In this document: one piece after another, positions 1 to 64,000 of the stretch
Numbering within the stretch: the stretch's first letter is position 1
How the letters are laid out: every line of letters begins with the position of its first letter
Assembly (NCBI GenBank): GCA_944323695.1
Contig: CALUTI010000006.1
Span: 1-64,000 of the forward strand
Direction of reading: 5' to 3'
DNA: 64,000 nucleotides
Origin: Candidatus Gastranaerophilales bacterium
GTDB lineage: Bacteria; Cyanobacteriota; Vampirovibrionia; Gastranaerophilales; Gastranaerophilaceae
Made by a program: the position numbers and the translations under genes
The notes under the pieces: generated by a model
The model's input: only the letters and a program-made list of their open reading frames with translations
The model's database searches: none
What the model was told of the DNA's origin: nothing

Positions 1-9
1 TTGCAAGCG

Positions 10-47
10 TTTTCTTTCTCTTTGCTTCGCAACAAAGAGAAAGAAAA
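10..47. repeat. 15-bp perfect hairpin, intergenic
   Basis: The arms at 10-24 and 33-47 are exact reverse complements (T-rich TTTTCTTTCTCTTTG and its complement) around an 8-base loop. It may be the terminator of a gene left of the window or a dispersed palindromic repeat. The rest of 48-237 has only short imperfect dyads (for example around 154-166) and no coding sequence that I recognise. Confidence 0.6.
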
Positions 48-238
48 TGCTGATAGGTGCCTATAATAGTTTTTATGGAAAGCGGTATTGCTAATGATTG
101 TTGTATTTTACAAATCGTCGCGTAAAGCGCCTTTACCAATATTGATACAATATGGTGTCCTGCCTTTGGCAGTAGTTTTTATGTAGAGCGCTGTTGGCGC
201 AATGTGGTGTCAACGGTTTATGTAAAACAGATTTATGG

Positions 239-244
239 TATAAT
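239..244 (+). promoter_or_regulatory. Probable -10 box for agmatinase gene
   Basis: A perfect TATAAT lies 22 bases before the start codon, followed by the ribosome binding site AAGGAG at 256-261. No convincing -35 box is visible. Confidence 0.4.
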
Positions 245-265
245 TATCACAAATAAGGAGAAAAA

Positions 266-1102
266 ATGCTTAGAGGACCTTTTTTAGACAGAAACTGGAT
301 GGGACAAAATCCAAACTATGAAACATCAACTATAATTATGCTCGGACTTCCGTTTGACGGAACCGTATCTTATAGACCCGGATCAAGATTTGCACCTGAA
401 CAAATCAGGCTTGCAAGCTGGGGGTTGGAAGAATATTCCCCGAATTTTGATAAACACCTTGAAGATGTAAACTTCCACGACGCAGGTGATTTGGAATTGC
501 CGCTCGGGAACACTTACAAATCACTTGAAGTAATTGAACAAAATGTTGAAGACATTTATAAAGACGGTAAAAAAGTTTTCGGTATCGGCGGCGAACACCT
601 TGTAACGTTACCGGAAATCAAAGCTGTTTCAAAATTTTACAAAGACCTTGCAATTGTGCACTTTGACGCACATACTGACCTTCGCGAAGAATATTTGGGC
701 GAAGAAATGTCACATTCAGCAGTAATCCGTCACGCCTCAAAAATTATTGGTCCGGAAAATATTAAACAAATCGGTATTCGCTCAGGTATGAAAGAAGAAT
801 TTGAGTTTATGAAAAAACATAATACGCTGATTCACGAATACAAAGAGCTTGATGTGTTAAAAGGTAAAAAAATCTTTGTAACTGTTGATTTGGATGTGCT
901 GGATCCTTCCGTAATGCCCGGAACCGGGACTCCCGAAAGCGGCGGAATGCAGTTCAATGAGCTTATCGGATGGTTTAAGTACCTTAAAAACTTTGATATA
1001 GTTGGCGCAGATGTTGTTGAACTTGCGCCCGATTATGATGCATCAGGGGTATCCACTGCCGTTGCGACTAAAGTTATCCGAGAACTTTTAATGATTATGT
1101 AA
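266..1102 (+). CDS. speB: Agmatinase / arginase-family ureohydrolase
   Basis: Predicted to hydrolyse agmatine to putrescine and urea in the cytoplasm (polyamine synthesis). The 278-residue length fits the family. The binuclear manganese motifs are all present: GGEH at 108-111, DAHTD at 134-138, SHSAVIRH at about 149-156 and DLDVLDP at 208-214, followed by a GTGTPESGG stretch. The start ATG has a strong AAGGAG site 4 bases upstream. It stands alone before ligA, with its own -10 box. Arginase or another ureohydrolase specificity cannot be excluded from motifs alone, but the length and the C-terminal VELAPDYD pattern favour agmatinase. Confidence 0.85.
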   Translation: MLRGPFLDRNWMGQNPNYETSTIIMLGLPFDGTVSYRPGSRFAPEQIRLASWGLEEYSPNFDKHLEDVNFHDAGDLELPLGNTYKSLEVIEQNVEDIYKDGKKVFGIGGEHLVTLPEIKAVSKFYKDLAIVHFDAHTDLREEYLGEEMSHSAVIRHASKIIGPENIKQIGIRSGMKEEFEFMKKHNTLIHEYKELDVLKGKKIFVTVDLDVLDPSVMPGTGTPESGGMQFNELIGWFKYLKNFDIVGADVVELAPDYDASGVSTAVATKVIRELLMIM

Positions 1103-1132
1103 ACTAAAAATCAGAGGCATATTTGATTTTAA

Positions 1133-3554
<2,422 letters not shown>

Positions 3555-3558
<4 letters not shown>

Positions 3559-4277
3559 AAAAGATTTTATTAGGAGCTGTATTAGTAGGTCTTTTGGCTG
3601 CACCGGCAGTTTTTGCGGAAACAGAACGAGGATTTGTAACCTCTACTGCAACAGCAAACAAAGAACTTGCACCTGATACCGTTGAAATTTCAATTGCAGT
3701 TGTAACCTATGACAACAAATCAATGCAAAAAGCCACTTTAGAAAACAAAGAACTTTCAGATAAGCTCTACAATGCTATGAAAGGTTTGATAACACCTGCA
3801 AACGGTGACTGGGTAAAAACTTCAGACTTTAGCGCACAGCCTGTTTATTCATATTCAGGAAACAAAAGAAATTTTGACAAATACGAAGTGTCAAACAGAA
3901 TCATTGTCCACACAAAATCTATTGACAAAGCGGGTGACATAATTGATAAAGCTATAACTTTGGGTGCAACAAATATTGATAATCTGAATTTCACATTATC
4001 ATCATACGAAAAAGAATGCGACGCATTGCTTACACAGGCAACCCAAAAGACACGCACAAGAGCTGAACTTCTTGCAAAAGCAGCAGGAACTGCAATTACC
4101 GGAACCAAATCAATCTCTGCAAGCTGCAATACATCAGGCGTTTCACAAAGAGTTATGTACAATATGATGGCAAAAGCTTCTATGGCAGATGCTGAAATGG
4201 CTGTGGGTTCAACCCCTATTGAAACAGGTGTCATCAAGCTTTATGCAAACGTCAATGCAAGCTATTTTGTTAAATAA
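3555..4277 (+). CDS. SIMPL-domain (DUF541/YggE-like) exported protein
   Basis: The 240-residue product has a clear Sec signal peptide, with lysines then a hydrophobic core ending AAPAVFA before the mature ETERGF, so it is predicted to be periplasmic. The mature part matches the SIMPL/DUF541 pattern: an N-terminal strand with TATANKELAPDTVEISI, a central YxVSNRIIV strand, and a C-terminal TGVIKLYANVNASY strand. YggE/BP26 relatives are linked to oxidative stress and form oligomeric rings; the precise function here is unknown. It is the last gene of the ligA operon and is followed by a strong terminator. Confidence 0.85.
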
Positions 4278-4294
4278 ATTTTCAAAATTGATGA

Positions 4295-4324
4295 AAAAAG
4301 AACCCCTAAAAAGGGGTTCTTTTT
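4295..4324. terminator. Bidirectional rho-independent terminator
   Basis: Perfect 12-bp stem (AAAAAGAACCCC, 6-base loop, GGGGTTCTTTTT) between two convergent genes. It serves the SIMPL gene on plus and prepilin gene 1 on minus, whose stop codon overlaps the stem end. Confidence 0.9.
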
Positions 4325-5275
4325 AATTTGGGTAACCGTCAGGAATTTTCCAGCCGCTCAATTGAATTACCGCGCCACAAACCTGTCCTTGCCCTTCTGT
4401 ACTGCAAGAAAAATTCTGCACAACCTCGGGATTATCTTCAATAACAAAATTAGGCTGCATCATTTCTTCTGCTGTATATCCGCTGCCTTCGCCATATAAT
4501 TTTAATCCGTAACCTATATTAAATGTTTTTCCTGAATCTACAAATTCGCCGTCATCATTGTTACTTCCCGCAGATTTACCGGGATTACCGGGTGAAAAAT
4601 ACATTGCAAATATATCCTTTCCTAATATATTAGGTCCTGACTTTCCGTTTATATCCGCAAAAACCCACACATGCGGATAATAAGTATCCGCGCCTGCCCA
4701 TGTATAAATATATGTACCATCAGCAAGCACAAATACACCATGCGTAGTACTGCTTATAGTGGAGACAACATTACCATTTAATCCATTTATAGCTTCAATT
4801 GAACAGTCTTTTAATGCAGGAAAGCATTCTTTAGTGACTTTTAGATACGGGAATATATATGTTTGCCAAAAGTACTTTATTCTCTGCGCATCATTTGTCG
4901 GATACTGATTCCATGACCATGTATTATAATCTCCGTGCTCAACTTTTGCAAGTTCAAACGCGTTCTTTAAAGTCGCATAAGCTTTTTGTAAACGTGTTAT
5001 AGTCGACTTTTCCTGATAATTACTTATTAATGTAGGGATAGTCATTGCCGCCACAACGCCAATTATTCCTAAGGTTATTAACACCTCTGCTAATGTAAAT
5101 GCCTTATTTACTCTTATGCGATAGTCAGGAATTATTTTCTCGACGACGCTCCCGCCGCCGGCTCCGCTATGGTCTCGAAAACAATTCCTGACTATCGCTA
5201 TACCTTCAAAACTCTTGTTATCACTACCTAGGAGAGACGCCCCCCCCCGTTTCTGAAATTCTTCATCATCTTCAT
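4323..5275 (-). CDS. Prepilin-like protein 1, G9-tract switch (out of frame as read)
   Basis: A type IV pilin / pseudopilin-like protein. The conserved helix KAFTLAEVLITLGIIG is followed by a roughly 250-residue variable, probably extracellular domain with few cysteines. The only well-placed start is ATG at 5275, 8 bases after AGGAG. After MKMMKNFRN comes a run of 9 G (5240-5248). As read, that frame stops after 15 codons (TAG, 5228-5230). With one more G, or a -1 shift on the tract, the frame runs unbroken to 4323 and gives 317 residues with a 59-residue leader before the cleavage site. The leader includes an 81-bp palindrome (5118-5198) read in frame. The ribosome binding site lies 8 bases after the trpS stop codon, so co-transcription with trpS is likely. 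The open frame alone would start only at an unlikely GTG inside the helix (5084). Confidence 0.8.
5118..5198. repeat. 81-bp palindromic element inside prepilin gene 1
   Basis: Arms GCGATAGTCAGGAATT (5118-5133) and its exact reverse complement (5183-5198) enclose a centre containing the sequence of TCTCGACGACGCTC type. A close relative lies at 34761-34839 in prepilin gene 3. The outer arms differ between the two copies but remain complementary in each. It is read through in frame in the switched-on version. Confidence 0.85.
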
Positions 5276-5288
5276 AAGCTTTTCTCCT
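5228..5288 (-). promoter_or_regulatory. G-tract switch region of prepilin gene 1
   Basis: In minus-strand order: TCTCCT complement (the Shine-Dalgarno AGGAGA, 5283-5288), ATG 5275, nine G at 5240-5248, then TCTCCT (5230-5235), which can pair with the Shine-Dalgarno, and the TAG stop at 5228-5230. The tract therefore sits in a loop between the ribosome binding site and a sequence that could mask it. Confidence 0.75.
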
Positions 5289-5291
5289 TTT

Positions 5292-6290
5292 TTAGTACAT
5301 ACCTATAATATTTCTAACTTCTTTCAGCACTTTTTGCGCTTCAATTCGTGTTTTTTCAGAACCCTGACGGATAATTTCATGAACTTCATCAAGATGCGCC
5401 TCGTAATATCTTCTGCGTTCACGAATATCATGGAGACGTTCATTTACAAGCACAGCCAACTGTCTTTTGCAGTCAGCACAACCGCGCAAACCTTTTTCAC
5501 ATTCGCATTTTACGGTATTAATTTGTTCATCATTTCCGAAAATCTGCCAGTACTTAAACGCTACTTCGCACTGATCCGGATGTCCCAAATCATCACGGCG
5601 CAAACGGCTTCTGTCAGTAATTGCCGTCATAATTTTTTTCGCGGTAACTTCTTCCGTATCGGAAATTTTTATATCATTATTGTAAGATTTACTCATCTTG
5701 TTGCCGTCGAGTCCGCAAATTAAGGAACATTCATTCAACAAAGGCTGAGGCTCATTGAAGAAATCCGTTTTATAAATATTATTAAACCTTCTGACAATAT
5801 CTCTTGTTATTTCAATATGCGCAATCTGATCAATACCTACGGGAATCAAAGGTGAATTAAGCATCATAATATCCGCGCTCATCAAGACCGGATACCCCAT
5901 AAGCCCGTAACTTATTTGAGAGTTCACAGCTTCTTTTGTCCGTAGAATTTTTGCCATATCTTTTAATGTCGGATCGCGTTCGACCCAGTTTTGCGGAGTT
6001 ACCATACTTAAATAAATATGCAGTTCTGCAATCTCAGGCACCAATGACTGCACATATATAGTTGATTTTTCAGGATCAATTCCTGATGCAAGCCAATCGA
6101 TTACAACATCAACAACATCCTGACGCAAATCTTTTGTATTATCATATTTGGTGGTTAATGCATGCCAGTCTGCAACAAAAAAATAACAGTCATAATCATT
6201 TTGAAGTTTAACCCAGTTCTGTATTACACCGAGATAATGCCCCAGATGTAATCTTCCTGTTGAACGCATTCCTGATACAATTCTTTGCAT
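5292..6290 (-). CDS. trpS: Tryptophanyl-tRNA synthetase
   Basis: Charges tRNA-Trp. The 332-residue length fits the bacterial class I enzyme. The HIGH-type motif appears as HLGH at 15-18 (GRLHLGHYLG) and the KMSKS loop is exact (GNKMSKSYNN, near residue 200). A Cys-rich stretch (CECEKGLRGCADCK) in the C-terminal anticodon domain resembles that of other TrpRS proteins. A minus-strand TATAAT at 6315-6320 lies about 25 bases before the start. Prepilin gene 1 follows only 16 bases after its stop. Confidence 0.96.
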   Translation of the reverse strand: MQRIVSGMRSTGRLHLGHYLGVIQNWVKLQNDYDCYFFVADWHALTTKYDNTKDLRQDVVDVVIDWLASGIDPEKSTIYVQSLVPEIAELHIYLSMVTPQNWVERDPTLKDMAKILRTKEAVNSQISYGLMGYPVLMSADIMMLNSPLIPVGIDQIAHIEITRDIVRRFNNIYKTDFFNEPQPLLNECSLICGLDGNKMSKSYNNDIKISDTEEVTAKKIMTAITDRSRLRRDDLGHPDQCEVAFKYWQIFGNDEQINTVKCECEKGLRGCADCKRQLAVLVNERLHDIRERRRYYEAHLDEVHEIIRQGSEKTRIEAQKVLKEVRNIIGMY

Positions 6291-6322
6291 TTAAACACCA
6301 ACCTTTCTTCGCTTATTATAAC

Positions 6323-6350
6323 ATAAAAAAACGGCCGAAGCCGTTTTAAT
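6323..6350 (-). terminator. Terminator of the small basic protein gene
   Basis: Stem AAAACGGC / GCCGTTTT with a 4-base loop. On the minus strand it is followed by a run of seven T. It lies between the stop at 6379 and the trpS promoter. Confidence 0.85.
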
Positions 6351-6378
6351 TTATCCTATTTTCCTTTATCCTATCGAT

Positions 6379-6669
6379 TTACGCAACCACTTTTGAAACA
6401 AAGTTTGCAATTTCAAAAAATGAATCTTTTACAAATTCTTTTGCTAAAGTCTTAATCGGTCTGTTTTCAATACAGTCAAATACGTAATAAATCGGATCTT
6501 TTGAATTATTGAAACGCATTCTTCTGTCAGATTTTTCTAAGTAGCAGTAGTCCTCAATAGAAAAACCTGTGTTTGACTTTCTTTTGTTGCCTTTTCTTCT
6601 TCTTGTCAAAGCACCAAACTGACCGTTACCTGCTGTATCGTTATGTGAATTAGCTGCTGTTTGAATCAT
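6379..6669 (-). CDS. Small basic protein, unknown
   Basis: The 96-residue product has a polar N-terminus, a basic patch (RRRKGNKRKS, about residues 23-32) and a middle segment NTGFSIEDYCYLEKSDRRMRF, split here as NTGFSIEDYC and YLEKSDRRMRF. The C-terminal half is helical and may be amphipathic. No signal peptide or membrane helix is seen. A weak purine-rich ribosome site (AAGAAAGAGAG) lies upstream, AT-rich promoter-like sequence spans 6700-6730 and a good terminator follows, which supports a real, independently expressed gene. I do not recognise the family. Confidence 0.65.
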   Translation of the reverse strand: MIQTAANSHNDTAGNGQFGALTRRRKGNKRKSNTGFSIEDYCYLEKSDRRMRFNNSKDPIYYVFDCIENRPIKTLAKEFVKDSFFEIANFVSKVVA

Positions 6670-6801
6670 CTTTTGCTCTCTTTCTTAAAATTAATCTCTT
6701 CTTGTATATATAAAGTATATATACTCAAAAAAATTGCCTTTTGAGAAAAAAATTTGTTAAGATTTCTTTACATACATTTTTACAAAACCACCTGCCGAAC
6801 A

Positions 6802-7712
6802 TTAATACGGGTAATCGTCTTTAAACTCCCAATTATCCAGCCATAAAAGATATGTACACCCGTGACGCGTATAAGTTTCACTGTCCTCATTGTAATCTTC
6901 ACCGCTATATGGCTTACATGCAATATTCATTGTACTCGTACCCATATTCACATCAGGATAGTTTACCGTATATCCATTCATGACATCCTCACGAGTCACG
7001 CCTTCAGTATAACCGTATGGTAATAGGCCTTTACTCATATATTCTCTCAACATTACATAACTAAAATTATCTTTACCTATTATCGCATCTTCTTTTATAT
7101 TGGTGCGGATAGAAAAAGAAATAGTATTACCATAGGAATAACACGCTACAGAAACGCCAACACCATCACTTAATATAAAATTGTCTGTATAGACACCTGC
7201 AGACTGAAGCTTACAATTTGTCATAGCCTCATTTCCTGTTCCGCAATCACGAGATATTTTTATATATGGTCTTAAGTATGTATCAACAAACCATTTTGAA
7301 TTTTCTGCACTATCCGTATATTTAATAGTCTGCCATGTATTAGGATCACCATATTCTGCTTGGGCAAATTTCAAGGCTTGTGCTATTTCCGCATATGCTT
7401 TTTTTACCTTTGTTGCGGTAGCTTTTTTCTGATAATTTGCAACTAAAGTCGGGATTGTCATTGCGGCAACTACTCCAATTATGCCAAGCGTTATCAATAC
7501 TTCTGCCAGGGTGAAGGCAGATTTCTTTTTAAAGTCGTTAGGACGATAAGACGTTAAGACGTTAAGTTCTTTAATGTCATTCTGAGCGCCAGCGAAGAAT
7601 CTCTTGAGATCCTTCGGCTTCGCCTCAGGATGACGGATTTCCGCAAAACTCTTGTTATCACTACCTAGGAGAGACGCCCCCCCCCGTTTCTGAAATTTTT
7701 CATCATCTTCAT
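6802..7712 (-). CDS. Prepilin-like protein 2, G9-tract switch (out of frame as read)
   Basis: The open frame from 7497 encodes the pilin helix SAFTLAEVLITLGIIG and a roughly 210-residue C-terminal domain with several cysteines ending in NWEFKDDYPY. The start codon is ATG at 7712 behind AGGAG (7721-7725). A run of 9 G occupies 7677-7685 and the starting frame stops at TAG 7665-7667. One extra G gives an uninterrupted 303-residue protein with a 66-residue leader. The leader's first 23 residues are nearly identical to those of prepilin gene 1, but its inserted palindrome (7576-7634) is from a different repeat family. It has its own promoter (7737-7765) and also lies 61 bases after tolC. Confidence 0.8.
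7576..7634. repeat. 59-bp palindromic element inside prepilin gene 2
   Basis: Outer arms GTCATTCTGAG (7576-7586) and CTCAGGATGAC (7624-7634), inner arms GAAGAATCTC / GAGATCCTTC around TT (7594-7615). It is translated in frame in the switched-on version (EIRHPEAKPKDLKRFFAGAQ). Just beside it, at 7543-7567, are short tandem repeats of the type AAGACGTT. Confidence 0.85.
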
Positions 7713-7725
7713 AAGCTTTTCTCCT
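7665..7725 (-). promoter_or_regulatory. G-tract switch region of prepilin gene 2
   Basis: Nearly identical to the switch of prepilin gene 1: Shine-Dalgarno AGGAGA (complement 7720-7725), ATG 7712, nine G at 7677-7685, complementary TCTCCT (7667-7672), stop TAG 7665-7667. Confidence 0.75.
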
Positions 7726-7736
7726 TTTTTAAGTTT

Positions 7737-7765
7737 ATTATAACAAATTCAAAAGAATAATACAA
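7737..7765 (-). promoter_or_regulatory. Sigma70-type promoter of prepilin gene 2
   Basis: On the minus strand, TTGTAT (7760-7765), a 17-base spacer and TATAAT (7737-7742). Confidence 0.65.
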
Positions 7766-7772
7766 GTATAAA

Positions 7773-9188
7773 TCAGTTTTCCAGTTCAATTACATCTTCG
7801 TCGGAAATTATATTTTTACCGACAGCTTTTTCAAGTCCCGCCTTTGCGGAATTGTATTCATAAAGTGCTTGATAGTAAGTCAATTGAGCAGTTTCATACA
7901 TAATTTGAGAATCTTTTAATTCAGTCGGACTTGCTTCACCAACTCTATATCTGCCATAGGAAAGCTCATAATTTTCCTTGGCCTGCTTAACCTGCAAAAG
8001 CGCAACCGGCATTTGATTTTTCTTTTCTTCAAGAGTTAAGAAAGCATTTTGAATTTCGAGATAAATCTGGTTCTGGGTATTTTGAGCATTTGCAAGCTCT
8101 TTATCATACAAGTATCTTGCTTCTTTAATTTCGTTACGTATTAACATTCCGTTAATGGTCGGGAAGTTAAGGTATCCGCCAAGGTTGTAACCATGGTTAG
8201 ATGTCCATTGTTTACCACCGATTTGCAGCTGTCCTTCAAGAGAAAGTGTCGGATAAAAAGATTTTTTAACCAATTTAAGAGTTTGGTTTGCAGTTTCAAC
8301 CTTGATTTCAGCAAGTCTCAATTCCGGACGGGCTTCACGGGCAATATCAACAGCCGCATTAAATGTCAAATTCAAAGGCTGATACTGAAGTTTATCCATA
8401 ACATTGTATTTATCAATAAACGGAACGCCCATAACGTTATTTAATTTAGCTATCGCAAGGTTTACGGCATTATCTGCCTGAATAAGTTTAAGCTTTGCAC
8501 TGCTTAAATTTGATTCCGCAATTGTAACGTCTACTTTCGGATTCATACCGATTTCGTAGAAGGCTTTTGCCTGATCATAGAAAAGCTGAAATTTATCAAC
8601 TGTATCCTGCGCAACCCTGCGGTTTTCATATGCATATAAAAGCGCATAGTAAGCATCTTTTGTCTGATAAATTACATCATTGATAACCGCAGTAAGTGAT
8701 GCTTTATATCCTTCATAATCCAAACGTCTTATTGTTGCCTGATTTTGGGTTACACCAAAGTCATAAAGCATTTGCTGTAAGGTAACCTGCCCAAGAATAT
8801 AATAGTTAAATGTCAAATTCTGTCCCAAAGCATCTGACAATTGAAGTTGTCTGATTCTTGTATAACCTGTTTGCCAGCTCACTTGAGGGAAATAGTTTGA
8901 CCAAACCTGTTTGATTCTGGCATCAGAAGCTAAAATATCCTGAAAAGCCGCATTAATCTGAGGGTTATTGCCTAACGCAAGTTCTATACAATTTTCAAGA
9001 GTTAAGTCGATGTTTTTTTCAACAGAACCTGAAATTATATAGTCAGATCCGCCGGTACTTTGGGGCAAAACATGTTCTGATTGAGGGAATTCCTTATCCT
9101 GAATATCGTTGCCGATATTCTCCTGCGCAAATACAGGGCAAATACACATTCCAAATATCATATTTATAAGTAAAAATCTTTTGAACAT
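7773..9188 (-). CDS. TolC-family outer membrane efflux protein
   Basis: Outer membrane channel of a tripartite efflux pump. The 471-residue product starts with a signal peptide (hydrophobic core ending CPVFAQE). Two internally similar outer-membrane-factor repeats follow, with long amphipathic helices such as the one starting LTLENCIELALGNNPQINAA and a C-terminal NSAKAGLEKAVGK. Its ATG overlaps the stop of the RND gene (TAATG), so it is translationally coupled to the inner membrane pump and adaptor, which completes the set. Confidence 0.92.
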   Translation of the reverse strand: MFKRFLLINMIFGMCICPVFAQENIGNDIQDKEFPQSEHVLPQSTGGSDYIISGSVEKNIDLTLENCIELALGNNPQINAAFQDILASDARIKQVWSNYFPQVSWQTGYTRIRQLQLSDALGQNLTFNYYILGQVTLQQMLYDFGVTQNQATIRRLDYEGYKASLTAVINDVIYQTKDAYYALLYAYENRRVAQDTVDKFQLFYDQAKAFYEIGMNPKVDVTIAESNLSSAKLKLIQADNAVNLAIAKLNNVMGVPFIDKYNVMDKLQYQPLNLTFNAAVDIAREARPELRLAEIKVETANQTLKLVKKSFYPTLSLEGQLQIGGKQWTSNHGYNLGGYLNFPTINGMLIRNEIKEARYLYDKELANAQNTQNQIYLEIQNAFLTLEEKKNQMPVALLQVKQAKENYELSYGRYRVGEASPTELKDSQIMYETAQLTYYQALYEYNSAKAGLEKAVGKNIISDEDVIELEN

Positions 9189-12100
9189 TATTTTTTACCT
9201 TTATTGTTAACTCTTCTTGCTATATTAACTTTCATTTCTTCAATAATTACATAAAATGCCGGAACAAGGAATGTACCGATAAATGCTACAGCCATCATAC
9301 CGCCAAATACTGTCATACCAACAGAATGACGGCTTGCGGCACCCGCACCTTTTGCAAATACCAAAGGTAATAAACCTAAAATAAATGCAATATTTGTCAT
9401 CATAACCGCACGGAACCTGAGTTTTGCGGCCTGCATTGCAGCTTCCCTGATCGGCAAGCCTTCTTCATGAGCATCTTTTGCAAATTCAATAATCAAAATT
9501 GCCTGTTTTGTACTTAAGCCCAAAAGCATTACAAGCCCGATTTGTGAATACAAATCAAGTGAATACCCTGCCACATACTGGAAGAATAAAGCTCCGACAA
9601 GTGCTACAGGCGATACCAGAAGTACGGCAATCGGAAGCATCCAGCTTTCGTACAACCCGACTAAGAACAAATATACAAAGACAATTGACATTGCAAGAAT
9701 CGGCCCTATCTGACCTGAAGATTCCTGCTCCTGCAGTGAAGTTCCTGACCACGCATAACCCATATCTTGCGGCAGAACTTCCGCAGACAATCTTTCCATA
9801 ATTGCCATTGCCTGACCTGAAGATACGCCTTCACGTGCAGATCCGTTTATGGTAATTGCAGGATACAGGTTAAACCTTGTTCTGCTGTATGGTCCTACAA
9901 TATTTTCTATTTTTAAAACAGATGTTATCGGCACCATTGTACCGTAATTATTTTTTACAAAAATTTTATCTATATCACCGGGTTTTGCCCTGAAATCAGC
10001 ATCCGCCTGCATATAAACACGATAAACACGGCCGTATTTATTAAAGTCGTTTATATAAGATTTACCGAAATATGCGGCAAGTGCGTTATAAATTTCAGAT
10101 ATCTCAACCCCTTGAGCCATAGCCTTTGCAACATCAACATTCAGCAATAACTGAGGCATATTAGATGTAAATGATGTATATACCATTGTAAAGTTAGGAT
10201 CTTTATTTGCTGCAGAAAGAAGCTTCACTGCTTCATCATAAAGCTCCTGTGAATTTCTGTTGCCTTTATCAAGCAGCTGGTATTCAAAACCGCCGAACAT
10301 ACCCAAACCTGAAATTGCAGGCGGAGAGAATGAAGCAATCGTTGCAGAAGGATAATTTGAAAATTCACTTCTCATTATACTCAAAATGCCTTCAGCAGAT
10401 TCTGCCTTTGATTTACGTTTTGACCAGGGCTCCAATTGCGCAACAATAAACGCAGTGTTTTCACCGTTGAAGCCAACCATTGTAATGGTTGTTTCAACAC
10501 CTTTTATTTTTAAAATTCTATCTTCAATTTCAGTTGCGACCATACTTGTTCTGGATGCTGATGAACCGTCAGGTAATTGAATCTGTGTAAAGATTGCACC
10601 TCTGTCTTCAGACGGTAAAAAGCCTGTCGGTATAATTTTGAACATAAAAAGAACAAATACAATGATACCTAAAAGCACGCCCATTGTAAGCTTAGCTGAA
10701 TTAATAAAAACATTTGCGCCTTCAAGATATTTGTCACGAACATTATTAAACCAGTCATCAAATTTTTGAATAAATACAAAATCCGCTTTTTCATCTCCGG
10801 ATTTCAAAATCATAGAACACAGCGCCGGTGATAATGTTAATGCAACAAGAGTTGACAAACCGATTGAAGATGCAATACACAAAGCAAATTGCCTAAACAT
10901 CTGCCCCGTAATCCCTGCCATAAATGATACCGGTACAAATACCGCCATCAAAACAAGAGATGTTGCAAGAACAGCGCCAAATACCTCTTTCATAGTAATT
11001 TCAGTAGCAGTTTTCTGATCTTTTCCTTCCTGAATATGCCGCTGGGTATTTTCAAGTACAACAATCGCATCATCTACAACCAAACCTACTGCCAAAACTA
11101 ATGCAAATAAAATCAACAGGTTAATTGAAAACCCGAGCAAATTCATAAATATGAAAACCCCGATTAATGAAACCGGAATTGCGCAGAAAGGAATAAACGC
11201 GGCACGCATACTGCCTAAAAACATATAGGTTACCAGACCAACAAGTAAAATAGCAAGAGCAATTGCGTGTATTACCTCATTAATTGATTCGCGGACGAAT
11301 TCAGTTTCATCATGCTGGATTTCATATTCAATACCTTGCGGGAAGCTTTTACTTAATTCTTCCATTTTCTTTTGGATTTTATTAGACAAATCAATAGCGT
11401 TTGCTTCAGGCAGCTGACTGACGGAAATAATTGCAGCATTTTTACCGCCGATTCTGGAGAAGTATGAATAACTTTCAGCACCTAATTCTACACGTGCAAT
11501 ATCTTTAAGCTTAATTTGAGAACCGTCGGGTTTTGACCTTACAACAATATCTTCAAACTCTTTCGGATCCTCCAGACGTCCTCTGGTACGCATTGTAAGC
11601 TTAATCATCTGCGGGTCTTTCATAGGTTCAACGCCCAAATCACCCGCAGGAGTCTGAGTATTTTGTGCCTGAACAGCTGCGGCAACTTCGCTTGTTGAAA
11701 CACCTAAGCTTGCCATTTTATTCGCATCAAGCCAAATTCTCATTGAGTATTCTGTTGAGCCGAATACCTGAACTTTACCGACACCTTTAATACGTGCCAA
11801 TTCATCTTTAATATAAATAGCAGCATAGTTTGCAATATACAGGTTATCGTAAGTTCCTGTCGGGGAGTTGACTGATATCATCAAAATACCCGGGCCGCCA
11901 GTGGATTTTTTTACGGTCAAACCGTATCTTCGAACTTCTTCCGGCAACCGCGGAGTAACCAATTGGAGCTGGTTTTGAACGTTTACAACCGCCATATCAG
12001 GGTCAGAGCCGATATCAAAATACAACGTCAACTGGTAAGAACCGTTTTGAGATGTTGAAGACATATAAATCATATTTTCAACACCGTTCAATTGAGCTTC

Positions 12101-12307
12101 AACAGGCGCAGCAATGGTTGATTCAACAACGTCAGAACTTGCGCCGGCATAGGTAGCGTTTACAACTACCTGCGGAGGGGTAATTGAAGGATATTCCTCT
12201 AACGGTAATGTTGTTATCATAAGCATACCCGCTAAAATAATCGCCAAAGAGATTACTATAGCGAGCTTAGGACGTTTTATAAATAAATTCCCTGAATTTT
12301 CTGCCAT
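9188..12307 (-). CDS. RND efflux pump, HAE1 (AcrB/MexB-like) family
   Basis: Inner membrane proton-driven exporter of 1039 residues, the standard size. It begins with the family motif FIKRPKLAIVISLAIIL, has twelve membrane helices in two halves, and carries the paired aspartates in helix 4 (GLVVDDAIVVLEN). The large periplasmic loops contain porter-domain segments (ATYAGASSDVVESTIAAPVE). Probable substrates are drugs, detergents or bile-type compounds, which would suit gut life; this is inference. It overlaps the adaptor stop and the tolC start. Confidence 0.95.
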   Translation of the reverse strand: MAENSGNLFIKRPKLAIVISLAIILAGMLMITTLPLEEYPSITPPQVVVNATYAGASSDVVESTIAAPVEAQLNGVENMIYMSSTSQNGSYQLTLYFDIGSDPDMAVVNVQNQLQLVTPRLPEEVRRYGLTVKKSTGGPGILMISVNSPTGTYDNLYIANYAAIYIKDELARIKGVGKVQVFGSTEYSMRIWLDANKMASLGVSTSEVAAAVQAQNTQTPAGDLGVEPMKDPQMIKLTMRTRGRLEDPKEFEDIVVRSKPDGSQIKLKDIARVELGAESYSYFSRIGGKNAAIISVSQLPEANAIDLSNKIQKKMEELSKSFPQGIEYEIQHDETEFVRESINEVIHAIALAILLVGLVTYMFLGSMRAAFIPFCAIPVSLIGVFIFMNLLGFSINLLILFALVLAVGLVVDDAIVVLENTQRHIQEGKDQKTATEITMKEVFGAVLATSLVLMAVFVPVSFMAGITGQMFRQFALCIASSIGLSTLVALTLSPALCSMILKSGDEKADFVFIQKFDDWFNNVRDKYLEGANVFINSAKLTMGVLLGIIVFVLFMFKIIPTGFLPSEDRGAIFTQIQLPDGSSASRTSMVATEIEDRILKIKGVETTITMVGFNGENTAFIVAQLEPWSKRKSKAESAEGILSIMRSEFSNYPSATIASFSPPAISGLGMFGGFEYQLLDKGNRNSQELYDEAVKLLSAANKDPNFTMVYTSFTSNMPQLLLNVDVAKAMAQGVEISEIYNALAAYFGKSYINDFNKYGRVYRVYMQADADFRAKPGDIDKIFVKNNYGTMVPITSVLKIENIVGPYSRTRFNLYPAITINGSAREGVSSGQAMAIMERLSAEVLPQDMGYAWSGTSLQEQESSGQIGPILAMSIVFVYLFLVGLYESWMLPIAVLLVSPVALVGALFFQYVAGYSLDLYSQIGLVMLLGLSTKQAILIIEFAKDAHEEGLPIREAAMQAAKLRFRAVMMTNIAFILGLLPLVFAKGAGAASRHSVGMTVFGGMMAVAFIGTFLVPAFYVIIEEMKVNIARRVNNKGKK

Positions 12308-13479
12308 TATTTATCCTTTTTCGGTTGTGTTTCTTGTTTTTTAATTTTTGCCATCTCTTCCGAGGTAACAATAGTAACCGGATGTCCCGGAGTTACTTTC
12401 TGTAATCCGTCGGTAATTACTCTGTCACCGACATTTAAACCTTCAGTTACTACCCAGTAATCACCTGTTTGCTGACCGACTTTAATATATGTCAATTGAG
12501 GCAAATCTTTATCGTCAAGCTTATAAACATATTTGCCGGCTTGATTTTCCTGTACGGCTGCCTGATGTACAACAGGCACTTTAACCTTATTGTTTGAATA
12601 TAGTTTTACTGTAACGAATTCACCATGCAGGAGTCTGTTATTCGGATTTTTAAAAGTTGCACGAAGGGTTACCGTACCCGTAGATTGATCAATTTTGTTG
12701 TCTAAAAAGTCCTGAACTCCGTCAATATCATATTTTTCACCGTTATTAAAATACAATTCGACTTTTCTGTTTTTGTAATTGGCCATATCAGCCTTTGCTA
12801 ACGCATCAAAGTCATTGGAATCCAACGGGAAAGTTACATAAATGGGATCTGTGCTGTTGATTGTTGTCAAAGGTCCTGATGCCGGAGAAACATAGTTTCC
12901 GACAGTTACCGTGATAATACCTACTCTGCCGTTTACAGGTGATTTCACCATTGTATAGCTGTAATTTCTCTGGCTGTCCTGATATGCTGCTTGAGCAGAG
13001 GCAAGCTGTGCTCTTAAAGCATCTCTTTGTGACAAGATTTGATCATACTGCGCTTTTGCTATATAATCTTTTTTTACGAGTTCACTTGCACGAGCCAATT
13101 GTTTTTCTGCATATTCAAGCTGGGCCCTCGTATTTGCAACATTAGCTTTTGCAACATTTGCCGTGTTTATAAATTCATTCGGTTCTATTTGAAATAAAAC
13201 CTGACCTTCTTTTACGTAATCACCTTCTTTAAAGTAGCTTTTTTGCAAATACCCTGAAATACGCGCAAGAACATTTACCTGATATTTTGATGTAACACGA
13301 CCGGGTGCCTGAAAGCTTCTTATTATTTCTTCTTCACCTATAGGTTCGACCTGAACACTCGGGGCAGGCTGCATTTTAATCTTTTTAGTGCTCATATATT
13401 CACCTATAACACCCGAAATATATCTCAGAAAAATCGCCGCAATGACGACTATTAATATAATAATTATATTTTTTTTCAT
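12307..13479 (-). CDS. Periplasmic adaptor (MFP/HlyD family) of RND pump
   Basis: Links the RND pump to TolC. The 390-residue product has an N-terminal membrane anchor (residues 4-24), a lipoyl/barrel-sandwich half motif (NVLARISGYLQKSYFKEGDY), an alpha-helical hairpin (about 95-165), the second lipoyl half (VKSPVNGRVG), then beta-barrel and membrane-proximal domains. No lipobox cysteine is seen, so anchoring is by the helix. AGGAGAGG lies just upstream. The gene is 71 bases after rdgB and probably shares its operon. Confidence 0.92.
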   Translation of the reverse strand: MKKNIIIILIVVIAAIFLRYISGVIGEYMSTKKIKMQPAPSVQVEPIGEEEIIRSFQAPGRVTSKYQVNVLARISGYLQKSYFKEGDYVKEGQVLFQIEPNEFINTANVAKANVANTRAQLEYAEKQLARASELVKKDYIAKAQYDQILSQRDALRAQLASAQAAYQDSQRNYSYTMVKSPVNGRVGIITVTVGNYVSPASGPLTTINSTDPIYVTFPLDSNDFDALAKADMANYKNRKVELYFNNGEKYDIDGVQDFLDNKIDQSTGTVTLRATFKNPNNRLLHGEFVTVKLYSNNKVKVPVVHQAAVQENQAGKYVYKLDDKDLPQLTYIKVGQQTGDYWVVTEGLNVGDRVITDGLQKVTPGHPVTIVTSEEMAKIKKQETQPKKDK

Positions 13480-13550
13480 TACCTCTCCTCTGATATGTTG
13501 TCTGGTAACAAAAATCGTAACAAAAAAAAATCAGCTTTGCAATAGTCAAA

Positions 13551-14123
13551 TTATCCAAGCATTGAGCGTAAAAAGGACAACATATCCGTGAGTGCTCTGC
13601 CTCTATGCGAAATATTATTTTTTTCATCTTCGGACATTTCAGCCATTGTCCTGTTTGTATTTTCAACAATAAACACCGGATCATAACCAAAACCGTTTGT
13701 GCCGGATTGTTTTTGTGCAATTTCACCGTGGCACTCGCCTTTTGAAACATGCAAAATTTCACCGTTTTCATCCAAAAGCGTCATAACGCATACAAACTTT
13801 GCTTTTCTATTTGTAGAACCTTCAAGCTCATTTAATATTTTATCAATTTTTTCCTGCTGTGTTCCTGCATAACGGGCGGAAAATAACCCAGGTGCACCGT
13901 TTAATGCTTCAACACACAACCCGGAATCGTCTGCCAGAGACATCATTTTTGAAACTCTGTTTGCCTCTTTGGCCTTTTTATATGAATTTTCTTCAAAAGT
14001 TTTGCCGTCTTCAACAGGATTAAAGCCGTCACCGGGAAGTATAAATTCTATCCCGCTTCCTTTGGAAATTTCGTTTATTTCCTTTAATTTATTAAGATTA
14101 CCTGTTGCAAAAACTATTTTCAT
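13551..14123 (-). CDS. rdgB: Non-canonical purine NTP pyrophosphatase (RdgB/HAM1)
   Basis: Removes dITP, XTP and similar damaged nucleotides. The 190-residue protein has the family landmarks: ATGNLNKLKEI at the N-terminus, DDSGLCVEALNGAPGLFSAR, FGYDPVF and the C-terminal SHRGRAL. The start overlaps the uppS stop codon by one base, so the two are coupled. Confidence 0.94.
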   Translation of the reverse strand: MKIVFATGNLNKLKEINEISKGSGIEFILPGDGFNPVEDGKTFEENSYKKAKEANRVSKMMSLADDSGLCVEALNGAPGLFSARYAGTQQEKIDKILNELEGSTNRKAKFVCVMTLLDENGEILHVSKGECHGEIAQKQSGTNGFGYDPVFIVENTNRTMAEMSEDEKNNISHRGRALTDMLSFLRSMLG

Positions 14124-14851
14124 TATTTACCGTACCGTCTTTGCCTGTGGCCGAATTCAAAAATAGCGTCTGAAAGTGATGTTTCGTCAAATTCCGGCCA
14201 AAACTGTTTTGTTACAAGGAATTCAGAATACGCAATCTGCCAGAGCAGATAATTTGAAACGCGCATCTCACCGCCGGTTCTTATTAAAAGATCCGGATCA
14301 GGAATATTTTTTGTATAAAGTTCGTTTGAAATTAATTCTTCAGTAACCGCATCAGCTTTTATGCCTTTTGAGATTATATGTTTAACTGCATTTACAATCT
14401 CATCACGCGAACCGTAATTAAAAGCTATCTGTAATCTTACGCCTGTGTTATTTTTAGTGTAATCCATTGCATCATATAAAATATTCTGCAATTTCGGGTT
14501 TAATTTTGTCAAATCACCGATAAAGTTGATAACAACGCCATTTTCATGAAGTTCTTTAAGTTCGTTTTTTATGGTGTTTGCCAAAAGCTCCATTAAAAAA
14601 GCAACCTCTTCAGGCTTTCTGTTCCAATTTTCAGTGGAAAAAGCATACACGGTTAAATATTTCACGCCAAATTTATGGCAAGCCTTGAGAGTAGCTTTTA
14701 AAGCATCAACACCTTTTTTATGCCCCATAGCTGACGGAAGATTTCTTTCTTTTGCCCAGCGGCGGTTTCCATCCATAATAATTGCTATATGCTGTAAGTT
14801 TGTGTTTTTAACTATATCTTCGGCAGTTAATTTTTCAGTTTCAGTTATCAT
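14123..14851 (-). CDS. uppS: Undecaprenyl diphosphate synthase (isoprenyl transferase)
   Basis: Makes the C55 lipid carrier for peptidoglycan and LPS. The 242-residue product has the signature IAIIMDGNRRWAKERN, the GVKYLTVYAFSTENWNR segment, and the C-terminal DLLIRTGGEMRVSNYLLWQ followed by TKQFWPEFD. It is the first gene of a probable operon running through the efflux pump to prepilin gene 2. A minus-strand TATAAT lies at about 14868-14873 and a GAGGA ribosome site precedes the ATG. Confidence 0.95.
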   Translation of the reverse strand: MITETEKLTAEDIVKNTNLQHIAIIMDGNRRWAKERNLPSAMGHKKGVDALKATLKACHKFGVKYLTVYAFSTENWNRKPEEVAFLMELLANTIKNELKELHENGVVINFIGDLTKLNPKLQNILYDAMDYTKNNTGVRLQIAFNYGSRDEIVNAVKHIISKGIKADAVTEELISNELYTKNIPDPDLLIRTGGEMRVSNYLLWQIAYSEFLVTKQFWPEFDETSLSDAIFEFGHRQRRYGK

Positions 14852-14877
14852 AATTCCTCACCCGAAAATTATAGCAT

Positions 14878-14908
14878 AAAAAAACACCGCCGAAACGGTG
14901 CTTTTTTT
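14878..14908. terminator. Terminator after the anchored Lys-rich protein gene
   Basis: Stem CACCG / CGGTG flanked by A and T runs, between the uppS promoter and the stop at 14933. On the minus strand it ends in a run of seven T. Confidence 0.8.
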
Positions 14909-14932
14909 ATATTATTTTTCAACACTTACAAA

Positions 14933-15469
14933 TCAGCCTATTGAATCCAGCGGGCGTGCAGTATCGGGCTGTTTTTTGAATAAGCTTTTAAACCCTTCCT
15001 TAAGTTTTTCCCAGCCGTTTACAAAAAATTCTTTAACAGCTTTCCAGGCTTTTTTAGCAAAACCTGCAGCTTTATTATACCATTTTGAACCTTTTTCTTT
15101 TGCGGCTTTTGCACCGTTCACAACAGTTTCTTTTACGGTATTCATGCCTTCTGCAGCTTTTTCCTCAACTGAGTTCAATACATTACCAAATTTTGTATCT
15201 TTCAGACCTTTAAAAAATTTGCCTATATTTTTACGGTAAATAATACCGGCGGCAAGTGCACCGGCACCAACTAAACCTGCGGCAATACCGATGGCAACTT
15301 TTTTAGTTTTTGAATTATCTTTTACAGGCACGCCGTAAACATCCGCTATTTGTTTAAGCTGTTTTTTATTTACTACTGCAGCACCCATATTGCCGTTCGT
15401 AACTGCAATTGAATATCTGTCTTTGCCTATTTTCTTTACATCAAAACCCGGAATTGCTACTATTGACAT
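14933..15469 (-). CDS. Membrane-anchored Lys-rich helical protein, unknown
   Basis: The start at 15469 (MSIVAIPGF) is chosen because AAAGGA lies 6 bases upstream; a longer frame to 15520 has no ribosome site. The product has 178 residues: a short globular N-terminal part, one membrane helix (VAIGIAAGLVGAGALAAGIIY), then an amphipathic, Lys/Ala-rich tail with repeated KxxxKAW/F-type blocks. There is no cleavable signal. The design (short N-part, one helix, Lys/Ala tail) resembles the protein at 61212-61619, so they may be distant relatives. Function unknown. Confidence 0.7.
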   Translation of the reverse strand: MSIVAIPGFDVKKIGKDRYSIAVTNGNMGAAVVNKKQLKQIADVYGVPVKDNSKTKKVAIGIAAGLVGAGALAAGIIYRKNIGKFFKGLKDTKFGNVLNSVEEKAAEGMNTVKETVVNGAKAAKEKGSKWYNKAAGFAKKAWKAVKEFFVNGWEKLKEGFKSLFKKQPDTARPLDSIG

Positions 15470-15565
15470 TTTAGTCCTTTCAAAATATTTTAAATCTACA
15501 TTATCATTAAGACCCGTCAATGTATTTTTTGCTATAAAACATGTATTTTTGTTACATATATTAAC

Positions 15566-15592
15566 AAAGGAGTACCTTTGAGGTACTCCTTT
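15566..15592 (-). terminator. Terminator of nrdJ
   Basis: Perfect 11-bp stem AAAGGAGTACC / GGTACTCCTTT with a 5-base loop, 29 bases after the nrdJ stop. Confidence 0.8.
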
Positions 15593-15620
15593 ATCCCTCT
15601 TTCTTATAACGGAAAGTATC

Positions 15621-17639
15621 TTATGAACAACCTGAATAACCGCATTTTAAGCAGATAAAACATCCTTCTGCCATCTGAATTTCATTACCGCATTCAGGGC
15701 ATTTCACTGTTTTAATCTCGCCTGTAGGTTCTTCTGTTGTATCAGGCGTGTCATCCTGAACTTGATTCAGGATCTCATCTTCAGCCTTTTCTTCGGATTT
15801 TTTCTTATCATCCAAATTCATCGGCTGGAACTGTCTTGAATTGTTTCTGTAAACCGTAATACCTTTCAGGTTATTTTTGTATGCAAGAATATAAGCTTCT
15901 TCGATATCTTTTCTGGTGGCATGTTCTTCAAAGTTTACGGTTTTTGAAACCGCGTTATCTGTGTGAAGCTGGAATGCTGCCTGCATTTTTACATGCCAGT
16001 ATGGTGAAACATCGTGAGCTGTTGCAAAAATATGTTTAACTTCATCAGAGATGCCATCCACATGAGCGATTGACCCGTCTTTTGCAATTTTCTTCATCAA
16101 TTCTTCGGAATAAAGTCCGTGAGATACCATGTAATCCTTGAAAATCGGGTTGATTTCAAGCATTTCCGTGCCGTCCATAATCAATCTTGAAAATACAAGA
16201 CCGAATAAAGGTTCAACACCGCCTGAAGCACTTGCAATCATTGAAATTGTACCGGTAGGTGCAATACATGTTGTTGTAGCATTTCTGATACCGTATTTTT
16301 TAATCTGCTCATCCAATTCTTTCCATTGGTTATCGGAAATTTTTCCTGCGGATTTTCCTTTGTACTTGTTATACAAATAGTAATCGCTATCGTAAACACT
16401 GCCTTTAAAGTTATTAAATCTTCCGCGTTCTTTTGAAAGTTCGATTGATTCGCATTTAGATTCGTAATCAATAAATTCCATAACTTGAGAAGCAAGTTTT
16501 GTACCTTCTTCAGAAGCATAAGATATACCCATTTTCATAAGCATATCAGCCCAGCCCATGACGCCAAGTCCGATTTTTCTGTTATTTTGAACCATTTCGG
16601 AAATCTGCGGCAGCGGGTAATTATTTACGGCAATTACGTTATCCAAGAATCTTATTGCAGTTCTTGTAGTTTCTGCCAATAAATCCCAGTCAACTTCAAC
16701 ACCGTTTGATGTTTCTTTAACCATTCTGCCCAAATTGATTGAACCGAGGTTACAAGCTTCATAAGCCAACAGCGGAACCTCTCCGCACGGGTTCGTAGAT
16801 TCAATTTCACCGATTAAAGGTGTCGGGTTGTCTGCATTCATTTTGTCGATAAATACAATACCGGGTTCGCCGTTTCTCCAGGCACCGTCAACAATCATAT
16901 CAAACACTTTTTTAGCGCTTAATCTTCCGACGACCTGATTATTTTGCGGGTTAACCAAATCGTAATCAGTTCCGTTAATATATGCTTCCATAAACTTGTC
17001 GGTAACAGCAACGGAAATATTAAAGTTATTTAATTTGTTGTTATCGGATTTACATTCAATAAAGTCTAAAATATCAGGGTGATCAACTCTTAAGATACCC
17101 ATATTAGCACCGCGGCGTGTACCGCCCTGCTTAACGGCTTCGGTTGCGGCATTAAACACTTCCATAAATGAAACAGGACCTGATGAAACACCCATTGTAG
17201 ATCTTACAACACTGTTTTTAGGTCTTAATCTTGAGAAAGAAAAACCTGTTCCGCCGCCTGATTTGTGAATTAATGCTGTATTTTTAACTGTTTCAAAAAT
17301 ACCTTCCAAAGAATCTTCAACCGGCAATACAAAACAAGCTGCCAATTGTCCGAGTTCTCTGCCCGCATTCATCAAAGTCGGTGAGTTCGGCATAAAATAA
17401 AGATTTGTAATTGCTTTATAAAATCTTTCAGTAAGTTTATCAACATCTGATTGAGATGCACCGAATTTAAAATCACCTTCTGCAATAGATTTTGCAACAC
17501 GTCTGAACATATCAGCCGGTTTTTCGGTACAATTACCGTCTTTGTCACGTTTAAGATACCTTCTCTCCAAAACCTTTATCGCGTTTTCGGATAAACATAC
17601 ATCATCAATACACGTAGAATCTGCCACATTAACCTCCAT
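15621..17639 (-). CDS. nrdJ: Class II (adenosylcobalamin-dependent) ribonucleotide reductase
   Basis: Reduces ribonucleotides to deoxyribonucleotides using a B12 cofactor and needs no oxygen. The 672-residue product contains the conserved TMGVSSGPVSFM, GGTRRGANMGIL, NPCGEVPLLAYEACNLGSIN and ATTCIAPTGTISMIA segments, and a C-terminal four-cysteine ribbon (CPECGNEIQ then CLKCGYSGCS). Between the catalytic core and the ribbon is a linker in which a palindromic mini-repeat (15750-15776) is read in frame as EILNQVQDDT. The start ATG at 17639 is preceded by ACCTCC-complement sequence inside the gene only; a ribosome site is not obvious. Dependence on B12 fits an anaerobe. Confidence 0.93.
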   Translation of the reverse strand: MEVNVADSTCIDDVCLSENAIKVLERRYLKRDKDGNCTEKPADMFRRVAKSIAEGDFKFGASQSDVDKLTERFYKAITNLYFMPNSPTLMNAGRELGQLAACFVLPVEDSLEGIFETVKNTALIHKSGGGTGFSFSRLRPKNSVVRSTMGVSSGPVSFMEVFNAATEAVKQGGTRRGANMGILRVDHPDILDFIECKSDNNKLNNFNISVAVTDKFMEAYINGTDYDLVNPQNNQVVGRLSAKKVFDMIVDGAWRNGEPGIVFIDKMNADNPTPLIGEIESTNPCGEVPLLAYEACNLGSINLGRMVKETSNGVEVDWDLLAETTRTAIRFLDNVIAVNNYPLPQISEMVQNNRKIGLGVMGWADMLMKMGISYASEEGTKLASQVMEFIDYESKCESIELSKERGRFNNFKGSVYDSDYYLYNKYKGKSAGKISDNQWKELDEQIKKYGIRNATTTCIAPTGTISMIASASGGVEPLFGLVFSRLIMDGTEMLEINPIFKDYMVSHGLYSEELMKKIAKDGSIAHVDGISDEVKHIFATAHDVSPYWHVKMQAAFQLHTDNAVSKTVNFEEHATRKDIEEAYILAYKNNLKGITVYRNNSRQFQPMNLDDKKKSEEKAEDEILNQVQDDTPDTTEEPTGEIKTVKCPECGNEIQMAEGCFICLKCGYSGCS
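15750..15776. repeat. In-frame palindromic mini-element in nrdJ linker
   Basis: GTCATCCTGAACTTGATT then CAGGATCTC; stem ATCCTGAA / TTCAGGAT around CTTGA. On the coding strand it reads in the same frame as the two related copies in prepilin gene 5 (26253-26281 and 26340-26368). Confidence 0.75.
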
Positions 17640-17828
17640 AGTCTGTTATTTAAAAGTAATTCTATCCCTTAAAAGCATGCCCAAAAGCATGATTGTTCTA
17701 CAATTTTACATCAGTTTTGATTCTCACGCAACAGCATGCCAAAACTGTAACACTATTTAATTATTTTTTTAAATTATAATTTCCTCTTTCACATGTTTAT
17801 AATATAATATAGGAAGAGGAAATTTCTT
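17640..17828. promoter_or_regulatory. Divergent promoter region, nrdJ / symporter
   Basis: On plus, overlapping TATAAT boxes (17798-17803 and 17803-17808) precede the symporter start. On the nrdJ side there are repeated GCATGC-containing blocks (near 17677-17692 and 17733-17740) and a weak dyad CAAAACT / AGTTTTG. No cobalamin riboswitch core is recognisable here. Confidence 0.45.
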
Positions 17829-19154
17829 TTGAAACATTCAAGACTTACAGCCTTAATATTTATAGCACTCATATTAGGTGTTTTAGTCGGACATTTTTTC
17901 CCTGAATTTGCGGTAAAAATGCGTCCGTTTGCCATAATTTTCTTAAGAATGGTTAAGATGATTATTGCACCGCTGTTGTTTGCAACGCTTGTTGTCGGTA
18001 TTGCAGGTCATGGCGACATCAAGAGTCTCGGCAAAATCGGCGTGAAAACCGTTATTTATTTTGAAGTTGTAACAACACTGGCGCTTATTATCGGCTTAAC
18101 CATGGCAAATATATTCAAACCCGGTACGGGCTTTGTATCCGGGGCAGTTGCAAATAACCCCAGACTGCTTCATGAAGCTGACTTGATGGCTGCGACAAAT
18201 GCCCATACATCAATATCTGATATGGTTATGAATATATTCCCGACAAGTATTGTTCAGGCAATGTCTGACGGGAATCTCTTGCAGATAGTTGTTTTCTCAA
18301 TATTTTTCGCAATTGCAATGTGTACTGTCGGGAAAGTGGCAAAACCCGTTATGGATGTTTTGAATTCCGTATCGCAAATTATGTTTAAGTTTACGGAATA
18401 TGTAATGTATTTCGCACCGTTGGGCATATTCGGAGCCATTGCTGCAACTGTAGGTGATAACGGACTTTCAATTTTAAAAAATTACGCAAAAGTAATATTT
18501 TCACTATACACCGCGCTTGCGGTATTTGTTCTTATGGTATTATTCATCGCATGTAAATATGCAAGAATATCTTTCCGAAACCTTATAAAAGCCATACAGG
18601 AGCCGGCAGTTCTGGCATTTACAACTGCAAGTTCAGAGGCGGCCTTTCCTAAAGCAATTGAAATAATGGAAAAATTCGGGGTACCGAAAAATATTGTAGG
18701 CTTTGTAATGCCGACAGGTTACACATTTAACCTTGACGGAAGCACTTTGTACCTTGCTATGGCTGTATTATTTTCATCACAAATCGTCGGAATACATCTT
18801 GATTTAAACCAGCAGGTTATAATGATGCTCGCATTAATGCTTACCAGCAAAGGCATTGCAGGAGTTCCAAGGGTTTCTTTAATTGTTCTTGCCGGAACTC
18901 TGGCAAGCTTCAATATCCCGATTCTGGGTGTTGCAATACTTTTAGGAATAGACCAGATTCTTGATATGGGAAGAACTACCGTTAACTTAATCGGCAATTG
19001 CGTTGCCACAGTTGTTATTGCAAGATGGGAAAACGCTTTCGATTACGGAAAAATGAAAGAATTTATTGATGAAACTGACCACGAAAAATTTGAATGGGAT
19101 TTTTCAGGTATAAAAAATATTTACGAAAAAGTTACGAATAGAGGAATAGAATGA
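17829..19154 (+). CDS. Dicarboxylate/amino acid:cation symporter (SDF family)
   Basis: Imports an acidic amino acid or C4-dicarboxylate with Na+ or H+. The 441-residue length and motifs fit the DctA/GltP family: an N-terminal helix, ATLVVGIAGHGD, the serine-rich hairpin tip AFTTASSEAAFPKA, the FVMPTGYTFNLDGS motif and the TVNLIGNCVATVVIARWE C-terminus. The start is TTG at 17829, with AGGAAGAGGAAA just upstream; no ATG is well placed. The end overlaps ileS by 4 bases. Confidence 0.93.
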   Translation: MKHSRLTALIFIALILGVLVGHFFPEFAVKMRPFAIIFLRMVKMIIAPLLFATLVVGIAGHGDIKSLGKIGVKTVIYFEVVTTLALIIGLTMANIFKPGTGFVSGAVANNPRLLHEADLMAATNAHTSISDMVMNIFPTSIVQAMSDGNLLQIVVFSIFFAIAMCTVGKVAKPVMDVLNSVSQIMFKFTEYVMYFAPLGIFGAIAATVGDNGLSILKNYAKVIFSLYTALAVFVLMVLFIACKYARISFRNLIKAIQEPAVLAFTTASSEAAFPKAIEIMEKFGVPKNIVGFVMPTGYTFNLDGSTLYLAMAVLFSSQIVGIHLDLNQQVIMMLALMLTSKGIAGVPRVSLIVLAGTLASFNIPILGVAILLGIDQILDMGRTTVNLIGNCVATVVIARWENAFDYGKMKEFIDETDHEKFEWDFSGIKNIYEKVTNRGIE

Positions 19155-21970
19155 GCGAACAGACAAAAACCGATTACAAAAACACACTTAATTTGCCTCA
19201 AACAACTTTGGAAATGAGAGCAAATGCAACCGTAAAAGAACTTCAAACCCAAAAATTCTGGGAAGAAAAAAATATTTACGAAAAAAATATTGAACAGCGT
19301 GATAAATCTAACAGCTTTGTGCTTCACGACGGACCGCCGTATTTAAGCTCTGAAAAAATTCACGTCGGAACAGCTTTGAATAAAATTCTAAAAGATATTT
19401 TGATTAAATACAAATCCCAAAAAGGATTTTACGCGCCTTATGTTCCGGGCTATGACGGACACGGACTTCCGATTGAAAACGCTGTTGTAAAAAATATCAA
19501 AGGTGGCAGAAGTGCGCTTACTCCTCTTGAATTGCGTGAAAAATGCCGTGAATTCGCTCATAAGAATCTAACAGGTCAGGAATCCGAGTTCAAACGCCTT
19601 GGTGTGTGGGGCGATTGGGAACACCCTTATTTGACTATTAACCCTGATTTTGAAGCCGAACAGGTTAGAGTTTTCGGTGAAATGTATAAAAAGGGTTATA
19701 TTGAAAAGGGTTTAAAACCCGTTTACTGGTGCGCTTCATGTGAAACTGCACTTGCAGAAGCCGAAGTTGAATACGCAGATCATACCTCAACATCCATTTA
19801 TGTAAGATTCAAATTTGACGATGAGTCAACTGAAAAAATAAACAAAGAAATTTTGAAACGAGCTCAGAATGATAAAAACATTTACGCGGTAATTTGGACC
19901 ACAACACCGTGGACAATTCCTTCAAACATGGCAATTTCAATGCACCCGAAATTTGAATATACCTTCTTTGAATACGGCGGCGATATTTACGTTGCGGCAC
20001 AAGGACTTTTGGGCGCGTTTTTGGCAGATGTCGGCTGGGAAGAAAACGATATTAACGTAATCGGTTCCTGTACAGGTGCTGAATTGGAGCTTTTAAACAC
20101 AAAACATCCGCTTGTTGACAGAAAATCCCCGATAATTTTGGGAGAACACGTAACCCTTGATGCCGGTACAGGTGCAGTTCACACAGCTCCGGGACACGGG
20201 CTTGAGGACTACGAAGTCGGTTTGAAATACGGAATTGAAGTATTTTCTCCGCTGGATTCAAAAGGCGTCTGGACTGAACAAGTTCAGGACAAAGATTTGG
20301 AAGGTATTCCGTATTACAAAGGGAATTCAGTTGTTATAGAAAAACTTGAAAAATGCGGTGCATTACTTAGCCAGCAAGACATTCAGCACAGCTATCCGCA
20401 CTGCTGGAGATGTAAAAACCCCGTAATCTACCGCGCGACACCGCAATGGTTCGTAAAAGTAGACAAATTCAGAAAACAAACGCTTGAAGAAATCAAAAAA
20501 GTAAAATGGATTCCGTCAAGCGGAGAAGCAAGAATTTCAAATATGGTAGAAGGGCGCTCCGACTGGTGTATTTCGCGCCAGCGTGCATGGGGCGTTCCTA
20601 TCCCTGTATTCTACTGCAAAGAATGCGATGAAGTCATAGTAACTGATGAAACTATCGAAAATGTTGCAAAAATATTTGAAAAAGAAAGTTCAGATGCCTG
20701 GGTAAAATACAGCGCTGATGAGCTTTTGCCGGAAGGTTTCAAATGTCCGAAATGCGGAAAAACACATTGTTTCACCAAAGAAAACGACATTATGGATGTT
20801 TGGTTTGATTCAGGTATAACCTGGCGTGCAGTTGTTGAAAAACGTTCAGATGAACTCGGCCATACACCGGTTGATATGTATCTTGAAGGCTCTGACCAGC
20901 ATAGAGGCTGGTTCCAGTCATCCCTTTTAACATCTGTTGCAACTCAGGGCAAAGCACCTTACAAATCAGTACTTACACACGGTTTTGTATTCGGCGAGGA
21001 CGGCAGAAAAATGTCAAAATCCCTTGGTAATTACATAAGACCGGATGATATTATTAAAACCTACGGCGCTGATGTATTAAGACTTTGGGCTGCATCTGTC
21101 GATTACAGAAACGATACAAAAATCGGCGATAACATAATCAAACAGCTTGTTGAAATTTTCAAAAAAACAAGAAATACTTCAAGATTTTTGCTCGGCAATT
21201 TATTTGATTTTGACCCTGCAAAAGACTACGTTCAATATGATGAACTTAAAGCATTGGACAAATTCGCGCTTTACAAGTTAAATCAATTAATTGAACAGGT
21301 TACGGAGGCATTTGAAAATTATGAATTTTACAAATATTTCCAAAGCCTTCAAAACTTTGCGGCAGTTGATTTGAGCTCATTCTATCTGGATATTGTAAAA
21401 GACAGATTATACACGGCAGGCAAAAAATCAATCTCAAGACGCGCATGCCAGACGGTTTTGTATGAAATTTCACAAACACTTGTGAGACTTCTAGTTCCTG
21501 TTATGCCGCATCAGGCGGAAGATATATGGCAAAATGTTCCTGAAACGCAAAGAGGCGGCTTGGAAAGTATTTTACTTTCAGATTGGCCGGTTGTAAACGA
21601 AAAATGGCACAACCCTCAATTGGAAGAAGATTTCACAAAAATTCTTAAAGCACGTGAGGTTGTAACCCGAGCAATAGAACCTTTAAGAGCAGACAAAAAA
21701 GTCGGCAGCTCATTAGAGGTTGCTGTTTATGTAAAAACGGCTGATAATGCCGTTTTAAAATCAAACGAAGATGAACTGGCAAATATCTTCATAACCTCTC
21801 AAGCCTACGTAACAGACGAAAAACCGTCAGATGTATTGAATGAATATACAGAAGACGATTACACAGTATGGGTTACGAAAGCAGAAGGAGAAAAATGCGA
21901 CCGCTGCTGGAAATACAGAAAACTCGACGAAAACGGTATCTGTGAAGAATGCCGTCAGGCAATCGCCTAG
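19151..21970 (+). CDS. ileS: Isoleucyl-tRNA synthetase
   Basis: Charges tRNA-Ile. At 939 residues it is full length. The HIGH-type site is HVGTA within PPYLSSEKIHVGTALNK, a variant of the usual HxGHA in which the second His is replaced by Thr; the signature KMSKS (DGRKMSKSLGNY) is exact. An editing domain (TTTPWTIPSNMAIS) and the C-terminal zinc-ribbon (CDRCWKY then CEECRQ) are present, with another Cys pair near 506 and 540. The ATGA overlap couples it to the symporter. Confidence 0.96.
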   Translation: MSEQTKTDYKNTLNLPQTTLEMRANATVKELQTQKFWEEKNIYEKNIEQRDKSNSFVLHDGPPYLSSEKIHVGTALNKILKDILIKYKSQKGFYAPYVPGYDGHGLPIENAVVKNIKGGRSALTPLELREKCREFAHKNLTGQESEFKRLGVWGDWEHPYLTINPDFEAEQVRVFGEMYKKGYIEKGLKPVYWCASCETALAEAEVEYADHTSTSIYVRFKFDDESTEKINKEILKRAQNDKNIYAVIWTTTPWTIPSNMAISMHPKFEYTFFEYGGDIYVAAQGLLGAFLADVGWEENDINVIGSCTGAELELLNTKHPLVDRKSPIILGEHVTLDAGTGAVHTAPGHGLEDYEVGLKYGIEVFSPLDSKGVWTEQVQDKDLEGIPYYKGNSVVIEKLEKCGALLSQQDIQHSYPHCWRCKNPVIYRATPQWFVKVDKFRKQTLEEIKKVKWIPSSGEARISNMVEGRSDWCISRQRAWGVPIPVFYCKECDEVIVTDETIENVAKIFEKESSDAWVKYSADELLPEGFKCPKCGKTHCFTKENDIMDVWFDSGITWRAVVEKRSDELGHTPVDMYLEGSDQHRGWFQSSLLTSVATQGKAPYKSVLTHGFVFGEDGRKMSKSLGNYIRPDDIIKTYGADVLRLWAASVDYRNDTKIGDNIIKQLVEIFKKTRNTSRFLLGNLFDFDPAKDYVQYDELKALDKFALYKLNQLIEQVTEAFENYEFYKYFQSLQNFAAVDLSSFYLDIVKDRLYTAGKKSISRRACQTVLYEISQTLVRLLVPVMPHQAEDIWQNVPETQRGGLESILLSDWPVVNEKWHNPQLEEDFTKILKAREVVTRAIEPLRADKKVGSSLEVAVYVKTADNAVLKSNEDELANIFITSQAYVTDEKPSDVLNEYTEDDYTVWVTKAEGEKCDRCWKYRKLDENGICEECRQAIA

Positions 21971-22097
21971 TATATAAGGTGTTGTCAGACAAACAACATG
22001 CACAATTGATATCAAAAAACAAATTTGCCTAGTTTGTATTGTTGGAGGTTGAAGTCAAAAATTTTACATGCTAAAATCCGTTTACAGGAGAGTTGTT

Positions 22098-22844
22098 TTG
22101 AAAAAAAGTATTTTTGGTTTATTTTTAGCAAAAATTGAAGAATTTCCTCTGTGGATTAAACAGATAATTTTTTTGAAGTTATCTGATGATATAAAGTCAC
22201 AAGTTTGTGAAAAATTTTTAAAAGAAAATTCAGAGGATATTTTTTCATTATACAAACCGACTCTTACCTTCAAAGGCAGCGAAGAATTAAAGAAAAGATG
22301 CTCCGGACTGGATTTGAATATATACAATTTTTTGGAGTATTGTGAAAACAATGCAAGCATTTTGGAAATCTCGCTTAATACTTTCTTATCAATGGAAGAA
22401 GTCGCAAAATACTTTATTTTCTGTATTGAACAGAATTATATTGAGAAACCCGAAAATATAGAAATTGAAGCCATGGCAGGATTTATTGCAGGTAAATTCA
22501 GAACAGGGGAATATTTCAGACAAAAGGGTGTCATTACAGATGAACAATTGGAAAAAGCCGTTGATATAAGCGAAAAATCACACAAGAAATTTGCGGAAAT
22601 TCTTGTGGATTTAGGTTTTATAACCCGTGATGACGTATCTGCAATGCTTGCATTTAAAGAGGAGTCAAAAAAACGTTTTGTATTGGATTACAATACAGTT
22701 CCGCAGGGTAAAAGCGAATTTTGTAATAAAGAAGAACAGTATAAAAAAGAGATTGAAGATTTAAAAAGAGAAAATGAAATTCTTAAAAAAAGAATTTCCC
22801 AATTGCTGGAAATAGTGAAAAATAATGGCACAGACTTATCCTGA
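22098..22844 (+). CDS. Unknown protein with MshE-N-like C-terminal repeat and coiled coil
   Basis: I choose TTG at 22098 because AGGAG lies 7 bases upstream; an ATG at 22068 in the same frame has no ribosome site. The product is 248 residues. The N-terminal two thirds are helical and not recognised. A segment near residues 155-200 (GEYFRQKGVITDEQLEKAV ... FAEILVDLGFITRDDV) looks like the N-terminal MshEN/GspE_N repeat of type II secretion and pilus ATPases. A terminal coiled coil (EIEDLKRENEILKKRISQLL) ends the protein. A role in pilus or secretion regulation is possible, but this is inference. It overlaps the asparaginase gene by 20 bases. Confidence 0.65.
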   Translation: MKKSIFGLFLAKIEEFPLWIKQIIFLKLSDDIKSQVCEKFLKENSEDIFSLYKPTLTFKGSEELKKRCSGLDLNIYNFLEYCENNASILEISLNTFLSMEEVAKYFIFCIEQNYIEKPENIEIEAMAGFIAGKFRTGEYFRQKGVITDEQLEKAVDISEKSHKKFAEILVDLGFITRDDVSAMLAFKEESKKRFVLDYNTVPQGKSEFCNKEEQYKKEIEDLKRENEILKKRISQLLEIVKNNGTDLS

Positions 22845-23778
22845 AAAATTAGTAAAATATATCCGTGACGGACTTGTTGAGCAGGAACACTTCGGTTATA
22901 TTGTTTTATGCAATAAAGAAAAAGTAATCGGAACAACAGGCGAAACCAACAACTATCCGTTTTATTTAAGATCCTGTGCAAAACCTTTACAAGCAAGCCT
23001 TTTGATAGATTTTGGCATGGATAAATTTTTCAATATGACCGAAAATGAAATTGCCCTTTGCTGTGCATCACATGCCGGAGAAGAAATTCACACCGAAACC
23101 GCAAAAGGATTACTGCAAAAAATAGGACTTGAACCCAATGCCTTAAAATGCGGACTTCACAAGCCGCTTTCTAAAACAGAGCAGAAAAAATTGCTGTTAA
23201 ACGGCGAAACAGAAAATATTTTTCACAACAATTGTTCCGGAAAACATATAATTATGCTCGGATTATGCGTTATGAACGGCTGGGATTTATTAACTTATGA
23301 TGACATAAATCACCCTCTGCAAAAACTTATCAAACAAAAAATTTACGATTTATGCGAAGTTAAACAAAACTACCCGATAACCTCAGACGGCTGCGGAGTG
23401 CCAATTCATTCAATGCCGTTGGCAAATATGGTAAAAGGCTACTTAAATCTTTTTTGCAATCCGGTTTATAAAAAAATTACAAACGCATTTTTGAATAATC
23501 CGTATATTATAGGCGGTGAGGACAGAACAGATACAAAAATTATTCAAAATTCCAAAAATATCATTGCAAAAGTCGGAGCCGGCGGGCTTTGTATTGCGGT
23601 GAACACCGAAAAAGAAGAAGGATTTGTTGTAAAAATTTGCGATAGCGACATGAAAGCCAGAGAAATTGTCGTTATAGACACTTTAAAAAATCTTCGCTGG
23701 GCGGAAGATATACCTTTTGACAGAACAATAAAAACAATTCACGGCAAAATTGTGGGAGAAATTGTTACTAGCCTCTAA
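22825..23778 (+). CDS. L-asparaginase II family protein
   Basis: Predicted to hydrolyse asparagine to aspartate and ammonia. The 317-residue product carries family II (PF06089-type) landmarks: YLRSCAKPLQASLL, ALCCASHAGEEIH, NNCSGKH (near residue 139) and SDGCGVPIHSMPL (near 190). No signal peptide is seen, so it should be cytoplasmic. Its start lies inside the end of the preceding gene. It converges on the LysM gene with an 11-base overlap at the 3' ends and no terminator in between. Confidence 0.82.
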   Translation: MAQTYPEKLVKYIRDGLVEQEHFGYIVLCNKEKVIGTTGETNNYPFYLRSCAKPLQASLLIDFGMDKFFNMTENEIALCCASHAGEEIHTETAKGLLQKIGLEPNALKCGLHKPLSKTEQKKLLLNGETENIFHNNCSGKHIIMLGLCVMNGWDLLTYDDINHPLQKLIKQKIYDLCEVKQNYPITSDGCGVPIHSMPLANMVKGYLNLFCNPVYKKITNAFLNNPYIIGGEDRTDTKIIQNSKNIIAKVGAGGLCIAVNTEKEEGFVVKICDSDMKAREIVVIDTLKNLRWAEDIPFDRTIKTIHGKIVGEIVTSL

Positions 23779-25978
23779 TTTCTATCCAGCCTTTATCAAT
23801 ATAAGCGCCTAAGAATTTTTTAGCATAGGCATTATAATCGACTTTGGTATTTTCTTTTTGTATATTATTAAAGCCTTTGTCATACAAATCCTGAATTGTT
23901 GACATTACGGTTTTGAGATCGCTTCTTGAGAATCTTGAACCTTCAATAAACTTTGATATGTCCATAAATCTGCGTTTGGCAAGCCCGGGGAGAACCGTCA
24001 ATTTACCATTAACTTTACCGCATGCCTGATCCATCTGACAGGCAGCTTCAACATAATCATTCTTTTTCAAAGCCTCGATGAGTTTCGGACTTCCCTGCAA
24101 TCCTCCTGTATTAAACACCAGACCGTAAAGCGCTTCTTTCTGAGCTCTTGAAAGGTTATCAAATGCCTCTTTTCCTATTGCATGTTTAATTTTATTCTGT
24201 GCATCAAAAATATCACGCGCAAGCAAACTGTAAATCTGATTATCAGAAATTGTTTTCCCGCGATAATTACCCGTATCACCGTGCGCCCGTGTATTATGAC
24301 CGATGCCTATTGTAGGGATTCCGCAATCGTCGTTATATAAGCGGTTTCGTTTTTTCTCTACGGAAATTAAATCGTTTATAAAATTTTCGCTTACACCTGT
24401 TGCATCAATTACCGCATTTTTTGTGGCAATAATTCTTATATTTTTGACTTCTTTATCTGAAAGCTTGTCTGAAGATTTAACACCTTTAAGATTGTCATTA
24501 TAAAGCATCAAATCTTTAACCGGTATATTGTATTTTTTGGAAATATCAAGAAGTGTGTCGCCTTTTTTAACTTTATGAACAACAATACCGCGGTTCAAAG
24601 AAATAGTATTTGCAGGTGCGTTCGCATTATTAGTGCTGCCGGATACTTTTTTCTTTTGCTGTGTAGGGGTATTTTGTTGAGCCTTTATAGCTTTTTGTGC
24701 GGCCTCAAGTTCAGCCACTTCTGTCTTATCAGGTATTATAATAATTTGACCGGGCTGAATATGTTTTGGATTTTGAATATTATTTTTATACATTATTGAG
24801 GCTGTTGAAACACCGTATTTCAATGCAATTTTAGATAAAACATCACCGTTTTTTATTGTATATTTAACATCCTGCGGCGGTTTTGGCACATCGGCTTCAT
24901 CCGGTTTGGAAAGCCTCAAGACTTTTCCTGTATCAATTTTATCACTTTTTAAATTATTCCATTCTTTCAAATCTTTTAAAGATACACCGTATTTAAGTAC
25001 GATTTCGGAAAGCGTATCTCCTTTTTTAACAGTATGGGTTTCAGGTGTTTTTTCATGCACAGGTTCCGGTTTGATTCTTAATTCTTCAAGCCGGGCGACT
25101 TCTTTTTCCGTCGGGATTTCAAGAACCTGATTTTTGTAAATCTTATCTTCATTTTCAATATTATTATGAAGCATAACTGCCCACATCGGAACACCGTATT
25201 TTTCAGCAATTTTGGATAATGCTTCACCGTTTTGTACTGTGTGTGAAATTTTTTGCGGAGTTTCCTCTATCACGTCAAACTCAACTTCTAGATTTTCAAA
25301 TCCCAAATCTTGACCTGCAAGTTTCGGGACATTAAGTATTTCGTCAGGTTTCAACGCCTCACCGTGTCCGGGGTTTAATTCTTTCAGCATATCAAGTGTA
25401 ATATCATGGGACTTAGCTATACCATACATTGTGTCACCGGCTTTAACCTTATATCCCGGGACTTTCAATACTTCATCTTTTTTTAAATTATTCAAATCAA
25501 TTTCAGGATTCAAACGTGCCAATTCTTCGCGGTAAAGGTTAAATTTGGACATAACAGAATATGCGCCCTTGCCCTGTTCAATTTTCCATGCGCCAAAAAA
25601 CTGTTCATTATCTTGAGAAACAACATCTTCATCATTTTGTTCAACAGTTTTTGATACTTTAATTATTGAACCTGAATTTATAATTTTATTTCCGTTTTTA
25701 TCAGACTTAAGATCCGGGTTAAGTGCAATAAGCTCGGCAACAGTTGTGCCATAGTGATTTGCAATGCTGTATAAAGTTTCTTTAGGCTGAACAAGATGAC
25801 TGCCGGGCGGTACATTAATTGTAGAATCAATTGCGACTTCCGTATCAGTATTGCTGCCGGAAACAGGTTTTGGCACCACTTGCTTTAAGGTATCAGAAGG
25901 CTGCTTTACCTGTTCCGATTCATCAGGCAAAGATTGCTTTGGAATATATATATTGGTATCAAAATTATTTATTTTCAA
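23768..25978 (-). CDS. Seven-LysM protein with GH24 lysozyme-like domain
   Basis: A predicted peptidoglycan-binding and possibly muramidase protein. I choose TTG at 25978 (AGAGG 7 bases upstream), giving 736 residues; a GTG at 25999 is possible. There is no signal peptide. Seven LysM-like units are visible (starts near HLVQPKETLYSI, AWKIEQGKGAYSV, YKVKAGDTMYGI, HTVQNGEALSKI, HTVKKGDTLSEI, YTIKNGDVLSKI, HKVKKGDTLLDI), the second degenerate. The C-terminal domain has the GH24 pattern VEKKRNRLYNDDCGIPTIG-IGH with candidate catalytic Glu, Asp and Thr. No phage genes adjoin, so it is likely a cellular cell-wall enzyme exported by another route. Confidence 0.82.
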   Translation of the reverse strand: MKINNFDTNIYIPKQSLPDESEQVKQPSDTLKQVVPKPVSGSNTDTEVAIDSTINVPPGSHLVQPKETLYSIANHYGTTVAELIALNPDLKSDKNGNKIINSGSIIKVSKTVEQNDEDVVSQDNEQFFGAWKIEQGKGAYSVMSKFNLYREELARLNPEIDLNNLKKDEVLKVPGYKVKAGDTMYGIAKSHDITLDMLKELNPGHGEALKPDEILNVPKLAGQDLGFENLEVEFDVIEETPQKISHTVQNGEALSKIAEKYGVPMWAVMLHNNIENEDKIYKNQVLEIPTEKEVARLEELRIKPEPVHEKTPETHTVKKGDTLSEIVLKYGVSLKDLKEWNNLKSDKIDTGKVLRLSKPDEADVPKPPQDVKYTIKNGDVLSKIALKYGVSTASIMYKNNIQNPKHIQPGQIIIIPDKTEVAELEAAQKAIKAQQNTPTQQKKKVSGSTNNANAPANTISLNRGIVVHKVKKGDTLLDISKKYNIPVKDLMLYNDNLKGVKSSDKLSDKEVKNIRIIATKNAVIDATGVSENFINDLISVEKKRNRLYNDDCGIPTIGIGHNTRAHGDTGNYRGKTISDNQIYSLLARDIFDAQNKIKHAIGKEAFDNLSRAQKEALYGLVFNTGGLQGSPKLIEALKKNDYVEAACQMDQACGKVNGKLTVLPGLAKRRFMDISKFIEGSRFSRSDLKTVMSTIQDLYDKGFNNIQKENTKVDYNAYAKKFLGAYIDKGWIEIRG

Positions 25979-26078
25979 TACAAAACCTCTGCTACACACC
26001 TGAAAAGACGGTCTGATATTTAAAAAACTTTAATAAAAAAATTGTTTTGTTACATTAAGTTTACATCCGCTTTTAATA

Positions 26079-26107
26079 TTGCAACAGGGTATTCAATATG
26101 ATATAAT
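26079..26107 (+). promoter_or_regulatory. Sigma70-type promoter of prepilin gene 5
   Basis: TTGCAA (26079-26084), 17-base spacer, TATAAT (26102-26107), followed by the ribosome site GGAGG at 26128-26132. Confidence 0.7.
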
Positions 26108-26127
26108 AAATATGTTACAGAATACTT

Positions 26128-26206
26128 GGAGGTTAAAAAAATGAACGTAAACACGCATCACAACTATATTTCCGTCAGGGGGGGGGGGGCAGTAGCTTAA
26201 CCTCCT
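26128..26206 (+). promoter_or_regulatory. G-tract switch region of prepilin gene 5
   Basis: Shine-Dalgarno GGAGGTTAA (26128-26136), ATG 26141, twelve G at 26178-26189, stop TAA at 26198-26200, and TTAACCTCC at 26197-26205. The last is an exact 9-base complement of the Shine-Dalgarno. The sequence is otherwise unlike the other four switches, so the pairing is conserved while the bases are not. Confidence 0.75.
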
Positions 26207-27516
26207 GTAATACGTTTAGCTGGCATTCCGAACTCGGCTCGGAATCTCTAAATGAGATGCTAAAACCAATTCAGCATGACAAGGAATATTCCCTCGCCCT
26301 ACGGGAGAGGGATAGGGTGAGGGGGCTATCCTCTCATAAGGAGATGCTGAAACAAGTTCAGCATGACAAGAATATTATACCCTCTACCTTTGGAGCAAAG
26401 GGAGCCAACGAGGTACGAGTTGTGCGACCCTGCTTCCGAAGCGAAGTGGAGGTGAGAGGGGTTGGGGTGAGGGTCAAGGCTGCATTCACTCTCGCTGAAG
26501 TCTTAATTACTTTAGCTATTATCGGTGTAGTTGCTGCTATGACTATTCCAACACTGGTTGCGAATTATCAAAACAAAACCTGGAGTACTTCCGCATCTGT
26601 CTTTGAAAGAAAGTTAGAAGAAGCTTTAAAAACTATGAATACCCAGCAATCTCTTGCAGGTTACAAAAATACTGCTGACTTTGTCGCCGAATTAGGGAAA
26701 CACTTCAAGATTAATAAAGTTTGCCAAAACAGCGATATTAAATCATGCTTTAATGAAAACATTACCTGGGAAATCATAGATATCTCCAGTGGTTCTAAAT
26801 CTGAAAAAATTGTTATGCCGGAAATTAAAACTGCTGCTGATTTAGGACAAGACGACTGGAATTCTGAGGCTTTAGGGGTTCAATTCGCTAACGGTACAAC
26901 AGGGATTATTGCCTACAATCCTGATTGTAATGAACAGCCATATACTAATACTTTTACAGGCACAAGCTGTATCTCTCTTATCTATGACACCAACGGATTT
27001 AAATCCCCTAATACCTACACTAAAGATGTCAGAGAGATTAATTCATTTTTAAAATCTTGTGCCTTCAAATCCGGTAGTACATGCTTTTCTGCTCCTTTTA
27101 AACCTGATTCGCTAACCAAAGCTGAGTGCGAAGAATTAAAAGGCGAGCTTGGAATAGAGGAATGCTACTATAACATAGATTATTGGTCAGGGGCTGTTAA
27201 AGCTTGCGGTGGTGTTAGTAAGATGCTAACACAAACACAATTAAATGATATTGCAAATTACGTATACAATACAACAGGAATTAACTACATTGCAACAAGA
27301 ACTAACGGAAACATATTCGGTTTAACACTTGATTATGACAAAGTAGCAGAGTTAGGTTTCACAGCATCTGCAGGTACATCCACAGCCTTCTTAGTTTTCA
27401 CAAATGATGAGGTAAGCAAAGCCCAAACGTACCGTCTCGAGTTTTACCCCACGAAAACGTTTTGGGGACTAGATGCCCGCTCTAGCCTTCGACAGGCGGT
27501 TTGTCTTGGGGAGTAG
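26141..27516 (+). CDS. Prepilin-like protein 5, G12-tract switch (out of frame as read)
   Basis: The start ATG at 26141 has GGAGG 8 bases upstream. After 13 codons a run of 12 G occurs and the frame ends at TAA 26198-26200. With one more G the frame continues to 27516 as a 458-residue protein. The open frame itself has an ATG only at 26257, without a ribosome site and in the middle of repeat sequence. The leader before KAAFTLAEVLITLAIIG would be 115 residues and is built almost entirely from dispersed repeats (26222-26475). The 340-residue mature part is cysteine-containing and variable. Its C-terminus (after FYPTKTFWG) runs through another palindrome-like stretch, CTAGA / TCTAG near 27465-27482, and may have been altered by insertion. 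Confidence 0.78.
26222..26475. repeat. Cluster of four palindromic repeat elements inside prepilin gene 5
   Basis: Four blocks follow each other: one with CCGAACTCGGCTCGGAATCTC ending in GAGATGCTAAAACC and TTCAGCATGAC (26222-26286); one with CCCTCGCCCTACGGGAGAGG and a GGGTGAGGG end (26291-26325); a second copy of the GAGATGCTGAAACAAGTTCA type (26331-26372); and a long block from CCCTCTACCTTTGGAGC to GGGGTGAGGGTC (26381-26475). All are open in the frame of the pilin helix. Confidence 0.75.
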
Positions 27517-27543
27517 GTTACTTCTCGTGACTTTGGGATAAAG

Positions 27544-27570
27544 AAAAGAGCCTTGGGAAAGGCTCTTTTA
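27544..27570 (+). terminator. Terminator of prepilin gene 5
   Basis: Stem AAAAGAGCC / GGCTCTTTT, 8-base loop, 28 bases after the stop codon. Confidence 0.85.
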
Positions 27571-27611
27571 AATTGTGCCATAAAGGGCACTTATGGATAT
27601 AAATTTATCAA

Positions 27612-28262
27612 TTACGTATTAAAAATTCTGTCGCCCGCATCCCCCATGCCAGGTACTATGTAGCCTTTCTCATTCAAGTGGTCATCTACAGCAGCTGTTA
27701 TTATTTCAATATCAGGATAGTGTTTTTGAATATTTTCAATTCCTTGAGGCGCTGCGATTATACAGATTACTTTTATATTATCAATAGGAATTCCTTTATC
27801 CGCGTAAAGTTTAATTGCTTCAATAAGTGAATTACCTGTTGCGAGCATAGGATCTGTTATATAAATATAGAATTTTTCAGGATTTGGCGCTTCCATAGGG
27901 ACTTTGTTATAATACCAGACAGGTTTTAAAGTTTTTTCATCACGGTACATACCAATATGTCGTATGCAGGCTTGCGGAAGTATATCAATAGCTTCATCCG
28001 TAAAAATTAATCCTGCGCGCAAAATTGGTGAAATAATTAAATTAATATCAGGATCAACTGTTTTTGCTTTAAATGTTGTTAAAGGTGTTGTAATTTCTTT
28101 TTCCACAAGCGGAAGATTTTTGGCAGCTTCATATAACAAACACCTTGTAATCTTTCTTGTTGCAATTCTGACACCCTGACTGTCGGTATTTTTATCACGC
28201 ATTGTGCATAAATTTAGCAGTATAACAGGGTTATCAATTACTCTGACTTTTTCTTTATTCAT
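27612..28262 (-). CDS. upp: Uracil phosphoribosyltransferase
   Basis: Salvages uracil to UMP with PRPP. Start ATG at 28262 is chosen (AGGAG nearby, MNKEKVRVIDNPVILL), giving 216 residues, close to the family norm; an upstream in-frame start at 28295 lies inside the MCE gene. Motifs include RAGLIFTDEAIDILP, the PRPP loop ITDPMLATGNSLIEA, and the C-terminal PGMGDAGDRIFNT. It overlaps the MCE gene stop by 8 bases. Confidence 0.95.
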   Translation of the reverse strand: MNKEKVRVIDNPVILLNLCTMRDKNTDSQGVRIATRKITRCLLYEAAKNLPLVEKEITTPLTTFKAKTVDPDINLIISPILRAGLIFTDEAIDILPQACIRHIGMYRDEKTLKPVWYYNKVPMEAPNPEKFYIYITDPMLATGNSLIEAIKLYADKGIPIDNIKVICIIAAPQGIENIQKHYPDIEIITAAVDDHLNEKGYIVPGMGDAGDRIFNT

Positions 28263-28902
28263 GCTTCCACTCCTTAATTCTGCTTTGAAAATCATCTCTG
28301 TTTTTTATCATATTATCTACAAAATCATCAGTTTGTTTTATTCCTTTTTCAATATCTTCAGGTTTAACTTTAAGATGCTCTGTTGAAGAATCTATGACAC
28401 CCATTTCACTTGCAAAATGTGAAAGTTTAACCGCAATTGAATCTATTTTCCCAAACATATCATTTAATAATCCGAGTGAATCATGAAGTCTTTTCGGACT
28501 ACTAATAACAATAAGTCTTTCCGTATGCTCATTTTCATCAGGGGGATAAAGCTCAAGACTCTTTGACCCGCCCAGACCGTTGAATTCTACAGTTGCAATA
28601 ACGCCTTTTGGCAGTTTCAAATCCATGTCACTTATTACAAATCTTACATAAACATTATTTGTAAGAATTTTTATGTTTGTAATATATCCGACCTGAACCC
28701 CCATATATTTTACCGGAGACCCTACAATCATACCATCCACATCAGGCATAAAAATTTGATAACTCGGCAATTCTCTAAACTGTTTGTATCTATAAAAACG
28801 AAAACCCCATACACACAAACACAAAATGATAAACCATATTAAGAATTCAAGCCAAGCATATATTCTTATGTTATCTTTTAACTTCATAACTTTATTATAC
28901 AT
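28255..28902 (-). CDS. MCE/MlaD-domain lipid transport protein
   Basis: A periplasmic substrate-binding component of an Mla-type lipid transporter is the likely role. The product has an N-terminal membrane anchor (LEFLIWFIILCLCVWGFRFY), then one MCE domain (PDVDGMIVGSPVKYMGVQVG ... VEFNGLGGSKSLELYPP) and a helical C-terminus. The start is uncertain: ATG 28902, or ATG 28887 (MKLKDN), where a TATAAT sits only 6 bases before it. Permease and ATPase partners are not in the window. Confidence 0.85.
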   Translation of the reverse strand: MYNKVMKLKDNIRIYAWLEFLIWFIILCLCVWGFRFYRYKQFRELPSYQIFMPDVDGMIVGSPVKYMGVQVGYITNIKILTNNVYVRFVISDMDLKLPKGVIATVEFNGLGGSKSLELYPPDENEHTERLIVISSPKRLHDSLGLLNDMFGKIDSIAVKLSHFASEMGVIDSSTEHLKVKPEDIEKGIKQTDDFVDNMIKNRDDFQSRIKEWKHE

Positions 28903-28981
28903 GGAAAATACAGGTTTTACCCCTTGCCAAAAATTTTTTTGTATTATAATATTATAATTGTAAAGTTAAGAGGATTTATAA

Positions 28982-29221
28982 ATGGAACAAATAATTAAAG
29001 TAGCATGGGACTTAAACGAAAATACCGAAAACAGATACCAGCTTGTTTATGAAATAGCAGAACTTGCAAAAAAACTGGTTGACGAAAATCAAGCAAAAAA
29101 AGCACGTGAAGATTTCGGTTTTGAAGAAAACTACGATACAGGATACAAAAAAGAAAATCCCGTAGAACATGCTATTATGGTTAAAGCATCAGAAGCTGAT
29201 GATAACCGTTTGGTAGGCTAA
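28982..29221 (+). CDS. rpoZ: RNA polymerase omega subunit, cyanobacterial-like
   Basis: A 79-residue protein with the pattern NRYQLVYEIAELAKKL ... EDFGFEE ... PVEHAIMVKASE. This matches the cyanobacterial omega layout (NRYxxxxxVAxxAKxxRxEDF ... KPVxxAI). It would assist assembly of RNA polymerase. GAGGA lies 8 bases before the ATG and TATAAT boxes at about 28946-28957 precede it. A terminator follows at once. It is short and divergent, so identity is likely but not certain. Confidence 0.7.
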   Translation: MEQIIKVAWDLNENTENRYQLVYEIAELAKKLVDENQAKKAREDFGFEENYDTGYKKENPVEHAIMVKASEADDNRLVG

Positions 29222-29230
29222 TAAGTTTCA

Positions 29231-29266
29231 AAAGCACAAAAAGGTTAAACCGATTTGTGCTTTTTT
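29231..29266 (+). terminator. Terminator of rpoZ
   Basis: Stem AAAGCACAAA / TTTGTGCTTT with a T run, 10 bases after the stop codon. Confidence 0.85.
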
Positions 29267-29285
29267 GTGTGTTAGGGGTATTAAT

Positions 29286-30086
29286 ATGGAAGAAACAATT
29301 AATTTTTTAAAAGAAAAAACAAATAATTTTGTGCCGGAAATCGGTATTATTTTAGGTTCCGGACTTGGCGAATTTGCTGATGAATACTGTGATTATGCAA
29401 TTCCTTATGCAGAAATACCGAACTTTATTAAATCCAATGTAAAAGGTCATAAAGGCAGACTGGTCTTCGCTGAAATTGAAGGCAAAAAGGTTGTTATGAT
29501 GCAAGGAAGAAACCACTATTACGAAGGTCATTCAATGTCAGAAATAACCTACCCCGTCAAAGTTATGAAAAAATTGGGCGTTAAAACACTTATATTAACC
29601 AACGCGGCAGGAGCTGTTAATGAAAGCTTCAGACCTGCTGATTTGATGATTATAACGGATCACATTAATTTTATGGGAGCGAACCCGCTTGTAGGGCCTA
29701 ACGACGACACATTAGGCGAACGTTTCCCCGATATGAGCGAAATTTATAAAAAAGATTTAATAAAAATTGCTGAAAAATGCGCAGAAAAATTATGTCTGGA
29801 TATTCAAAAAGGCGTCTATTTTGCCTCATCAGGTCCAAGCTATGAAACCCCTGCCGAAATAAATATGGCAAGAATCTTGGGCGCTGACGCAGTAGGGATG
29901 TCTACTGTGCCGGAGGCAATTGTCGCAAACTATTGCGGATTAAAGGTTCTTGGAATAAGCTGTATATCAAATGCAGCAAGCGGTATTTCCTCAACAAAAT
30001 TATCACACGCTGAGGTAATAGAAACAACCGATAAAGCAAAAAAACGCTTTAAATCGCTTGTTCTTGAAGTATTAAAAAATATCTAG
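29286..30086 (+). CDS. punA: Purine nucleoside phosphorylase
   Basis: Splits guanosine/inosine-type nucleosides to base and ribose-1-phosphate. Start ATG at 29286 (AGGGG upstream); an earlier in-frame GTG lies in the rpoZ terminator. The 266-residue product carries trimeric-PNP motifs: IILGSGLGEFAD, the phosphate-site GHKGRLVFAEIEGKKV, MQGRNHYYEGHS, LTNAAGAVN, GPSYETPAEI and MSTVPEAIVA. Its stop overlaps the convergent aroF stop. Confidence 0.93.
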   Translation: MEETINFLKEKTNNFVPEIGIILGSGLGEFADEYCDYAIPYAEIPNFIKSNVKGHKGRLVFAEIEGKKVVMMQGRNHYYEGHSMSEITYPVKVMKKLGVKTLILTNAAGAVNESFRPADLMIITDHINFMGANPLVGPNDDTLGERFPDMSEIYKKDLIKIAEKCAEKLCLDIQKGVYFASSGPSYETPAEINMARILGADAVGMSTVPEAIVANYCGLKVLGISCISNAASGISSTKLSHAEVIETTDKAKKRFKSLVLEVLKNI

Positions 30087-31132
30087 TCAACATTTGCGGA
30101 AAGACATTTTTTCTCGTAATGCAAATGTTCAATCATAGTATTTACGCGGCTCATCATATCTTTGAACATCGGAATAGGAAGACTTTGTTTTCCGTCAGAC
30201 AGAGCGTTTTCAGGATCATGATGGACTTCTGCCATAACTCCGTCCGCACCTACTATTAATCCTGCCTTTGTCATAGGTTCTATCAAATACCTCTGACCTG
30301 TTCCATGACTCGGATCAACAATTATAGGGAGATGCGAATATTTTTTAATAACGGGAATTGATGCAATATCCATAACATTTCGCGTAAATGTACTGTCAAA
30401 ACTTCTTATACCACGCTCACAAAGAATTACACGTTCATTACCGTTATACATAATATGCTCTGCCGCAAGCAGAAATTCTCTTATTGTACTTGCAAGTCCC
30501 CGTTTTAAAATAACCGGCTTATTGCATTTTCCGACAGCCTTTAAAAGTTTAAAATTCTGCATATTGCGCGCGCCAATTTGTACAACATCAACATAATTGC
30601 AAATAAGCTCCAAATCAGCAGAATCCATAACTTCAGTTACTGTCAAAAGACCTGTTTCATCACTTGCCTGTTTCAAATATTTCAAGGCTTTTTCTTCATA
30701 GCCTTGAAAGTCATAAGGCGAAGTTCTTGGCTTAAACGCACCGCCGCGCAAGAATTCACAGCCCATTTCTTTTGCCGCAAAAGCGACCTCGCGTAAACCT
30801 TCATATTCACTTTCAACAGAACATGGTCCGACAATCATGACAGGTTTATTTGCACCGCCGATTTTCACGCCGTTTTCAAATTCTATTACGGTATCTTCGG
30901 GCTTTCTGTCACGGGATGCCAAACGGAACGGTTCGCGGATTATTTTAACCTCTTTAACACCTTCCAGAGCGCTTATCCTTCCGGGTGTAATTGAGGTTTT
31001 ATCACCAAAAGCCTCTATTACGGTATGGATTTCCCCCTGATTGACAATAACCCTGAATTCATATTCATTTAATACATCAACAACTCTTTTTATATTTTCT
31101 TTGGATGCCGAAGGCTCCATTACTATAATCAT
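30083..31132 (-). CDS. aroF: DAHP synthase (3-deoxy-7-phosphoheptulonate synthase)
   Basis: First step of the shikimate pathway (PEP plus erythrose-4-phosphate). The 349 residues contain an N-terminal ferredoxin-like regulatory domain (about 1-70, MIIVMEPSASKENIKRVVDV), then the barrel with KPVMIVGPCSVES, GGAFKPRTSPYDFQG, VQIGARNMQNF, LKRGLASTIREF, and IIVDPSHGTGQR. This is the class I-beta type found in Thermotoga and many Firmicutes. It has a TTTCTCC-complement ribosome site and a terminator upstream separating it from ppdK. Confidence 0.95.
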   Translation of the reverse strand: MIIVMEPSASKENIKRVVDVLNEYEFRVIVNQGEIHTVIEAFGDKTSITPGRISALEGVKEVKIIREPFRLASRDRKPEDTVIEFENGVKIGGANKPVMIVGPCSVESEYEGLREVAFAAKEMGCEFLRGGAFKPRTSPYDFQGYEEKALKYLKQASDETGLLTVTEVMDSADLELICNYVDVVQIGARNMQNFKLLKAVGKCNKPVILKRGLASTIREFLLAAEHIMYNGNERVILCERGIRSFDSTFTRNVMDIASIPVIKKYSHLPIIVDPSHGTGQRYLIEPMTKAGLIVGADGVMAEVHHDPENALSDGKQSLPIPMFKDMMSRVNTMIEHLHYEKKCLSANVD

Positions 31133-31167
31133 AATTTTTCTCCTTACAAATATAATTATAGCATAAG

Positions 31168-31197
31168 AAAAAGCGGCTCATTTCTGAACCGCTTTTT
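31168..31197 (-). terminator. Terminator of ppdK
   Basis: Imperfect 13-bp stem AAAAAGCGG.. / ..CCGCTTTTT with a 4-base loop, 19 bases beyond the ppdK stop. Confidence 0.85.
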
Positions 31198-31215
31198 CAA
31201 ATATTTGCCACCAAC

Positions 31216-33876
31216 TTAGCAGTGAACAGCTTGTTTAGCTTCAACAACTGCCTGAGCTGCTGCAAGTCTTGCCTGAGGGATTCTGAACGGTGAGCAAGAT
31301 ACATAGTCAAGACCGATTCTGTGAGCGAATTTAACAGAATCAGGATCTCCGCCGTGTTCACCGCAAATACCGCCAACAAGGTTCGGATTAGTCTTTTTAC
31401 CTCTTTCCATTGACATTTCAATCAATTGACCAACGCCTTTTTGATCTAATGTTTCAAATGGGTTAGAAGGTAAGATTTTTTGTTCAACGTAACGGTTGAG
31501 GAATTTACCTTCAGCATCATCACGTGAATAACCGAATGTCATCTGTGTCAAGTCGTTAGTACCGAATGAGAAGAATTCTGCGTATTCTGCAATTTCATCA
31601 GAAGTCAATGCGGCACGCGGAATTTCAATCATAGTACCGAATTTGTATTCAACTTCAACACCCTTTTCAGCCATAACATCTTTTGCTACACGAACCAAAA
31701 CTTCTTTTGCAACTTTAAGTTCGTTTACATGGCCGATTAACGGAACCATTACCCAAGGTTTAACGTTTACACCTTCTTTTTTCAAATCACAGCAAGCTTC
31801 AAAGATTGCTCTTACTTGCATTTCGTTGATTTCAGGATAAGTTAAACCTAAACGGCAACCTCTCAAGCCCATCATCGGGTTAGATTCTGAAAGACCTTCT
31901 ACAACGTGTAAAAGTTCTTCTTTTTCTCTTGAATCTTTACCTAAAGCCTTCAATGTTGCAACTTCTGCAATCAAAGATTCTTTATCAGGCAAGAATTCAT
32001 GAAGCGGCGGGTCAAGAAGTCTTACTGTCAAAGGCTTGTCGCCCAATGCTTTGAACATTGCATAGAAATCTGAATACTGCATAGGTAACAAGTGATCCAA
32101 AGCTTCTTTTCTTGCTTCAGGAGTACCTGCAATAATCATTTTTTGTACCCAAGGAAGTCTGTCAGGATCCATGAACATGTGTTCTGTTCTGCAAAGACCA
32201 ACACCTTCGGCACCGAATTTCAATGCATTTTCGATATCTTTCGGAGTATCAGCGTTAGCTTCAACTTTCATCTGCTTGATTTCGTTAACCCAAGAGAAGA
32301 ATTTGTTCCAGTTATCGTCAATTCTTGCTTCAACAAGTTTAACGGCACCTTCCATAACAAGACCTTTACCACCGTCAAGAGAGATGATATCGTCTTTGTG
32401 GTAAACAGTACCGTCGCTGCCGGTTAATGTTTCATTAGAAAGATCTATTTTCAAATCTTCGCAACCGGAAACGCATGGTTTGCCCATACCTTTAGCAACA
32501 ACAGCTGCGTGAGAAGTTGCACCGCCTCTTAGTGTCAATACACCTTGAGAAACTGCCATACCGTGAATATCATCAGGACAAGTTTCTACACGAACAAGAA
32601 TAACTTTTTCACCTGCGGCACCGCGCTCAGCTGCTTCTTCAGTATCAAATACAATTTTACCAACAGCAGCACCCGGAGATGCGTTTACACCTGTGCAAAT
32701 TTTGTGAGCTTCTTCCATTGCTTTTGCATCAAAGCAAGGTAAAAGAATTTGGTTAACTGTATAAGGATCAACCAATTGAATTGCTCTTTCTTTAGTAATA
32801 ATACCTTCTTCGTACATATCAACGGCAATTTTAACAGCTGCTGCAGCAGTTCTTTTACCGTTACGAGTTTGAAGGATCCAAAGTTTTCCACGTTCAATTG
32901 TAAATTCCATATCCTGAACATCTTTGTAACCGAGTTCAAGTTTTTTAGCGATATCAACATATTGTCTGTACAAATCAGGCATTTCATTTTCCAATTCAGC
33001 AATCGGTTTCGGAGTTCTGATACCTGCTACAACGTCTTCACCTTGAGCGTTAGTCAAATATTCACCGTAGAATTTGTTTTCACCTGTTGCAGGGTTACGT
33101 GTGAATGAAACACCGGTTGCACAATCGTCGCCCATGTTACCGAATACCATTGTTTGAACGTTAACAGCAGTACCGTAATTGTGGTCGATTTTGTTCATGT
33201 TTCTGTAAGCGACTGCACGAGGAATATTCCAAGATCTGAATACGGCTTCAATTGCTTCTTCCAATTGAACGTAAGGATCTTGCGGGAATTCTTTTCCCGT
33301 AACTTCTTTGATAACTTTTTTGTAAACAGGGATTAAAGATTTCCAGCCTTCTGCTGAAATTTCAGTATCTTCTTTAACGCCTTCACGTTCTTTAAGTTTT
33401 TCAACTTCAGATTCAAAGTATTTTTGTCTGTCCATTTCCCATGCAACAGAACCAAACATAGTTAAGAAACGACGGTAGCTGTCATAGCAGAATCTTGGAT
33501 TGTTAGTCAATCTAATCATTGCTTCAACAGTTTCGTCATTCAAACCTAAGTTCAAAATTGTTTCCATCATACCGGGCATAGAAAGTCTTGCACCTGATCT
33601 TACAGAAACTAGTAAAGGATTTTGATTGTCGCCGAATTTTTTACCGGCTTGTTCTTCAACTTCCTTCAAATAATACTTAACTTCATCCATCAACCCTTCA
33701 GGCATTTTGTTTCCGTGGTTAATGTAATCCATACAAGTTTCGGTTGTAATAGTTAACCCCGGAGGAACAGGCAGTCCCAAATTGGTCATTTCAGCAAGGT
33801 TAGCACCTTTGCCGCCGAGAAGATTACGCATGCCTGCATTACCCTCTCTAAAAAGCCATACTCTTTTTTCAGTCAT
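31216..33876 (-). CDS. ppdK: Pyruvate, phosphate dikinase
   Basis: Interconverts pyruvate and PEP with ATP and phosphate; in anaerobes often a glycolytic enzyme saving ATP as pyrophosphate. The 886 residues include the N-terminal ATP-grasp part (LLGGKGANLAEMTNLGLPVP), the swivelling phospho-His domain LRGGATSHAAVVAKGMG near residue 455, and the PEP-binding barrel with GLCRTEHMF, GLRGCRLGLTYPE and the C-terminal GGICGEHGGDPDSV. AGGAG lies upstream of the ATG. It stands alone between terminators. Confidence 0.97.
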   Translation of the reverse strand: MTEKRVWLFREGNAGMRNLLGGKGANLAEMTNLGLPVPPGLTITTETCMDYINHGNKMPEGLMDEVKYYLKEVEEQAGKKFGDNQNPLLVSVRSGARLSMPGMMETILNLGLNDETVEAMIRLTNNPRFCYDSYRRFLTMFGSVAWEMDRQKYFESEVEKLKEREGVKEDTEISAEGWKSLIPVYKKVIKEVTGKEFPQDPYVQLEEAIEAVFRSWNIPRAVAYRNMNKIDHNYGTAVNVQTMVFGNMGDDCATGVSFTRNPATGENKFYGEYLTNAQGEDVVAGIRTPKPIAELENEMPDLYRQYVDIAKKLELGYKDVQDMEFTIERGKLWILQTRNGKRTAAAAVKIAVDMYEEGIITKERAIQLVDPYTVNQILLPCFDAKAMEEAHKICTGVNASPGAAVGKIVFDTEEAAERGAAGEKVILVRVETCPDDIHGMAVSQGVLTLRGGATSHAAVVAKGMGKPCVSGCEDLKIDLSNETLTGSDGTVYHKDDIISLDGGKGLVMEGAVKLVEARIDDNWNKFFSWVNEIKQMKVEANADTPKDIENALKFGAEGVGLCRTEHMFMDPDRLPWVQKMIIAGTPEARKEALDHLLPMQYSDFYAMFKALGDKPLTVRLLDPPLHEFLPDKESLIAEVATLKALGKDSREKEELLHVVEGLSESNPMMGLRGCRLGLTYPEINEMQVRAIFEACCDLKKEGVNVKPWVMVPLIGHVNELKVAKEVLVRVAKDVMAEKGVEVEYKFGTMIEIPRAALTSDEIAEYAEFFSFGTNDLTQMTFGYSRDDAEGKFLNRYVEQKILPSNPFETLDQKGVGQLIEMSMERGKKTNPNLVGGICGEHGGDPDSVKFAHRIGLDYVSCSPFRIPQARLAAAQAVVEAKQAVHC

Positions 33877-33968
33877 ACTTTTTCTCCTATTTATTAAAAT
33901 AAATTAAACGACTATACAGGTATAATAGCACAAAAAAATATTTTCTGTTAATAATTTCAAAATATTTA

Positions 33969-33998
33969 AAAAAGCGGTTTAAATTAAAACCGCTTTTT
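33969..33998 (-). terminator. Terminator of prepilin gene 3
   Basis: Stem AAAAAGCGGTTT / AAACCGCTTTTT, directly after the prepilin stop; on minus it ends in T runs and can also close the ppdK upstream region. Confidence 0.85.
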
Positions 33999-34003
33999 AT
34001 TTA

Positions 34004-34920
34004 TTATTCCGCTTCTTTACAACTGTGTGCACCATCCCAAGATAATTTATCATGACAATGTAAATAATCCAAATTCTTATTATAAATTACCCAGGCAGTA
34101 CATCCTTGACCGGAAGTAATATCATTCACTTCAGGATTACAAAAATCTTCAAACGAATAGTGACCATCTTTCATACCGCGTGGGAAAAATCCTTTGGAAT
34201 CAAAATCAAAATAAAATCTGTTTTTACCAAGTACACTGTCTTTTCCCTGTGGCAATATAACATATAAACACCCTGTCTTATTTGTAAACCAACCAAGCGA
34301 TACATAAGTACCATCCTGCAAAATGAATTTACCTTCAACAGGAGAATCCCCTTTGCCAGTTTGAACCCTATTCGCTTCAGATCTTAAAGTACCGTCTAAG
34401 CTATATGATGCCCCGGGAAAACACACCTTTCCGACTTCGCATTGCTTGGATACTTTTAAATACTTTTTAAAACGTTCAATAAATAATTTCTGCGCGCTGT
34501 GATCATATATCTTGTTGCCTTCTTCATCAACTTCTCCTGTATCAGTTGCTGTCATACCCCAAGTATCTATTGTTCCATACTCTGCCTGCACCATTTGATA
34601 CGCTGATGCAAATGTTGAATATACCTTTAACAATTGCGATACTGTCTGACGTTCTTGATACTTTGCAATTAATGTCGGGATTGTCATCGCTGCGACCACA
34701 CCGATTATTCCGAGCGTTATCAACACCTCTGCTAATGTGAACCCCATATTTACTTTTATACAACAAGCAGGAATTATTTTCTCGACGACGCTCTCACCTC
34801 CGGCTCCGCTATGGTCTCGAAAACAATTCCTGCTTGTTGCTATACCATCATCAAAATACTTGCTATTTCTACCTAGGAGAGACGCCCCCCCCCGTTTCTA
34901 AAATTTTTCATTAACTTCAT
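34004..34920 (-). CDS. Prepilin-like protein 3, G9-tract switch (out of frame as read)
   Basis: The pilin helix MGFTLAEVLITLGIIG at 34747 and below leads into a roughly 225-residue variable domain with paired cysteines. The switch start is ATG 34920. Nine G lie at 34885-34893 and the frame stops at TAG 34873-34875. One added G gives 305 residues with a 60-residue leader, through a 79-bp palindrome (34761-34839). Unlike genes 1 and 2, an ATG immediately before GFTL (34747) could serve as a normal short-leader start, but no ribosome site precedes it. The Shine-Dalgarno TAGGAG contains the panD stop codon, so translation is probably coupled to panD. Confidence 0.8.
34761..34839. repeat. 79-bp palindromic element inside prepilin gene 3
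   Basis: Arms CAACAAGCAGGAATT (34761-34775) and its exact reverse complement (34825-34839). The centre is nearly identical to the element at 5118-5198, while the outer arm bases differ in a compensated way. Confidence 0.85.
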
Positions 34921-34934
34921 AAGCTTTTCTCCTA
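34873..34934 (-). promoter_or_regulatory. G-tract switch region of prepilin gene 3
   Basis: Shine-Dalgarno TAGGAGA (complement 34928-34934), ATG 34920, nine G at 34885-34893, complementary TCTCCTA (34874-34880), stop TAG 34873-34875. The pairing is 7 bases, one longer than in genes 1 and 2, and the extra pair comes from the panD stop codon. Confidence 0.75.
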
Positions 34935-35285
34935 TTTTTTTAACAACCTATTATTTTCATCAACCATAACAATAGTCGGTTCAAAATTTTCAGCTTCTTC
35001 CGGTGTAAAATAAGCATAAGACACAATTATAACCTTATCACCGGGCTGAACTTTTCTTGCGGCCGCGCCATTCAAACAAATACATCCTGAATCCGCAGGA
35101 CCTTTTATTACATAAGTTTGAAATCTTTCACCGTTATTCACATCTAAAATATCAACTTTTTGTCCGATTTTTATATTACTTGCTTTTAATAAAGTTTCAT
35201 CAATAGTTATTGAGCCGACGTAATTCAAATTTGCGTCAGTTACAGTGGCTCTGTGTATTTTTGAATGTAAAAATTCTAATAACAT
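34932..35285 (-). CDS. panD: Aspartate 1-decarboxylase
   Basis: Makes beta-alanine for pantothenate and CoA. The 117-residue proenzyme has the self-cleavage site Gly24-Ser25 in YVGSITID, where Ser25 becomes the pyruvoyl group, and the conserved [20 protein letters not shown]. Other pantothenate genes are absent from the window. Its stop codon TAG is part of the ribosome binding site of prepilin gene 3. Confidence 0.96.
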
Positions 35286-35315
35286 TTTTTACCTCGCACA
35301 AAAATTATACATCAG

Positions 35316-35354
35316 ACAAAAAAGCGGTGCAAGTTTTCACCCGCACCTTTTTGC
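35316..35354 (-). terminator. Terminator of GH13 operon
   Basis: Stem GGTGC / GCACC flanked by A/T runs, 20-58 bases after the stop at 35374; on minus it ends in six T. Confidence 0.7.
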
Positions 35355-35373
35355 TGTTTATTTAATGTGTGCC

Positions 35374-37101
35374 TTAATGCTGTTTATGAATTTTCTTTGA
35401 ATAACTTTCTATAAATGGTGTATCCACTTCAAATACATGAATTCTTGCAGGTCCCAAAGCAACACGCAGTTCACCGTCTGAGGCCTGGATAACACTTTCT
35501 TTACCGTATGACGGTAAAAGATTTTTTAATTCCTGATCTGATTTTAACGTCGGAACTTTCACTTTGCAGGCAACTGACCTGTCAATATTTTTGTTTGCAA
35601 CAACAACAAGCGTTTTGCCCTTGTAATGTCTTGCGTAAGCTATAACCTGATCATTTTTATCGCCTGATTTATCAAGCTCTATAAATGAACCCTTATTAAT
35701 AACATCTGCATATTTATCTTTCAATTTAAAACACTCAGTCATAAATTGACCGATTTCAGGATTTTTACCGCCCGGTTTTCTTGACAAATTAAACAAATCG
35801 AGTTTGCCATGATGCACTATCATTTCATGATTATCGGTAACTGCTACCGGATTATATTTATCTTCATAAGGGAAAGCATAGTAATCACCTGACTGGAAAC
35901 CGTCAACAATATACGGATTTAACATAGGTAATGTTGCCTGAAGTCCGCTTGTGAGATTGCAATAGTCTGTTTTTCCGTGATACATCGGAGAAATATCATC
36001 GTGAGTTGCAAAAGATCCTATCAGGGATTTGCCTTTATCCAAACGGTTAGACATATCAAGCTGTTCTACAACATATTTCATAAAATCAGATGCTGTAGGC
36101 ATTTCATGGAAAATATGGTACTGTCCGTAAATCATATCAAAACCGGCACGCAAAGAATCCTCCGGTCTGTCAAACGGCATATTAGCCTGAGGAGAAGCGT
36201 CTTCATAAGTATAAGTTTCCGCAAGCCAGCCGAATTCAGGATCAAGTTTTCTTGAATAAGGTATTATAATATCCCAGAATTCAACCGGTTTAGCACGTGC
36301 AACGTCTGCCCTTATACCGTCAATTCCCATATCAACACAAAAATCTATATATTGTTTATGAAGCTCCAACAACTTAGGATTTAAAGTACGCTTGCCTTCA
36401 TCTTCCCATGGCTGGAACATTCTGATATCGTTCCACCCTTGAGGTGTTTTTGCAAGTCCGTCACGTTCTTTTGCCATAAGTTCGGGTTTTTCTAAAAACA
36501 TATCATAAGACGCGCAGCTTGGCATATCAAGCATAACTCTTATACCGCGTTGATGACATGCATCGACAAAAGCTTTAAATTGTTCTTTGTCGCTTCGCGG
36601 ATCATTCGGATCAATAAGCATAGGATCAATTGCAAGCATATCTTTTGGTGAATATACAGAACCCGCAGTGCCCATTGCCTTTTTTAATCCCGGCGGATGA
36701 ATAGGAAGAATATGCAGAGTATTAAAACCTTGAGCTTTAACTTCGTCAAGCCTTTCTATAGCATTCAAAAATGTTCCGTGCTGTTCATTTCCATCAATAT
36801 ATTCATTACCGTTCAAATCTTTTGCATTAAATATTCTTGGCAAAATCGCAAGAATTTTAGCTTCATTATTTCTGAAAAGTGTTCTTAAATCATTCTTATA
36901 TGTTATTTGTTCGGAATGAACAGGCGGTTCAACCTTATTTACAAGCGGAGCATTTATTGCAGCAGTTGAATTTAAAAATCTTTCAAGAAGATTTCCGGGT
37001 TTAAATGCAGGCATAGCCGGATATTCAACAGGTTGATTATTAACTTGCTGAGTCTGATAGGAATTTACTTTTTGTACCAATAAGTTTGTTTGATTAATCA
37101 T
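35374..37101 (-). CDS. GH13 (alpha-amylase family) domain protein
   Basis: The 575-residue product has a roughly 75-residue polar N-terminal extension with no signal peptide, then a TIM-barrel of the GH13 type. Candidate catalytic residues: nucleophile Asp in GIDGIRADVARAKP, acid/base Glu in WLAETYTY, and the transition-state Asp in SFATHDD. The usual first region (DxxxNH) is replaced by MLDMPSCASYD, so substrate binding may differ. A C-terminal beta domain (YKGKTLVVVANKN) ends it. It overlaps the downstream-in-order membrane gene by 8 bases and forms an operon of three with two unknown membrane proteins. Substrate unknown. Confidence 0.8.
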   Translation of the reverse strand: MINQTNLLVQKVNSYQTQQVNNQPVEYPAMPAFKPGNLLERFLNSTAAINAPLVNKVEPPVHSEQITYKNDLRTLFRNNEAKILAILPRIFNAKDLNGNEYIDGNEQHGTFLNAIERLDEVKAQGFNTLHILPIHPPGLKKAMGTAGSVYSPKDMLAIDPMLIDPNDPRSDKEQFKAFVDACHQRGIRVMLDMPSCASYDMFLEKPELMAKERDGLAKTPQGWNDIRMFQPWEDEGKRTLNPKLLELHKQYIDFCVDMGIDGIRADVARAKPVEFWDIIIPYSRKLDPEFGWLAETYTYEDASPQANMPFDRPEDSLRAGFDMIYGQYHIFHEMPTASDFMKYVVEQLDMSNRLDKGKSLIGSFATHDDISPMYHGKTDYCNLTSGLQATLPMLNPYIVDGFQSGDYYAFPYEDKYNPVAVTDNHEMIVHHGKLDLFNLSRKPGGKNPEIGQFMTECFKLKDKYADVINKGSFIELDKSGDKNDQVIAYARHYKGKTLVVVANKNIDRSVACKVKVPTLKSDQELKNLLPSYGKESVIQASDGELRVALGPARIHVFEVDTPFIESYSKKIHKQH

Positions 37102-39604
37102 GCTTTTTCACCTCCGGAGCCTTCATCTTTCCGAAGAAAAATTGTGAAAGAACAGTTACGCCTAACAAGCCTGCACCGAAGCCGCCAAACATTTTCAGCC
37201 ATTTTCTTGTATTAAACATCTCCTTCATTGTTGTACTGAACATCTGGTCAGGCGCCATGCCCATCAATAAGAATTGTTTATATGATTTGGCGTTTTTATT
37301 CTGACTGTTTACAATATGGAAAGGTTTAAAGAAATAATCCGCATTACCGATTTCTTTTATAAAGTCCCGTCTGTAATCGGAAAGCTCATTTGCAATACTT
37401 CCACTTGAAATTAATTCAGATGTTTTCGGATGCAACTGATTTTCATATAGGAGTTTAACAACTTCTTTGAAGAAATTTTTATCCTGCGGCATATCAACCT
37501 TTCCGCCGTCAACAATTTTTCCTAAATATTTATTCTTAACTTTACCAGCTTCAACTTCTATGTTGTCAAAATCTGTTAAATTAGGTTTAGGATTTCTTGT
37601 TTTATAAAATTTAGTTATAAAGTCGGAAGTCGTACCTTCAATAGACATTCTTTTGGCCATTTCGACAACTTCTTCTTTAATCTCACGGGGCATAAAATCA
37701 TGTAATGCTGCGGTATGATTTTTTGAAATTGAATCTATATCTGCAATTCGTTTATAAAAATCTAAAGTATTTAACAATCTGTATAATGAACTTCTGATAC
37801 CTAAAAGTCTGTTAGACACAAAAGACAATTGAATATTTTTTGCAGAACCGAACGAACCATTCAAACGGTTAACCGTATTTGGCATTTTTATTCCTTTTTC
37901 TTCCAAAAGCTGCGGAATCTGCTCAAATATAGAATTTACGGTAGACTTATAACTGCCGCTTGAAGACGTATTAAGAGCTTCCATTTTTGAATCAAGCAGT
38001 GTTATTTTGTCTCTTAAAGCCTGAACAATCTTGTCATATTCGCCATTATCAGTTGAAACCACATTTTCAATCTTTTCACGAAGCAATTTACCTACCATTT
38101 TTCTATCATATCTGGTATCGGCAATTTCTTTATCAGAAATATTAAATAATTTCGGCAAACTTCCTGTTATATCATTCCAGGTGTTTGCAATAACAGTTTC
38201 AGGAGCAGCTGCGGATTTCAGGTAAACATATTCATCCAAAACAGCATTTTTAGCTTTAAAATCAGTGAAAATTGCAGATATTGCTTTAAGATTTTTTACA
38301 ACCTCAGGTGTTAATTTTGCATCAGAGGATGAATGTAATGCCTGTGCAATCGGATTATCAGTAATTTTCATATTAAACAATTTATTTATAATAAATTTTT
38401 CATCCAATGCCTTATTCGAATGTTCGGAATTATATTTTTTGATATTTTTTCTGATTTCAGTGCCGACAGACGCTAAAGCCTTTTTGACATCAACTTCTGA
38501 CATTTGAGGATTGAATTTATTTAAAATAGCCTTTATAGCATCCTTATCAGGTAAAACGCCGTCAACTTCAGCTGAAGAAAGGGTTTTACCAAGGAATTCA
38601 CGTGTATTTTCAAGGATTTTTCCTGCAGTTTCTTCCCCTATTACATATTTTTTGCCGTTAAGGCTTAAAATATCGTCTAAATCATCTTTAACTGCTTGTG
38701 AAGTCAGCGGATCAAAACCTTTTGATAAAATATCTTTAATTTTTTTCGTAAGCTCCGGTGTAAGTTCTTTATCCTGATTTATACTCAATAAATCATCCAG
38801 TGCTTTAGCAGAAGACAAATCTTTGAATTTTTCAGAAACTGCGCTTACATTTGAAAGCATATTATCAGCCTTTTTAGAACGCAAATTACCGAGATAAGAT
38901 TTAACAGGTTTTTCAGAAAGATTGCAAATCAATGCACTTAAAACAGGGGTTGCAAATCCTGCTGTCAGCATCCACATTGTGTTATTTTGTACTGCAATCT
39001 TCTTCATTTTTTCCTGAATAAAGTCCCTTCGGTTGTTCATGTCTTTCGGAACACCCATCCAGTCGCCTATTTTGTTTATTTTTTGGTCGCTATATAAAGA
39101 CCATGGCAAATATTGCGGATCCTGGAAAAACATTTTTTCTCTGCCGAAACTGTCTTCATATTTCTGTCTTATATTAAAACCATGTATCAATTGCGCAGGC
39201 CATTGAAGTGCAACTTTCGGCCATATAGACATTGCGGCAAAAAATGATGCCAAGCCGACAAACTCCATTGCTTTTGCAAGCGGAGCCTGTTTTCTTGTCA
39301 TCAAATATCCTGCTATCATAAGCCCGCCTATCTTCATGCCTATATCATTTACTTTACCTAACTCATGGTCATTTGCTTTTCCGGTAACAGATTTGCCTAA
39401 AGATTTTGCATCATAAGCAAGACTTTTGGCAGCAGCTGCAGGAGCGCTTAAAATACCGCTTTTAACTAAATGTCCTTTTGAAGGCAACGGCTTAATAAAT
39501 GTTCTGTTTGACAAAACATACTCAATATCAAGATTACGGTCTTTCTTGTCGGGCTGAACCGCAGGCATATTATTCAGATATGTTTGAATTAAATTCGGCC
39601 GCAT
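37094..39604 (-). CDS. Large membrane protein, unknown
   Basis: The 836-residue product has membrane helices near residues 92-105, 112-132, 225-248 and at the C-terminus (FGGFGAGLLGVTVLSQFFFG), separated by a long, mostly helical, charged middle part (about 260-790). It has no signal peptide. It lies one base after the 348-residue membrane protein and overlaps the GH13 gene, so the three are co-expressed. No family is recognised; the arrangement looks lineage-specific. Confidence 0.75.
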   Translation of the reverse strand: MRPNLIQTYLNNMPAVQPDKKDRNLDIEYVLSNRTFIKPLPSKGHLVKSGILSAPAAAAKSLAYDAKSLGKSVTGKANDHELGKVNDIGMKIGGLMIAGYLMTRKQAPLAKAMEFVGLASFFAAMSIWPKVALQWPAQLIHGFNIRQKYEDSFGREKMFFQDPQYLPWSLYSDQKINKIGDWMGVPKDMNNRRDFIQEKMKKIAVQNNTMWMLTAGFATPVLSALICNLSEKPVKSYLGNLRSKKADNMLSNVSAVSEKFKDLSSAKALDDLLSINQDKELTPELTKKIKDILSKGFDPLTSQAVKDDLDDILSLNGKKYVIGEETAGKILENTREFLGKTLSSAEVDGVLPDKDAIKAILNKFNPQMSEVDVKKALASVGTEIRKNIKKYNSEHSNKALDEKFIINKLFNMKITDNPIAQALHSSSDAKLTPEVVKNLKAISAIFTDFKAKNAVLDEYVYLKSAAAPETVIANTWNDITGSLPKLFNISDKEIADTRYDRKMVGKLLREKIENVVSTDNGEYDKIVQALRDKITLLDSKMEALNTSSSGSYKSTVNSIFEQIPQLLEEKGIKMPNTVNRLNGSFGSAKNIQLSFVSNRLLGIRSSLYRLLNTLDFYKRIADIDSISKNHTAALHDFMPREIKEEVVEMAKRMSIEGTTSDFITKFYKTRNPKPNLTDFDNIEVEAGKVKNKYLGKIVDGGKVDMPQDKNFFKEVVKLLYENQLHPKTSELISSGSIANELSDYRRDFIKEIGNADYFFKPFHIVNSQNKNAKSYKQFLLMGMAPDQMFSTTMKEMFNTRKWLKMFGGFGAGLLGVTVLSQFFFGKMKAPEVKKHD

Positions 39605-39605
39605 A

Positions 39606-40637
39606 CTAGTTCACCACATACTTTCTGTCTTTATCAATAACATTATCCGCACTAAGCTTGGAAGGTTTTTTAATATTTACAGCATTAATTACACCTAATA
39701 TTGATGATATGGCTGCCGCACCTATCATAACCTTACCTGCATGTTTTGCCCAGCCTGTTGCATTTTTCGGACCACGATACAATTCTTTTGCACTCTTTAT
39801 TGCACTATCTTTCAAAACTTTTAGCGAATGCTTAAACTTATTAAACTTCCAGAATTTTAAAGTGGCAACGTTAAAATAATCTTCCCAAGGGTTTTGGAAG
39901 GCATATGCTACACCGGCAGCTGCCCAAAAATATGATGACAATGTTTTTGCCATATCTGTTTTTGTAGCAATTTTGCGAATTACAGGCTTCATTTCCTGAT
40001 CAGAATCATTCAGGTTATCACCATAACCTATTTTTCTGGCAATATTGTCGTAATATTCATTTCTGTTTTCCCCATGGGCTTCAGATTTATAGAATAAATC
40101 CCAGCGCGGGAATTCTTTGCTCTCGTAGGCTTTATGATACTCAATACTTGTGATATCGGTATCATTAATACTATCCGGCAGTTCATAGTTTACTTTTGCA
40201 TAAGGAACTTCCGTATCAACTCCGGTCAGCCACTTGACAGGTGTAGTTACAAATGATTTAGTTACCGATTTTAATATTCCGTAAAATAATACTCCTAAAG
40301 CCATTTTACGACCAACTGCACCGGCTTTTGATCTGGCAAGCGGAGCAAAAAATTTGTTTGCAGAGTTAAAAACAGACATTAGCATTAAACTGCCGACAAC
40401 ATAAGGTACTGTGCCCATTGTCAAAAATTCGTAAAAGTTGGCGTTTCTGCTTCCCTTCAGCCCTTTTGCGGGATATAATGTCAATGCGTTGGTAAATTTA
40501 TCAAAACCAATTCGTGTTCTGTTTGCGAAATTATTTTCCAGCAGAGTATCCTTTGCATAAGGCAATTGTTTCCCTTCTGCATTATTATTACTTTTGAAAT
40601 TCACGCTATTATTAGAAATACTTATTGGTGAAATCAT
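39606..40637 (-). CDS. Membrane protein, unknown
   Basis: Start at 40637 (MISPISISNNSVNFKSNN) is chosen; the longer frame to 40652 adds only five residues without a clear ribosome site. The roughly 343-residue product has hydrophobic helices near residues 70-90, 110-125, 235-255 and 305-325. The N-terminus is polar and carries an SVNFK motif like the SVSFK near the start of the protein at 61212-61619. First gene of the GH13 operon. Family not recognised. Confidence 0.72.
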   Translation of the reverse strand: MISPISISNNSVNFKSNNNAEGKQLPYAKDTLLENNFANRTRIGFDKFTNALTLYPAKGLKGSRNANFYEFLTMGTVPYVVGSLMLMSVFNSANKFFAPLARSKAGAVGRKMALGVLFYGILKSVTKSFVTTPVKWLTGVDTEVPYAKVNYELPDSINDTDITSIEYHKAYESKEFPRWDLFYKSEAHGENRNEYYDNIARKIGYGDNLNDSDQEMKPVIRKIATKTDMAKTLSSYFWAAAGVAYAFQNPWEDYFNVATLKFWKFNKFKHSLKVLKDSAIKSAKELYRGPKNATGWAKHAGKVMIGAAAISSILGVINAVNIKKPSKLSADNVIDKDRKYVVN

Positions 40638-40729
40638 TTTTACTCCGCACACATTACGTATACTATAAAATCTGTCAAATTTTTTTTTGCCATGCCACTT
40701 TTTATATTTAACATTTTTTTACAATATTT

Positions 40730-41572
40730 TTATGCAAAAAGCGTAAAAAATACAGCCGTCAAAATACCTACTACAACACAGTAATAGCCAAATATCGCAA
40801 GAGAAAATCTTGCAACAAATTTAATAAAGTATTTAATACACAAATACCCCACAAGTCCGGAAACAAGTGTCCCGACAGCTATTGCATACCAATTATAGGT
40901 AAGCGCCTCATGCAAATCTATTTTTATAAACGGATAGACCATAGACGCACCGAGAATAATAGGAATACTCAACAGAAAAGAATATCTTGCAGCGGTTAAT
41001 CTGTCCAAACCGTTAAAAAGTCCGGTTGCAATTGTCCAGCCTGATCTTGAAAATCCCGGCAATGCTGCAATACCTTGAGCCAAACCTATTAATATTGAAC
41101 TTTTCAAATCTAAATCAGTTTTTGTCGCCATTCTTTTTGATCTGTATTCACTATAGAAAAGTACAATACCTGTTATAACAAGCAATATCCCGACTATTGC
41201 AGGAGAATATACAAGCTTTTCCGCAACTTTTTCCAACGGATATGCAACAACAATTGTTAATACGGTGCCTAAAATAATATACAAACCGAGCTTTGCATTT
41301 TTATCTGAAAAATCTTTTGTTTTTATACCGCACCACAAAGCCTTTAAAATCTCTGCAATTTCTTTTCTGAAAAATATCAAAACAGCAATTAATGTCCCGA
41401 AATGAAGCATAATATCAAAAAATATTTCTTCATTTGAATGCTGAACTATCTCAATTCCCTTAAAAACCTTGTAAAAATTTGATGTAAATACCAGATGACC
41501 TGAGCTTGAAATAGGCAAAAATTCACTCAAGCCCTGAACTATCCCCATTAAAATCGCCTGTAAAAAATTCAT
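40730..41572 (-). CDS. uppP: Undecaprenyl-diphosphatase (BacA/UppP)
   Basis: Recycles the C55 lipid carrier by removing a phosphate outside the membrane. The 280-residue integral membrane protein has both signature regions: GLSEFLPISSSGHLVF near residue 14 and GIAALPGFSRSGWTIATGL near residue 168. The start ATG follows queD by only 3 bases. It completes, with uppS at 14123-14851, the carrier pathway seen in this window. Confidence 0.96.
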   Translation of the reverse strand: MNFLQAILMGIVQGLSEFLPISSSGHLVFTSNFYKVFKGIEIVQHSNEEIFFDIMLHFGTLIAVLIFFRKEIAEILKALWCGIKTKDFSDKNAKLGLYIILGTVLTIVVAYPLEKVAEKLVYSPAIVGILLVITGIVLFYSEYRSKRMATKTDLDLKSSILIGLAQGIAALPGFSRSGWTIATGLFNGLDRLTAARYSFLLSIPIILGASMVYPFIKIDLHEALTYNWYAIAVGTLVSGLVGYLCIKYFIKFVARFSLAIFGYYCVVVGILTAVFFTLFA

Positions 41573-41575
41573 TTC

Positions 41576-41938
41576 TTATTCCTCTTCAAAATATGACGCA
41601 CAGGAAGTCTGTGTTTCCCATACAGAAACCTTGCTTAACTGAACTATTTTTTCTTTTAATTTCCAATAAATAAAACTTGCAATCATTTCGCTGGACGGGC
41701 TTTCACCTTTGAATTCCGGCAGCTCATTTATATCTTTATGATCCAGAATATCCAAAACCGCATTTAACTCACGCTTTAAAACTTTGTAATCAATTAAAAT
41801 ATTACTTTTATCAAGATTGTCACCTCTCACATAAGCCTCTACCATCCAATTGTGACCATGCTGATTTTCGCATTCTCCATCGTAATTCAAAAGATGATGA
41901 GCTGCTGCAAAAAATGCCTGTGTCTTAATCTCGTACAT
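41576..41938 (-). CDS. queD: 6-carboxytetrahydropterin synthase / PTPS family
   Basis: Queuosine (7-deazaguanine) pathway enzyme. The 120-residue product contains the zinc ligands FFAAAHHL and HGH, and the catalytic Cys in CENQHGHNW. LDHKDINEL and SSEMIASFIYWKL match the family C-terminus. It sits in a tight run with kdsC (4-base gap) and uppP (3-base gap). Other queuosine genes are not present here. Confidence 0.9.
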   Translation of the reverse strand: MYEIKTQAFFAAAHHLLNYDGECENQHGHNWMVEAYVRGDNLDKSNILIDYKVLKRELNAVLDILDHKDINELPEFKGESPSSEMIASFIYWKLKEKIVQLSKVSVWETQTSCASYFEEE

Positions 41939-41942
41939 TCAT

Positions 41943-42485
41943 CTACTCCTTATCAGCCTTAGGGCTGCTACCTTCACAAACTATATACTCTTTTTTAATC
42001 CCCTTACAATCAAGAATATAATCACAAAGTTCTCTTACCGCACCGCGTCCGCCGTTTTTTGAAGATACAAAATGACAAATTTCACGCACCTCGTCAACAG
42101 CATCATTCGGACAGCATGCCAGCCCAACTTTTTCCAGACAGCAAATATCCGGAAGATCATCCCCCATATATGAAATTTCATCATAAGAAAGATTATATTT
42201 CTGTCTCAATTCTTCAAGTGTCGGGAGCTTATATTTTTTACCCTGATGTAATTCGGTTATATTAAGATTTTTAGCACGATGAGCAACCGTTCCGTTATTT
42301 CTTGCGGTAATTATTGCGGTAACAAATCCAGCATTTGCCATTCTTACAAGCCCATGCCCGTCTTTTGCATTGAAGGTTTTGTATTCAACGCCATTTTCAT
42401 CATAAGTTACACTGCCGTCCGTCATAACTCCATCGACATCAAAAGCCATTAATTTAATCTTTTTAGCTCTCTCTTTTAAGTCCAT
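41943..42485 (-). CDS. kdsC: KDO 8-phosphate phosphatase
   Basis: HAD-family phosphatase of 180 residues that makes Kdo for LPS. Catalytic DVDG (MAFDVDGVMTDGSV, Asp16 and Asp18), ITARNNGT, and the DDLPDICCLEKVG motif are visible. A C-terminal NGGRGAVRELCDYIL matches KdsC. It overlaps kdsD by one base. Confidence 0.94.
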   Translation of the reverse strand: MDLKERAKKIKLMAFDVDGVMTDGSVTYDENGVEYKTFNAKDGHGLVRMANAGFVTAIITARNNGTVAHRAKNLNITELHQGKKYKLPTLEELRQKYNLSYDEISYMGDDLPDICCLEKVGLACCPNDAVDEVREICHFVSSKNGGRGAVRELCDYILDCKGIKKEYIVCEGSSPKADKE

Positions 42486-43471
42486 TATGCCACACCTGCT
42501 TTCAAGATATCATGAATATGTATAACACCTATGGGTTTATCGCTGCTGTCAACAACTGCAAGAGCAGTAATTGAATATTTTTCCATTAAATGAAGTGCGC
42601 TTGCCGCATATTCTTCACCTGAAATTCTTTTCGGATTAACTGTCATAACATCTTTTACCAATAAAGAAACAGTGTCCGGATATTTTATCAAAGTTCTTCT
42701 GATATCACCATCTGTCAAAACCCCTGCAAGCTTGCCGGAAGCATTCACAATCATTGCCATACCAAGCTTGAATTTTGAAATAGTTTCAATAACGCTGGTA
42801 AAGGTATCATTTTCGTGGACAATCGGAAGTCTTTCCGGATCAGAAAGCATCAAGTCTTTAACATGATATAAAAATCCTTTGCCCAACGCGCCTGACGGAT
42901 GGAAAATTAAGAAATCTTCTTCTGAAAATCCGCGTTTTTCCAAAAGACAAACCGCAAGAGCATCACCCATTGCAAGAGTAGCTGTTGTACTTGCCGTAGG
43001 AGCTTTATTCAAAGGACATGCCTCACGTTCAACCGCGATATCAAGCACCACATCACTTGCTTTTGCAAGAGTTGATGCCATATTCCCTGTCATACCTATC
43101 ATAGGAACACCAAATCTTTTGATAAGCGGTAAAAGATTCATCAATTCCTGAGTTTCGCCGCTGTTTGAAATTGCAATTATCACATCATCACGTGTTATGA
43201 CCCCTGAATCACCGTGAGTACTTTCTGCAGGGTGCAAAAAGTAAGACGGAGTTCCGGTAGAAGATAATGTGGCAGCTATTTTTTTGCCGATTAAACCGGA
43301 TTTTCCCATACCGGTCACAATAACTCTTCCCTTGCAGGCATATAAAAGCTCTATTGCCTTATCAAAGTTATCACCTATTCTGTCGATTAGCTTAATAATA
43401 GAATCCGCTTCTATTTTTAATACGTCTTTTGCTAAGTCATTTATTGATTTTACACTCATAATACTTCCCAT
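42485..43471 (-). CDS. kdsD: Arabinose-5-phosphate isomerase
   Basis: Converts ribulose-5-phosphate to arabinose-5-phosphate, the first Kdo step. The 328 residues hold an N-terminal SIS domain (RVIVTGMGKSGLIGKKIAAT, then ISNSGETQELMNLLP) and two CBS domains (about 205-260 and 275-328). The start could be ATG 43471 (GGGGG 7 bases upstream) or ATG 43459 (MSVKSIND). The gene order kdsD-kdsC-queD-uppP is one operon. Confidence 0.93.
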   Translation of the reverse strand: MGSIMSVKSINDLAKDVLKIEADSIIKLIDRIGDNFDKAIELLYACKGRVIVTGMGKSGLIGKKIAATLSSTGTPSYFLHPAESTHGDSGVITRDDVIIAISNSGETQELMNLLPLIKRFGVPMIGMTGNMASTLAKASDVVLDIAVEREACPLNKAPTASTTATLAMGDALAVCLLEKRGFSEEDFLIFHPSGALGKGFLYHVKDLMLSDPERLPIVHENDTFTSVIETISKFKLGMAMIVNASGKLAGVLTDGDIRRTLIKYPDTVSLLVKDVMTVNPKRISGEEYAASALHLMEKYSITALAVVDSSDKPIGVIHIHDILKAGVA

Positions 43472-43587
43472 AATGTAACCCCCACAAAATAATTATACAA
43501 TAAATATCCGTTAAAAGTATTAAAAAAATATAAATTTTTAAAGTTTTTAAAACTTTTTTACGACTTTTTGCTCAAAAGAGGGGAAAT

Positions 43588-43872
43588 ATGGCTCAAAATA
43601 TAACAAAAAGTAAATTTTTAGACTTAAATTGCGGCAATTCGCAGCAAATTTTAGAAAATATTCAAAAATACATAAATAAATTTGACTGTCCCGAGATGAC
43701 TCTGGACTTATCAAAATTAAATATACTTGATGCCGCGAAAGTTATGGTATTGTCCTCGGCTTACCATTATAAGAAATACCCCGAAGGCAAGCTCAAATGC
43801 CGTGTCCGGTCTGACAGCGTAAAACATCTCGTTTCCAACTTTTCAACAATTAATTTGGAAGTTATTAATTAA
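43588..43872 (+). CDS. Small STAS-like protein, tentative
   Basis: A 94-residue protein with no signal peptide. The stretch MTLDLSKLNILDAAKVMVLS resembles the STAS/anti-sigma-antagonist core strand and loop, but the usual phosphoserine is not obvious. AGGGG lies upstream. An 87-base segment of this gene (43738-43824) is duplicated exactly at 45980-46066. It converges on the sixth prepilin gene with a 4-base overlap. Confidence 0.6.
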   Translation: MAQNITKSKFLDLNCGNSQQILENIQKYINKFDCPEMTLDLSKLNILDAAKVMVLSSAYHYKKYPEGKLKCRVRSDSVKHLVSNFSTINLEVIN

Positions 43873-44903
43873 TTTTCCATACAAATGACTTTTTTGGACC
43901 CACTTTTACCTGAACACAAACGTTGATATTCATACTTATCGCCACCACGCCAAGAAATTCTAATCATAAGAGCATTTGAATAATTACCACCATATGCGCT
44001 TGGACAATTAGCAGGATAATCTACCCAATAATCGCTGATAGAATAATTGCCTGGGTATTGATTAAATATATTAAGTGCTTCATTATAATTTGGAAGCCGC
44101 ATGCCGGCTTCACTACATTGTTTGTTTGCTCCTGCCCATTTATCATTGGTGTTGCCGGATGGATAATCTCCACAGTATTTATAATCAGGTGTATTAACGG
44201 CACTTTCAGAACAATCGACTACTGTACCTCCAGAAAATTCCATTACACATTTGCCATTATAATCATTCCCCGCACAAATATTTAACGCCACATTTAGACC
44301 CCTGATATCTCCTGCATTATCAAAAAATTTATTTGGTTTCCCAAAACCGGATACATCATACAAAATTGAAAGGGCATCTGTTCCAATGCTTATATTATCT
44401 TTATCACCTCCTATTGAAATTATATCATTACTAAATGTATCAGACTTTGCATTTTTATTATAAGCAATAATCGCATTAATGCCATTTGCAAATTGAACTC
44501 CAACAGTTTCTGAGCCATATTCTTCATGACCAATTTGTTTAGAAGTTTTCAATTTTTCAATATCAAAAACTTCTTGATTTTCTCCAACATGAATTTCTTT
44601 TGAAAAACAATCAGTTACGTTTTCACAAACATTTATTATTTTCAAATTCTTTCCAAGTTCTTCAACAAACTGTGCAGTACTACTATATCCGGATAATTTG
44701 TTTTGCATATTCATAACCTTCAGTGCTTCGCCTAACTTCCTGTTAAAAACATTAGAAGCATTATTCCAAGATTTTTTCTGATAATCTTGTACTAATGTCG
44801 GGATTGTCATTACCGCCACAACACCTATTATTCCTAATGTTATCAATACCTCGGCAAGTGTAAAACCAGAGCCCTTTTTATATTTTTTTATCATTCCAAA
44901 CAT
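43869..44903 (-). CDS. Prepilin-like protein 6, ordinary leader, no G tract
   Basis: Start ATG at 44903 has a strong AGGAGG 5 bases upstream; the longer frame to 44942 lacks one. The leader MFGMIKKYKKGSG is short and positively charged, and cleavage before FTLAEVLITLGIIG is expected. The mature part, about 330 residues, has many cysteines and ends in a domain with SGTVVDCSE and ISDYWVDYPANCPS. It shows how these genes look without the switch. The mature part after the helix (SWNNASNVFNRKLGEALKVMN) is similar to prepilin gene 5 (TWSTSASVFERKLEEALKTM), so the two are close paralogs. Confidence 0.88.
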   Translation of the reverse strand: MFGMIKKYKKGSGFTLAEVLITLGIIGVVAVMTIPTLVQDYQKKSWNNASNVFNRKLGEALKVMNMQNKLSGYSSTAQFVEELGKNLKIINVCENVTDCFSKEIHVGENQEVFDIEKLKTSKQIGHEEYGSETVGVQFANGINAIIAYNKNAKSDTFSNDIISIGGDKDNISIGTDALSILYDVSGFGKPNKFFDNAGDIRGLNVALNICAGNDYNGKCVMEFSGGTVVDCSESAVNTPDYKYCGDYPSGNTNDKWAGANKQCSEAGMRLPNYNEALNIFNQYPGNYSISDYWVDYPANCPSAYGGNYSNALMIRISWRGGDKYEYQRLCSGKSGSKKVICMEN

Positions 44904-44930
44904 TTTACCTCCTGATAAAAGTAGACCATA

Positions 44931-44988
44931 TTTACGTATCAACAGTACGTATAATTTACAAAAATTTACGTATAGACTGTACGTATGG
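44931..44988 (+). promoter_or_regulatory. Twin 24-bp operator-like repeats before XRE gene
   Basis: Two copies of TTTACGTATNNACNGTACGTATNN at 44931-44954 and 44965-44988 match at 19 of 24 positions, with starts 34 bases apart. Each has two TACGTA half-sites. A TATAAT at 44950-44955 overlaps the first copy and the XRE start codon lies in the second. This fits autoregulation by the XRE protein and control of the divergent prepilin gene. Confidence 0.7.
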
Positions 44989-45194
44989 ACTTTTATACCG
45001 AATTAGGGAAAAATATTAAAAAAAGACGCAAAGAGCTTAATTTAACGCAGCAGGAACTCGCGGATAAATTAGACATGTCTTTGAATTTTGTCGGAAAAAT
45101 TGAAGTTGCGTTTTCCAAACCTTCACTTGATACACTTATTGAAATTGCCAAGGCATTAGATACGACGGTTTCTCATCTTACAAAATTTGAATAG
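44985..45194 (+). CDS. XRE-family HTH regulator
   Basis: A 69-residue DNA-binding protein consisting almost only of a Cro/C1 helix-turn-helix (RKELNLTQQELADKLDMSL, then VGKIE). No Shine-Dalgarno is visible, so translation may be inefficient or leaderless. It lies between the prepilin gene (divergent) and a HEPN/MNT pair (same strand, 43 bases on), so it could control any of them. Confidence 0.88.
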   Translation: MDFYTELGKNIKKRRKELNLTQQELADKLDMSLNFVGKIEVAFSKPSLDTLIEIAKALDTTVSHLTKFE

Positions 45195-45237
45195 TCTTAA
45201 AGTTGACAGTATGACATCAAAAATATATAATTAAACT

Positions 45238-45633
45238 ATGGACTACACAATGAATATTACGGCACTTCAAAATGCTCTTAAAAGTTTAAAAGATGCTTAT
45301 ACGGAATATAACAAAACACAAAATGAATATGTAAGGGATTCGGTTATTCAAAGATTTGAATATACATACGCTCTGGCAATAAAATTTATTCAAAGATATA
45401 TAGAGTTGAACATTCCGAATCAGGAAGACTTAAGTACTTTGACCTTCAACCAGTTAATCCGTCGTGCAAATGAAATGGGTATACTTCTTAGTAATCTTGA
45501 GCAATGGATTGTATTCAGACAAAAAAGGAACATTACATCACATACTTATAATATAGAAAAGGCAAAAGAAGTTATCTCTATTGTAGGGCAATTTATTGAA
45601 GAAATAGGATTTTTGGTGGATAAAATAAAATGA
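45238..45633 (+). CDS. HEPN-domain toxin (HepT-like)
   Basis: A 131-residue all-helical protein of the HI0074/HepT type. The RNase signature Rx4H is present as RNITSH near residue 99, following FRQK. In known HepT/MntA pairs the HEPN protein is an RNA-cutting toxin that is AMPylated and silenced by its MNT partner. It overlaps the MNT gene by 4 bases. Confidence 0.83.
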   Translation: MDYTMNITALQNALKSLKDAYTEYNKTQNEYVRDSVIQRFEYTYALAIKFIQRYIELNIPNQEDLSTLTFNQLIRRANEMGILLSNLEQWIVFRQKRNITSHTYNIEKAKEVISIVGQFIEEIGFLVDKIK

Positions 45634-45932
45634 TTTACCTTGAAGAAAAATATTTGAATATTGTCAAAAAAATTTTATCCGATTTTAATCAAAACATAGA
45701 TAAGGTATATGTTTTTGGTTCCCGCACCAGAAAAAACCACAAAAAATATTCTGATTTGGATTTGGCTGTAAAATTTACCGCTGATGCGGATAAAAATACT
45801 CTGCTATTTTTAAAAGACGCATTTGAAAACTCCTCATTGCCTATCAATGTTGATATTATAGATTTGGACGACATTTCAGATGAATTCAAAAATGCAATAT
45901 CCCAAAATTTGACTGATTTTAATATGATTTAA
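45630..45932 (+). CDS. MNT-type nucleotidyltransferase antitoxin (MntA-like)
   Basis: A 100-residue minimal nucleotidyltransferase with the motif VFGSRTRKNHKKYSDLDLAV, which holds the GS and DxD metal-binding residues, and a third acidic residue in NVDIIDLDDI. Partner of the preceding HEPN protein. The last codons (NMI then TAA) lie at the start of a 67-bp sequence repeated before rpmI. Confidence 0.85.
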   Translation: MIYLEEKYLNIVKKILSDFNQNIDKVYVFGSRTRKNHKKYSDLDLAVKFTADADKNTLLFLKDAFENSSLPINVDIIDLDDISDEFKNAISQNLTDFNMI

Positions 45933-45990
45933 CAAACTGCTTGCAAAATAAAATTTGTTATAATTATAATACTTAGCCAAAAGTTATGGT
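45924..45990. repeat. Direct repeat 1 of rpmI leader
   Basis: About 67 bases, from the end of the MNT gene (ATGATTTAACAAAC...) to AAAGTTATGG, nearly identical to 47034-47106. It joins directly to the duplicated STAS-like fragment at the shared AAAGTTATGG. Confidence 0.75.
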
Positions 45991-46114
45991 ATTGTCCTCG
46001 GCTTACCATTATAAGAAATACCCCGAAGGCAAGCTCAAATGCCGTGTCCGGTCTGACAGCGTAAAAAATTTTGTCTCCGGATTTGCCGCAGTAAATCTCG
46101 AAGTACCGGAATAA
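45979..46114 (+). pseudogene. 5'-truncated copy of the STAS-like gene
   Basis: The first 87 bases (45980-46066) are identical to 43738-43824. The following 48 are homologous at the protein level (KNFVSGFAAVNLEVPE versus KHLVSNFSTINLEVIN), so this is not a simple recent copy. It lacks the 5' half and begins at the AAAGTTATGG junction. An in-frame ATG would give about 43 codons without a ribosome site. It converges on prepilin gene 4 exactly as the full copy converges on prepilin gene 6. Confidence 0.7.
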
Positions 46115-46115
46115 T

Positions 46116-46975
46116 TCATTGTTCCAAACATTCCCAATAGGTTTTTGTTTCATCGTCAGGGCACACATTTTTTAATGCCCAAGAAGTGCAGCCAATCCCA
46201 TTTTGCACATCTGTAGAATTTTTTGAACAATAAGTATTGTGGTCAGCATAATTCCAAAAACTGTATGTACCTTCACCTAATGGTACAAGTCTTCGGGTAT
46301 TATTATTTATCCCAAAATAAAAAATATCATGTCCGATAGCATTTGGACCGCCTGAACCGTTCACGTCAATAGATATCCAATTGGCAAAACAATTATACCT
46401 GCCGCCTATTGCACTGCCATCAGCCAGAATATGTCTGGGGACTTGCGGACAGCCGGGTGCCTGTTCCAATGTATTTCCTGCGTAGTCTTTAATTAAATTG
46501 TTTCCGTCAGAATCTTTATATTTAAGTATCATATATATCCCATCATGACCAAAATTTGATATATCAGAAAAACTAATCCTGCCGCCTTTCCATAATGCAT
46601 CAAAAAACGCCGTTTCACCCGCGTTGTTAATAGTATCAGTCATTGATCCGTAAAATTCATTCTGCAAAGGTATTAATGCCTGCATTAACGTTGAATATGA
46701 TTTTTTAAAGCCGGATTCCAGCGACTTTACCCGATACTTTGCAATTAACGTCGGTATCGTCATTGCTGCAACTATACCGATTATTCCTAATGTTATTAAT
46801 ACCTCTGCTAATGTGAAACCTCTCCTTGATTTATAATACTTCATATTAGAATTATAAGTTAGCACAACCGTTTTGTCAAACTCTGCACTATGATTTAATA
46901 TATCCCCAAAACGCCTGCTATGACTACTTAGAGGAGACGCCCCCCCCCGTTCTCAAAATTTTTCATAATATTCAT
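46116..46975 (-). CDS. Prepilin-like protein 4, G9-tract switch (out of frame as read)
   Basis: Helix RRGFTLAEVLITLGIIG is followed by about 215 residues with several cysteines and a glycine-rich IDVNGSGGPNAIG stretch. The switch start is ATG 46975 behind AGGAG (46984-46988). Nine G lie at 46940-46948 and the frame stops at TAA 46928-46930. One added G yields 286 residues with a 53-residue leader, the shortest of the five and without a recognisable palindrome. An internal in-frame ATG at 46823 (MKYYKSRRGFTL) would produce a normal short leader, but has no strong ribosome site. It has its own promoter (47000-47028). Confidence 0.8.
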
Positions 46976-46988
46976 CAGCTTTTCTCCT
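46928..46988 (-). promoter_or_regulatory. G-tract switch region of prepilin gene 4
   Basis: Shine-Dalgarno AGGAGA (complement 46983-46988), ATG 46975, nine G at 46940-46948, complementary TCTCCT (46932-46937) and stop TAA 46928-46930. The bases after the tract differ from genes 1-3 (GTCTCCTCTAAG), but the complement to the Shine-Dalgarno is kept. Confidence 0.75.
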
Positions 46989-46999
46989 TCTTTAAGTTT

Positions 47000-47028
47000 A
47001 TTATAACAAGCTTTCATCTTTTAATCAA
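47000..47028 (-). promoter_or_regulatory. Sigma70-type promoter of prepilin gene 4
   Basis: Minus-strand TTGATT (47023-47028), 17-base spacer, TATAAT (47000-47005). Confidence 0.65.
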
Positions 47029-47033
47029 ATAAT

Positions 47034-47106
47034 ATTAACATGATTTAACAAACCGCTTGCAAAATAAGATTTGTTATAATAATATAATACTTAGCCGAAA
47101 GTTATG
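47034..47106. repeat. Direct repeat 2 / rpmI promoter region
   Basis: Nearly identical to 45924-45990, including an ATGATTTAA that matches the last codons of the MNT gene. It contains two TATAAT boxes (47075-47080, 47083-47088) and TTGCAA at 47057-47062 and is probably the rpmI-rplT promoter. Confidence 0.7.
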
Positions 47107-47162
47107 GGCTTTGGTATGCCTGTAATTTTTTAGTTACTTTAAACCAAAAAGGAGATAAGAAA

Positions 47163-47372
47163 ATGCCAAAAATGAAAACACACAAGTCTGCTGCAAAACG
47201 TTACAAAGTAACAGCAACAGGCAAAATTCAAAAAAGACAAGCAGGTATTGGCCACTTGCTCCAACACAAATCAGGTTCAAGAAAACGCAGAATTTTCAAA
47301 CTGGTTGGTGTTTCTGAGTCACACTTAAAACTGGTTTCCAAAGAGTTACCATACAAGAAGTATTCAAGATAG
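47163..47372 (+). CDS. rpmI: 50S ribosomal protein L35
   Basis: A 69-residue basic protein starting MPKMKTHKSAAKRYKVTATGK, the L35 signature, with RRHLL-type core replaced by IGHLLQHKSGSRKRR. AAGGAG lies 8 bases before the start. infC, often the upstream neighbour, is not here; a prepilin gene is. Confidence 0.95.
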   Translation: MPKMKTHKSAAKRYKVTATGKIQKRQAGIGHLLQHKSGSRKRRIFKLVGVSESHLKLVSKELPYKKYSR

Positions 47373-47381
47373 GAGCAAAAA

Positions 47382-47732
47382 ATGAGAGTAAAACGTGGTA
47401 ATGTTAGTCGTTTAAGACATAAAAAAATATTAAAACTTGCTAAAGGCTTTAAAGGCGCAAGAAGCAGAATTTTCAAAGTAGCAAACACTGCTGTTATGAA
47501 AGCGCTTAAATATGCTTACAGAGACAGACGTACTACAAAACGTAATATGAGACGTCTTTGGATTGTAAGAATTAACGCTGCCGTAAGAGAACGCGGTATG
47601 AGCTATTCAAGATTCTTGAATGCTTGCAAAAAAGCTAATATTGTTGTTAACAGAAAAATGCTTGCAGAATTGGCTGTTAATGACAAAGAAGCTTTTGATG
47701 TAGTATTTGAAGCGGCTAAAGCTGCTAAGTAA
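47382..47732 (+). CDS. rplT: 50S ribosomal protein L20
   Basis: The 116-residue protein begins [20 protein letters not shown] and contains [14 protein letters not shown] and [20 protein letters not shown], all typical of L20. Nine bases after rpmI with AGGAGC between, so one operon. Autoregulation by L20 through the leader is known in other bacteria; no structure is demonstrated here. Confidence 0.97.
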
Positions 47733-47736
47733 AATC

Positions 47737-47764
47737 AAAAAGGACCTCAAAAGAGGTCCTTTTT
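47737..47764 (+). terminator. Terminator of rpmI-rplT
   Basis: Stem AAAAAGGACCTC / GAGGTCCTTTTT type with a 4-base loop. A second small hairpin (CGACTT / AAGTCG) lies at 47776-47798. Confidence 0.9.
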
Positions 47765-47853
47765 AAAAAAGAAAACGACTTCTTTGGTAAAAAGTCGTTG
47801 GAAAATCAATAGGAAAAAGGAAAAAAGGGAAAGGAAATATTTATTTTTACGGA

Positions 47854-48888
47854 TTATCCGAATGTTTTGAATGAACTTTCCGTATTTTTTTCGATTACTT
47901 TTTCTACAGCATCCATTTCTGTAGAAATAGCGTCTTGTTCTGTGTCTAACTGTTTTAATCTTAATTCAAGGTTTTTATCTTGCGCCTGAATAATTTCAAT
48001 CTGAGCGTTTATATCTTGTATTGATTGATCATACAAATATTTATCATATTCATATTGGTTCATTGCATCATCATACGCATCCTGATCGGTCACTGTTGAT
48101 GTTGTTAATGAATATGTAACTTCATTACCATTATCATCAGGGATACTAATAGATATATATCTGCCGGTTGAGTCTTTTTCAATTCTACAGCCGGTAACAC
48201 CTTTAATTTCATTGGTCTTTGTGTCAGATCCCATTGTATAGCAGCTTACAGCTGATGTAATATTTCCGTTAGCATCAGTTACAACATCTGCACCGTTTAA
48301 GTCAGATAGCTTGTAGAAATATGGAGACCATATGCCTGTAGATGAATTCTGAACATATCTCACCATCCAATCATTTGCACCATATTTTTCATCTAATAAT
48401 GTATCATAAGCAGCTTCTTCATCTTTTAACTTTTGAATTTGATCATCGGATAATGTACTTAGATAAGGATCATTTTTAATAACATCGTCAGTTAAGTTAT
48501 CGCCAATTTTTCTTAATTGAACGGAGCCGACATAGTAATTACCGCCATTTACATTTACAACACTTGTAGATGCTGCGACTGGAGCAAAATCATCTTCATA
48601 TTGAGACAGGTAACTTACTTTATAAGTACCATCGTTTGCCTGAGAGTCATACATTAAAGCCGTAATAGTATTTGTCAAAGCACCATCATTAAATGTATAA
48701 ACAGTTTTTGTATAACTGTCAACAGAAGGAGGTGTCGGCACGGACATACCCAGCAAATCATTGTAATAATTTGCTGACTGGTTAGACAATGTTGTACGTT
48801 GCTGGTTTATCTGTTGACCTTCAAACTCAACATTGCTTTTTCTGGCCGTCAGACCTAAAAATCTAGCTTGTGACGCTGCCATACCCAT
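47854..48888 (-). CDS. MGxAASQAR-type coiled-coil protein A, unknown
   Basis: Start ATG at 48888 (MGMAASQARFLGLTARKS) matches the start of its paralog at 54287-56005; AAGGAAA lies upstream. The 344-residue product has a conserved N-terminus, a variable beta-rich middle and a C-terminal coiled coil ending LDTEQDAISTEMDAVEKVIE then KNTESSFKTFG. There is no signal peptide. The ends conserved, middle variable design is like flagellin and other proteins exported by the flagellar system. A sigma28-like promoter precedes it. Role as a flagellar export substrate is inference. Confidence 0.75.
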   Translation of the reverse strand: MGMAASQARFLGLTARKSNVEFEGQQINQQRTTLSNQSANYYNDLLGMSVPTPPSVDSYTKTVYTFNDGALTNTITALMYDSQANDGTYKVSYLSQYEDDFAPVAASTSVVNVNGGNYYVGSVQLRKIGDNLTDDVIKNDPYLSTLSDDQIQKLKDEEAAYDTLLDEKYGANDWMVRYVQNSSTGIWSPYFYKLSDLNGADVVTDANGNITSAVSCYTMGSDTKTNEIKGVTGCRIEKDSTGRYISISIPDDNGNEVTYSLTTSTVTDQDAYDDAMNQYEYDKYLYDQSIQDINAQIEIIQAQDKNLELRLKQLDTEQDAISTEMDAVEKVIEKNTESSFKTFG

Positions 48889-48932
48889 AGCGTGTCGATT
48901 TCCTTTCTGCAAGTCTTGTGCTTACATATACC

Positions 48933-48960
48933 ATGTCGGCAGCATTTTATTTATTCTTTA
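48933..48960 (-). promoter_or_regulatory. Sigma28-like promoter, protein A
   Basis: Minus-strand TAAA (48957-48960), 16-base spacer, GCCGACAT (48933-48940), close to the flagellar consensus TAAA-N15-GCCGATAA. The paralog at 54287-56005 has the same layout and spacing. Confidence 0.5.
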
Positions 48961-48997
48961 ATTTTTAATGTTTTTTTGTTACGAAATCGTTACAATA

Positions 48998-49459
48998 TTA
49001 ATTTTTAAATCGCGGAGAAATATAACTTAGGATAGCGCCGCCAATTTCTTCATTAGGGTCAAAAAAGGCCTGTGGATTAGGATTTAAGGAATTTTGTATA
49101 AGCATTTTAACTAACGGACCAAATGCATCAGGAACCTGTGTTTTTCTGTAAATTCCTGCGAGAAAAGTTTGGATATTGGGGGATTTTGTATTATTAAAAC
49201 GAGATAACACAGGGTACATTTTGTCAACATTTTTTGTACCGTTATCAATCATTCTGTCTAAAATATATAAGGTTTCGGTAATCTGAGCTTCATTATTAGA
49301 ATGCTGTAGAACGTCTGATATATAAGGCAGAGCATTTTCACCTTGTTTTACAAAAACATCCACTTTATTTTGATCAACAACAGTATAATTTCTATATGCA
49401 TTCGGCATCTGGGGCGGCATATATGTTATTTGGACATTATTAACAGGATTAATATACAT
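48998..49459 (-). CDS. HEAT-like helical protein, unknown
   Basis: The 153-residue product has a proline- and tyrosine-rich N-terminus then helical repeats (ALPYISDVLQHSNNEAQITETL, split here as ALPYISDVLQ and HSNNEAQITETL) of HEAT/ARM character. It ends in IGGAILSYISPRFKN. It is the third gene after the structured leader, 10 bases from the 497-residue membrane protein. Function unknown. Confidence 0.7.
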   Translation of the reverse strand: MYINPVNNVQITYMPPQMPNAYRNYTVVDQNKVDVFVKQGENALPYISDVLQHSNNEAQITETLYILDRMIDNGTKNVDKMYPVLSRFNNTKSPNIQTFLAGIYRKTQVPDAFGPLVKMLIQNSLNPNPQAFFDPNEEIGGAILSYISPRFKN

Positions 49460-49469
49460 TTATCCCCCT

Positions 49470-50963
49470 TTAAGAATATACAAAAGGCGCACCGTTTTTA
49501 ATCTCAAACAGTATATTTTCTGCCATTGTTTTCAACTCTTCTTTTGATTTTCCCGCATCGACCTGACGGTAAAATTCTTCGACAAGAGGTTTAATCGCAG
49601 CGTCTTTTTTAGATTTAAAATTTCTTAATTCGGTTGAAACAAGACGCTTTTGAAGCTGCAATTCAGTTTCGGCGTTTATCTTTTTAACCTGAACATCTTT
49701 TACGGCATCGCCGACAAGCTTGCCGCCATATCCAATGGCGGTTAAACCCGTAATTCCAAAAAACAACTGCTTAAACTGCGGATTAGAAGTATCTAACAAC
49801 CAGTTATAGAAAAATGCTCTGTAATCATCTACATGGGAATAGAATGACGGTTTTGGGGTACCGTCGCCGCCCATTGCAGCGTTTACTTTTGTCGTTGAAG
49901 TTTGAACCTCTTGGATTACATCCTTTTCAAATTCGGACAATTCATCTTTATCCCAATTTAATTTCTTAGTATATGTTCTTATTTCCTCGGGATCCGCTCC
50001 TACTGTACGAAACATATTTTTCAGATTTATTTTGTCAGTCTGTTTAGTAGCTTCCGTTGACTGTTCCACTATACCATTAATTGCTGCTTTAGTATCTTTT
50101 ATATACTTATCAAGATGAAGCTTACTTTTACTCAAATTTCTCATGGAAACAAAGCCCAGCCCAACAATTGAAGCTAATGTTCCAAGCCCGAGGAGAATAT
50201 AATTTGCCAGATTTTTATTTGATTTTTTTTCATCAGATTTTTGGCTTGTAAAAGTTATAGGATTATATTTTTTTCTGCCAAAATTAGGCAAAATCTTGTC
50301 ATTATCATCAGAAAGATATTTATCGAATTCAATTGCATGTTTTGCAAGCATACTGCGAACTATTTGCATTTTACCGGAAAAGGATTGCGTTTCTACTTCA
50401 ATCAGGTTTTCTTGAAGATTTTTCTGGATATCGGCTTCCCGTCTTTTTACCCAAACATCTTTGAACCCGTCAAAAAACGTTTTTCCCATAAATGCCATTG
50501 CGGTAAGTGTCAAAACCCCCGTGCCCGCAAGAATTGTTTTTTGATTGGGAGCCTGAATCATTTGATAAAGAGCCTGATGGGTTTCTTCGTTAATGGCAAC
50601 GTTACGGGTAGTTGCCGGAAGTTTTTTTGTATTAGGTATGGTTAAATTAATTTTTGCATTGCGTCTTACAAAAGCCGTTAGCAAAGCTATTGAGCCCATA
50701 ACTCCTAATACGATTCCGCTTATAGGTAAAAGACTCTTATTGACCGGAGTTTCAACTTCCGTCAATTTTTTAGGCATACTGGTATCGTTGGATATTATCA
50801 AAGTATCACAAGTATCCTGTAAATCCGTTTGCTTGGAGGGTTCTTTGTAAAAACTGTTTACGATTACACCCTCTTTTGTATATGCATTTGTTTTTTGCTG
50901 AATAGGTGTCAAATTCCTGTTTTGTCTTAAGGTTTCACCATCTCTGAATTGATTAACATTCAT
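49470..50963 (-). CDS. Membrane protein, unknown
   Basis: Start ATG at 50963 (MNVNQFRDGETLRQ) overlaps the preceding gene by 11 bases. The 497-residue product has hydrophobic helices near residues 78-98, 150-168, 252-272 and 400-420, with charged coiled segments in between. The two halves look like a repeated unit (a helix, then ..FFDGFKDVWVKRREADIQKN.. and ..LVGDAVKDVQVKKINAETEL..). No signal peptide. Not a recognised family. Confidence 0.72.
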   Translation of the reverse strand: MNVNQFRDGETLRQNRNLTPIQQKTNAYTKEGVIVNSFYKEPSKQTDLQDTCDTLIISNDTSMPKKLTEVETPVNKSLLPISGIVLGVMGSIALLTAFVRRNAKINLTIPNTKKLPATTRNVAINEETHQALYQMIQAPNQKTILAGTGVLTLTAMAFMGKTFFDGFKDVWVKRREADIQKNLQENLIEVETQSFSGKMQIVRSMLAKHAIEFDKYLSDDNDKILPNFGRKKYNPITFTSQKSDEKKSNKNLANYILLGLGTLASIVGLGFVSMRNLSKSKLHLDKYIKDTKAAINGIVEQSTEATKQTDKINLKNMFRTVGADPEEIRTYTKKLNWDKDELSEFEKDVIQEVQTSTTKVNAAMGGDGTPKPSFYSHVDDYRAFFYNWLLDTSNPQFKQLFFGITGLTAIGYGGKLVGDAVKDVQVKKINAETELQLQKRLVSTELRNFKSKKDAAIKPLVEEFYRQVDAGKSKEELKTMAENILFEIKNGAPFVYS

Positions 50964-51639
50964 CGTTATCACCATCTTTTAATTTCTTATAAAGTTTATG
51001 TATAAATGTTTTTAATTCAAATGTACGTTTTGCTTCTTCAATTTTTTTATCTTCGTCATCCGTATCTGTAGGTTCAAAAATTCCGAAAATAGATTTTATT
51101 TTCTTTTTAATATCTTTAAAAAACTCTGAAACTTTTTTTTGAACAGCAGCTTTCAATTCTCCATATACAGCTGTTAATTTATCAGCAATATCCGCAAGTT
51201 TTTGGGAGAAATTTTGTACGAAATTTGCGACAGTCGCAGGCAAATTTTTAAGAGCATTCAAACCGTTTGCCACAATATTATTCATAACAAAGACAAGCGG
51301 CTTTGCAATAACCGGCGGCATGGAGCTTTGAACCATTTGAGCGAACTGTGCGGCACGCTGCGCAGCATTTGCCATAGTTGTCTGGAATTTTTGAAGAGCC
51401 AGCAAGTGTGCCTGAAAATCAGCTTCTCTGGCTTGCTGAGCCGCTTTTTGAGCTTTTAAAAATGCCCCTATTGCCGCACATTCATTCCAACTCATTTCGC
51501 CCGGTTTTGCTGAGAAATCAGCTTTTTTAGCAGCACCGCCGCCTGACATACCGTTACAAATCGGACACGCACCCATAGGTAAACCATGAGGACAAGTTCC
51601 GACTCTGGCGTTTTGCGTATGTACCGTTGACAAGTGCAT
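50953..51639 (-). CDS. Cys-motif helical protein, unknown
   Basis: Start ATG at 51639 has AGAGG 8 bases upstream; the longer frame to 51678 has none. The 228-residue product begins MHLSTVHTQNARVGT and has a compact zinc-ligand-like motif CPHGLPMGACPICNGM (residues 16-31), then long Ala/Gln-rich helices and a Lys-rich amphipathic region (VSEFFKDIKKKIKSIFGIF). No signal peptide. First gene of a three-gene operon under a canonical promoter and a structured leader. Confidence 0.75.
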   Translation of the reverse strand: MHLSTVHTQNARVGTCPHGLPMGACPICNGMSGGGAAKKADFSAKPGEMSWNECAAIGAFLKAQKAAQQAREADFQAHLLALQKFQTTMANAAQRAAQFAQMVQSSMPPVIAKPLVFVMNNIVANGLNALKNLPATVANFVQNFSQKLADIADKLTAVYGELKAAVQKKVSEFFKDIKKKIKSIFGIFEPTDTDDEDKKIEEAKRTFELKTFIHKLYKKLKDGDNDEC

Positions 51640-51773
51640 TAAAAAATCCTCTTTTTTTGAACACGAATAAGAGGACAACTTATACTTCCAACAGCACGTA
51701 GACAGTATTTATGAGTGTTCCGGCTTTTACGGTTGCGGCTACAGCTGGAGATATTCACTCCATTTCCTCTTAA
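51640..51773 (-). promoter_or_regulatory. Structured leader, cobalamin-riboswitch-like core
   Basis: In RNA order: GAGGAAAU, then the hairpin GGAGUGAAUAUCUCC, then AGCUGUAGCCGCAACCGUAA (51747-51728) and AGCCGGAACACUC. The order and bases resemble the B12 riboswitch core GGGAA / GGUGAAAUUCC / GCUG..CCCGCAACUGUAA / AGYCAGGA. The 5' P1-P2 part is absent and the transcript should begin almost at GAGGAA. Further on, UCCUCUU (51669-51675) pairs with AAGAGGA (51647-51653), which includes the ribosome site and is followed by U's. A second AAGAGGA near the 5' end (51766-51772) could compete for UCCUCUU. Ligand assignment is tentative; a regulatory leader is likely. Confidence 0.45.
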
Positions 51774-51777
51774 AAAA

Positions 51778-51806
51778 ATCTTAAAATAACCTTAAATTCA
51801 TGTCAA
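51778..51806 (-). promoter_or_regulatory. Sigma70-type promoter of the Cys-motif operon
   Basis: Minus-strand TTGACA (51801-51806), a 17-base spacer and TAAGAT (51778-51783). Confidence 0.65.
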
Positions 51807-51816
51807 ACAATTGTGT

Positions 51817-52824
51817 TTAATTGTTAACATTACGATAACCGGTTCCTGCTCTAAAACCTGATATAAAATACATTACAGGAAGCATAGGCTCTATCCATTT
51901 TACACCGGACAGCACACCTGCCGTTGCTATATCATCAGCATGAAGCGCAATATCCAAAGGCTCAGGCTTTCTTTCGGAATATATACCTTTTTCCTTTTTC
52001 TGACCGAATAACGGGTTAATTATTTTTTTACTCAAAAAATTTGCAATGTAGCTTCCGCCGACAATACCGGTTGCAGTAATCCCTGCAAGTATTGTCACAA
52101 GCTTTTTCGCAGGTGTTAAGGATTTTATGACACCTTTTTGATGTAATTTTTCGGCTCCATATAGTGCAGCTCCCGCTCCGACATTACACAAAAAGATATT
52201 TGCAAAATACTGATAAAATCCTTCTTTTATCTTATTTGCATTTTTCTTTAAAGAAGATGTGCCTGTCACGGTATCCGCTATAATACCCCCTGCAATACCG
52301 CTTGCAACAGGCACTGCACCCAAAGTAGAAAGCCTTTTTATCTCTGAAAAAATTTCTGAGGAAGTTAAATTTTTGTTTTCCGAAAATAATGTCTTAAATA
52401 AAACAGTTCTGTTTGAATCGTCTTTCAACTTTTCAAACAGAACCGGAATCTCGTCCAAGGAAAGGTGGTTTCTCTTAGACTTATTAAGTATAGACAGTAA
52501 AATATTATCGGTTAAATTTGTTTTTTGAATATATTCGTCAACTGCTCTTGTCTGCTCCTGAATAATTTTTGAGACAGGTTCGATTTCTATAAGTTTAAAT
52601 TTTTTAACTGCAGCCAGAGTAGACCCTATTATTGATGCCGCTATAATGCCGTTTTTTAATAACCTGTGTTCATTTTTCTTATGTTTGCTGTTTCTGTGCT
52701 TATAAGCATCATAAACAGCTATTGCAGAACCTGATCCGATTAGAAGTTTTGGTATCCGGCTATTAAGTTTATTTATTACAAGCGGCTGATCCACATATTT
52801 GGCAAGTGTCTGTATTTTCATCAT
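51817..52824 (-). CDS. Membrane protein next to DtxR-type regulator, unknown
   Basis: The 335-residue product has small hydrophobic helices near residues 28-40, 58-75, 172-190, 210-225 and 243-265, glycine-rich as in pore or scaffold proteins, and a C-terminal GTGYRNVNN. The start is ATG 52824 or 52821 with GAGGG directly before. A 38-bp dyad (52837-52874) sits just upstream, which makes it a probable target of the divergent-neighbour regulator's family. Function unknown; it does not resemble NRAMP or ABC metal transporters. Confidence 0.68.
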   Translation of the reverse strand: MMKIQTLAKYVDQPLVINKLNSRIPKLLIGSGSAIAVYDAYKHRNSKHKKNEHRLLKNGIIAASIIGSTLAAVKKFKLIEIEPVSKIIQEQTRAVDEYIQKTNLTDNILLSILNKSKRNHLSLDEIPVLFEKLKDDSNRTVLFKTLFSENKNLTSSEIFSEIKRLSTLGAVPVASGIAGGIIADTVTGTSSLKKNANKIKEGFYQYFANIFLCNVGAGAALYGAEKLHQKGVIKSLTPAKKLVTILAGITATGIVGGSYIANFLSKKIINPLFGQKKEKGIYSERKPEPLDIALHADDIATAGVLSGVKWIEPMLPVMYFISGFRAGTGYRNVNN

Positions 52825-52836
52825 CCCTCGACATTA

Positions 52837-52874
52837 GTTAGTCACATCTAACTTATTTGTTAGACATGACTAAC
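52837..52874. promoter_or_regulatory. 38-bp operator-like dyad
   Basis: GTTAGTCACATCTAAC, 6-base spacer, GTTAGACATGACTAAC. The arms are reverse complements at 14 of 16 positions and each half contains a GTTAG..CTAAC dyad, reminiscent of DtxR/MntR boxes. It overlaps the expected promoter of the 335-residue membrane protein. Confidence 0.65.
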
Positions 52875-52925
52875 TTTAGCAGAAAATTTTTCTGTTGTCA
52901 ATAGTGCTTAAAATACATAAATTAT

Positions 52926-53294
52926 TTATTTTGAATTAGCGACAAACTTATTAATTTTATCTAAATTTTTATCCGAAATAAGGTGTTCAACAGCACAAGC
53001 AATTTCCGCTGCATTATCAAGTTTTAATATTTCACCGAAAAATTTGCTCAAGACTCTATGTTTTTTTAAAATTTTCTTTGCGATTTTTTCACCTTCAACT
53101 GTCATGGTTACGGAAGAATATGGAGAGTAATTAATTAAATTTTTAGAAGAAAGCTGTATTAGAGCAGAAGTTACAGAGGCTTTTTTAACCTTAAGTGCTT
53201 CAGATATATCAGTAACCTTTGCAAAGCCATTCTTTAAGACCTGAACGTAGATTTCTTCCAAATAATCTTCCTGACTTCTAGACAATTTTTCCAT
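52926..53294 (-). CDS. DtxR/MntR-family metal-dependent regulator
   Basis: Start ATG at 53294 (MEKLSRSQEDYLEEIY, the family hallmark); the longer frame to 53330 is inside the promoter. The 122-residue protein has a winged helix (AKVTDISEALKVKKASVTSAL), a dimerisation helix with EIACAVEHLI and HRVLSKFF, and candidate metal ligands in those two helices. The SH3-like third domain is missing, as in MntR. TTGCAA-N17-TATAAT (53302-53330) ends 7 bases before the ATG, so the mRNA may be leaderless. Confidence 0.85.
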   Translation of the reverse strand: MEKLSRSQEDYLEEIYVQVLKNGFAKVTDISEALKVKKASVTSALIQLSSKNLINYSPYSSVTMTVEGEKIAKKILKKHRVLSKFFGEILKLDNAAEIACAVEHLISDKNLDKINKFVANSK

Positions 53295-53301
53295 AGTATT
53301 T

Positions 53302-53330
53302 ATTATAATATAAATCTCACAAACTTGCAA
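53302..53330 (-). promoter_or_regulatory. Promoter of the DtxR-family gene (leaderless mRNA likely)
   Basis: TTGCAA (53325-53330), 17-base spacer, TATAAT (53302-53307); the start codon is 7 bases after the -10 box, leaving no room for a ribosome site. Confidence 0.6.
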
Positions 53331-53428
53331 AATTTTAAAAAGCGCAGTAATATAATATTTAGTAAAGTTTTCTTAAAAACAGAGCTTGAAGTGTTTCACT
53401 AAAATTTTTGTCGGAGTAAAATAATTTT

Positions 53429-54256
53429 ATGAAAGCAACCGCGGAAGAACATTTATATTCAGACATACCACCAACAAAACTTCGCAATAAGGATGAAGTT
53501 TTCAAACCGGCAAAAACAAACAAATTTTGGCTTACTGTAGCAAGCTTGTTCTTTTTTAACATGCTCCAGAACAGATTTTATGCATTCAGATATAAAAATG
53601 CCGAAAATTATTACAACAGGGATGATAAGTATCCCACAATAATTTATGCTCCGCATTGCAATTGGTGGGACGGGATTGTATTATATAATATTTCACACAG
53701 AATTTGTCATAAAGAAATTCGTCTAATGGTAGAAGAATTAAACAGATTTCCGCTTTTAAGACGCGGAGGAGCATATTCCGTCTGCAAAAAATCACCACAG
53801 TCAGCAATGAAAGCTTTGAAGTATTCTGTTGAGCTATTAAAGGATTTAAGAAACATTTTATTTATTTTCCCTCAGGGAATTATAAGACCTCCGCATTACA
53901 GACCTATTGAATTTCAAACCGGTCTTGCATATATTGCACAAAATGCGGTTAAAAAATACGGAAAAGTTAACCTTATACCTATATCAATTGATTATTGCTT
54001 TTTAAGAGACAACAGACCGGAAGTATTAGTGGAATTCGGGAAAAGAATTGAACTTACAGAGCCGAATGTTGACAGAAAAGAGTTTACACATTTTCTTGAA
54101 AAATCTATGCTGGAAGTCTGTGATAATCAGATGAAAGACATTTCAAGCGGTGAAATAAGCGATTATAAAATACTTTTCAAACAACATTTAAAATGGTACA
54201 GAAGAATTGAACAACGATTAAAAAGTATTGATTTACCGGATGTTTCAGGTATGTAA
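53429..54256 (+). CDS. PlsC-type lysophospholipid acyltransferase
   Basis: The 275-residue product shows the acyltransferase HX4D motif as HCNWWD (near residue 80), the block LLRRGGAYSVCKKS, and FPQGIIRPP (the EGTR-type site) near residue 150. A hydrophobic segment (FWLTVASLFFFNML) may anchor it to the membrane. Substrate (glycerophospholipid, glycolipid or pigment) is not decided by sequence. It is a single gene with a bidirectional terminator after it. Confidence 0.82.
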   Translation: MKATAEEHLYSDIPPTKLRNKDEVFKPAKTNKFWLTVASLFFFNMLQNRFYAFRYKNAENYYNRDDKYPTIIYAPHCNWWDGIVLYNISHRICHKEIRLMVEELNRFPLLRRGGAYSVCKKSPQSAMKALKYSVELLKDLRNILFIFPQGIIRPPHYRPIEFQTGLAYIAQNAVKKYGKVNLIPISIDYCFLRDNRPEVLVEFGKRIELTEPNVDRKEFTHFLEKSMLEVCDNQMKDISSGEISDYKILFKQHLKWYRRIEQRLKSIDLPDVSGM

Positions 54257-54257
54257 T

Positions 54258-54288
54258 AAAAAAAGTCCTCACAGTTGAGGACTTTTTT
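54258..54288. terminator. Bidirectional terminator
   Basis: Stem AAAAAAAGTCCTC / GAGGACTTTTTT with a 6-base loop between convergent genes; it overlaps the stop of coiled-coil protein B. Confidence 0.9.
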
Positions 54289-56005
54289 ATGCATCATAGC
54301 GTTTAAATGATTTTTCAATGTTTTTGGAGATTACCGACTTAACAGTATCGTATTCAGTTGTAAGTGATGAAATTTCTGTATCCAGATTTTTCATTTTCAA
54401 ATCTAATACTTCTTCTTTTTGATTCAATTTCTGTTTTTCGGTATTATATTTTGCTTCTGCTTTTGCGATTGCTTCTTCATCGGTAACTTCTCTTACATAG
54501 GTATTAGTTGAATAATTACCTTGATAATAGTAGCCGTCATCAGAACAGGTTGCAAGGAAGAATTTGCCGGATTTTAACATTTCCTGCATATATTCATTAT
54601 CTTGTATCTGGTTATTTTCCGTCCAACCGCGTGTACATATCTGGTTAAATATTGTATCATAGAACCCGGATATTAATGCCTGATCCGTATTCACGCCTGT
54701 ATCCACAACCACATCAAATAAGAATGATTCGTCATCAAGACTTATTAAATTACTATTTTCTACTGTACGGTTGCCTGTAGTGCTATCTACAGAATAATCA
54801 CTTTTGCTCAAACCCTGCATTGCTTGCGCAAAATATGTAAGATAAGCATAAGCAATATTTGTTATACTTATTGACACACCATCAGCTCTGTTATTTTTAG
54901 CACTTTTAGTGTTATGATATGTTGCAATACCAATGTAATCAGAGGTTGAATAGCTGCCTTCATCTTTTCTGAACCAGTCCCAAACAAAACCTTGATTACG
55001 GTTGCCTTCTATACCGTTCATAGCGTCAAGAACACCGGACCAGTTATCATCATCTTTGTTTTCTTTAGTTTTACCACTATATTCTTTTGCAAGATTATCG
55101 GCACTCAACAACTGACGCGTTTGAGATTCAGCATATGCAAGTGCCTCGCTGATTCCCGAATCACCTGCAACATTTAATACGGCTTCAAATTCATCAAACA
55201 TCCAATCCCAAACATCCAAGCTTGCAATATTAGAGGCGACATTATCCATATTTGTGCCTCTGTCATCTTTCCATTCGTTGTTAATTTTACATAATATCTG
55301 ATATTCTCCGGTCAATATACTGCTTAAACTTATATTACCATCGTTAAGGTTACCGGCTTTGCCGTTTTCAGCACGCATAACAACTTCATTTACGCTGGCG
55401 CCATTGGATTCCAAAGCCGCCTTTATTGAAGCATTATTATAAATATACGGATTATCACCGGCCTCACCGGACTCATAATACTCTAGCAATTGGGATAACG
55501 TCATTTGTTTCACAGTTGTTGTAACCAAATCAGTTGTTCCCATACCCATTGATTGTGCATATTGAATTCCTTGATATATTGTTGAAGCATTTTGTGATAT
55601 TACTCCGCTATCGGCTAATCCCTGTAAAAATTTATTTCTCAAATCGCTTGACGGCAGACAGCCCAAACCCTCTTGAGGTATCCCCGCTGCTTTGGCTGCC
55701 GCCGCATACTGGCTGCTTAATACTGCTTTCCCTGCCCCATCCGTTATTAAAGTCGGCAGATAACCGTTTAATTCTGACGGAGTCATCAACAATCCATAGC
55801 TCAACGCTGTAGTTTCATCACCTGTTCCGTAAAAATCATATACTAATTTTGTCTGGTCTAATGAATTTTGATATTCATTTGACAATGCGGCCAAGTCACG
55901 TGATAACGCTATTTTTTGATGTGAATAACGCATGGACTGGAACTCACAGTCAGATTTTCGAGCTGTGATGGTTAATAGTCTTGCTTGTGATGCAGCTAAG
56001 CCCAT
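54287..56005 (-). CDS. MGxAASQAR-type coiled-coil protein B, unknown
   Basis: Paralog of the protein at 47854-48888. The 572-residue product begins MGLAASQARLLTITARKS and ends in a coiled coil with LKMKNLDTEISSLTTEYD then VISKNIEKSFKRYDA. The middle is long, polar and beta/helix mixed. AAGGAATAAGG directly precedes the ATG, and a sigma28-like promoter lies at 56054-56081. It is divergent from the flagellar-type export operon that begins at 56204, which strengthens a link to flagella. Confidence 0.75.
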   Translation of the reverse strand: MGLAASQARLLTITARKSDCEFQSMRYSHQKIALSRDLAALSNEYQNSLDQTKLVYDFYGTGDETTALSYGLLMTPSELNGYLPTLITDGAGKAVLSSQYAAAAKAAGIPQEGLGCLPSSDLRNKFLQGLADSGVISQNASTIYQGIQYAQSMGMGTTDLVTTTVKQMTLSQLLEYYESGEAGDNPYIYNNASIKAALESNGASVNEVVMRAENGKAGNLNDGNISLSSILTGEYQILCKINNEWKDDRGTNMDNVASNIASLDVWDWMFDEFEAVLNVAGDSGISEALAYAESQTRQLLSADNLAKEYSGKTKENKDDDNWSGVLDAMNGIEGNRNQGFVWDWFRKDEGSYSTSDYIGIATYHNTKSAKNNRADGVSISITNIAYAYLTYFAQAMQGLSKSDYSVDSTTGNRTVENSNLISLDDESFLFDVVVDTGVNTDQALISGFYDTIFNQICTRGWTENNQIQDNEYMQEMLKSGKFFLATCSDDGYYYQGNYSTNTYVREVTDEEAIAKAEAKYNTEKQKLNQKEEVLDLKMKNLDTEISSLTTEYDTVKSVISKNIEKSFKRYDA

Positions 56006-56053
56006 CCTTATTCCTTTCGTAACTTAGTAACAAAATCCTTGTATACATGATGG

Positions 56054-56081
56054 AATACGACATTTCCGGGATAAATCTTTA
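56054..56081 (-). promoter_or_regulatory. Sigma28-like promoter, protein B
   Basis: Minus-strand TAAA (56078-56081), 16-base spacer, GTCGTATT (56054-56061). Weaker than the copy at 48933-48960 but with the same spacing. Confidence 0.4.
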
Positions 56082-56203
56082 AAAATTTTAAAAATTTTTG
56101 TAACAATTTTTAACATATAAATTAATAGACATTACACAAATATCCATTAAATGATTGATGTGAAGTAAAAAATAATATTCTATTGTAATTATGGGGAAGG
56201 GCT

Positions 56204-57376
56204 ATGAGTACTCAGACTTTAAATTCAATAGCTTCAAAGGAATTATATGTACAGTATGACTGGTACAGGAATACTTTTCCGCCGGTTATACAGCAATCAT
56301 GTGATGAATTCTTTTTACCGGGTATTAAATTTGCAATGATAGGGATAAGTAAAAATATAAATGCCCTTATGGATAAAGATTCCTATTTTGTCACTAAAAT
56401 ACGTATTGATAAACAGTATGATATGTTTTTCAGAAGTTCGGAAAAAGCAATCTCATTAATTTTAGACCGTGCACTTGGAAAACCGAACAGATCTTTCAAT
56501 TTAAACAGAATGACAGATTTGGAAGCAAAAATTATAACGTCTTTTAATGATTACATGTTTAACATGGCATCAAAACTCTTAAGTCCGCCTCCGCCAACTG
56601 AATTAAGACGTACTAATTTTGATGTAATACATTTAACTTTTATAATAAAAGATACTGAGGAACCAAAGTTCGGGAAGTTCATAGTATCACTGCCTGCTGC
56701 TCTTCTAAACCCCGCGAATATAACTTCAAAAGGCGAAAAATTTGATAATACAACCTTCAAAACGAGTACAATTGATGCCAAAATCAAAATCGGCTCAACA
56801 AAATTTTCAATGTATGATCTGAAAAACCTTGACACTGAAGATATAGTAATATTTGACAACAGTAATACAAAAAAAATGACACTTGTCATAGATGATTATG
56901 AAAAAGAAATAAAATTAAACCCTAATTTAGGATTAATAACACCAGTAGACGATAATAACGGAGGAAATAATATGGGAGCTAACAACTTGTGGGACAGCAT
57001 TGAAGTTGAAATGAATGCCGAATTTGATGCTGTAAAAATAACTCTCGGAGAATTAAAAAGTATTGAAGACGGAATGGTCGTTGATTTAACGTCAATTTAC
57101 GATAATAAAGTTACATTAAAAGTTGAAGACAAAACCATTGCACGCGGTGAACTTGTTATAATAAATGACCGTTACGGAGTTAAAATATCAGAAGTTGTAG
57201 CCCAGCAAAAGGGTGGTGCGGAACCTGTAGCTGCAGCGTCTGATGAGTTTAGCGGCAGTGAAAGTTTTGCTGCTGGTGAACCAGCAGTTGCTGCAGAAGA
57301 AGAAATACCTGCAGCTGACCAGCAAGATGAAGAATTTGATTACAGTGATTTTGAACTGGATGATGAAGATATCTAA
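56204..57376 (+). CDS. FliM/FliN-like C-ring protein with two SpoA domains
   Basis: The 390-residue product has a helical N-terminal half, then a first SpoA-like segment (STIDAKIKIGSTKFSMYDL, about 205-245) and a clear C-terminal SpoA domain (AEFDAVKITLGELKSIEDG ... TIARGELVIINDRYGVKISEV, about 270-335), followed by an acidic Ala/Glu tail. SpoA domains form the switch complex (C-ring) of flagella and the sorting platform of type III secretion. The CheY-binding N-terminus typical of FliM is not visible. It heads the fliO-fliR operon, 11 bases before fliO. GGGGAAGGG precedes the start. Confidence 0.78.
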   Translation: MSTQTLNSIASKELYVQYDWYRNTFPPVIQQSCDEFFLPGIKFAMIGISKNINALMDKDSYFVTKIRIDKQYDMFFRSSEKAISLILDRALGKPNRSFNLNRMTDLEAKIITSFNDYMFNMASKLLSPPPPTELRRTNFDVIHLTFIIKDTEEPKFGKFIVSLPAALLNPANITSKGEKFDNTTFKTSTIDAKIKIGSTKFSMYDLKNLDTEDIVIFDNSNTKKMTLVIDDYEKEIKLNPNLGLITPVDDNNGGNNMGANNLWDSIEVEMNAEFDAVKITLGELKSIEDGMVVDLTSIYDNKVTLKVEDKTIARGELVIINDRYGVKISEVVAQQKGGAEPVAAASDEFSGSESFAAGEPAVAAEEEIPAADQQDEEFDYSDFELDDEDI

Positions 57377-57387
57377 AGGGAGGACTT

Positions 57388-57756
57388 ATGGGAGGATATA
57401 TAGCCAATTTTACAGTCTATACTATGGCAATGCTCGGGTTAATCTGCTTTGCCCTTGTTATTTATAAAAAATTTCTAAACGGCGCTGCAAATAACAAATC
57501 ACAATTTTTAGGGATTGAAGAATGCATAAACCTTGCCCCCCGTAAAAATTTGTACGTAATCCGTGCAGGGCATGAAAGATTTTTGATTGCCTCTGATGCG
57601 GATAAAACAAATTTAATTTCAAAACTTGACGATAATTCAAAACCCAATCGCCATGAAAAACAGCCCGGGGTGGATGAGTTACCTGTAATTGTGGATTTCC
57701 CGCAAAAAGAAAAACCAATTATAAAAGAAATGCTCAAAAAAATTAATGAAATATAA
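57388..57756 (+). CDS. fliO: FliO-like export assembly protein
   Basis: A 122-residue protein with one N-terminal membrane helix (FTVYTMAMLGLICFALVIYK) and a small domain with IEECINLAPRKNLYVIRAGH, which matches the FliO pattern. FliO helps assemble the FliPQR core. GGAGG lies 6 bases upstream. Position before fliP supports the call. Confidence 0.8.
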   Translation: MGGYIANFTVYTMAMLGLICFALVIYKKFLNGAANNKSQFLGIEECINLAPRKNLYVIRAGHERFLIASDADKTNLISKLDDNSKPNRHEKQPGVDELPVIVDFPQKEKPIIKEMLKKINEI

Positions 57757-57765
57757 GGATATGAA

Positions 57766-58407
57766 ATGGATACAATTTTAAAAGATATAAACCCTGTTTT
57801 ACAGCTATTAATAGTAATGACGGTATTTTCACTGATACCGTTTGTATTCTGCTGTATGACAAGTTTTTTAAGATTCGTCATTGTATTTTCAATGTTAAAA
57901 ACAGCGCTCGGCACCCAGCAGGTTCCGCCGTCAATCGTAATTATCGGGTTGGCAATGATTTTAACATTCTATACTATGGGCACGACATTTACCAAAATGT
58001 ACGAACTCGGCTCTGTTCCGTATCAGCAGAACCAAAATATAGTAGCTGCCATAAATGAAGGCTCAAAACCTTTAAAAGAATTTATGATGAAACAGACGCG
58101 AGAATCCGATCTGGCATTTTTTGTGGAATTGTCACAAAAAACACCTCCCAAATCGCCTGAAGAAATTACAATCTGGCAGGTTGCACCCGCTTTTATCATA
58201 AGTGAACTAAAAACAGCTTTTGAAATCGGATTTATAATTTTTGTACCGTTTATAGTTTTAGACCTTGTAGTGGCAAACATACTTTTGGCGTTAGGTATGT
58301 TCATGCTGTCGCCGACGATTATATCGCTGCCGTTTAAACTATTGATATTTATTGCGGTTGACGGATGGGCGCTAATCGTACAGGGGCTTGTTACAAGTTA
58401 CAATTAA
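57766..58407 (+). CDS. fliP: Flagellar/type III export protein FliP
   Basis: Core export gate subunit of 213 residues. Family motifs are visible: TSFLRFVIVFSMLKTALGTQQVPPS (shown in part as SFLRFVIVFSMLKTALG), IIGLAMILTF, and FEIGFIIFVPFIVLDLVVAN. It has no cleavable signal, unlike many FliP proteins, and is closer in size to SctR. Nine bases after fliO. Confidence 0.92.
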   Translation: MDTILKDINPVLQLLIVMTVFSLIPFVFCCMTSFLRFVIVFSMLKTALGTQQVPPSIVIIGLAMILTFYTMGTTFTKMYELGSVPYQQNQNIVAAINEGSKPLKEFMMKQTRESDLAFFVELSQKTPPKSPEEITIWQVAPAFIISELKTAFEIGFIIFVPFIVLDLVVANILLALGMFMLSPTIISLPFKLLIFIAVDGWALIVQGLVTSYN

Positions 58408-58415
58408 GGAGAGTT

Positions 58416-58904
58416 ATGGAACCTTTAATAGAATATTTAGCAAGAGGATTTATGGTAATGCTGGCAATATCAATGCCATGCGTACTTGTTGCGGCGGGTA
58501 TCGGTCTGGTAGTCGGTATTTTGCAAGCAGTAACGCAGGTTCAAGAGCAAACAATTGCTGCCGCACCTAAAATTCTTGCTGTGTTTCTGGTAATAATAAT
58601 TGGCGGTGTCGGGTTTATAAGAATTTTGACAAACCTGTTCACTGACGGCATGGCACTTGCGTTTAACGTTGTTCCTAAAAACGAAAATTACGTGCTTTCA
58701 TCTGATTATTACAAATATACAACACCTTTTGCAGGAGAGATGAATGACAAATTTGACGTAAATTCTAAAATAGATGATTTGATGAAAAACCCGGGCAAAG
58801 TTCCGTTTATTGACAGCCAGCAAAAAATGCGATACCTGCCGAGCTCAAGAACTCCGATGCCACGGCCTGATTTTGTAGAAACCAACAGAATACTTGGAAG
58901 ATAA
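58416..58904 (+). CDS. fliQ: FliQ with long C-terminal extension
   Basis: Start ATG at 58416 has AAGGAG 5 bases upstream; an earlier in-frame start lies in fliP. The first 88 residues are a normal FliQ (two membrane helices, VLVAAGIGLVVGILQAVTQVQ and ILAVFLVIIIGGVGFIRIL). A further roughly 74 polar residues (ending RPDFVETNRILGR) have no counterpart in the usual 89-residue protein. The extension is unlikely to be an error, since the frame is open with normal codon use and the next gene follows after 2 bases. Confidence 0.88.
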   Translation: MEPLIEYLARGFMVMLAISMPCVLVAAGIGLVVGILQAVTQVQEQTIAAAPKILAVFLVIIIGGVGFIRILTNLFTDGMALAFNVVPKNENYVLSSDYYKYTTPFAGEMNDKFDVNSKIDDLMKNPGKVPFIDSQQKMRYLPSSRTPMPRPDFVETNRILGR

Positions 58905-58906
58905 AA

Positions 58907-59299
58907 ATGAAAAAAATTATATCAACAATTTTATTAATAAACTTTATGTTACCGGCGTTTGCGTTTGAAGACTATATGATAGTTTCAAAAACTCCGGTAA
59001 AATCCGTTACGGCGGAAAACAATAAAATTGTTGAGGTTAAACCTGTTTTCACAATAGATAATGAAAAAAAGATAATAATCCTCACCCCGGTTTCGACAGG
59101 TAAAACCAAAATTATAATAAATACAGCTGAAGGTAAAAAAATACTTGATATTAAAATAACCGATAAAAAAACAACAATAAAGCCTCAAGAAGGATTTGAA
59201 TATTTTCAAATAGATAACCCGCCCGAAGGAATCGAAATTCCTGAACCTCCGGAAGCAATTGACGTCCCGCAGCCGCCAAATGAACGAGGTAATAGCTGA
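58907..59299 (+). CDS. Exported small protein resembling secretin N-terminal pilus domain
   Basis: A 130-residue protein with a signal peptide (MKKIISTILLINFMLPAFAF). The mature part (SVTAENNKIVEVKPV ... ILTPVSTGKTKIIINTAEGK) resembles the BON-like/Ig-like domain at the N-terminus of CpaC-type secretins (PF13629 pattern). A Pro/Glu-rich tail follows. It is inserted between fliQ and fliR, overlapping fliR by one base, so it is likely part of this export apparatus. It is not a full secretin. Confidence 0.6.
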   Translation: MKKIISTILLINFMLPAFAFEDYMIVSKTPVKSVTAENNKIVEVKPVFTIDNEKKIIILTPVSTGKTKIIINTAEGKKILDIKITDKKTTIKPQEGFEYFQIDNPPEGIEIPEPPEAIDVPQPPNERGNS

Positions 59300-60078
59300 T
59301 GGATTTAATACTTGCTGAATTGATGAAAATGTTTCCTATGTTAAATACCATGCTTGCGGCAGGAGTTATGGTTTTTTCTCGTCTTATCGGATTTATGAGA
59401 CTGGCACCTGTATTTAACAGAAAAGAAATTCCTGGTATGGTGAAGCTTGCGCTATGTTTGCTTTTAACAATTGTAATAACACCGTTTGTAAAGCCGGATA
59501 GTCTTATGGTAATGGAATCTTTTGCGCTGTCAATTCTTCTGAATATAGTTGTCGGAGCATTAATAGGCTATATGGCACAGTTAATTTTATTGGCTGTAGA
59601 AGCCGGTGCCGATATGATAAATATGCAAATGGGCTTATCCTCCGCAATGGTTTTGGATCCGACAACATCAAGCCAGGTATCAATATTAAGTAAAATTATG
59701 GCATTACTCGGAATTCTTGTATTTATTCATCTCGGCGGAGTTTATTGGCTTGTAAGAGCATTGATGCGGAGTTTCGAAATTTTTCCGATTTTTGCAACAA
59801 GTATTCCGCTGGCAAAACTTGTAAATATGGATTATCTTATAAGCATGTCCTCAAATGTTTTATATATGGGGCTTCAAATAGCATCCCCAATCCTGCTTGC
59901 AACACTCGGACAGGATATTATATTAGGTGTAATTTCAAAAACAGCACCGCAGGTTAACGTTTTCCAATTAAGCTTTCTGTTCAAACCTGTTTTGGGCGCG
60001 GCAATTATGATTTGGATTTTACCAATGCTGTTAAATATCGTAAGTGAATACTTCTTGTCTTATTCAAATATATTTTAA
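59299..60078 (+). CDS. fliR: Flagellar/type III export protein FliR
   Basis: Polytopic export gate subunit of 259 residues, with motifs FSRLIGFMRLAPVFNRKEIP, GALIGYMAQLILLAVEAGAD, and a C-terminal LLATLGQDIILGVISKTAPQ. flhB and flhA, normally next, are not in the window; the gene is followed by hemW 24 bases later. Confidence 0.92.
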   Translation: MDLILAELMKMFPMLNTMLAAGVMVFSRLIGFMRLAPVFNRKEIPGMVKLALCLLLTIVITPFVKPDSLMVMESFALSILLNIVVGALIGYMAQLILLAVEAGADMINMQMGLSSAMVLDPTTSSQVSILSKIMALLGILVFIHLGGVYWLVRALMRSFEIFPIFATSIPLAKLVNMDYLISMSSNVLYMGLQIASPILLATLGQDIILGVISKTAPQVNVFQLSFLFKPVLGAAIMIWILPMLLNIVSEYFLSYSNIF

Positions 60079-60102
60079 TTGTATTCATAGTACAATATTT
60101 TT

Positions 60103-61170
60103 ATGGTAAAAAACGCTTATGTTCATATTCCGTTTTGTAAATCAAAATGCAAGTATTGTTCCTTTGTTTCATACCCCAAACTTGAAATAAAAGAGCAATA
60201 CCTCAATGCGCTTAAACAAGAAATCGAACATAATTACAAAGGTGAAACCCTTGATACATTATACTTTGGCGGTGGAACTCCCTCATTATTAAAAGTAGAT
60301 GAATTTAAAAAATTACTTTCTCTTTTTAATTTTAACGAACAAACCGAGATTACGGCTGAACTTAACCCTGAAACGCTTACACAAGAATATCTGAATGATT
60401 TAAAAGCAATCGGAATTAACCGCGTAAGCCTTGGATGCCAGACTTTTGATGATAATATCTTAAAATTAATCGGCAGACGCCACACCTCAATTCAAGTAGA
60501 TAGTGCCGTAAAATTTGCCCAAAATGCCGGTTTTGATAACATAAGCCTTGATTTTATATACGGATTGCCAAATCAAACCATAGACATGTTCGCAAATGAC
60601 CTTAAACACGCGACTTTTCTCGGTGTTCAACATATATCGCTATATGGTTTAAAAATTGATGAAGGATGCTATTTTTATTCCAACATGCCGGAAAATTTGC
60701 CAAATGAAGACGCTCAGGCAGATATGTATTTAAAAGCAATTGAGGTTTTAAAAGATTATGAACACTACGAAATAAGCAATTTCGGCAAACCTTCAAGACA
60801 TAACCTGAATTACTGGAATAACAACAATTACTATGGTTTTGGAGCTGCGGCACATGGCTATATCGGCAATATCAGATATTCAAATCCGGAAAATCTTGAT
60901 GATTATATTAAAAATCCGGCAAAACATTTAACTGAAAATATTTTAACAAAACAAGAACAGCTTGAAGAAGAAATATTTTTGGGCTTTAGAAAGATGAAGG
61001 GGCTGGATATTCAACAAATAAATGAAAAATTTGATATAGATTTTGAAAAAAAATATGCAAACATTATTGAAAAATATCAAGAATTTATCCGCAAAACACA
61101 AAATGGTTATGCCCTTAACACAAACGGTATTTTGATAAGTAATACGATTTTATCTGAATTTATACAATAA
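60103..61170 (+). CDS. hemW: HemW-like radical SAM protein
   Basis: A 355-residue protein with the radical SAM cluster CKSKCKYC (HIPFCKSKCKYCSF, near residues 8-21), GGGTPS near residue 62, and the HemN C-terminal domain (EEEIFLGFRKMKGLDI). The fourth cysteine of true HemN (CxFC) is replaced by Phe-type residues, which points to HemW, a heme-insertion protein, rather than coproporphyrinogen oxidase. It shares the transcript of the export operon only by proximity. Confidence 0.85.
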   Translation: MVKNAYVHIPFCKSKCKYCSFVSYPKLEIKEQYLNALKQEIEHNYKGETLDTLYFGGGTPSLLKVDEFKKLLSLFNFNEQTEITAELNPETLTQEYLNDLKAIGINRVSLGCQTFDDNILKLIGRRHTSIQVDSAVKFAQNAGFDNISLDFIYGLPNQTIDMFANDLKHATFLGVQHISLYGLKIDEGCYFYSNMPENLPNEDAQADMYLKAIEVLKDYEHYEISNFGKPSRHNLNYWNNNNYYGFGAAAHGYIGNIRYSNPENLDDYIKNPAKHLTENILTKQEQLEEEIFLGFRKMKGLDIQQINEKFDIDFEKKYANIIEKYQEFIRKTQNGYALNTNGILISNTILSEFIQ

Positions 61171-61197
61171 AAAAGACCTCTTTGAGGTCTTTTTTAT
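61166..61197. terminator. Bidirectional terminator
   Basis: Perfect stem AATAAAAAAGACCTC / GAGGTCTTTTTTATT around a 3-base loop (T's) between convergent genes. Confidence 0.9.
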
Positions 61198-61211
61198 TGT
61201 TAATTTATAAT

Positions 61212-61619
61212 TTAAGCAACTGCTTCTTCAGCTTTTGATGCAGCTTCTTCAGCGGCTTCACCGGCCTTTTTAGCTACTCCGGGAAGCTTTTGCCAAATTT
61301 TAGTATCAACCCATTCACCGGCTTTAGCTAAATAATGACCTATTTTCTTCATAAATTTAGCGTCTTTTATAGCAGCCTCATCAAGAACCTTCAGACCGCC
61401 TTTTTTAACGCCCAACAGCAAACCGCCGCCTACTACTACTGCGGCAACAACCAAGCCGGCTAATGCCTTTAAAAAGCCATGTTTTTTCTTAGGTGCATCT
61501 TCAGCTTTAGGTGCAGATGCCTCCGGTCTTGTGAATTTACCGGGTGCATTAATACGATCCTGTGGGGATACACCCGGTGCAGCAGCTTTGAAACTTACAG
61601 CAGAAACAGAATTTATCAT
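61212..61619 (-). CDS. Small anchored Ala/Lys-rich protein, unknown
   Basis: Start ATG at 61619 (MINSVSAVSFKAAAPG) has AGGAGG 6 bases upstream; the longer frame to 61646 does not. The 135-residue product has a polar N-terminus, one hydrophobic helix (ALAGLVVAAVVVGGGLLLGV) and an amphipathic Ala/Glu/Lys tail. Layout is like that of 14933-15469. Function unknown. Confidence 0.7.
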   Translation of the reverse strand: MINSVSAVSFKAAAPGVSPQDRINAPGKFTRPEASAPKAEDAPKKKHGFLKALAGLVVAAVVVGGGLLLGVKKGGLKVLDEAAIKDAKFMKKIGHYLAKAGEWVDTKIWQKLPGVAKKAGEAAEEAASKAEEAVA

Positions 61620-61802
61620 GGGAAAACCTCCTATTATTACACACACATTTTATCAATTTCTTATACCATATAAACCCTCTGATATCATGATTTTGACCGA
61701 AAGGAAAAAGTTTTTCAATAATTGTTACAAAAGTTTACAATATTTTTGGAATATTTTCAATAGACGTGTCATCTTATATGATAGAGGGAGAAATTATTTA
61801 AT

Positions 61803-64000
61803 ATGGAACAGGAAACACTAATATATATTGAAGAAAAAGACAAACACGAAGCAACAAAACTTGCCGGAGGCTTTACTATAGAAGAAACGTTAACAAGAGC
61901 TTATATCAACGCTCTCGGCAGTGAATTAGCACTGAAATATTTGGCCCAGGAAGAAATTAGTGTTTCTAATATATATAATTTACACAATATCCATAAAATT
62001 CGTGAAGAATTTGATATTGCAGATGTAATGCTTCCAAACATACATATAGACGTTAGAATGGTGTATGATGAAAATTTTATTTTTATCCCGAAATCACATT
62101 TTGAATATAACTTAATCCCTGATATTTATCTTGTATTTAAAATGTTAGATGATGAATCTTGTGTAAAATTTCTTGGTTTTTTCGAGCCTAAATTAATTAA
62201 CAAAAACAACCACAATGATAAATATTATTTTATTGAAAAAGAAAAGTTATCACATCCGTCTGACTTGAAGTCATACGTGGAAAATTTTAACGGTAATACC
62301 ACAGAAGCGCTCTCTCAGGAAGAACTTGAAAACGGACAAAAGCTTGCAATGCAGCTTATTGATCATGATATTACAGAAAGCGATAAACGCGATCTCATTA
62401 AACTGCTTTTAAAAAGCTCTGCTCTGCGCGAAAATCTGATTGAATTTGATAACTTTGAATGGATTTCATATCATGTTGCAACAAATGAAGACTTAACCGC
62501 CCTGGCAAGAAGTTCTGAGCAAACACAGGACTTACCGATTGCCGATGAGTTTGAAATATTTGAACAAACTGATGAATTTAGCGGCAATGATAGCTTAACA
62601 AATGAAGACGACAACACTGACAATAATTTTACGGATGACTTATTTAATAATCTGTCTGATATGTCTCTTGAAGAAGGAATTGAACAGGACTTATCCCAAG
62701 ATGAGCCGACAGATACAGAGTCCGTTGAAAGCACAAATCTTGCTGGCGAAGAAGTAACAGAAAATTTAACAGAAGATTTTTCTTCAGAAGAAAATTTTGA
62801 GGACGAACCGGCATTAGAATTAAATGAAAATCCTGTTGATATAGAAGAAGATTCTTTGCTTAGTGATATTAATCCGGCAGAGAATGAAGAAACAGAAGAT
62901 CAGGTTTTGGAAAATGCTTTACCGGATGAATCTTCTTTCCTTGACGTTGAGGAACCTGAATTAACATTAGATGATACACTGCCGGATTTGTCTGACATAA
63001 CAGATTCCACTGTAGAAAAAATCCACTTGAGTGAATTTAACGAACTTCCGTTTGATACGGGAATGAACGAACAATCAACTGAAGAAGAAGTTTCCACACT
63101 TGACGAGTTAGACAGTTTAGATTCAGATATGGAAAACCTTGAAGACATTTCTGATATGAATATAGAAGAACCCGTATCCGAAACATTAACAAACTTTGAC
63201 ACTTTAGGCGAAAGAGATGATATAAAACCTATCGAAGAAATACCTTTTGAAGATAATGAAATAACTTCTCTGGAAAATCTAGACCCTGTGCTAGAAAATG
63301 AAGAAATTAACATTGAAGAAAATGATGCACCTCAATCAACAATTTCGTTTGATAATCTTGAACTTCCTCAGGAGAATTCTGTTGATTCTGAAGAAACAAC
63401 AGACGAATTGCCTTCAGTAGTTTCACTTGACGACTTAACTACTCCGGCAGCAGAGGATAATACTGAAAGTCTCAATGCGGGAAATGATAATGAACAACCG
63501 CTAACTCTTGAAGAACTATCTGCAGAAATTCCTGAGACACCTGCAAGTCAGGAAGATGCAACGGAAGACTTTTTAGAAGCTTTGGCAGAAGATACTCCGC
63601 AGGTCGTTAATGATAATATAAACAATAATCCGGTATCTTATGAAAATTCAACTCCGATTAGCAGTCAAAATTTAACACCCGGTGAATTCAGTATTGACAT
63701 AAATCAACCTGTTGATACAGCAGACTTAAAAGATAATGACATAGAAAAATTAGAAGTACTTTATAATGAAAATAATAATTATGAAGAAGATGCAAATAAT
63801 TTACAATTTAAAACTTCCCTGCCGGAAAAAGGCAAGAAAGCTATTGCTCTGGCAACTGTTGTAATTGCAGCTCTTGCATCACTTTTAATATATACATCAA
63901 TGAATAAGTCCGATAATCAGGTCGCTGAACAAAATAATACAAATGTTCTTGAGAAAAATTTACCAAAACTTGATGAACAGGAGATTCCGGAACAAAATTC
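61803..64000 (+). CDS. Long acidic membrane protein, 3' end beyond window
   Basis: An unbroken frame of more than 730 codons starts at ATG 61803 (AGGGAGA upstream, TATGAT at 61777-61782) and runs off the end. Residues 1-170 form a folded domain (LTRAYINALGSELALKYL ... IPKSHFEYNLIPDIYLVFKM ... YYFIEKEKL) that loosely resembles cyanobacterial DUF1822; this is a weak call. Residues about 235-670 are a low-complexity Asp/Glu-rich region. A single membrane helix (AIALATVVIAALASLLIYTS) lies near residue 680, followed by a polar part that is cut. Probably a cytoplasmic acidic region anchored in the inner membrane. Function unknown. Confidence 0.7.
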   Translation, partial: MEQETLIYIEEKDKHEATKLAGGFTIEETLTRAYINALGSELALKYLAQEEISVSNIYNLHNIHKIREEFDIADVMLPNIHIDVRMVYDENFIFIPKSHFEYNLIPDIYLVFKMLDDESCVKFLGFFEPKLINKNNHNDKYYFIEKEKLSHPSDLKSYVENFNGNTTEALSQEELENGQKLAMQLIDHDITESDKRDLIKLLLKSSALRENLIEFDNFEWISYHVATNEDLTALARSSEQTQDLPIADEFEIFEQTDEFSGNDSLTNEDDNTDNNFTDDLFNNLSDMSLEEGIEQDLSQDEPTDTESVESTNLAGEEVTENLTEDFSSEENFEDEPALELNENPVDIEEDSLLSDINPAENEETEDQVLENALPDESSFLDVEEPELTLDDTLPDLSDITDSTVEKIHLSEFNELPFDTGMNEQSTEEEVSTLDELDSLDSDMENLEDISDMNIEEPVSETLTNFDTLGERDDIKPIEEIPFEDNEITSLENLDPVLENEEINIEENDAPQSTISFDNLELPQENSVDSEETTDELPSVVSLDDLTTPAAEDNTESLNAGNDNEQPLTLEELSAEIPETPASQEDATEDFLEALAEDTPQVVNDNINNNPVSYENSTPISSQNLTPGEFSIDINQPVDTADLKDNDIEKLEVLYNENNNYEEDANNLQFKTSLPEKGKKAIALATVVIAALASLLIYTSMNKSDNQVAEQNNTNVLEKNLPKLDEQEIPEQN

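Follow-up and report, generated by a model that had tools for sequence, protein, structure and literature searches.

Stop-free, repeat-bearing slots in the predicted leaders of a G-tract prepilin family from a Gastranaerophilales genome

The window analysed here is a stretch of 64 kb (positions 1-64000 of contig C6) from a Gastranaerophilales genome of 1.73 Mb in 19 contigs. Gene 2, encoded on its reverse strand, begins with a Shine-Dalgarno (SD) sequence (AGGAG, 7721-7725) and nine leader codons (ATG AAG ATG ATG AAA AAT TTC AGA AAC, 7686-7712), followed by a run of nine guanines (7677-7685), a conserved post-tract element CGTCTCTCCTAGGTAGTGATAACAAGAGTTTT (7645-7676) and a pilin body that starts at FTLAEVLITLGIIGVVAAMTIPTL and carries the N_methyl signature PF07963 (6802-7515). 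The tract has an OFF length: with nine Gs, the ATG frame encodes MKMMKNFRNGGGRLS and then stops 9 nt after the tract at a TAG (7665-7667) of the conserved element, which also holds a third-frame stop, while ten Gs would join the ATG and pilin frames. The first 20 or so residues that an earlier note on this DNA had described as shared by genes 1 to 3 do not, as assembled, form a single open reading frame. The segment between the tract and the pilin body, called the slot below, is 161 nt long (7516-7676) and free of stops in the pilin frame. It contains, in frame between the tract and the prepilin helix, a palindrome of 59 nt (7576-7634) that is translated as HPEAKPKDLKRFFAGAQND and folds into an imperfect hairpin (-28.8 kcal/mol, z -4.3, none of 200 shuffles as good). 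Between the tract and the start of the palindrome lie 42 nt, which include the stop that closes the OFF frame. It is a real dispersed repeat with 34 matches across the genome, and related repeats were found in 17 of the 44 genomes searched, other genera included; comparison with Rfam gave no match above the gathering score. Seventeen match rows, including some inverted self-matches of palindrome copies, are located no more than 650 nt downstream of a G tract, in sequence that by a rough estimate makes up about 1.2% of the genome.

Gene 1, also on the reverse strand, has a G9 tract at 5240-5248, an 81-nt slot palindrome at 5118-5198 (family 1; -45.9 kcal/mol, z -8.7) and a pilin body at 4323-5099. 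The gene 2 palindrome is unrelated to that of gene 1, as the earlier note had proposed. Genes 1 to 3 carry two families and not three different ones, since the 143-nt slot of gene 3 (34742-34884, reverse strand), next to a G9 tract at 34885-34893, holds the family of gene 1. Another class A prepilin gene on the reverse strand has a G9 tract at 46940-46948 and a 122-nt slot (46818-46939) with an older NYNSNM-type leader and no palindrome (z -0.2). Across the family, genome repeats such as that of gene 2 accumulate in slots, always in frame. On the forward strand, gene 5 starts with a class B cassette leader (26141-26177), followed by a G12 tract that is OFF as assembled (26178-26189) and a composite slot of 295 nt without a stop in the pilin frame (26190-26484). 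An ordinary tract-less prepilin start, MFGMIKKYKKGSG/FTLAEV (44805-44876, reverse strand), served as internal comparison. All five runs of at least nine G or C in the window sit inside leaders of prepilin genes. Genes 1, 2 and 5 score above the PF07963 cut-off and show the N_methyl motif with Glu5 and a hydrophobic helix. As assembled, the earliest pilin-frame start codon of genes 1 and 2 falls within this helix, and mechanical ORF calls place their starts there, at 5084 and 7497; annotation of such MAGs probably truncates prepilins or misses them.

One 5' cassette is present about 45 times in the genome, besides smaller classes. It runs from an SD through ATG, 5-10 codons, G9 or G10, the conserved element and the variable slot to the FTLAEVLITLGI helix, with the recurrent layout AAGGAGA, ATG, about nine codons, G9 or G10, C[GA]TCTCYYCTARRTAG, a AGCAAGGGTTTT-like stretch, slot and helix; the conserved element holds stops in both non-pilin frames. 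We inspected 68 runs of at least nine G in the genome, those at contig ends being such that not all could be followed or classified, and 45 reach the prepilin motif through an open frame. The position of cassettes at contig ends is probably due to an assembly broken by repeats. About 45-50 pilin-type genes have a guanine run near the start and an apparent on/off switch, in a genome with 83 prepilin N-terminal motifs and one prepilin peptidase match. A cross-species set of at least 157 cassettes from at least 11 Gastranaerophilales MAGs was assembled, from which copies with identical surroundings were discarded; its counts are those of a sample, motifs served to place the start codons, and tract lengths are assembly consensus values that may mask mixtures.

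Among the matches listed, the 150 class A tracts comprise 125 G9, 18 G10 and 7 others, and 22 of the 150 genes are ON as assembled, the majority being OFF. At G9 the ATG frame of the main cassette terminates 9 nt beyond the tract, a position kept exactly in 148 of 150 class A cassettes among the matches listed, and at G10 it joins the pilin. The ATG frame does run through the slot into the pilin in the G10 genes L075, L077, L081, L092 (twice) and L121. Leader length is a multiple of 3 in 143 of 153 cases (among the matches listed), although it mostly ranges from 15 to 30 nt; together with the dominance of G9, this means that G9 nearly always gives the same OFF frame. Tract length differs between related genes, as in L078 (G9) and L226 (G10), whose pilins are 94.7% identical, and in L211 (G11) and L289 (G9), with pilins 93.5% identical. 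A G8/G9 difference between related genes was also seen, and most other close pairs have G9 in common. These genes show features of simple-repeat phase-variable genes, namely a G/C homopolymer of at least 7-8 in or before the ORF, a length that sets the frame, and length differences between related genomes. Class B tracts are 10-12 long with mixed frames, and six prepilin loci carry a poly-C tract, C9 and OFF in five and C10 and ON in one. These poly-C cassettes (L079, L082, L085, L089, L097, L115) form a class of their own (MLKKVVTKAVQIVAPP...), in which palindrome family 1 is read in another frame. Two interrupted tracts, GGGGTGGGG in L159 (G000:C1:124134) and GGGGGGGGA in L160 (G000:C3:24773), keep nine bases and the OFF frame, with slot and pilin open.

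Among the matches listed in the cross-species set, the pilin frame is free of stops in 154 of 157 slots, which are 22-600 nt long, so the claim that the frame is always kept stands across genomes. In a subset of 123 slots (about 24 kb), the pilin frame contains no stop while the other two contain 523 and 717. This asymmetry is not explicable by composition and argues that selection acts on the joined frame, which has to be read on at least some occasions; judged from its open frame, the slot is translated when the gene is ON. Constraint on the slot is nevertheless relaxed, with a pooled dN/dS of 0.57 for slots and 0.146 for pilins over 13 pairs, some members of which are common to several pairs so that not all are independent. 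Slots also turn over faster than pilin bodies. L110 and L283 have pilins 99.7% identical, whereas the left part of the slot has been replaced (302 vs 221 nt, a difference divisible by 3), and L106 and L107, from the same genome, have pilins 97% identical and unrelated slots. In L241 (BRZ_LT__bin40), a 254-nt slot carries repeat sequence just before the predicted cleavage site, the other slots of this genome being 92 or 29 nt. The slots of L088, L160 and L283 contain a second, relict FTLAE, a sign that, in addition to insertion, different prepilin 5' ends may have been joined. The 92-nt slots (for example L239, L215, L103) have the older leader NYNSNMxNYKxRKG with an in-frame ATG not far ahead of the predicted cleavage site, usually without an SD; an ordinary prepilin with a short leader may once have started at this ATG.

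Taken together, we consider it likely that the slot represents the variable segment of a predicted cleavable leader in a large phase-variable prepilin family. Slipped-strand gain or loss of a G would switch each gene in living cells: at G9 ribosomes would run into the stop that follows the tract by 9 nt (OFF), and at G10 the ATG and pilin frames would be joined (ON). The prepilin peptidase is predicted to remove everything upstream of FTLAEV, for which reason the leader would tolerate extra codons. Palindromes and other genome repeats would arrive as insertions or through recombination between the numerous paralogous 5' ends, and this tolerance would let them be kept if stop-free and frame-preserving. 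Tolerance of insertions in a leader that is cut off, one of the options of the earlier note, is the best reading of the slot because slots are loosely constrained and are exchanged more quickly than the pilin body; the in-frame slot replacement and the varying orientation and frame of family 1 agree with it. Predicted leaders, at about 20-210 aa, are mostly longer than known prepilin leaders, which have 6-26 aa and end in Gly (PMC4471445); among the matches listed, 69 of the 72 long-slot genes have Ala at -1. Ala at -1 is likely accepted, since the short-leader, tract-less prepilin matches of the same genome also mostly have Ala (14 of 20, a few of which may not be true genes). Long leaders with Ala, a residue shared with tract-less genes, thus weaken the case for leader cleavage more than they weaken prepilin identity.

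The near-constant OFF frame of G9 is explicable by selection for default OFF or by recoding at G9. In the latter case, the conserved G9 would be slippery, RNA polymerase adding a G or ribosomes shifting by -1, and some 45 prepilins would be co-expressed at a low level without DNA change, with G10 alleles, fixed in frame, as a rare full-ON state of a two-level switch. The predominance of G9, the -1 relation kept as leader length changes by codons, the stops conserved directly after the tract and the 9-OFF/10-ON layout repeated by poly-C cassettes are all in its favour, and plain phase variation does not require leader lengths in multiples of 3. However, related genes differ in tract length (G9/G10, G9/G11, G8/G9), class B tracts are 10-12 long, a modal G9 is usual among phase-variable tracts, and folds of the tract region from four cassettes show no significant structure relative to shuffles (z -1.4 to 1.2). 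Phase variation is placed first as length changes were seen and no recoding signal was found; we regard programmed slippage at G9 as unlikely and probably absent. The same folds, not significantly better than shuffles, led us to reject sequestration of the SD by the post-tract TCTCCT. Internal restart after the tract was also rejected as a general mechanism. Among 127 OFF cassettes, an in-frame ATG occurs in 79 but is accompanied by an SD-like motif in only 7, and 28 lack any pilin-frame start codon at all. An ATG, GTG or TTG does occur together with a loosely SD-like motif in 30 of the 72 long slots. Loss of mismatch repair as the cause of unstable tracts is not supported, given the MutS-type genes present in the genome.

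A job for the hairpin itself, as a required frameshift stimulator, RNA processing site or spacer, had been the other option of the earlier note. Slots longer than 125 nt are more structured than shuffles (mean z -5.6; 63 of 77 long slots with z below -3), but structure arrives with the repeat families, which are found outside slots too. The 92-nt leader, nearly the sole type in two species, has little structure (mean z -1.8), twelve cassettes among the matches listed have slots of at most 50 nt, and the slots of L114, L118, L174 and L187 are empty, with unchanged layout. Slots are accordingly mostly unstructured in E08__bin114 and BRZ_LT__bin40, an outcome that the earlier note had held against its own proposal, and not so in the other genomes; slots mostly out of frame, its other counter-indication, were not encountered. 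The usual distance between a slippery site and its -1 frameshift stimulator is 5-9 nt. The gene 2 palindrome is 42 nt away and behind a stop, and this spacing together with the empty slots led us to reject such a stimulator; a need for the hairpin in any of these roles appears very improbable. A slightly less improbable idea, which we still hold to be quite unlikely, is that the slot peptide is a selected functional domain built from repeats. A slot dN/dS below 1 and the single reading frame used by the gene 2 family in slots (21 of 21 apart from inverted self-matches) would fit a selected domain, but across genes the family 1 palindrome differs in the orientation and frame in which it is read (single frame calls being approximate in gapped alignments), slot contents are unrelated over their 22-600 nt, and a slot was swapped beside an unchanged pilin. 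That the genes are remnants and the slots junk in dead genes might be suggested by the many copies OFF as assembled; some 24 kb of slot sequence open in the pilin frame and a low dN/dS in the pilins already refute it, and we give it hardly any credence.

Poly-G contingency genes of Campylobacter and Neisseria, including Neisseria pilC, likewise have an in-frame G/C homopolymer with a mode of 9 and frame-set ON/OFF states (PMC6321876, PMC5953494). Phase-variable poly-G tracts of Campylobacter have length 9 in 53% and 10 in 26% of cases (PMC6321876), and the modal length in Neisseria is 9 (PMC5953494); with 83% of class A, G9 is more dominant here than in Campylobacter. Unlike in these bacteria, prepilins alone hold most tracts (45 of 68 G runs plus the six poly-C cassettes), the modal length is OFF whatever the leader length, and the tract belongs to a leader whose removal is predicted. 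Rickettsia palindromic elements are dispersed palindromes in frame within protein-coding genes (Ogata 2000, 2002, as summarised in PMC10969869). The likeness is one of arrangement, dispersed palindromic repeats lying here too in frame in otherwise intact coding genes; by that account the Rickettsia elements affect mature proteins of unrelated genes, whereas the insertions studied here occupy one position, in the leader, of one gene family. With type IV prepilins (class III signal peptide), the genes share the hydrophilic leader, FTLAE start, hydrophobic helix and N_methyl motif, and differ in the predicted leader length and in the Ala, mostly, at -1 of long-slot genes. In the open library, no paper was found that pairs Gastranaerophilales with 'phase variation' or 'phase-variable'. 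The family points to a large switchable repertoire of surface fibres in uncultured gut relatives of cyanobacteria and offers a natural case in which a removable leader would shelter a mutable switch and incoming repeats. Its 150 replicate slots allow a test of whether repeats spread where protein sequence is unconstrained.

L099, L100 and L101 have G9-G10 tracts without a prepilin motif in the scan and may be other phase-variable genes. Similar cassettes of relatives (L242-L244 in G013, L204 in G024) have other leader lengths and G7, G9 and G13 tracts. Finally, the tract-less prepilins L354 and L359 carry extra in-frame leader sequence too, with a relict KKAFTLTE and part of palindrome family 1.
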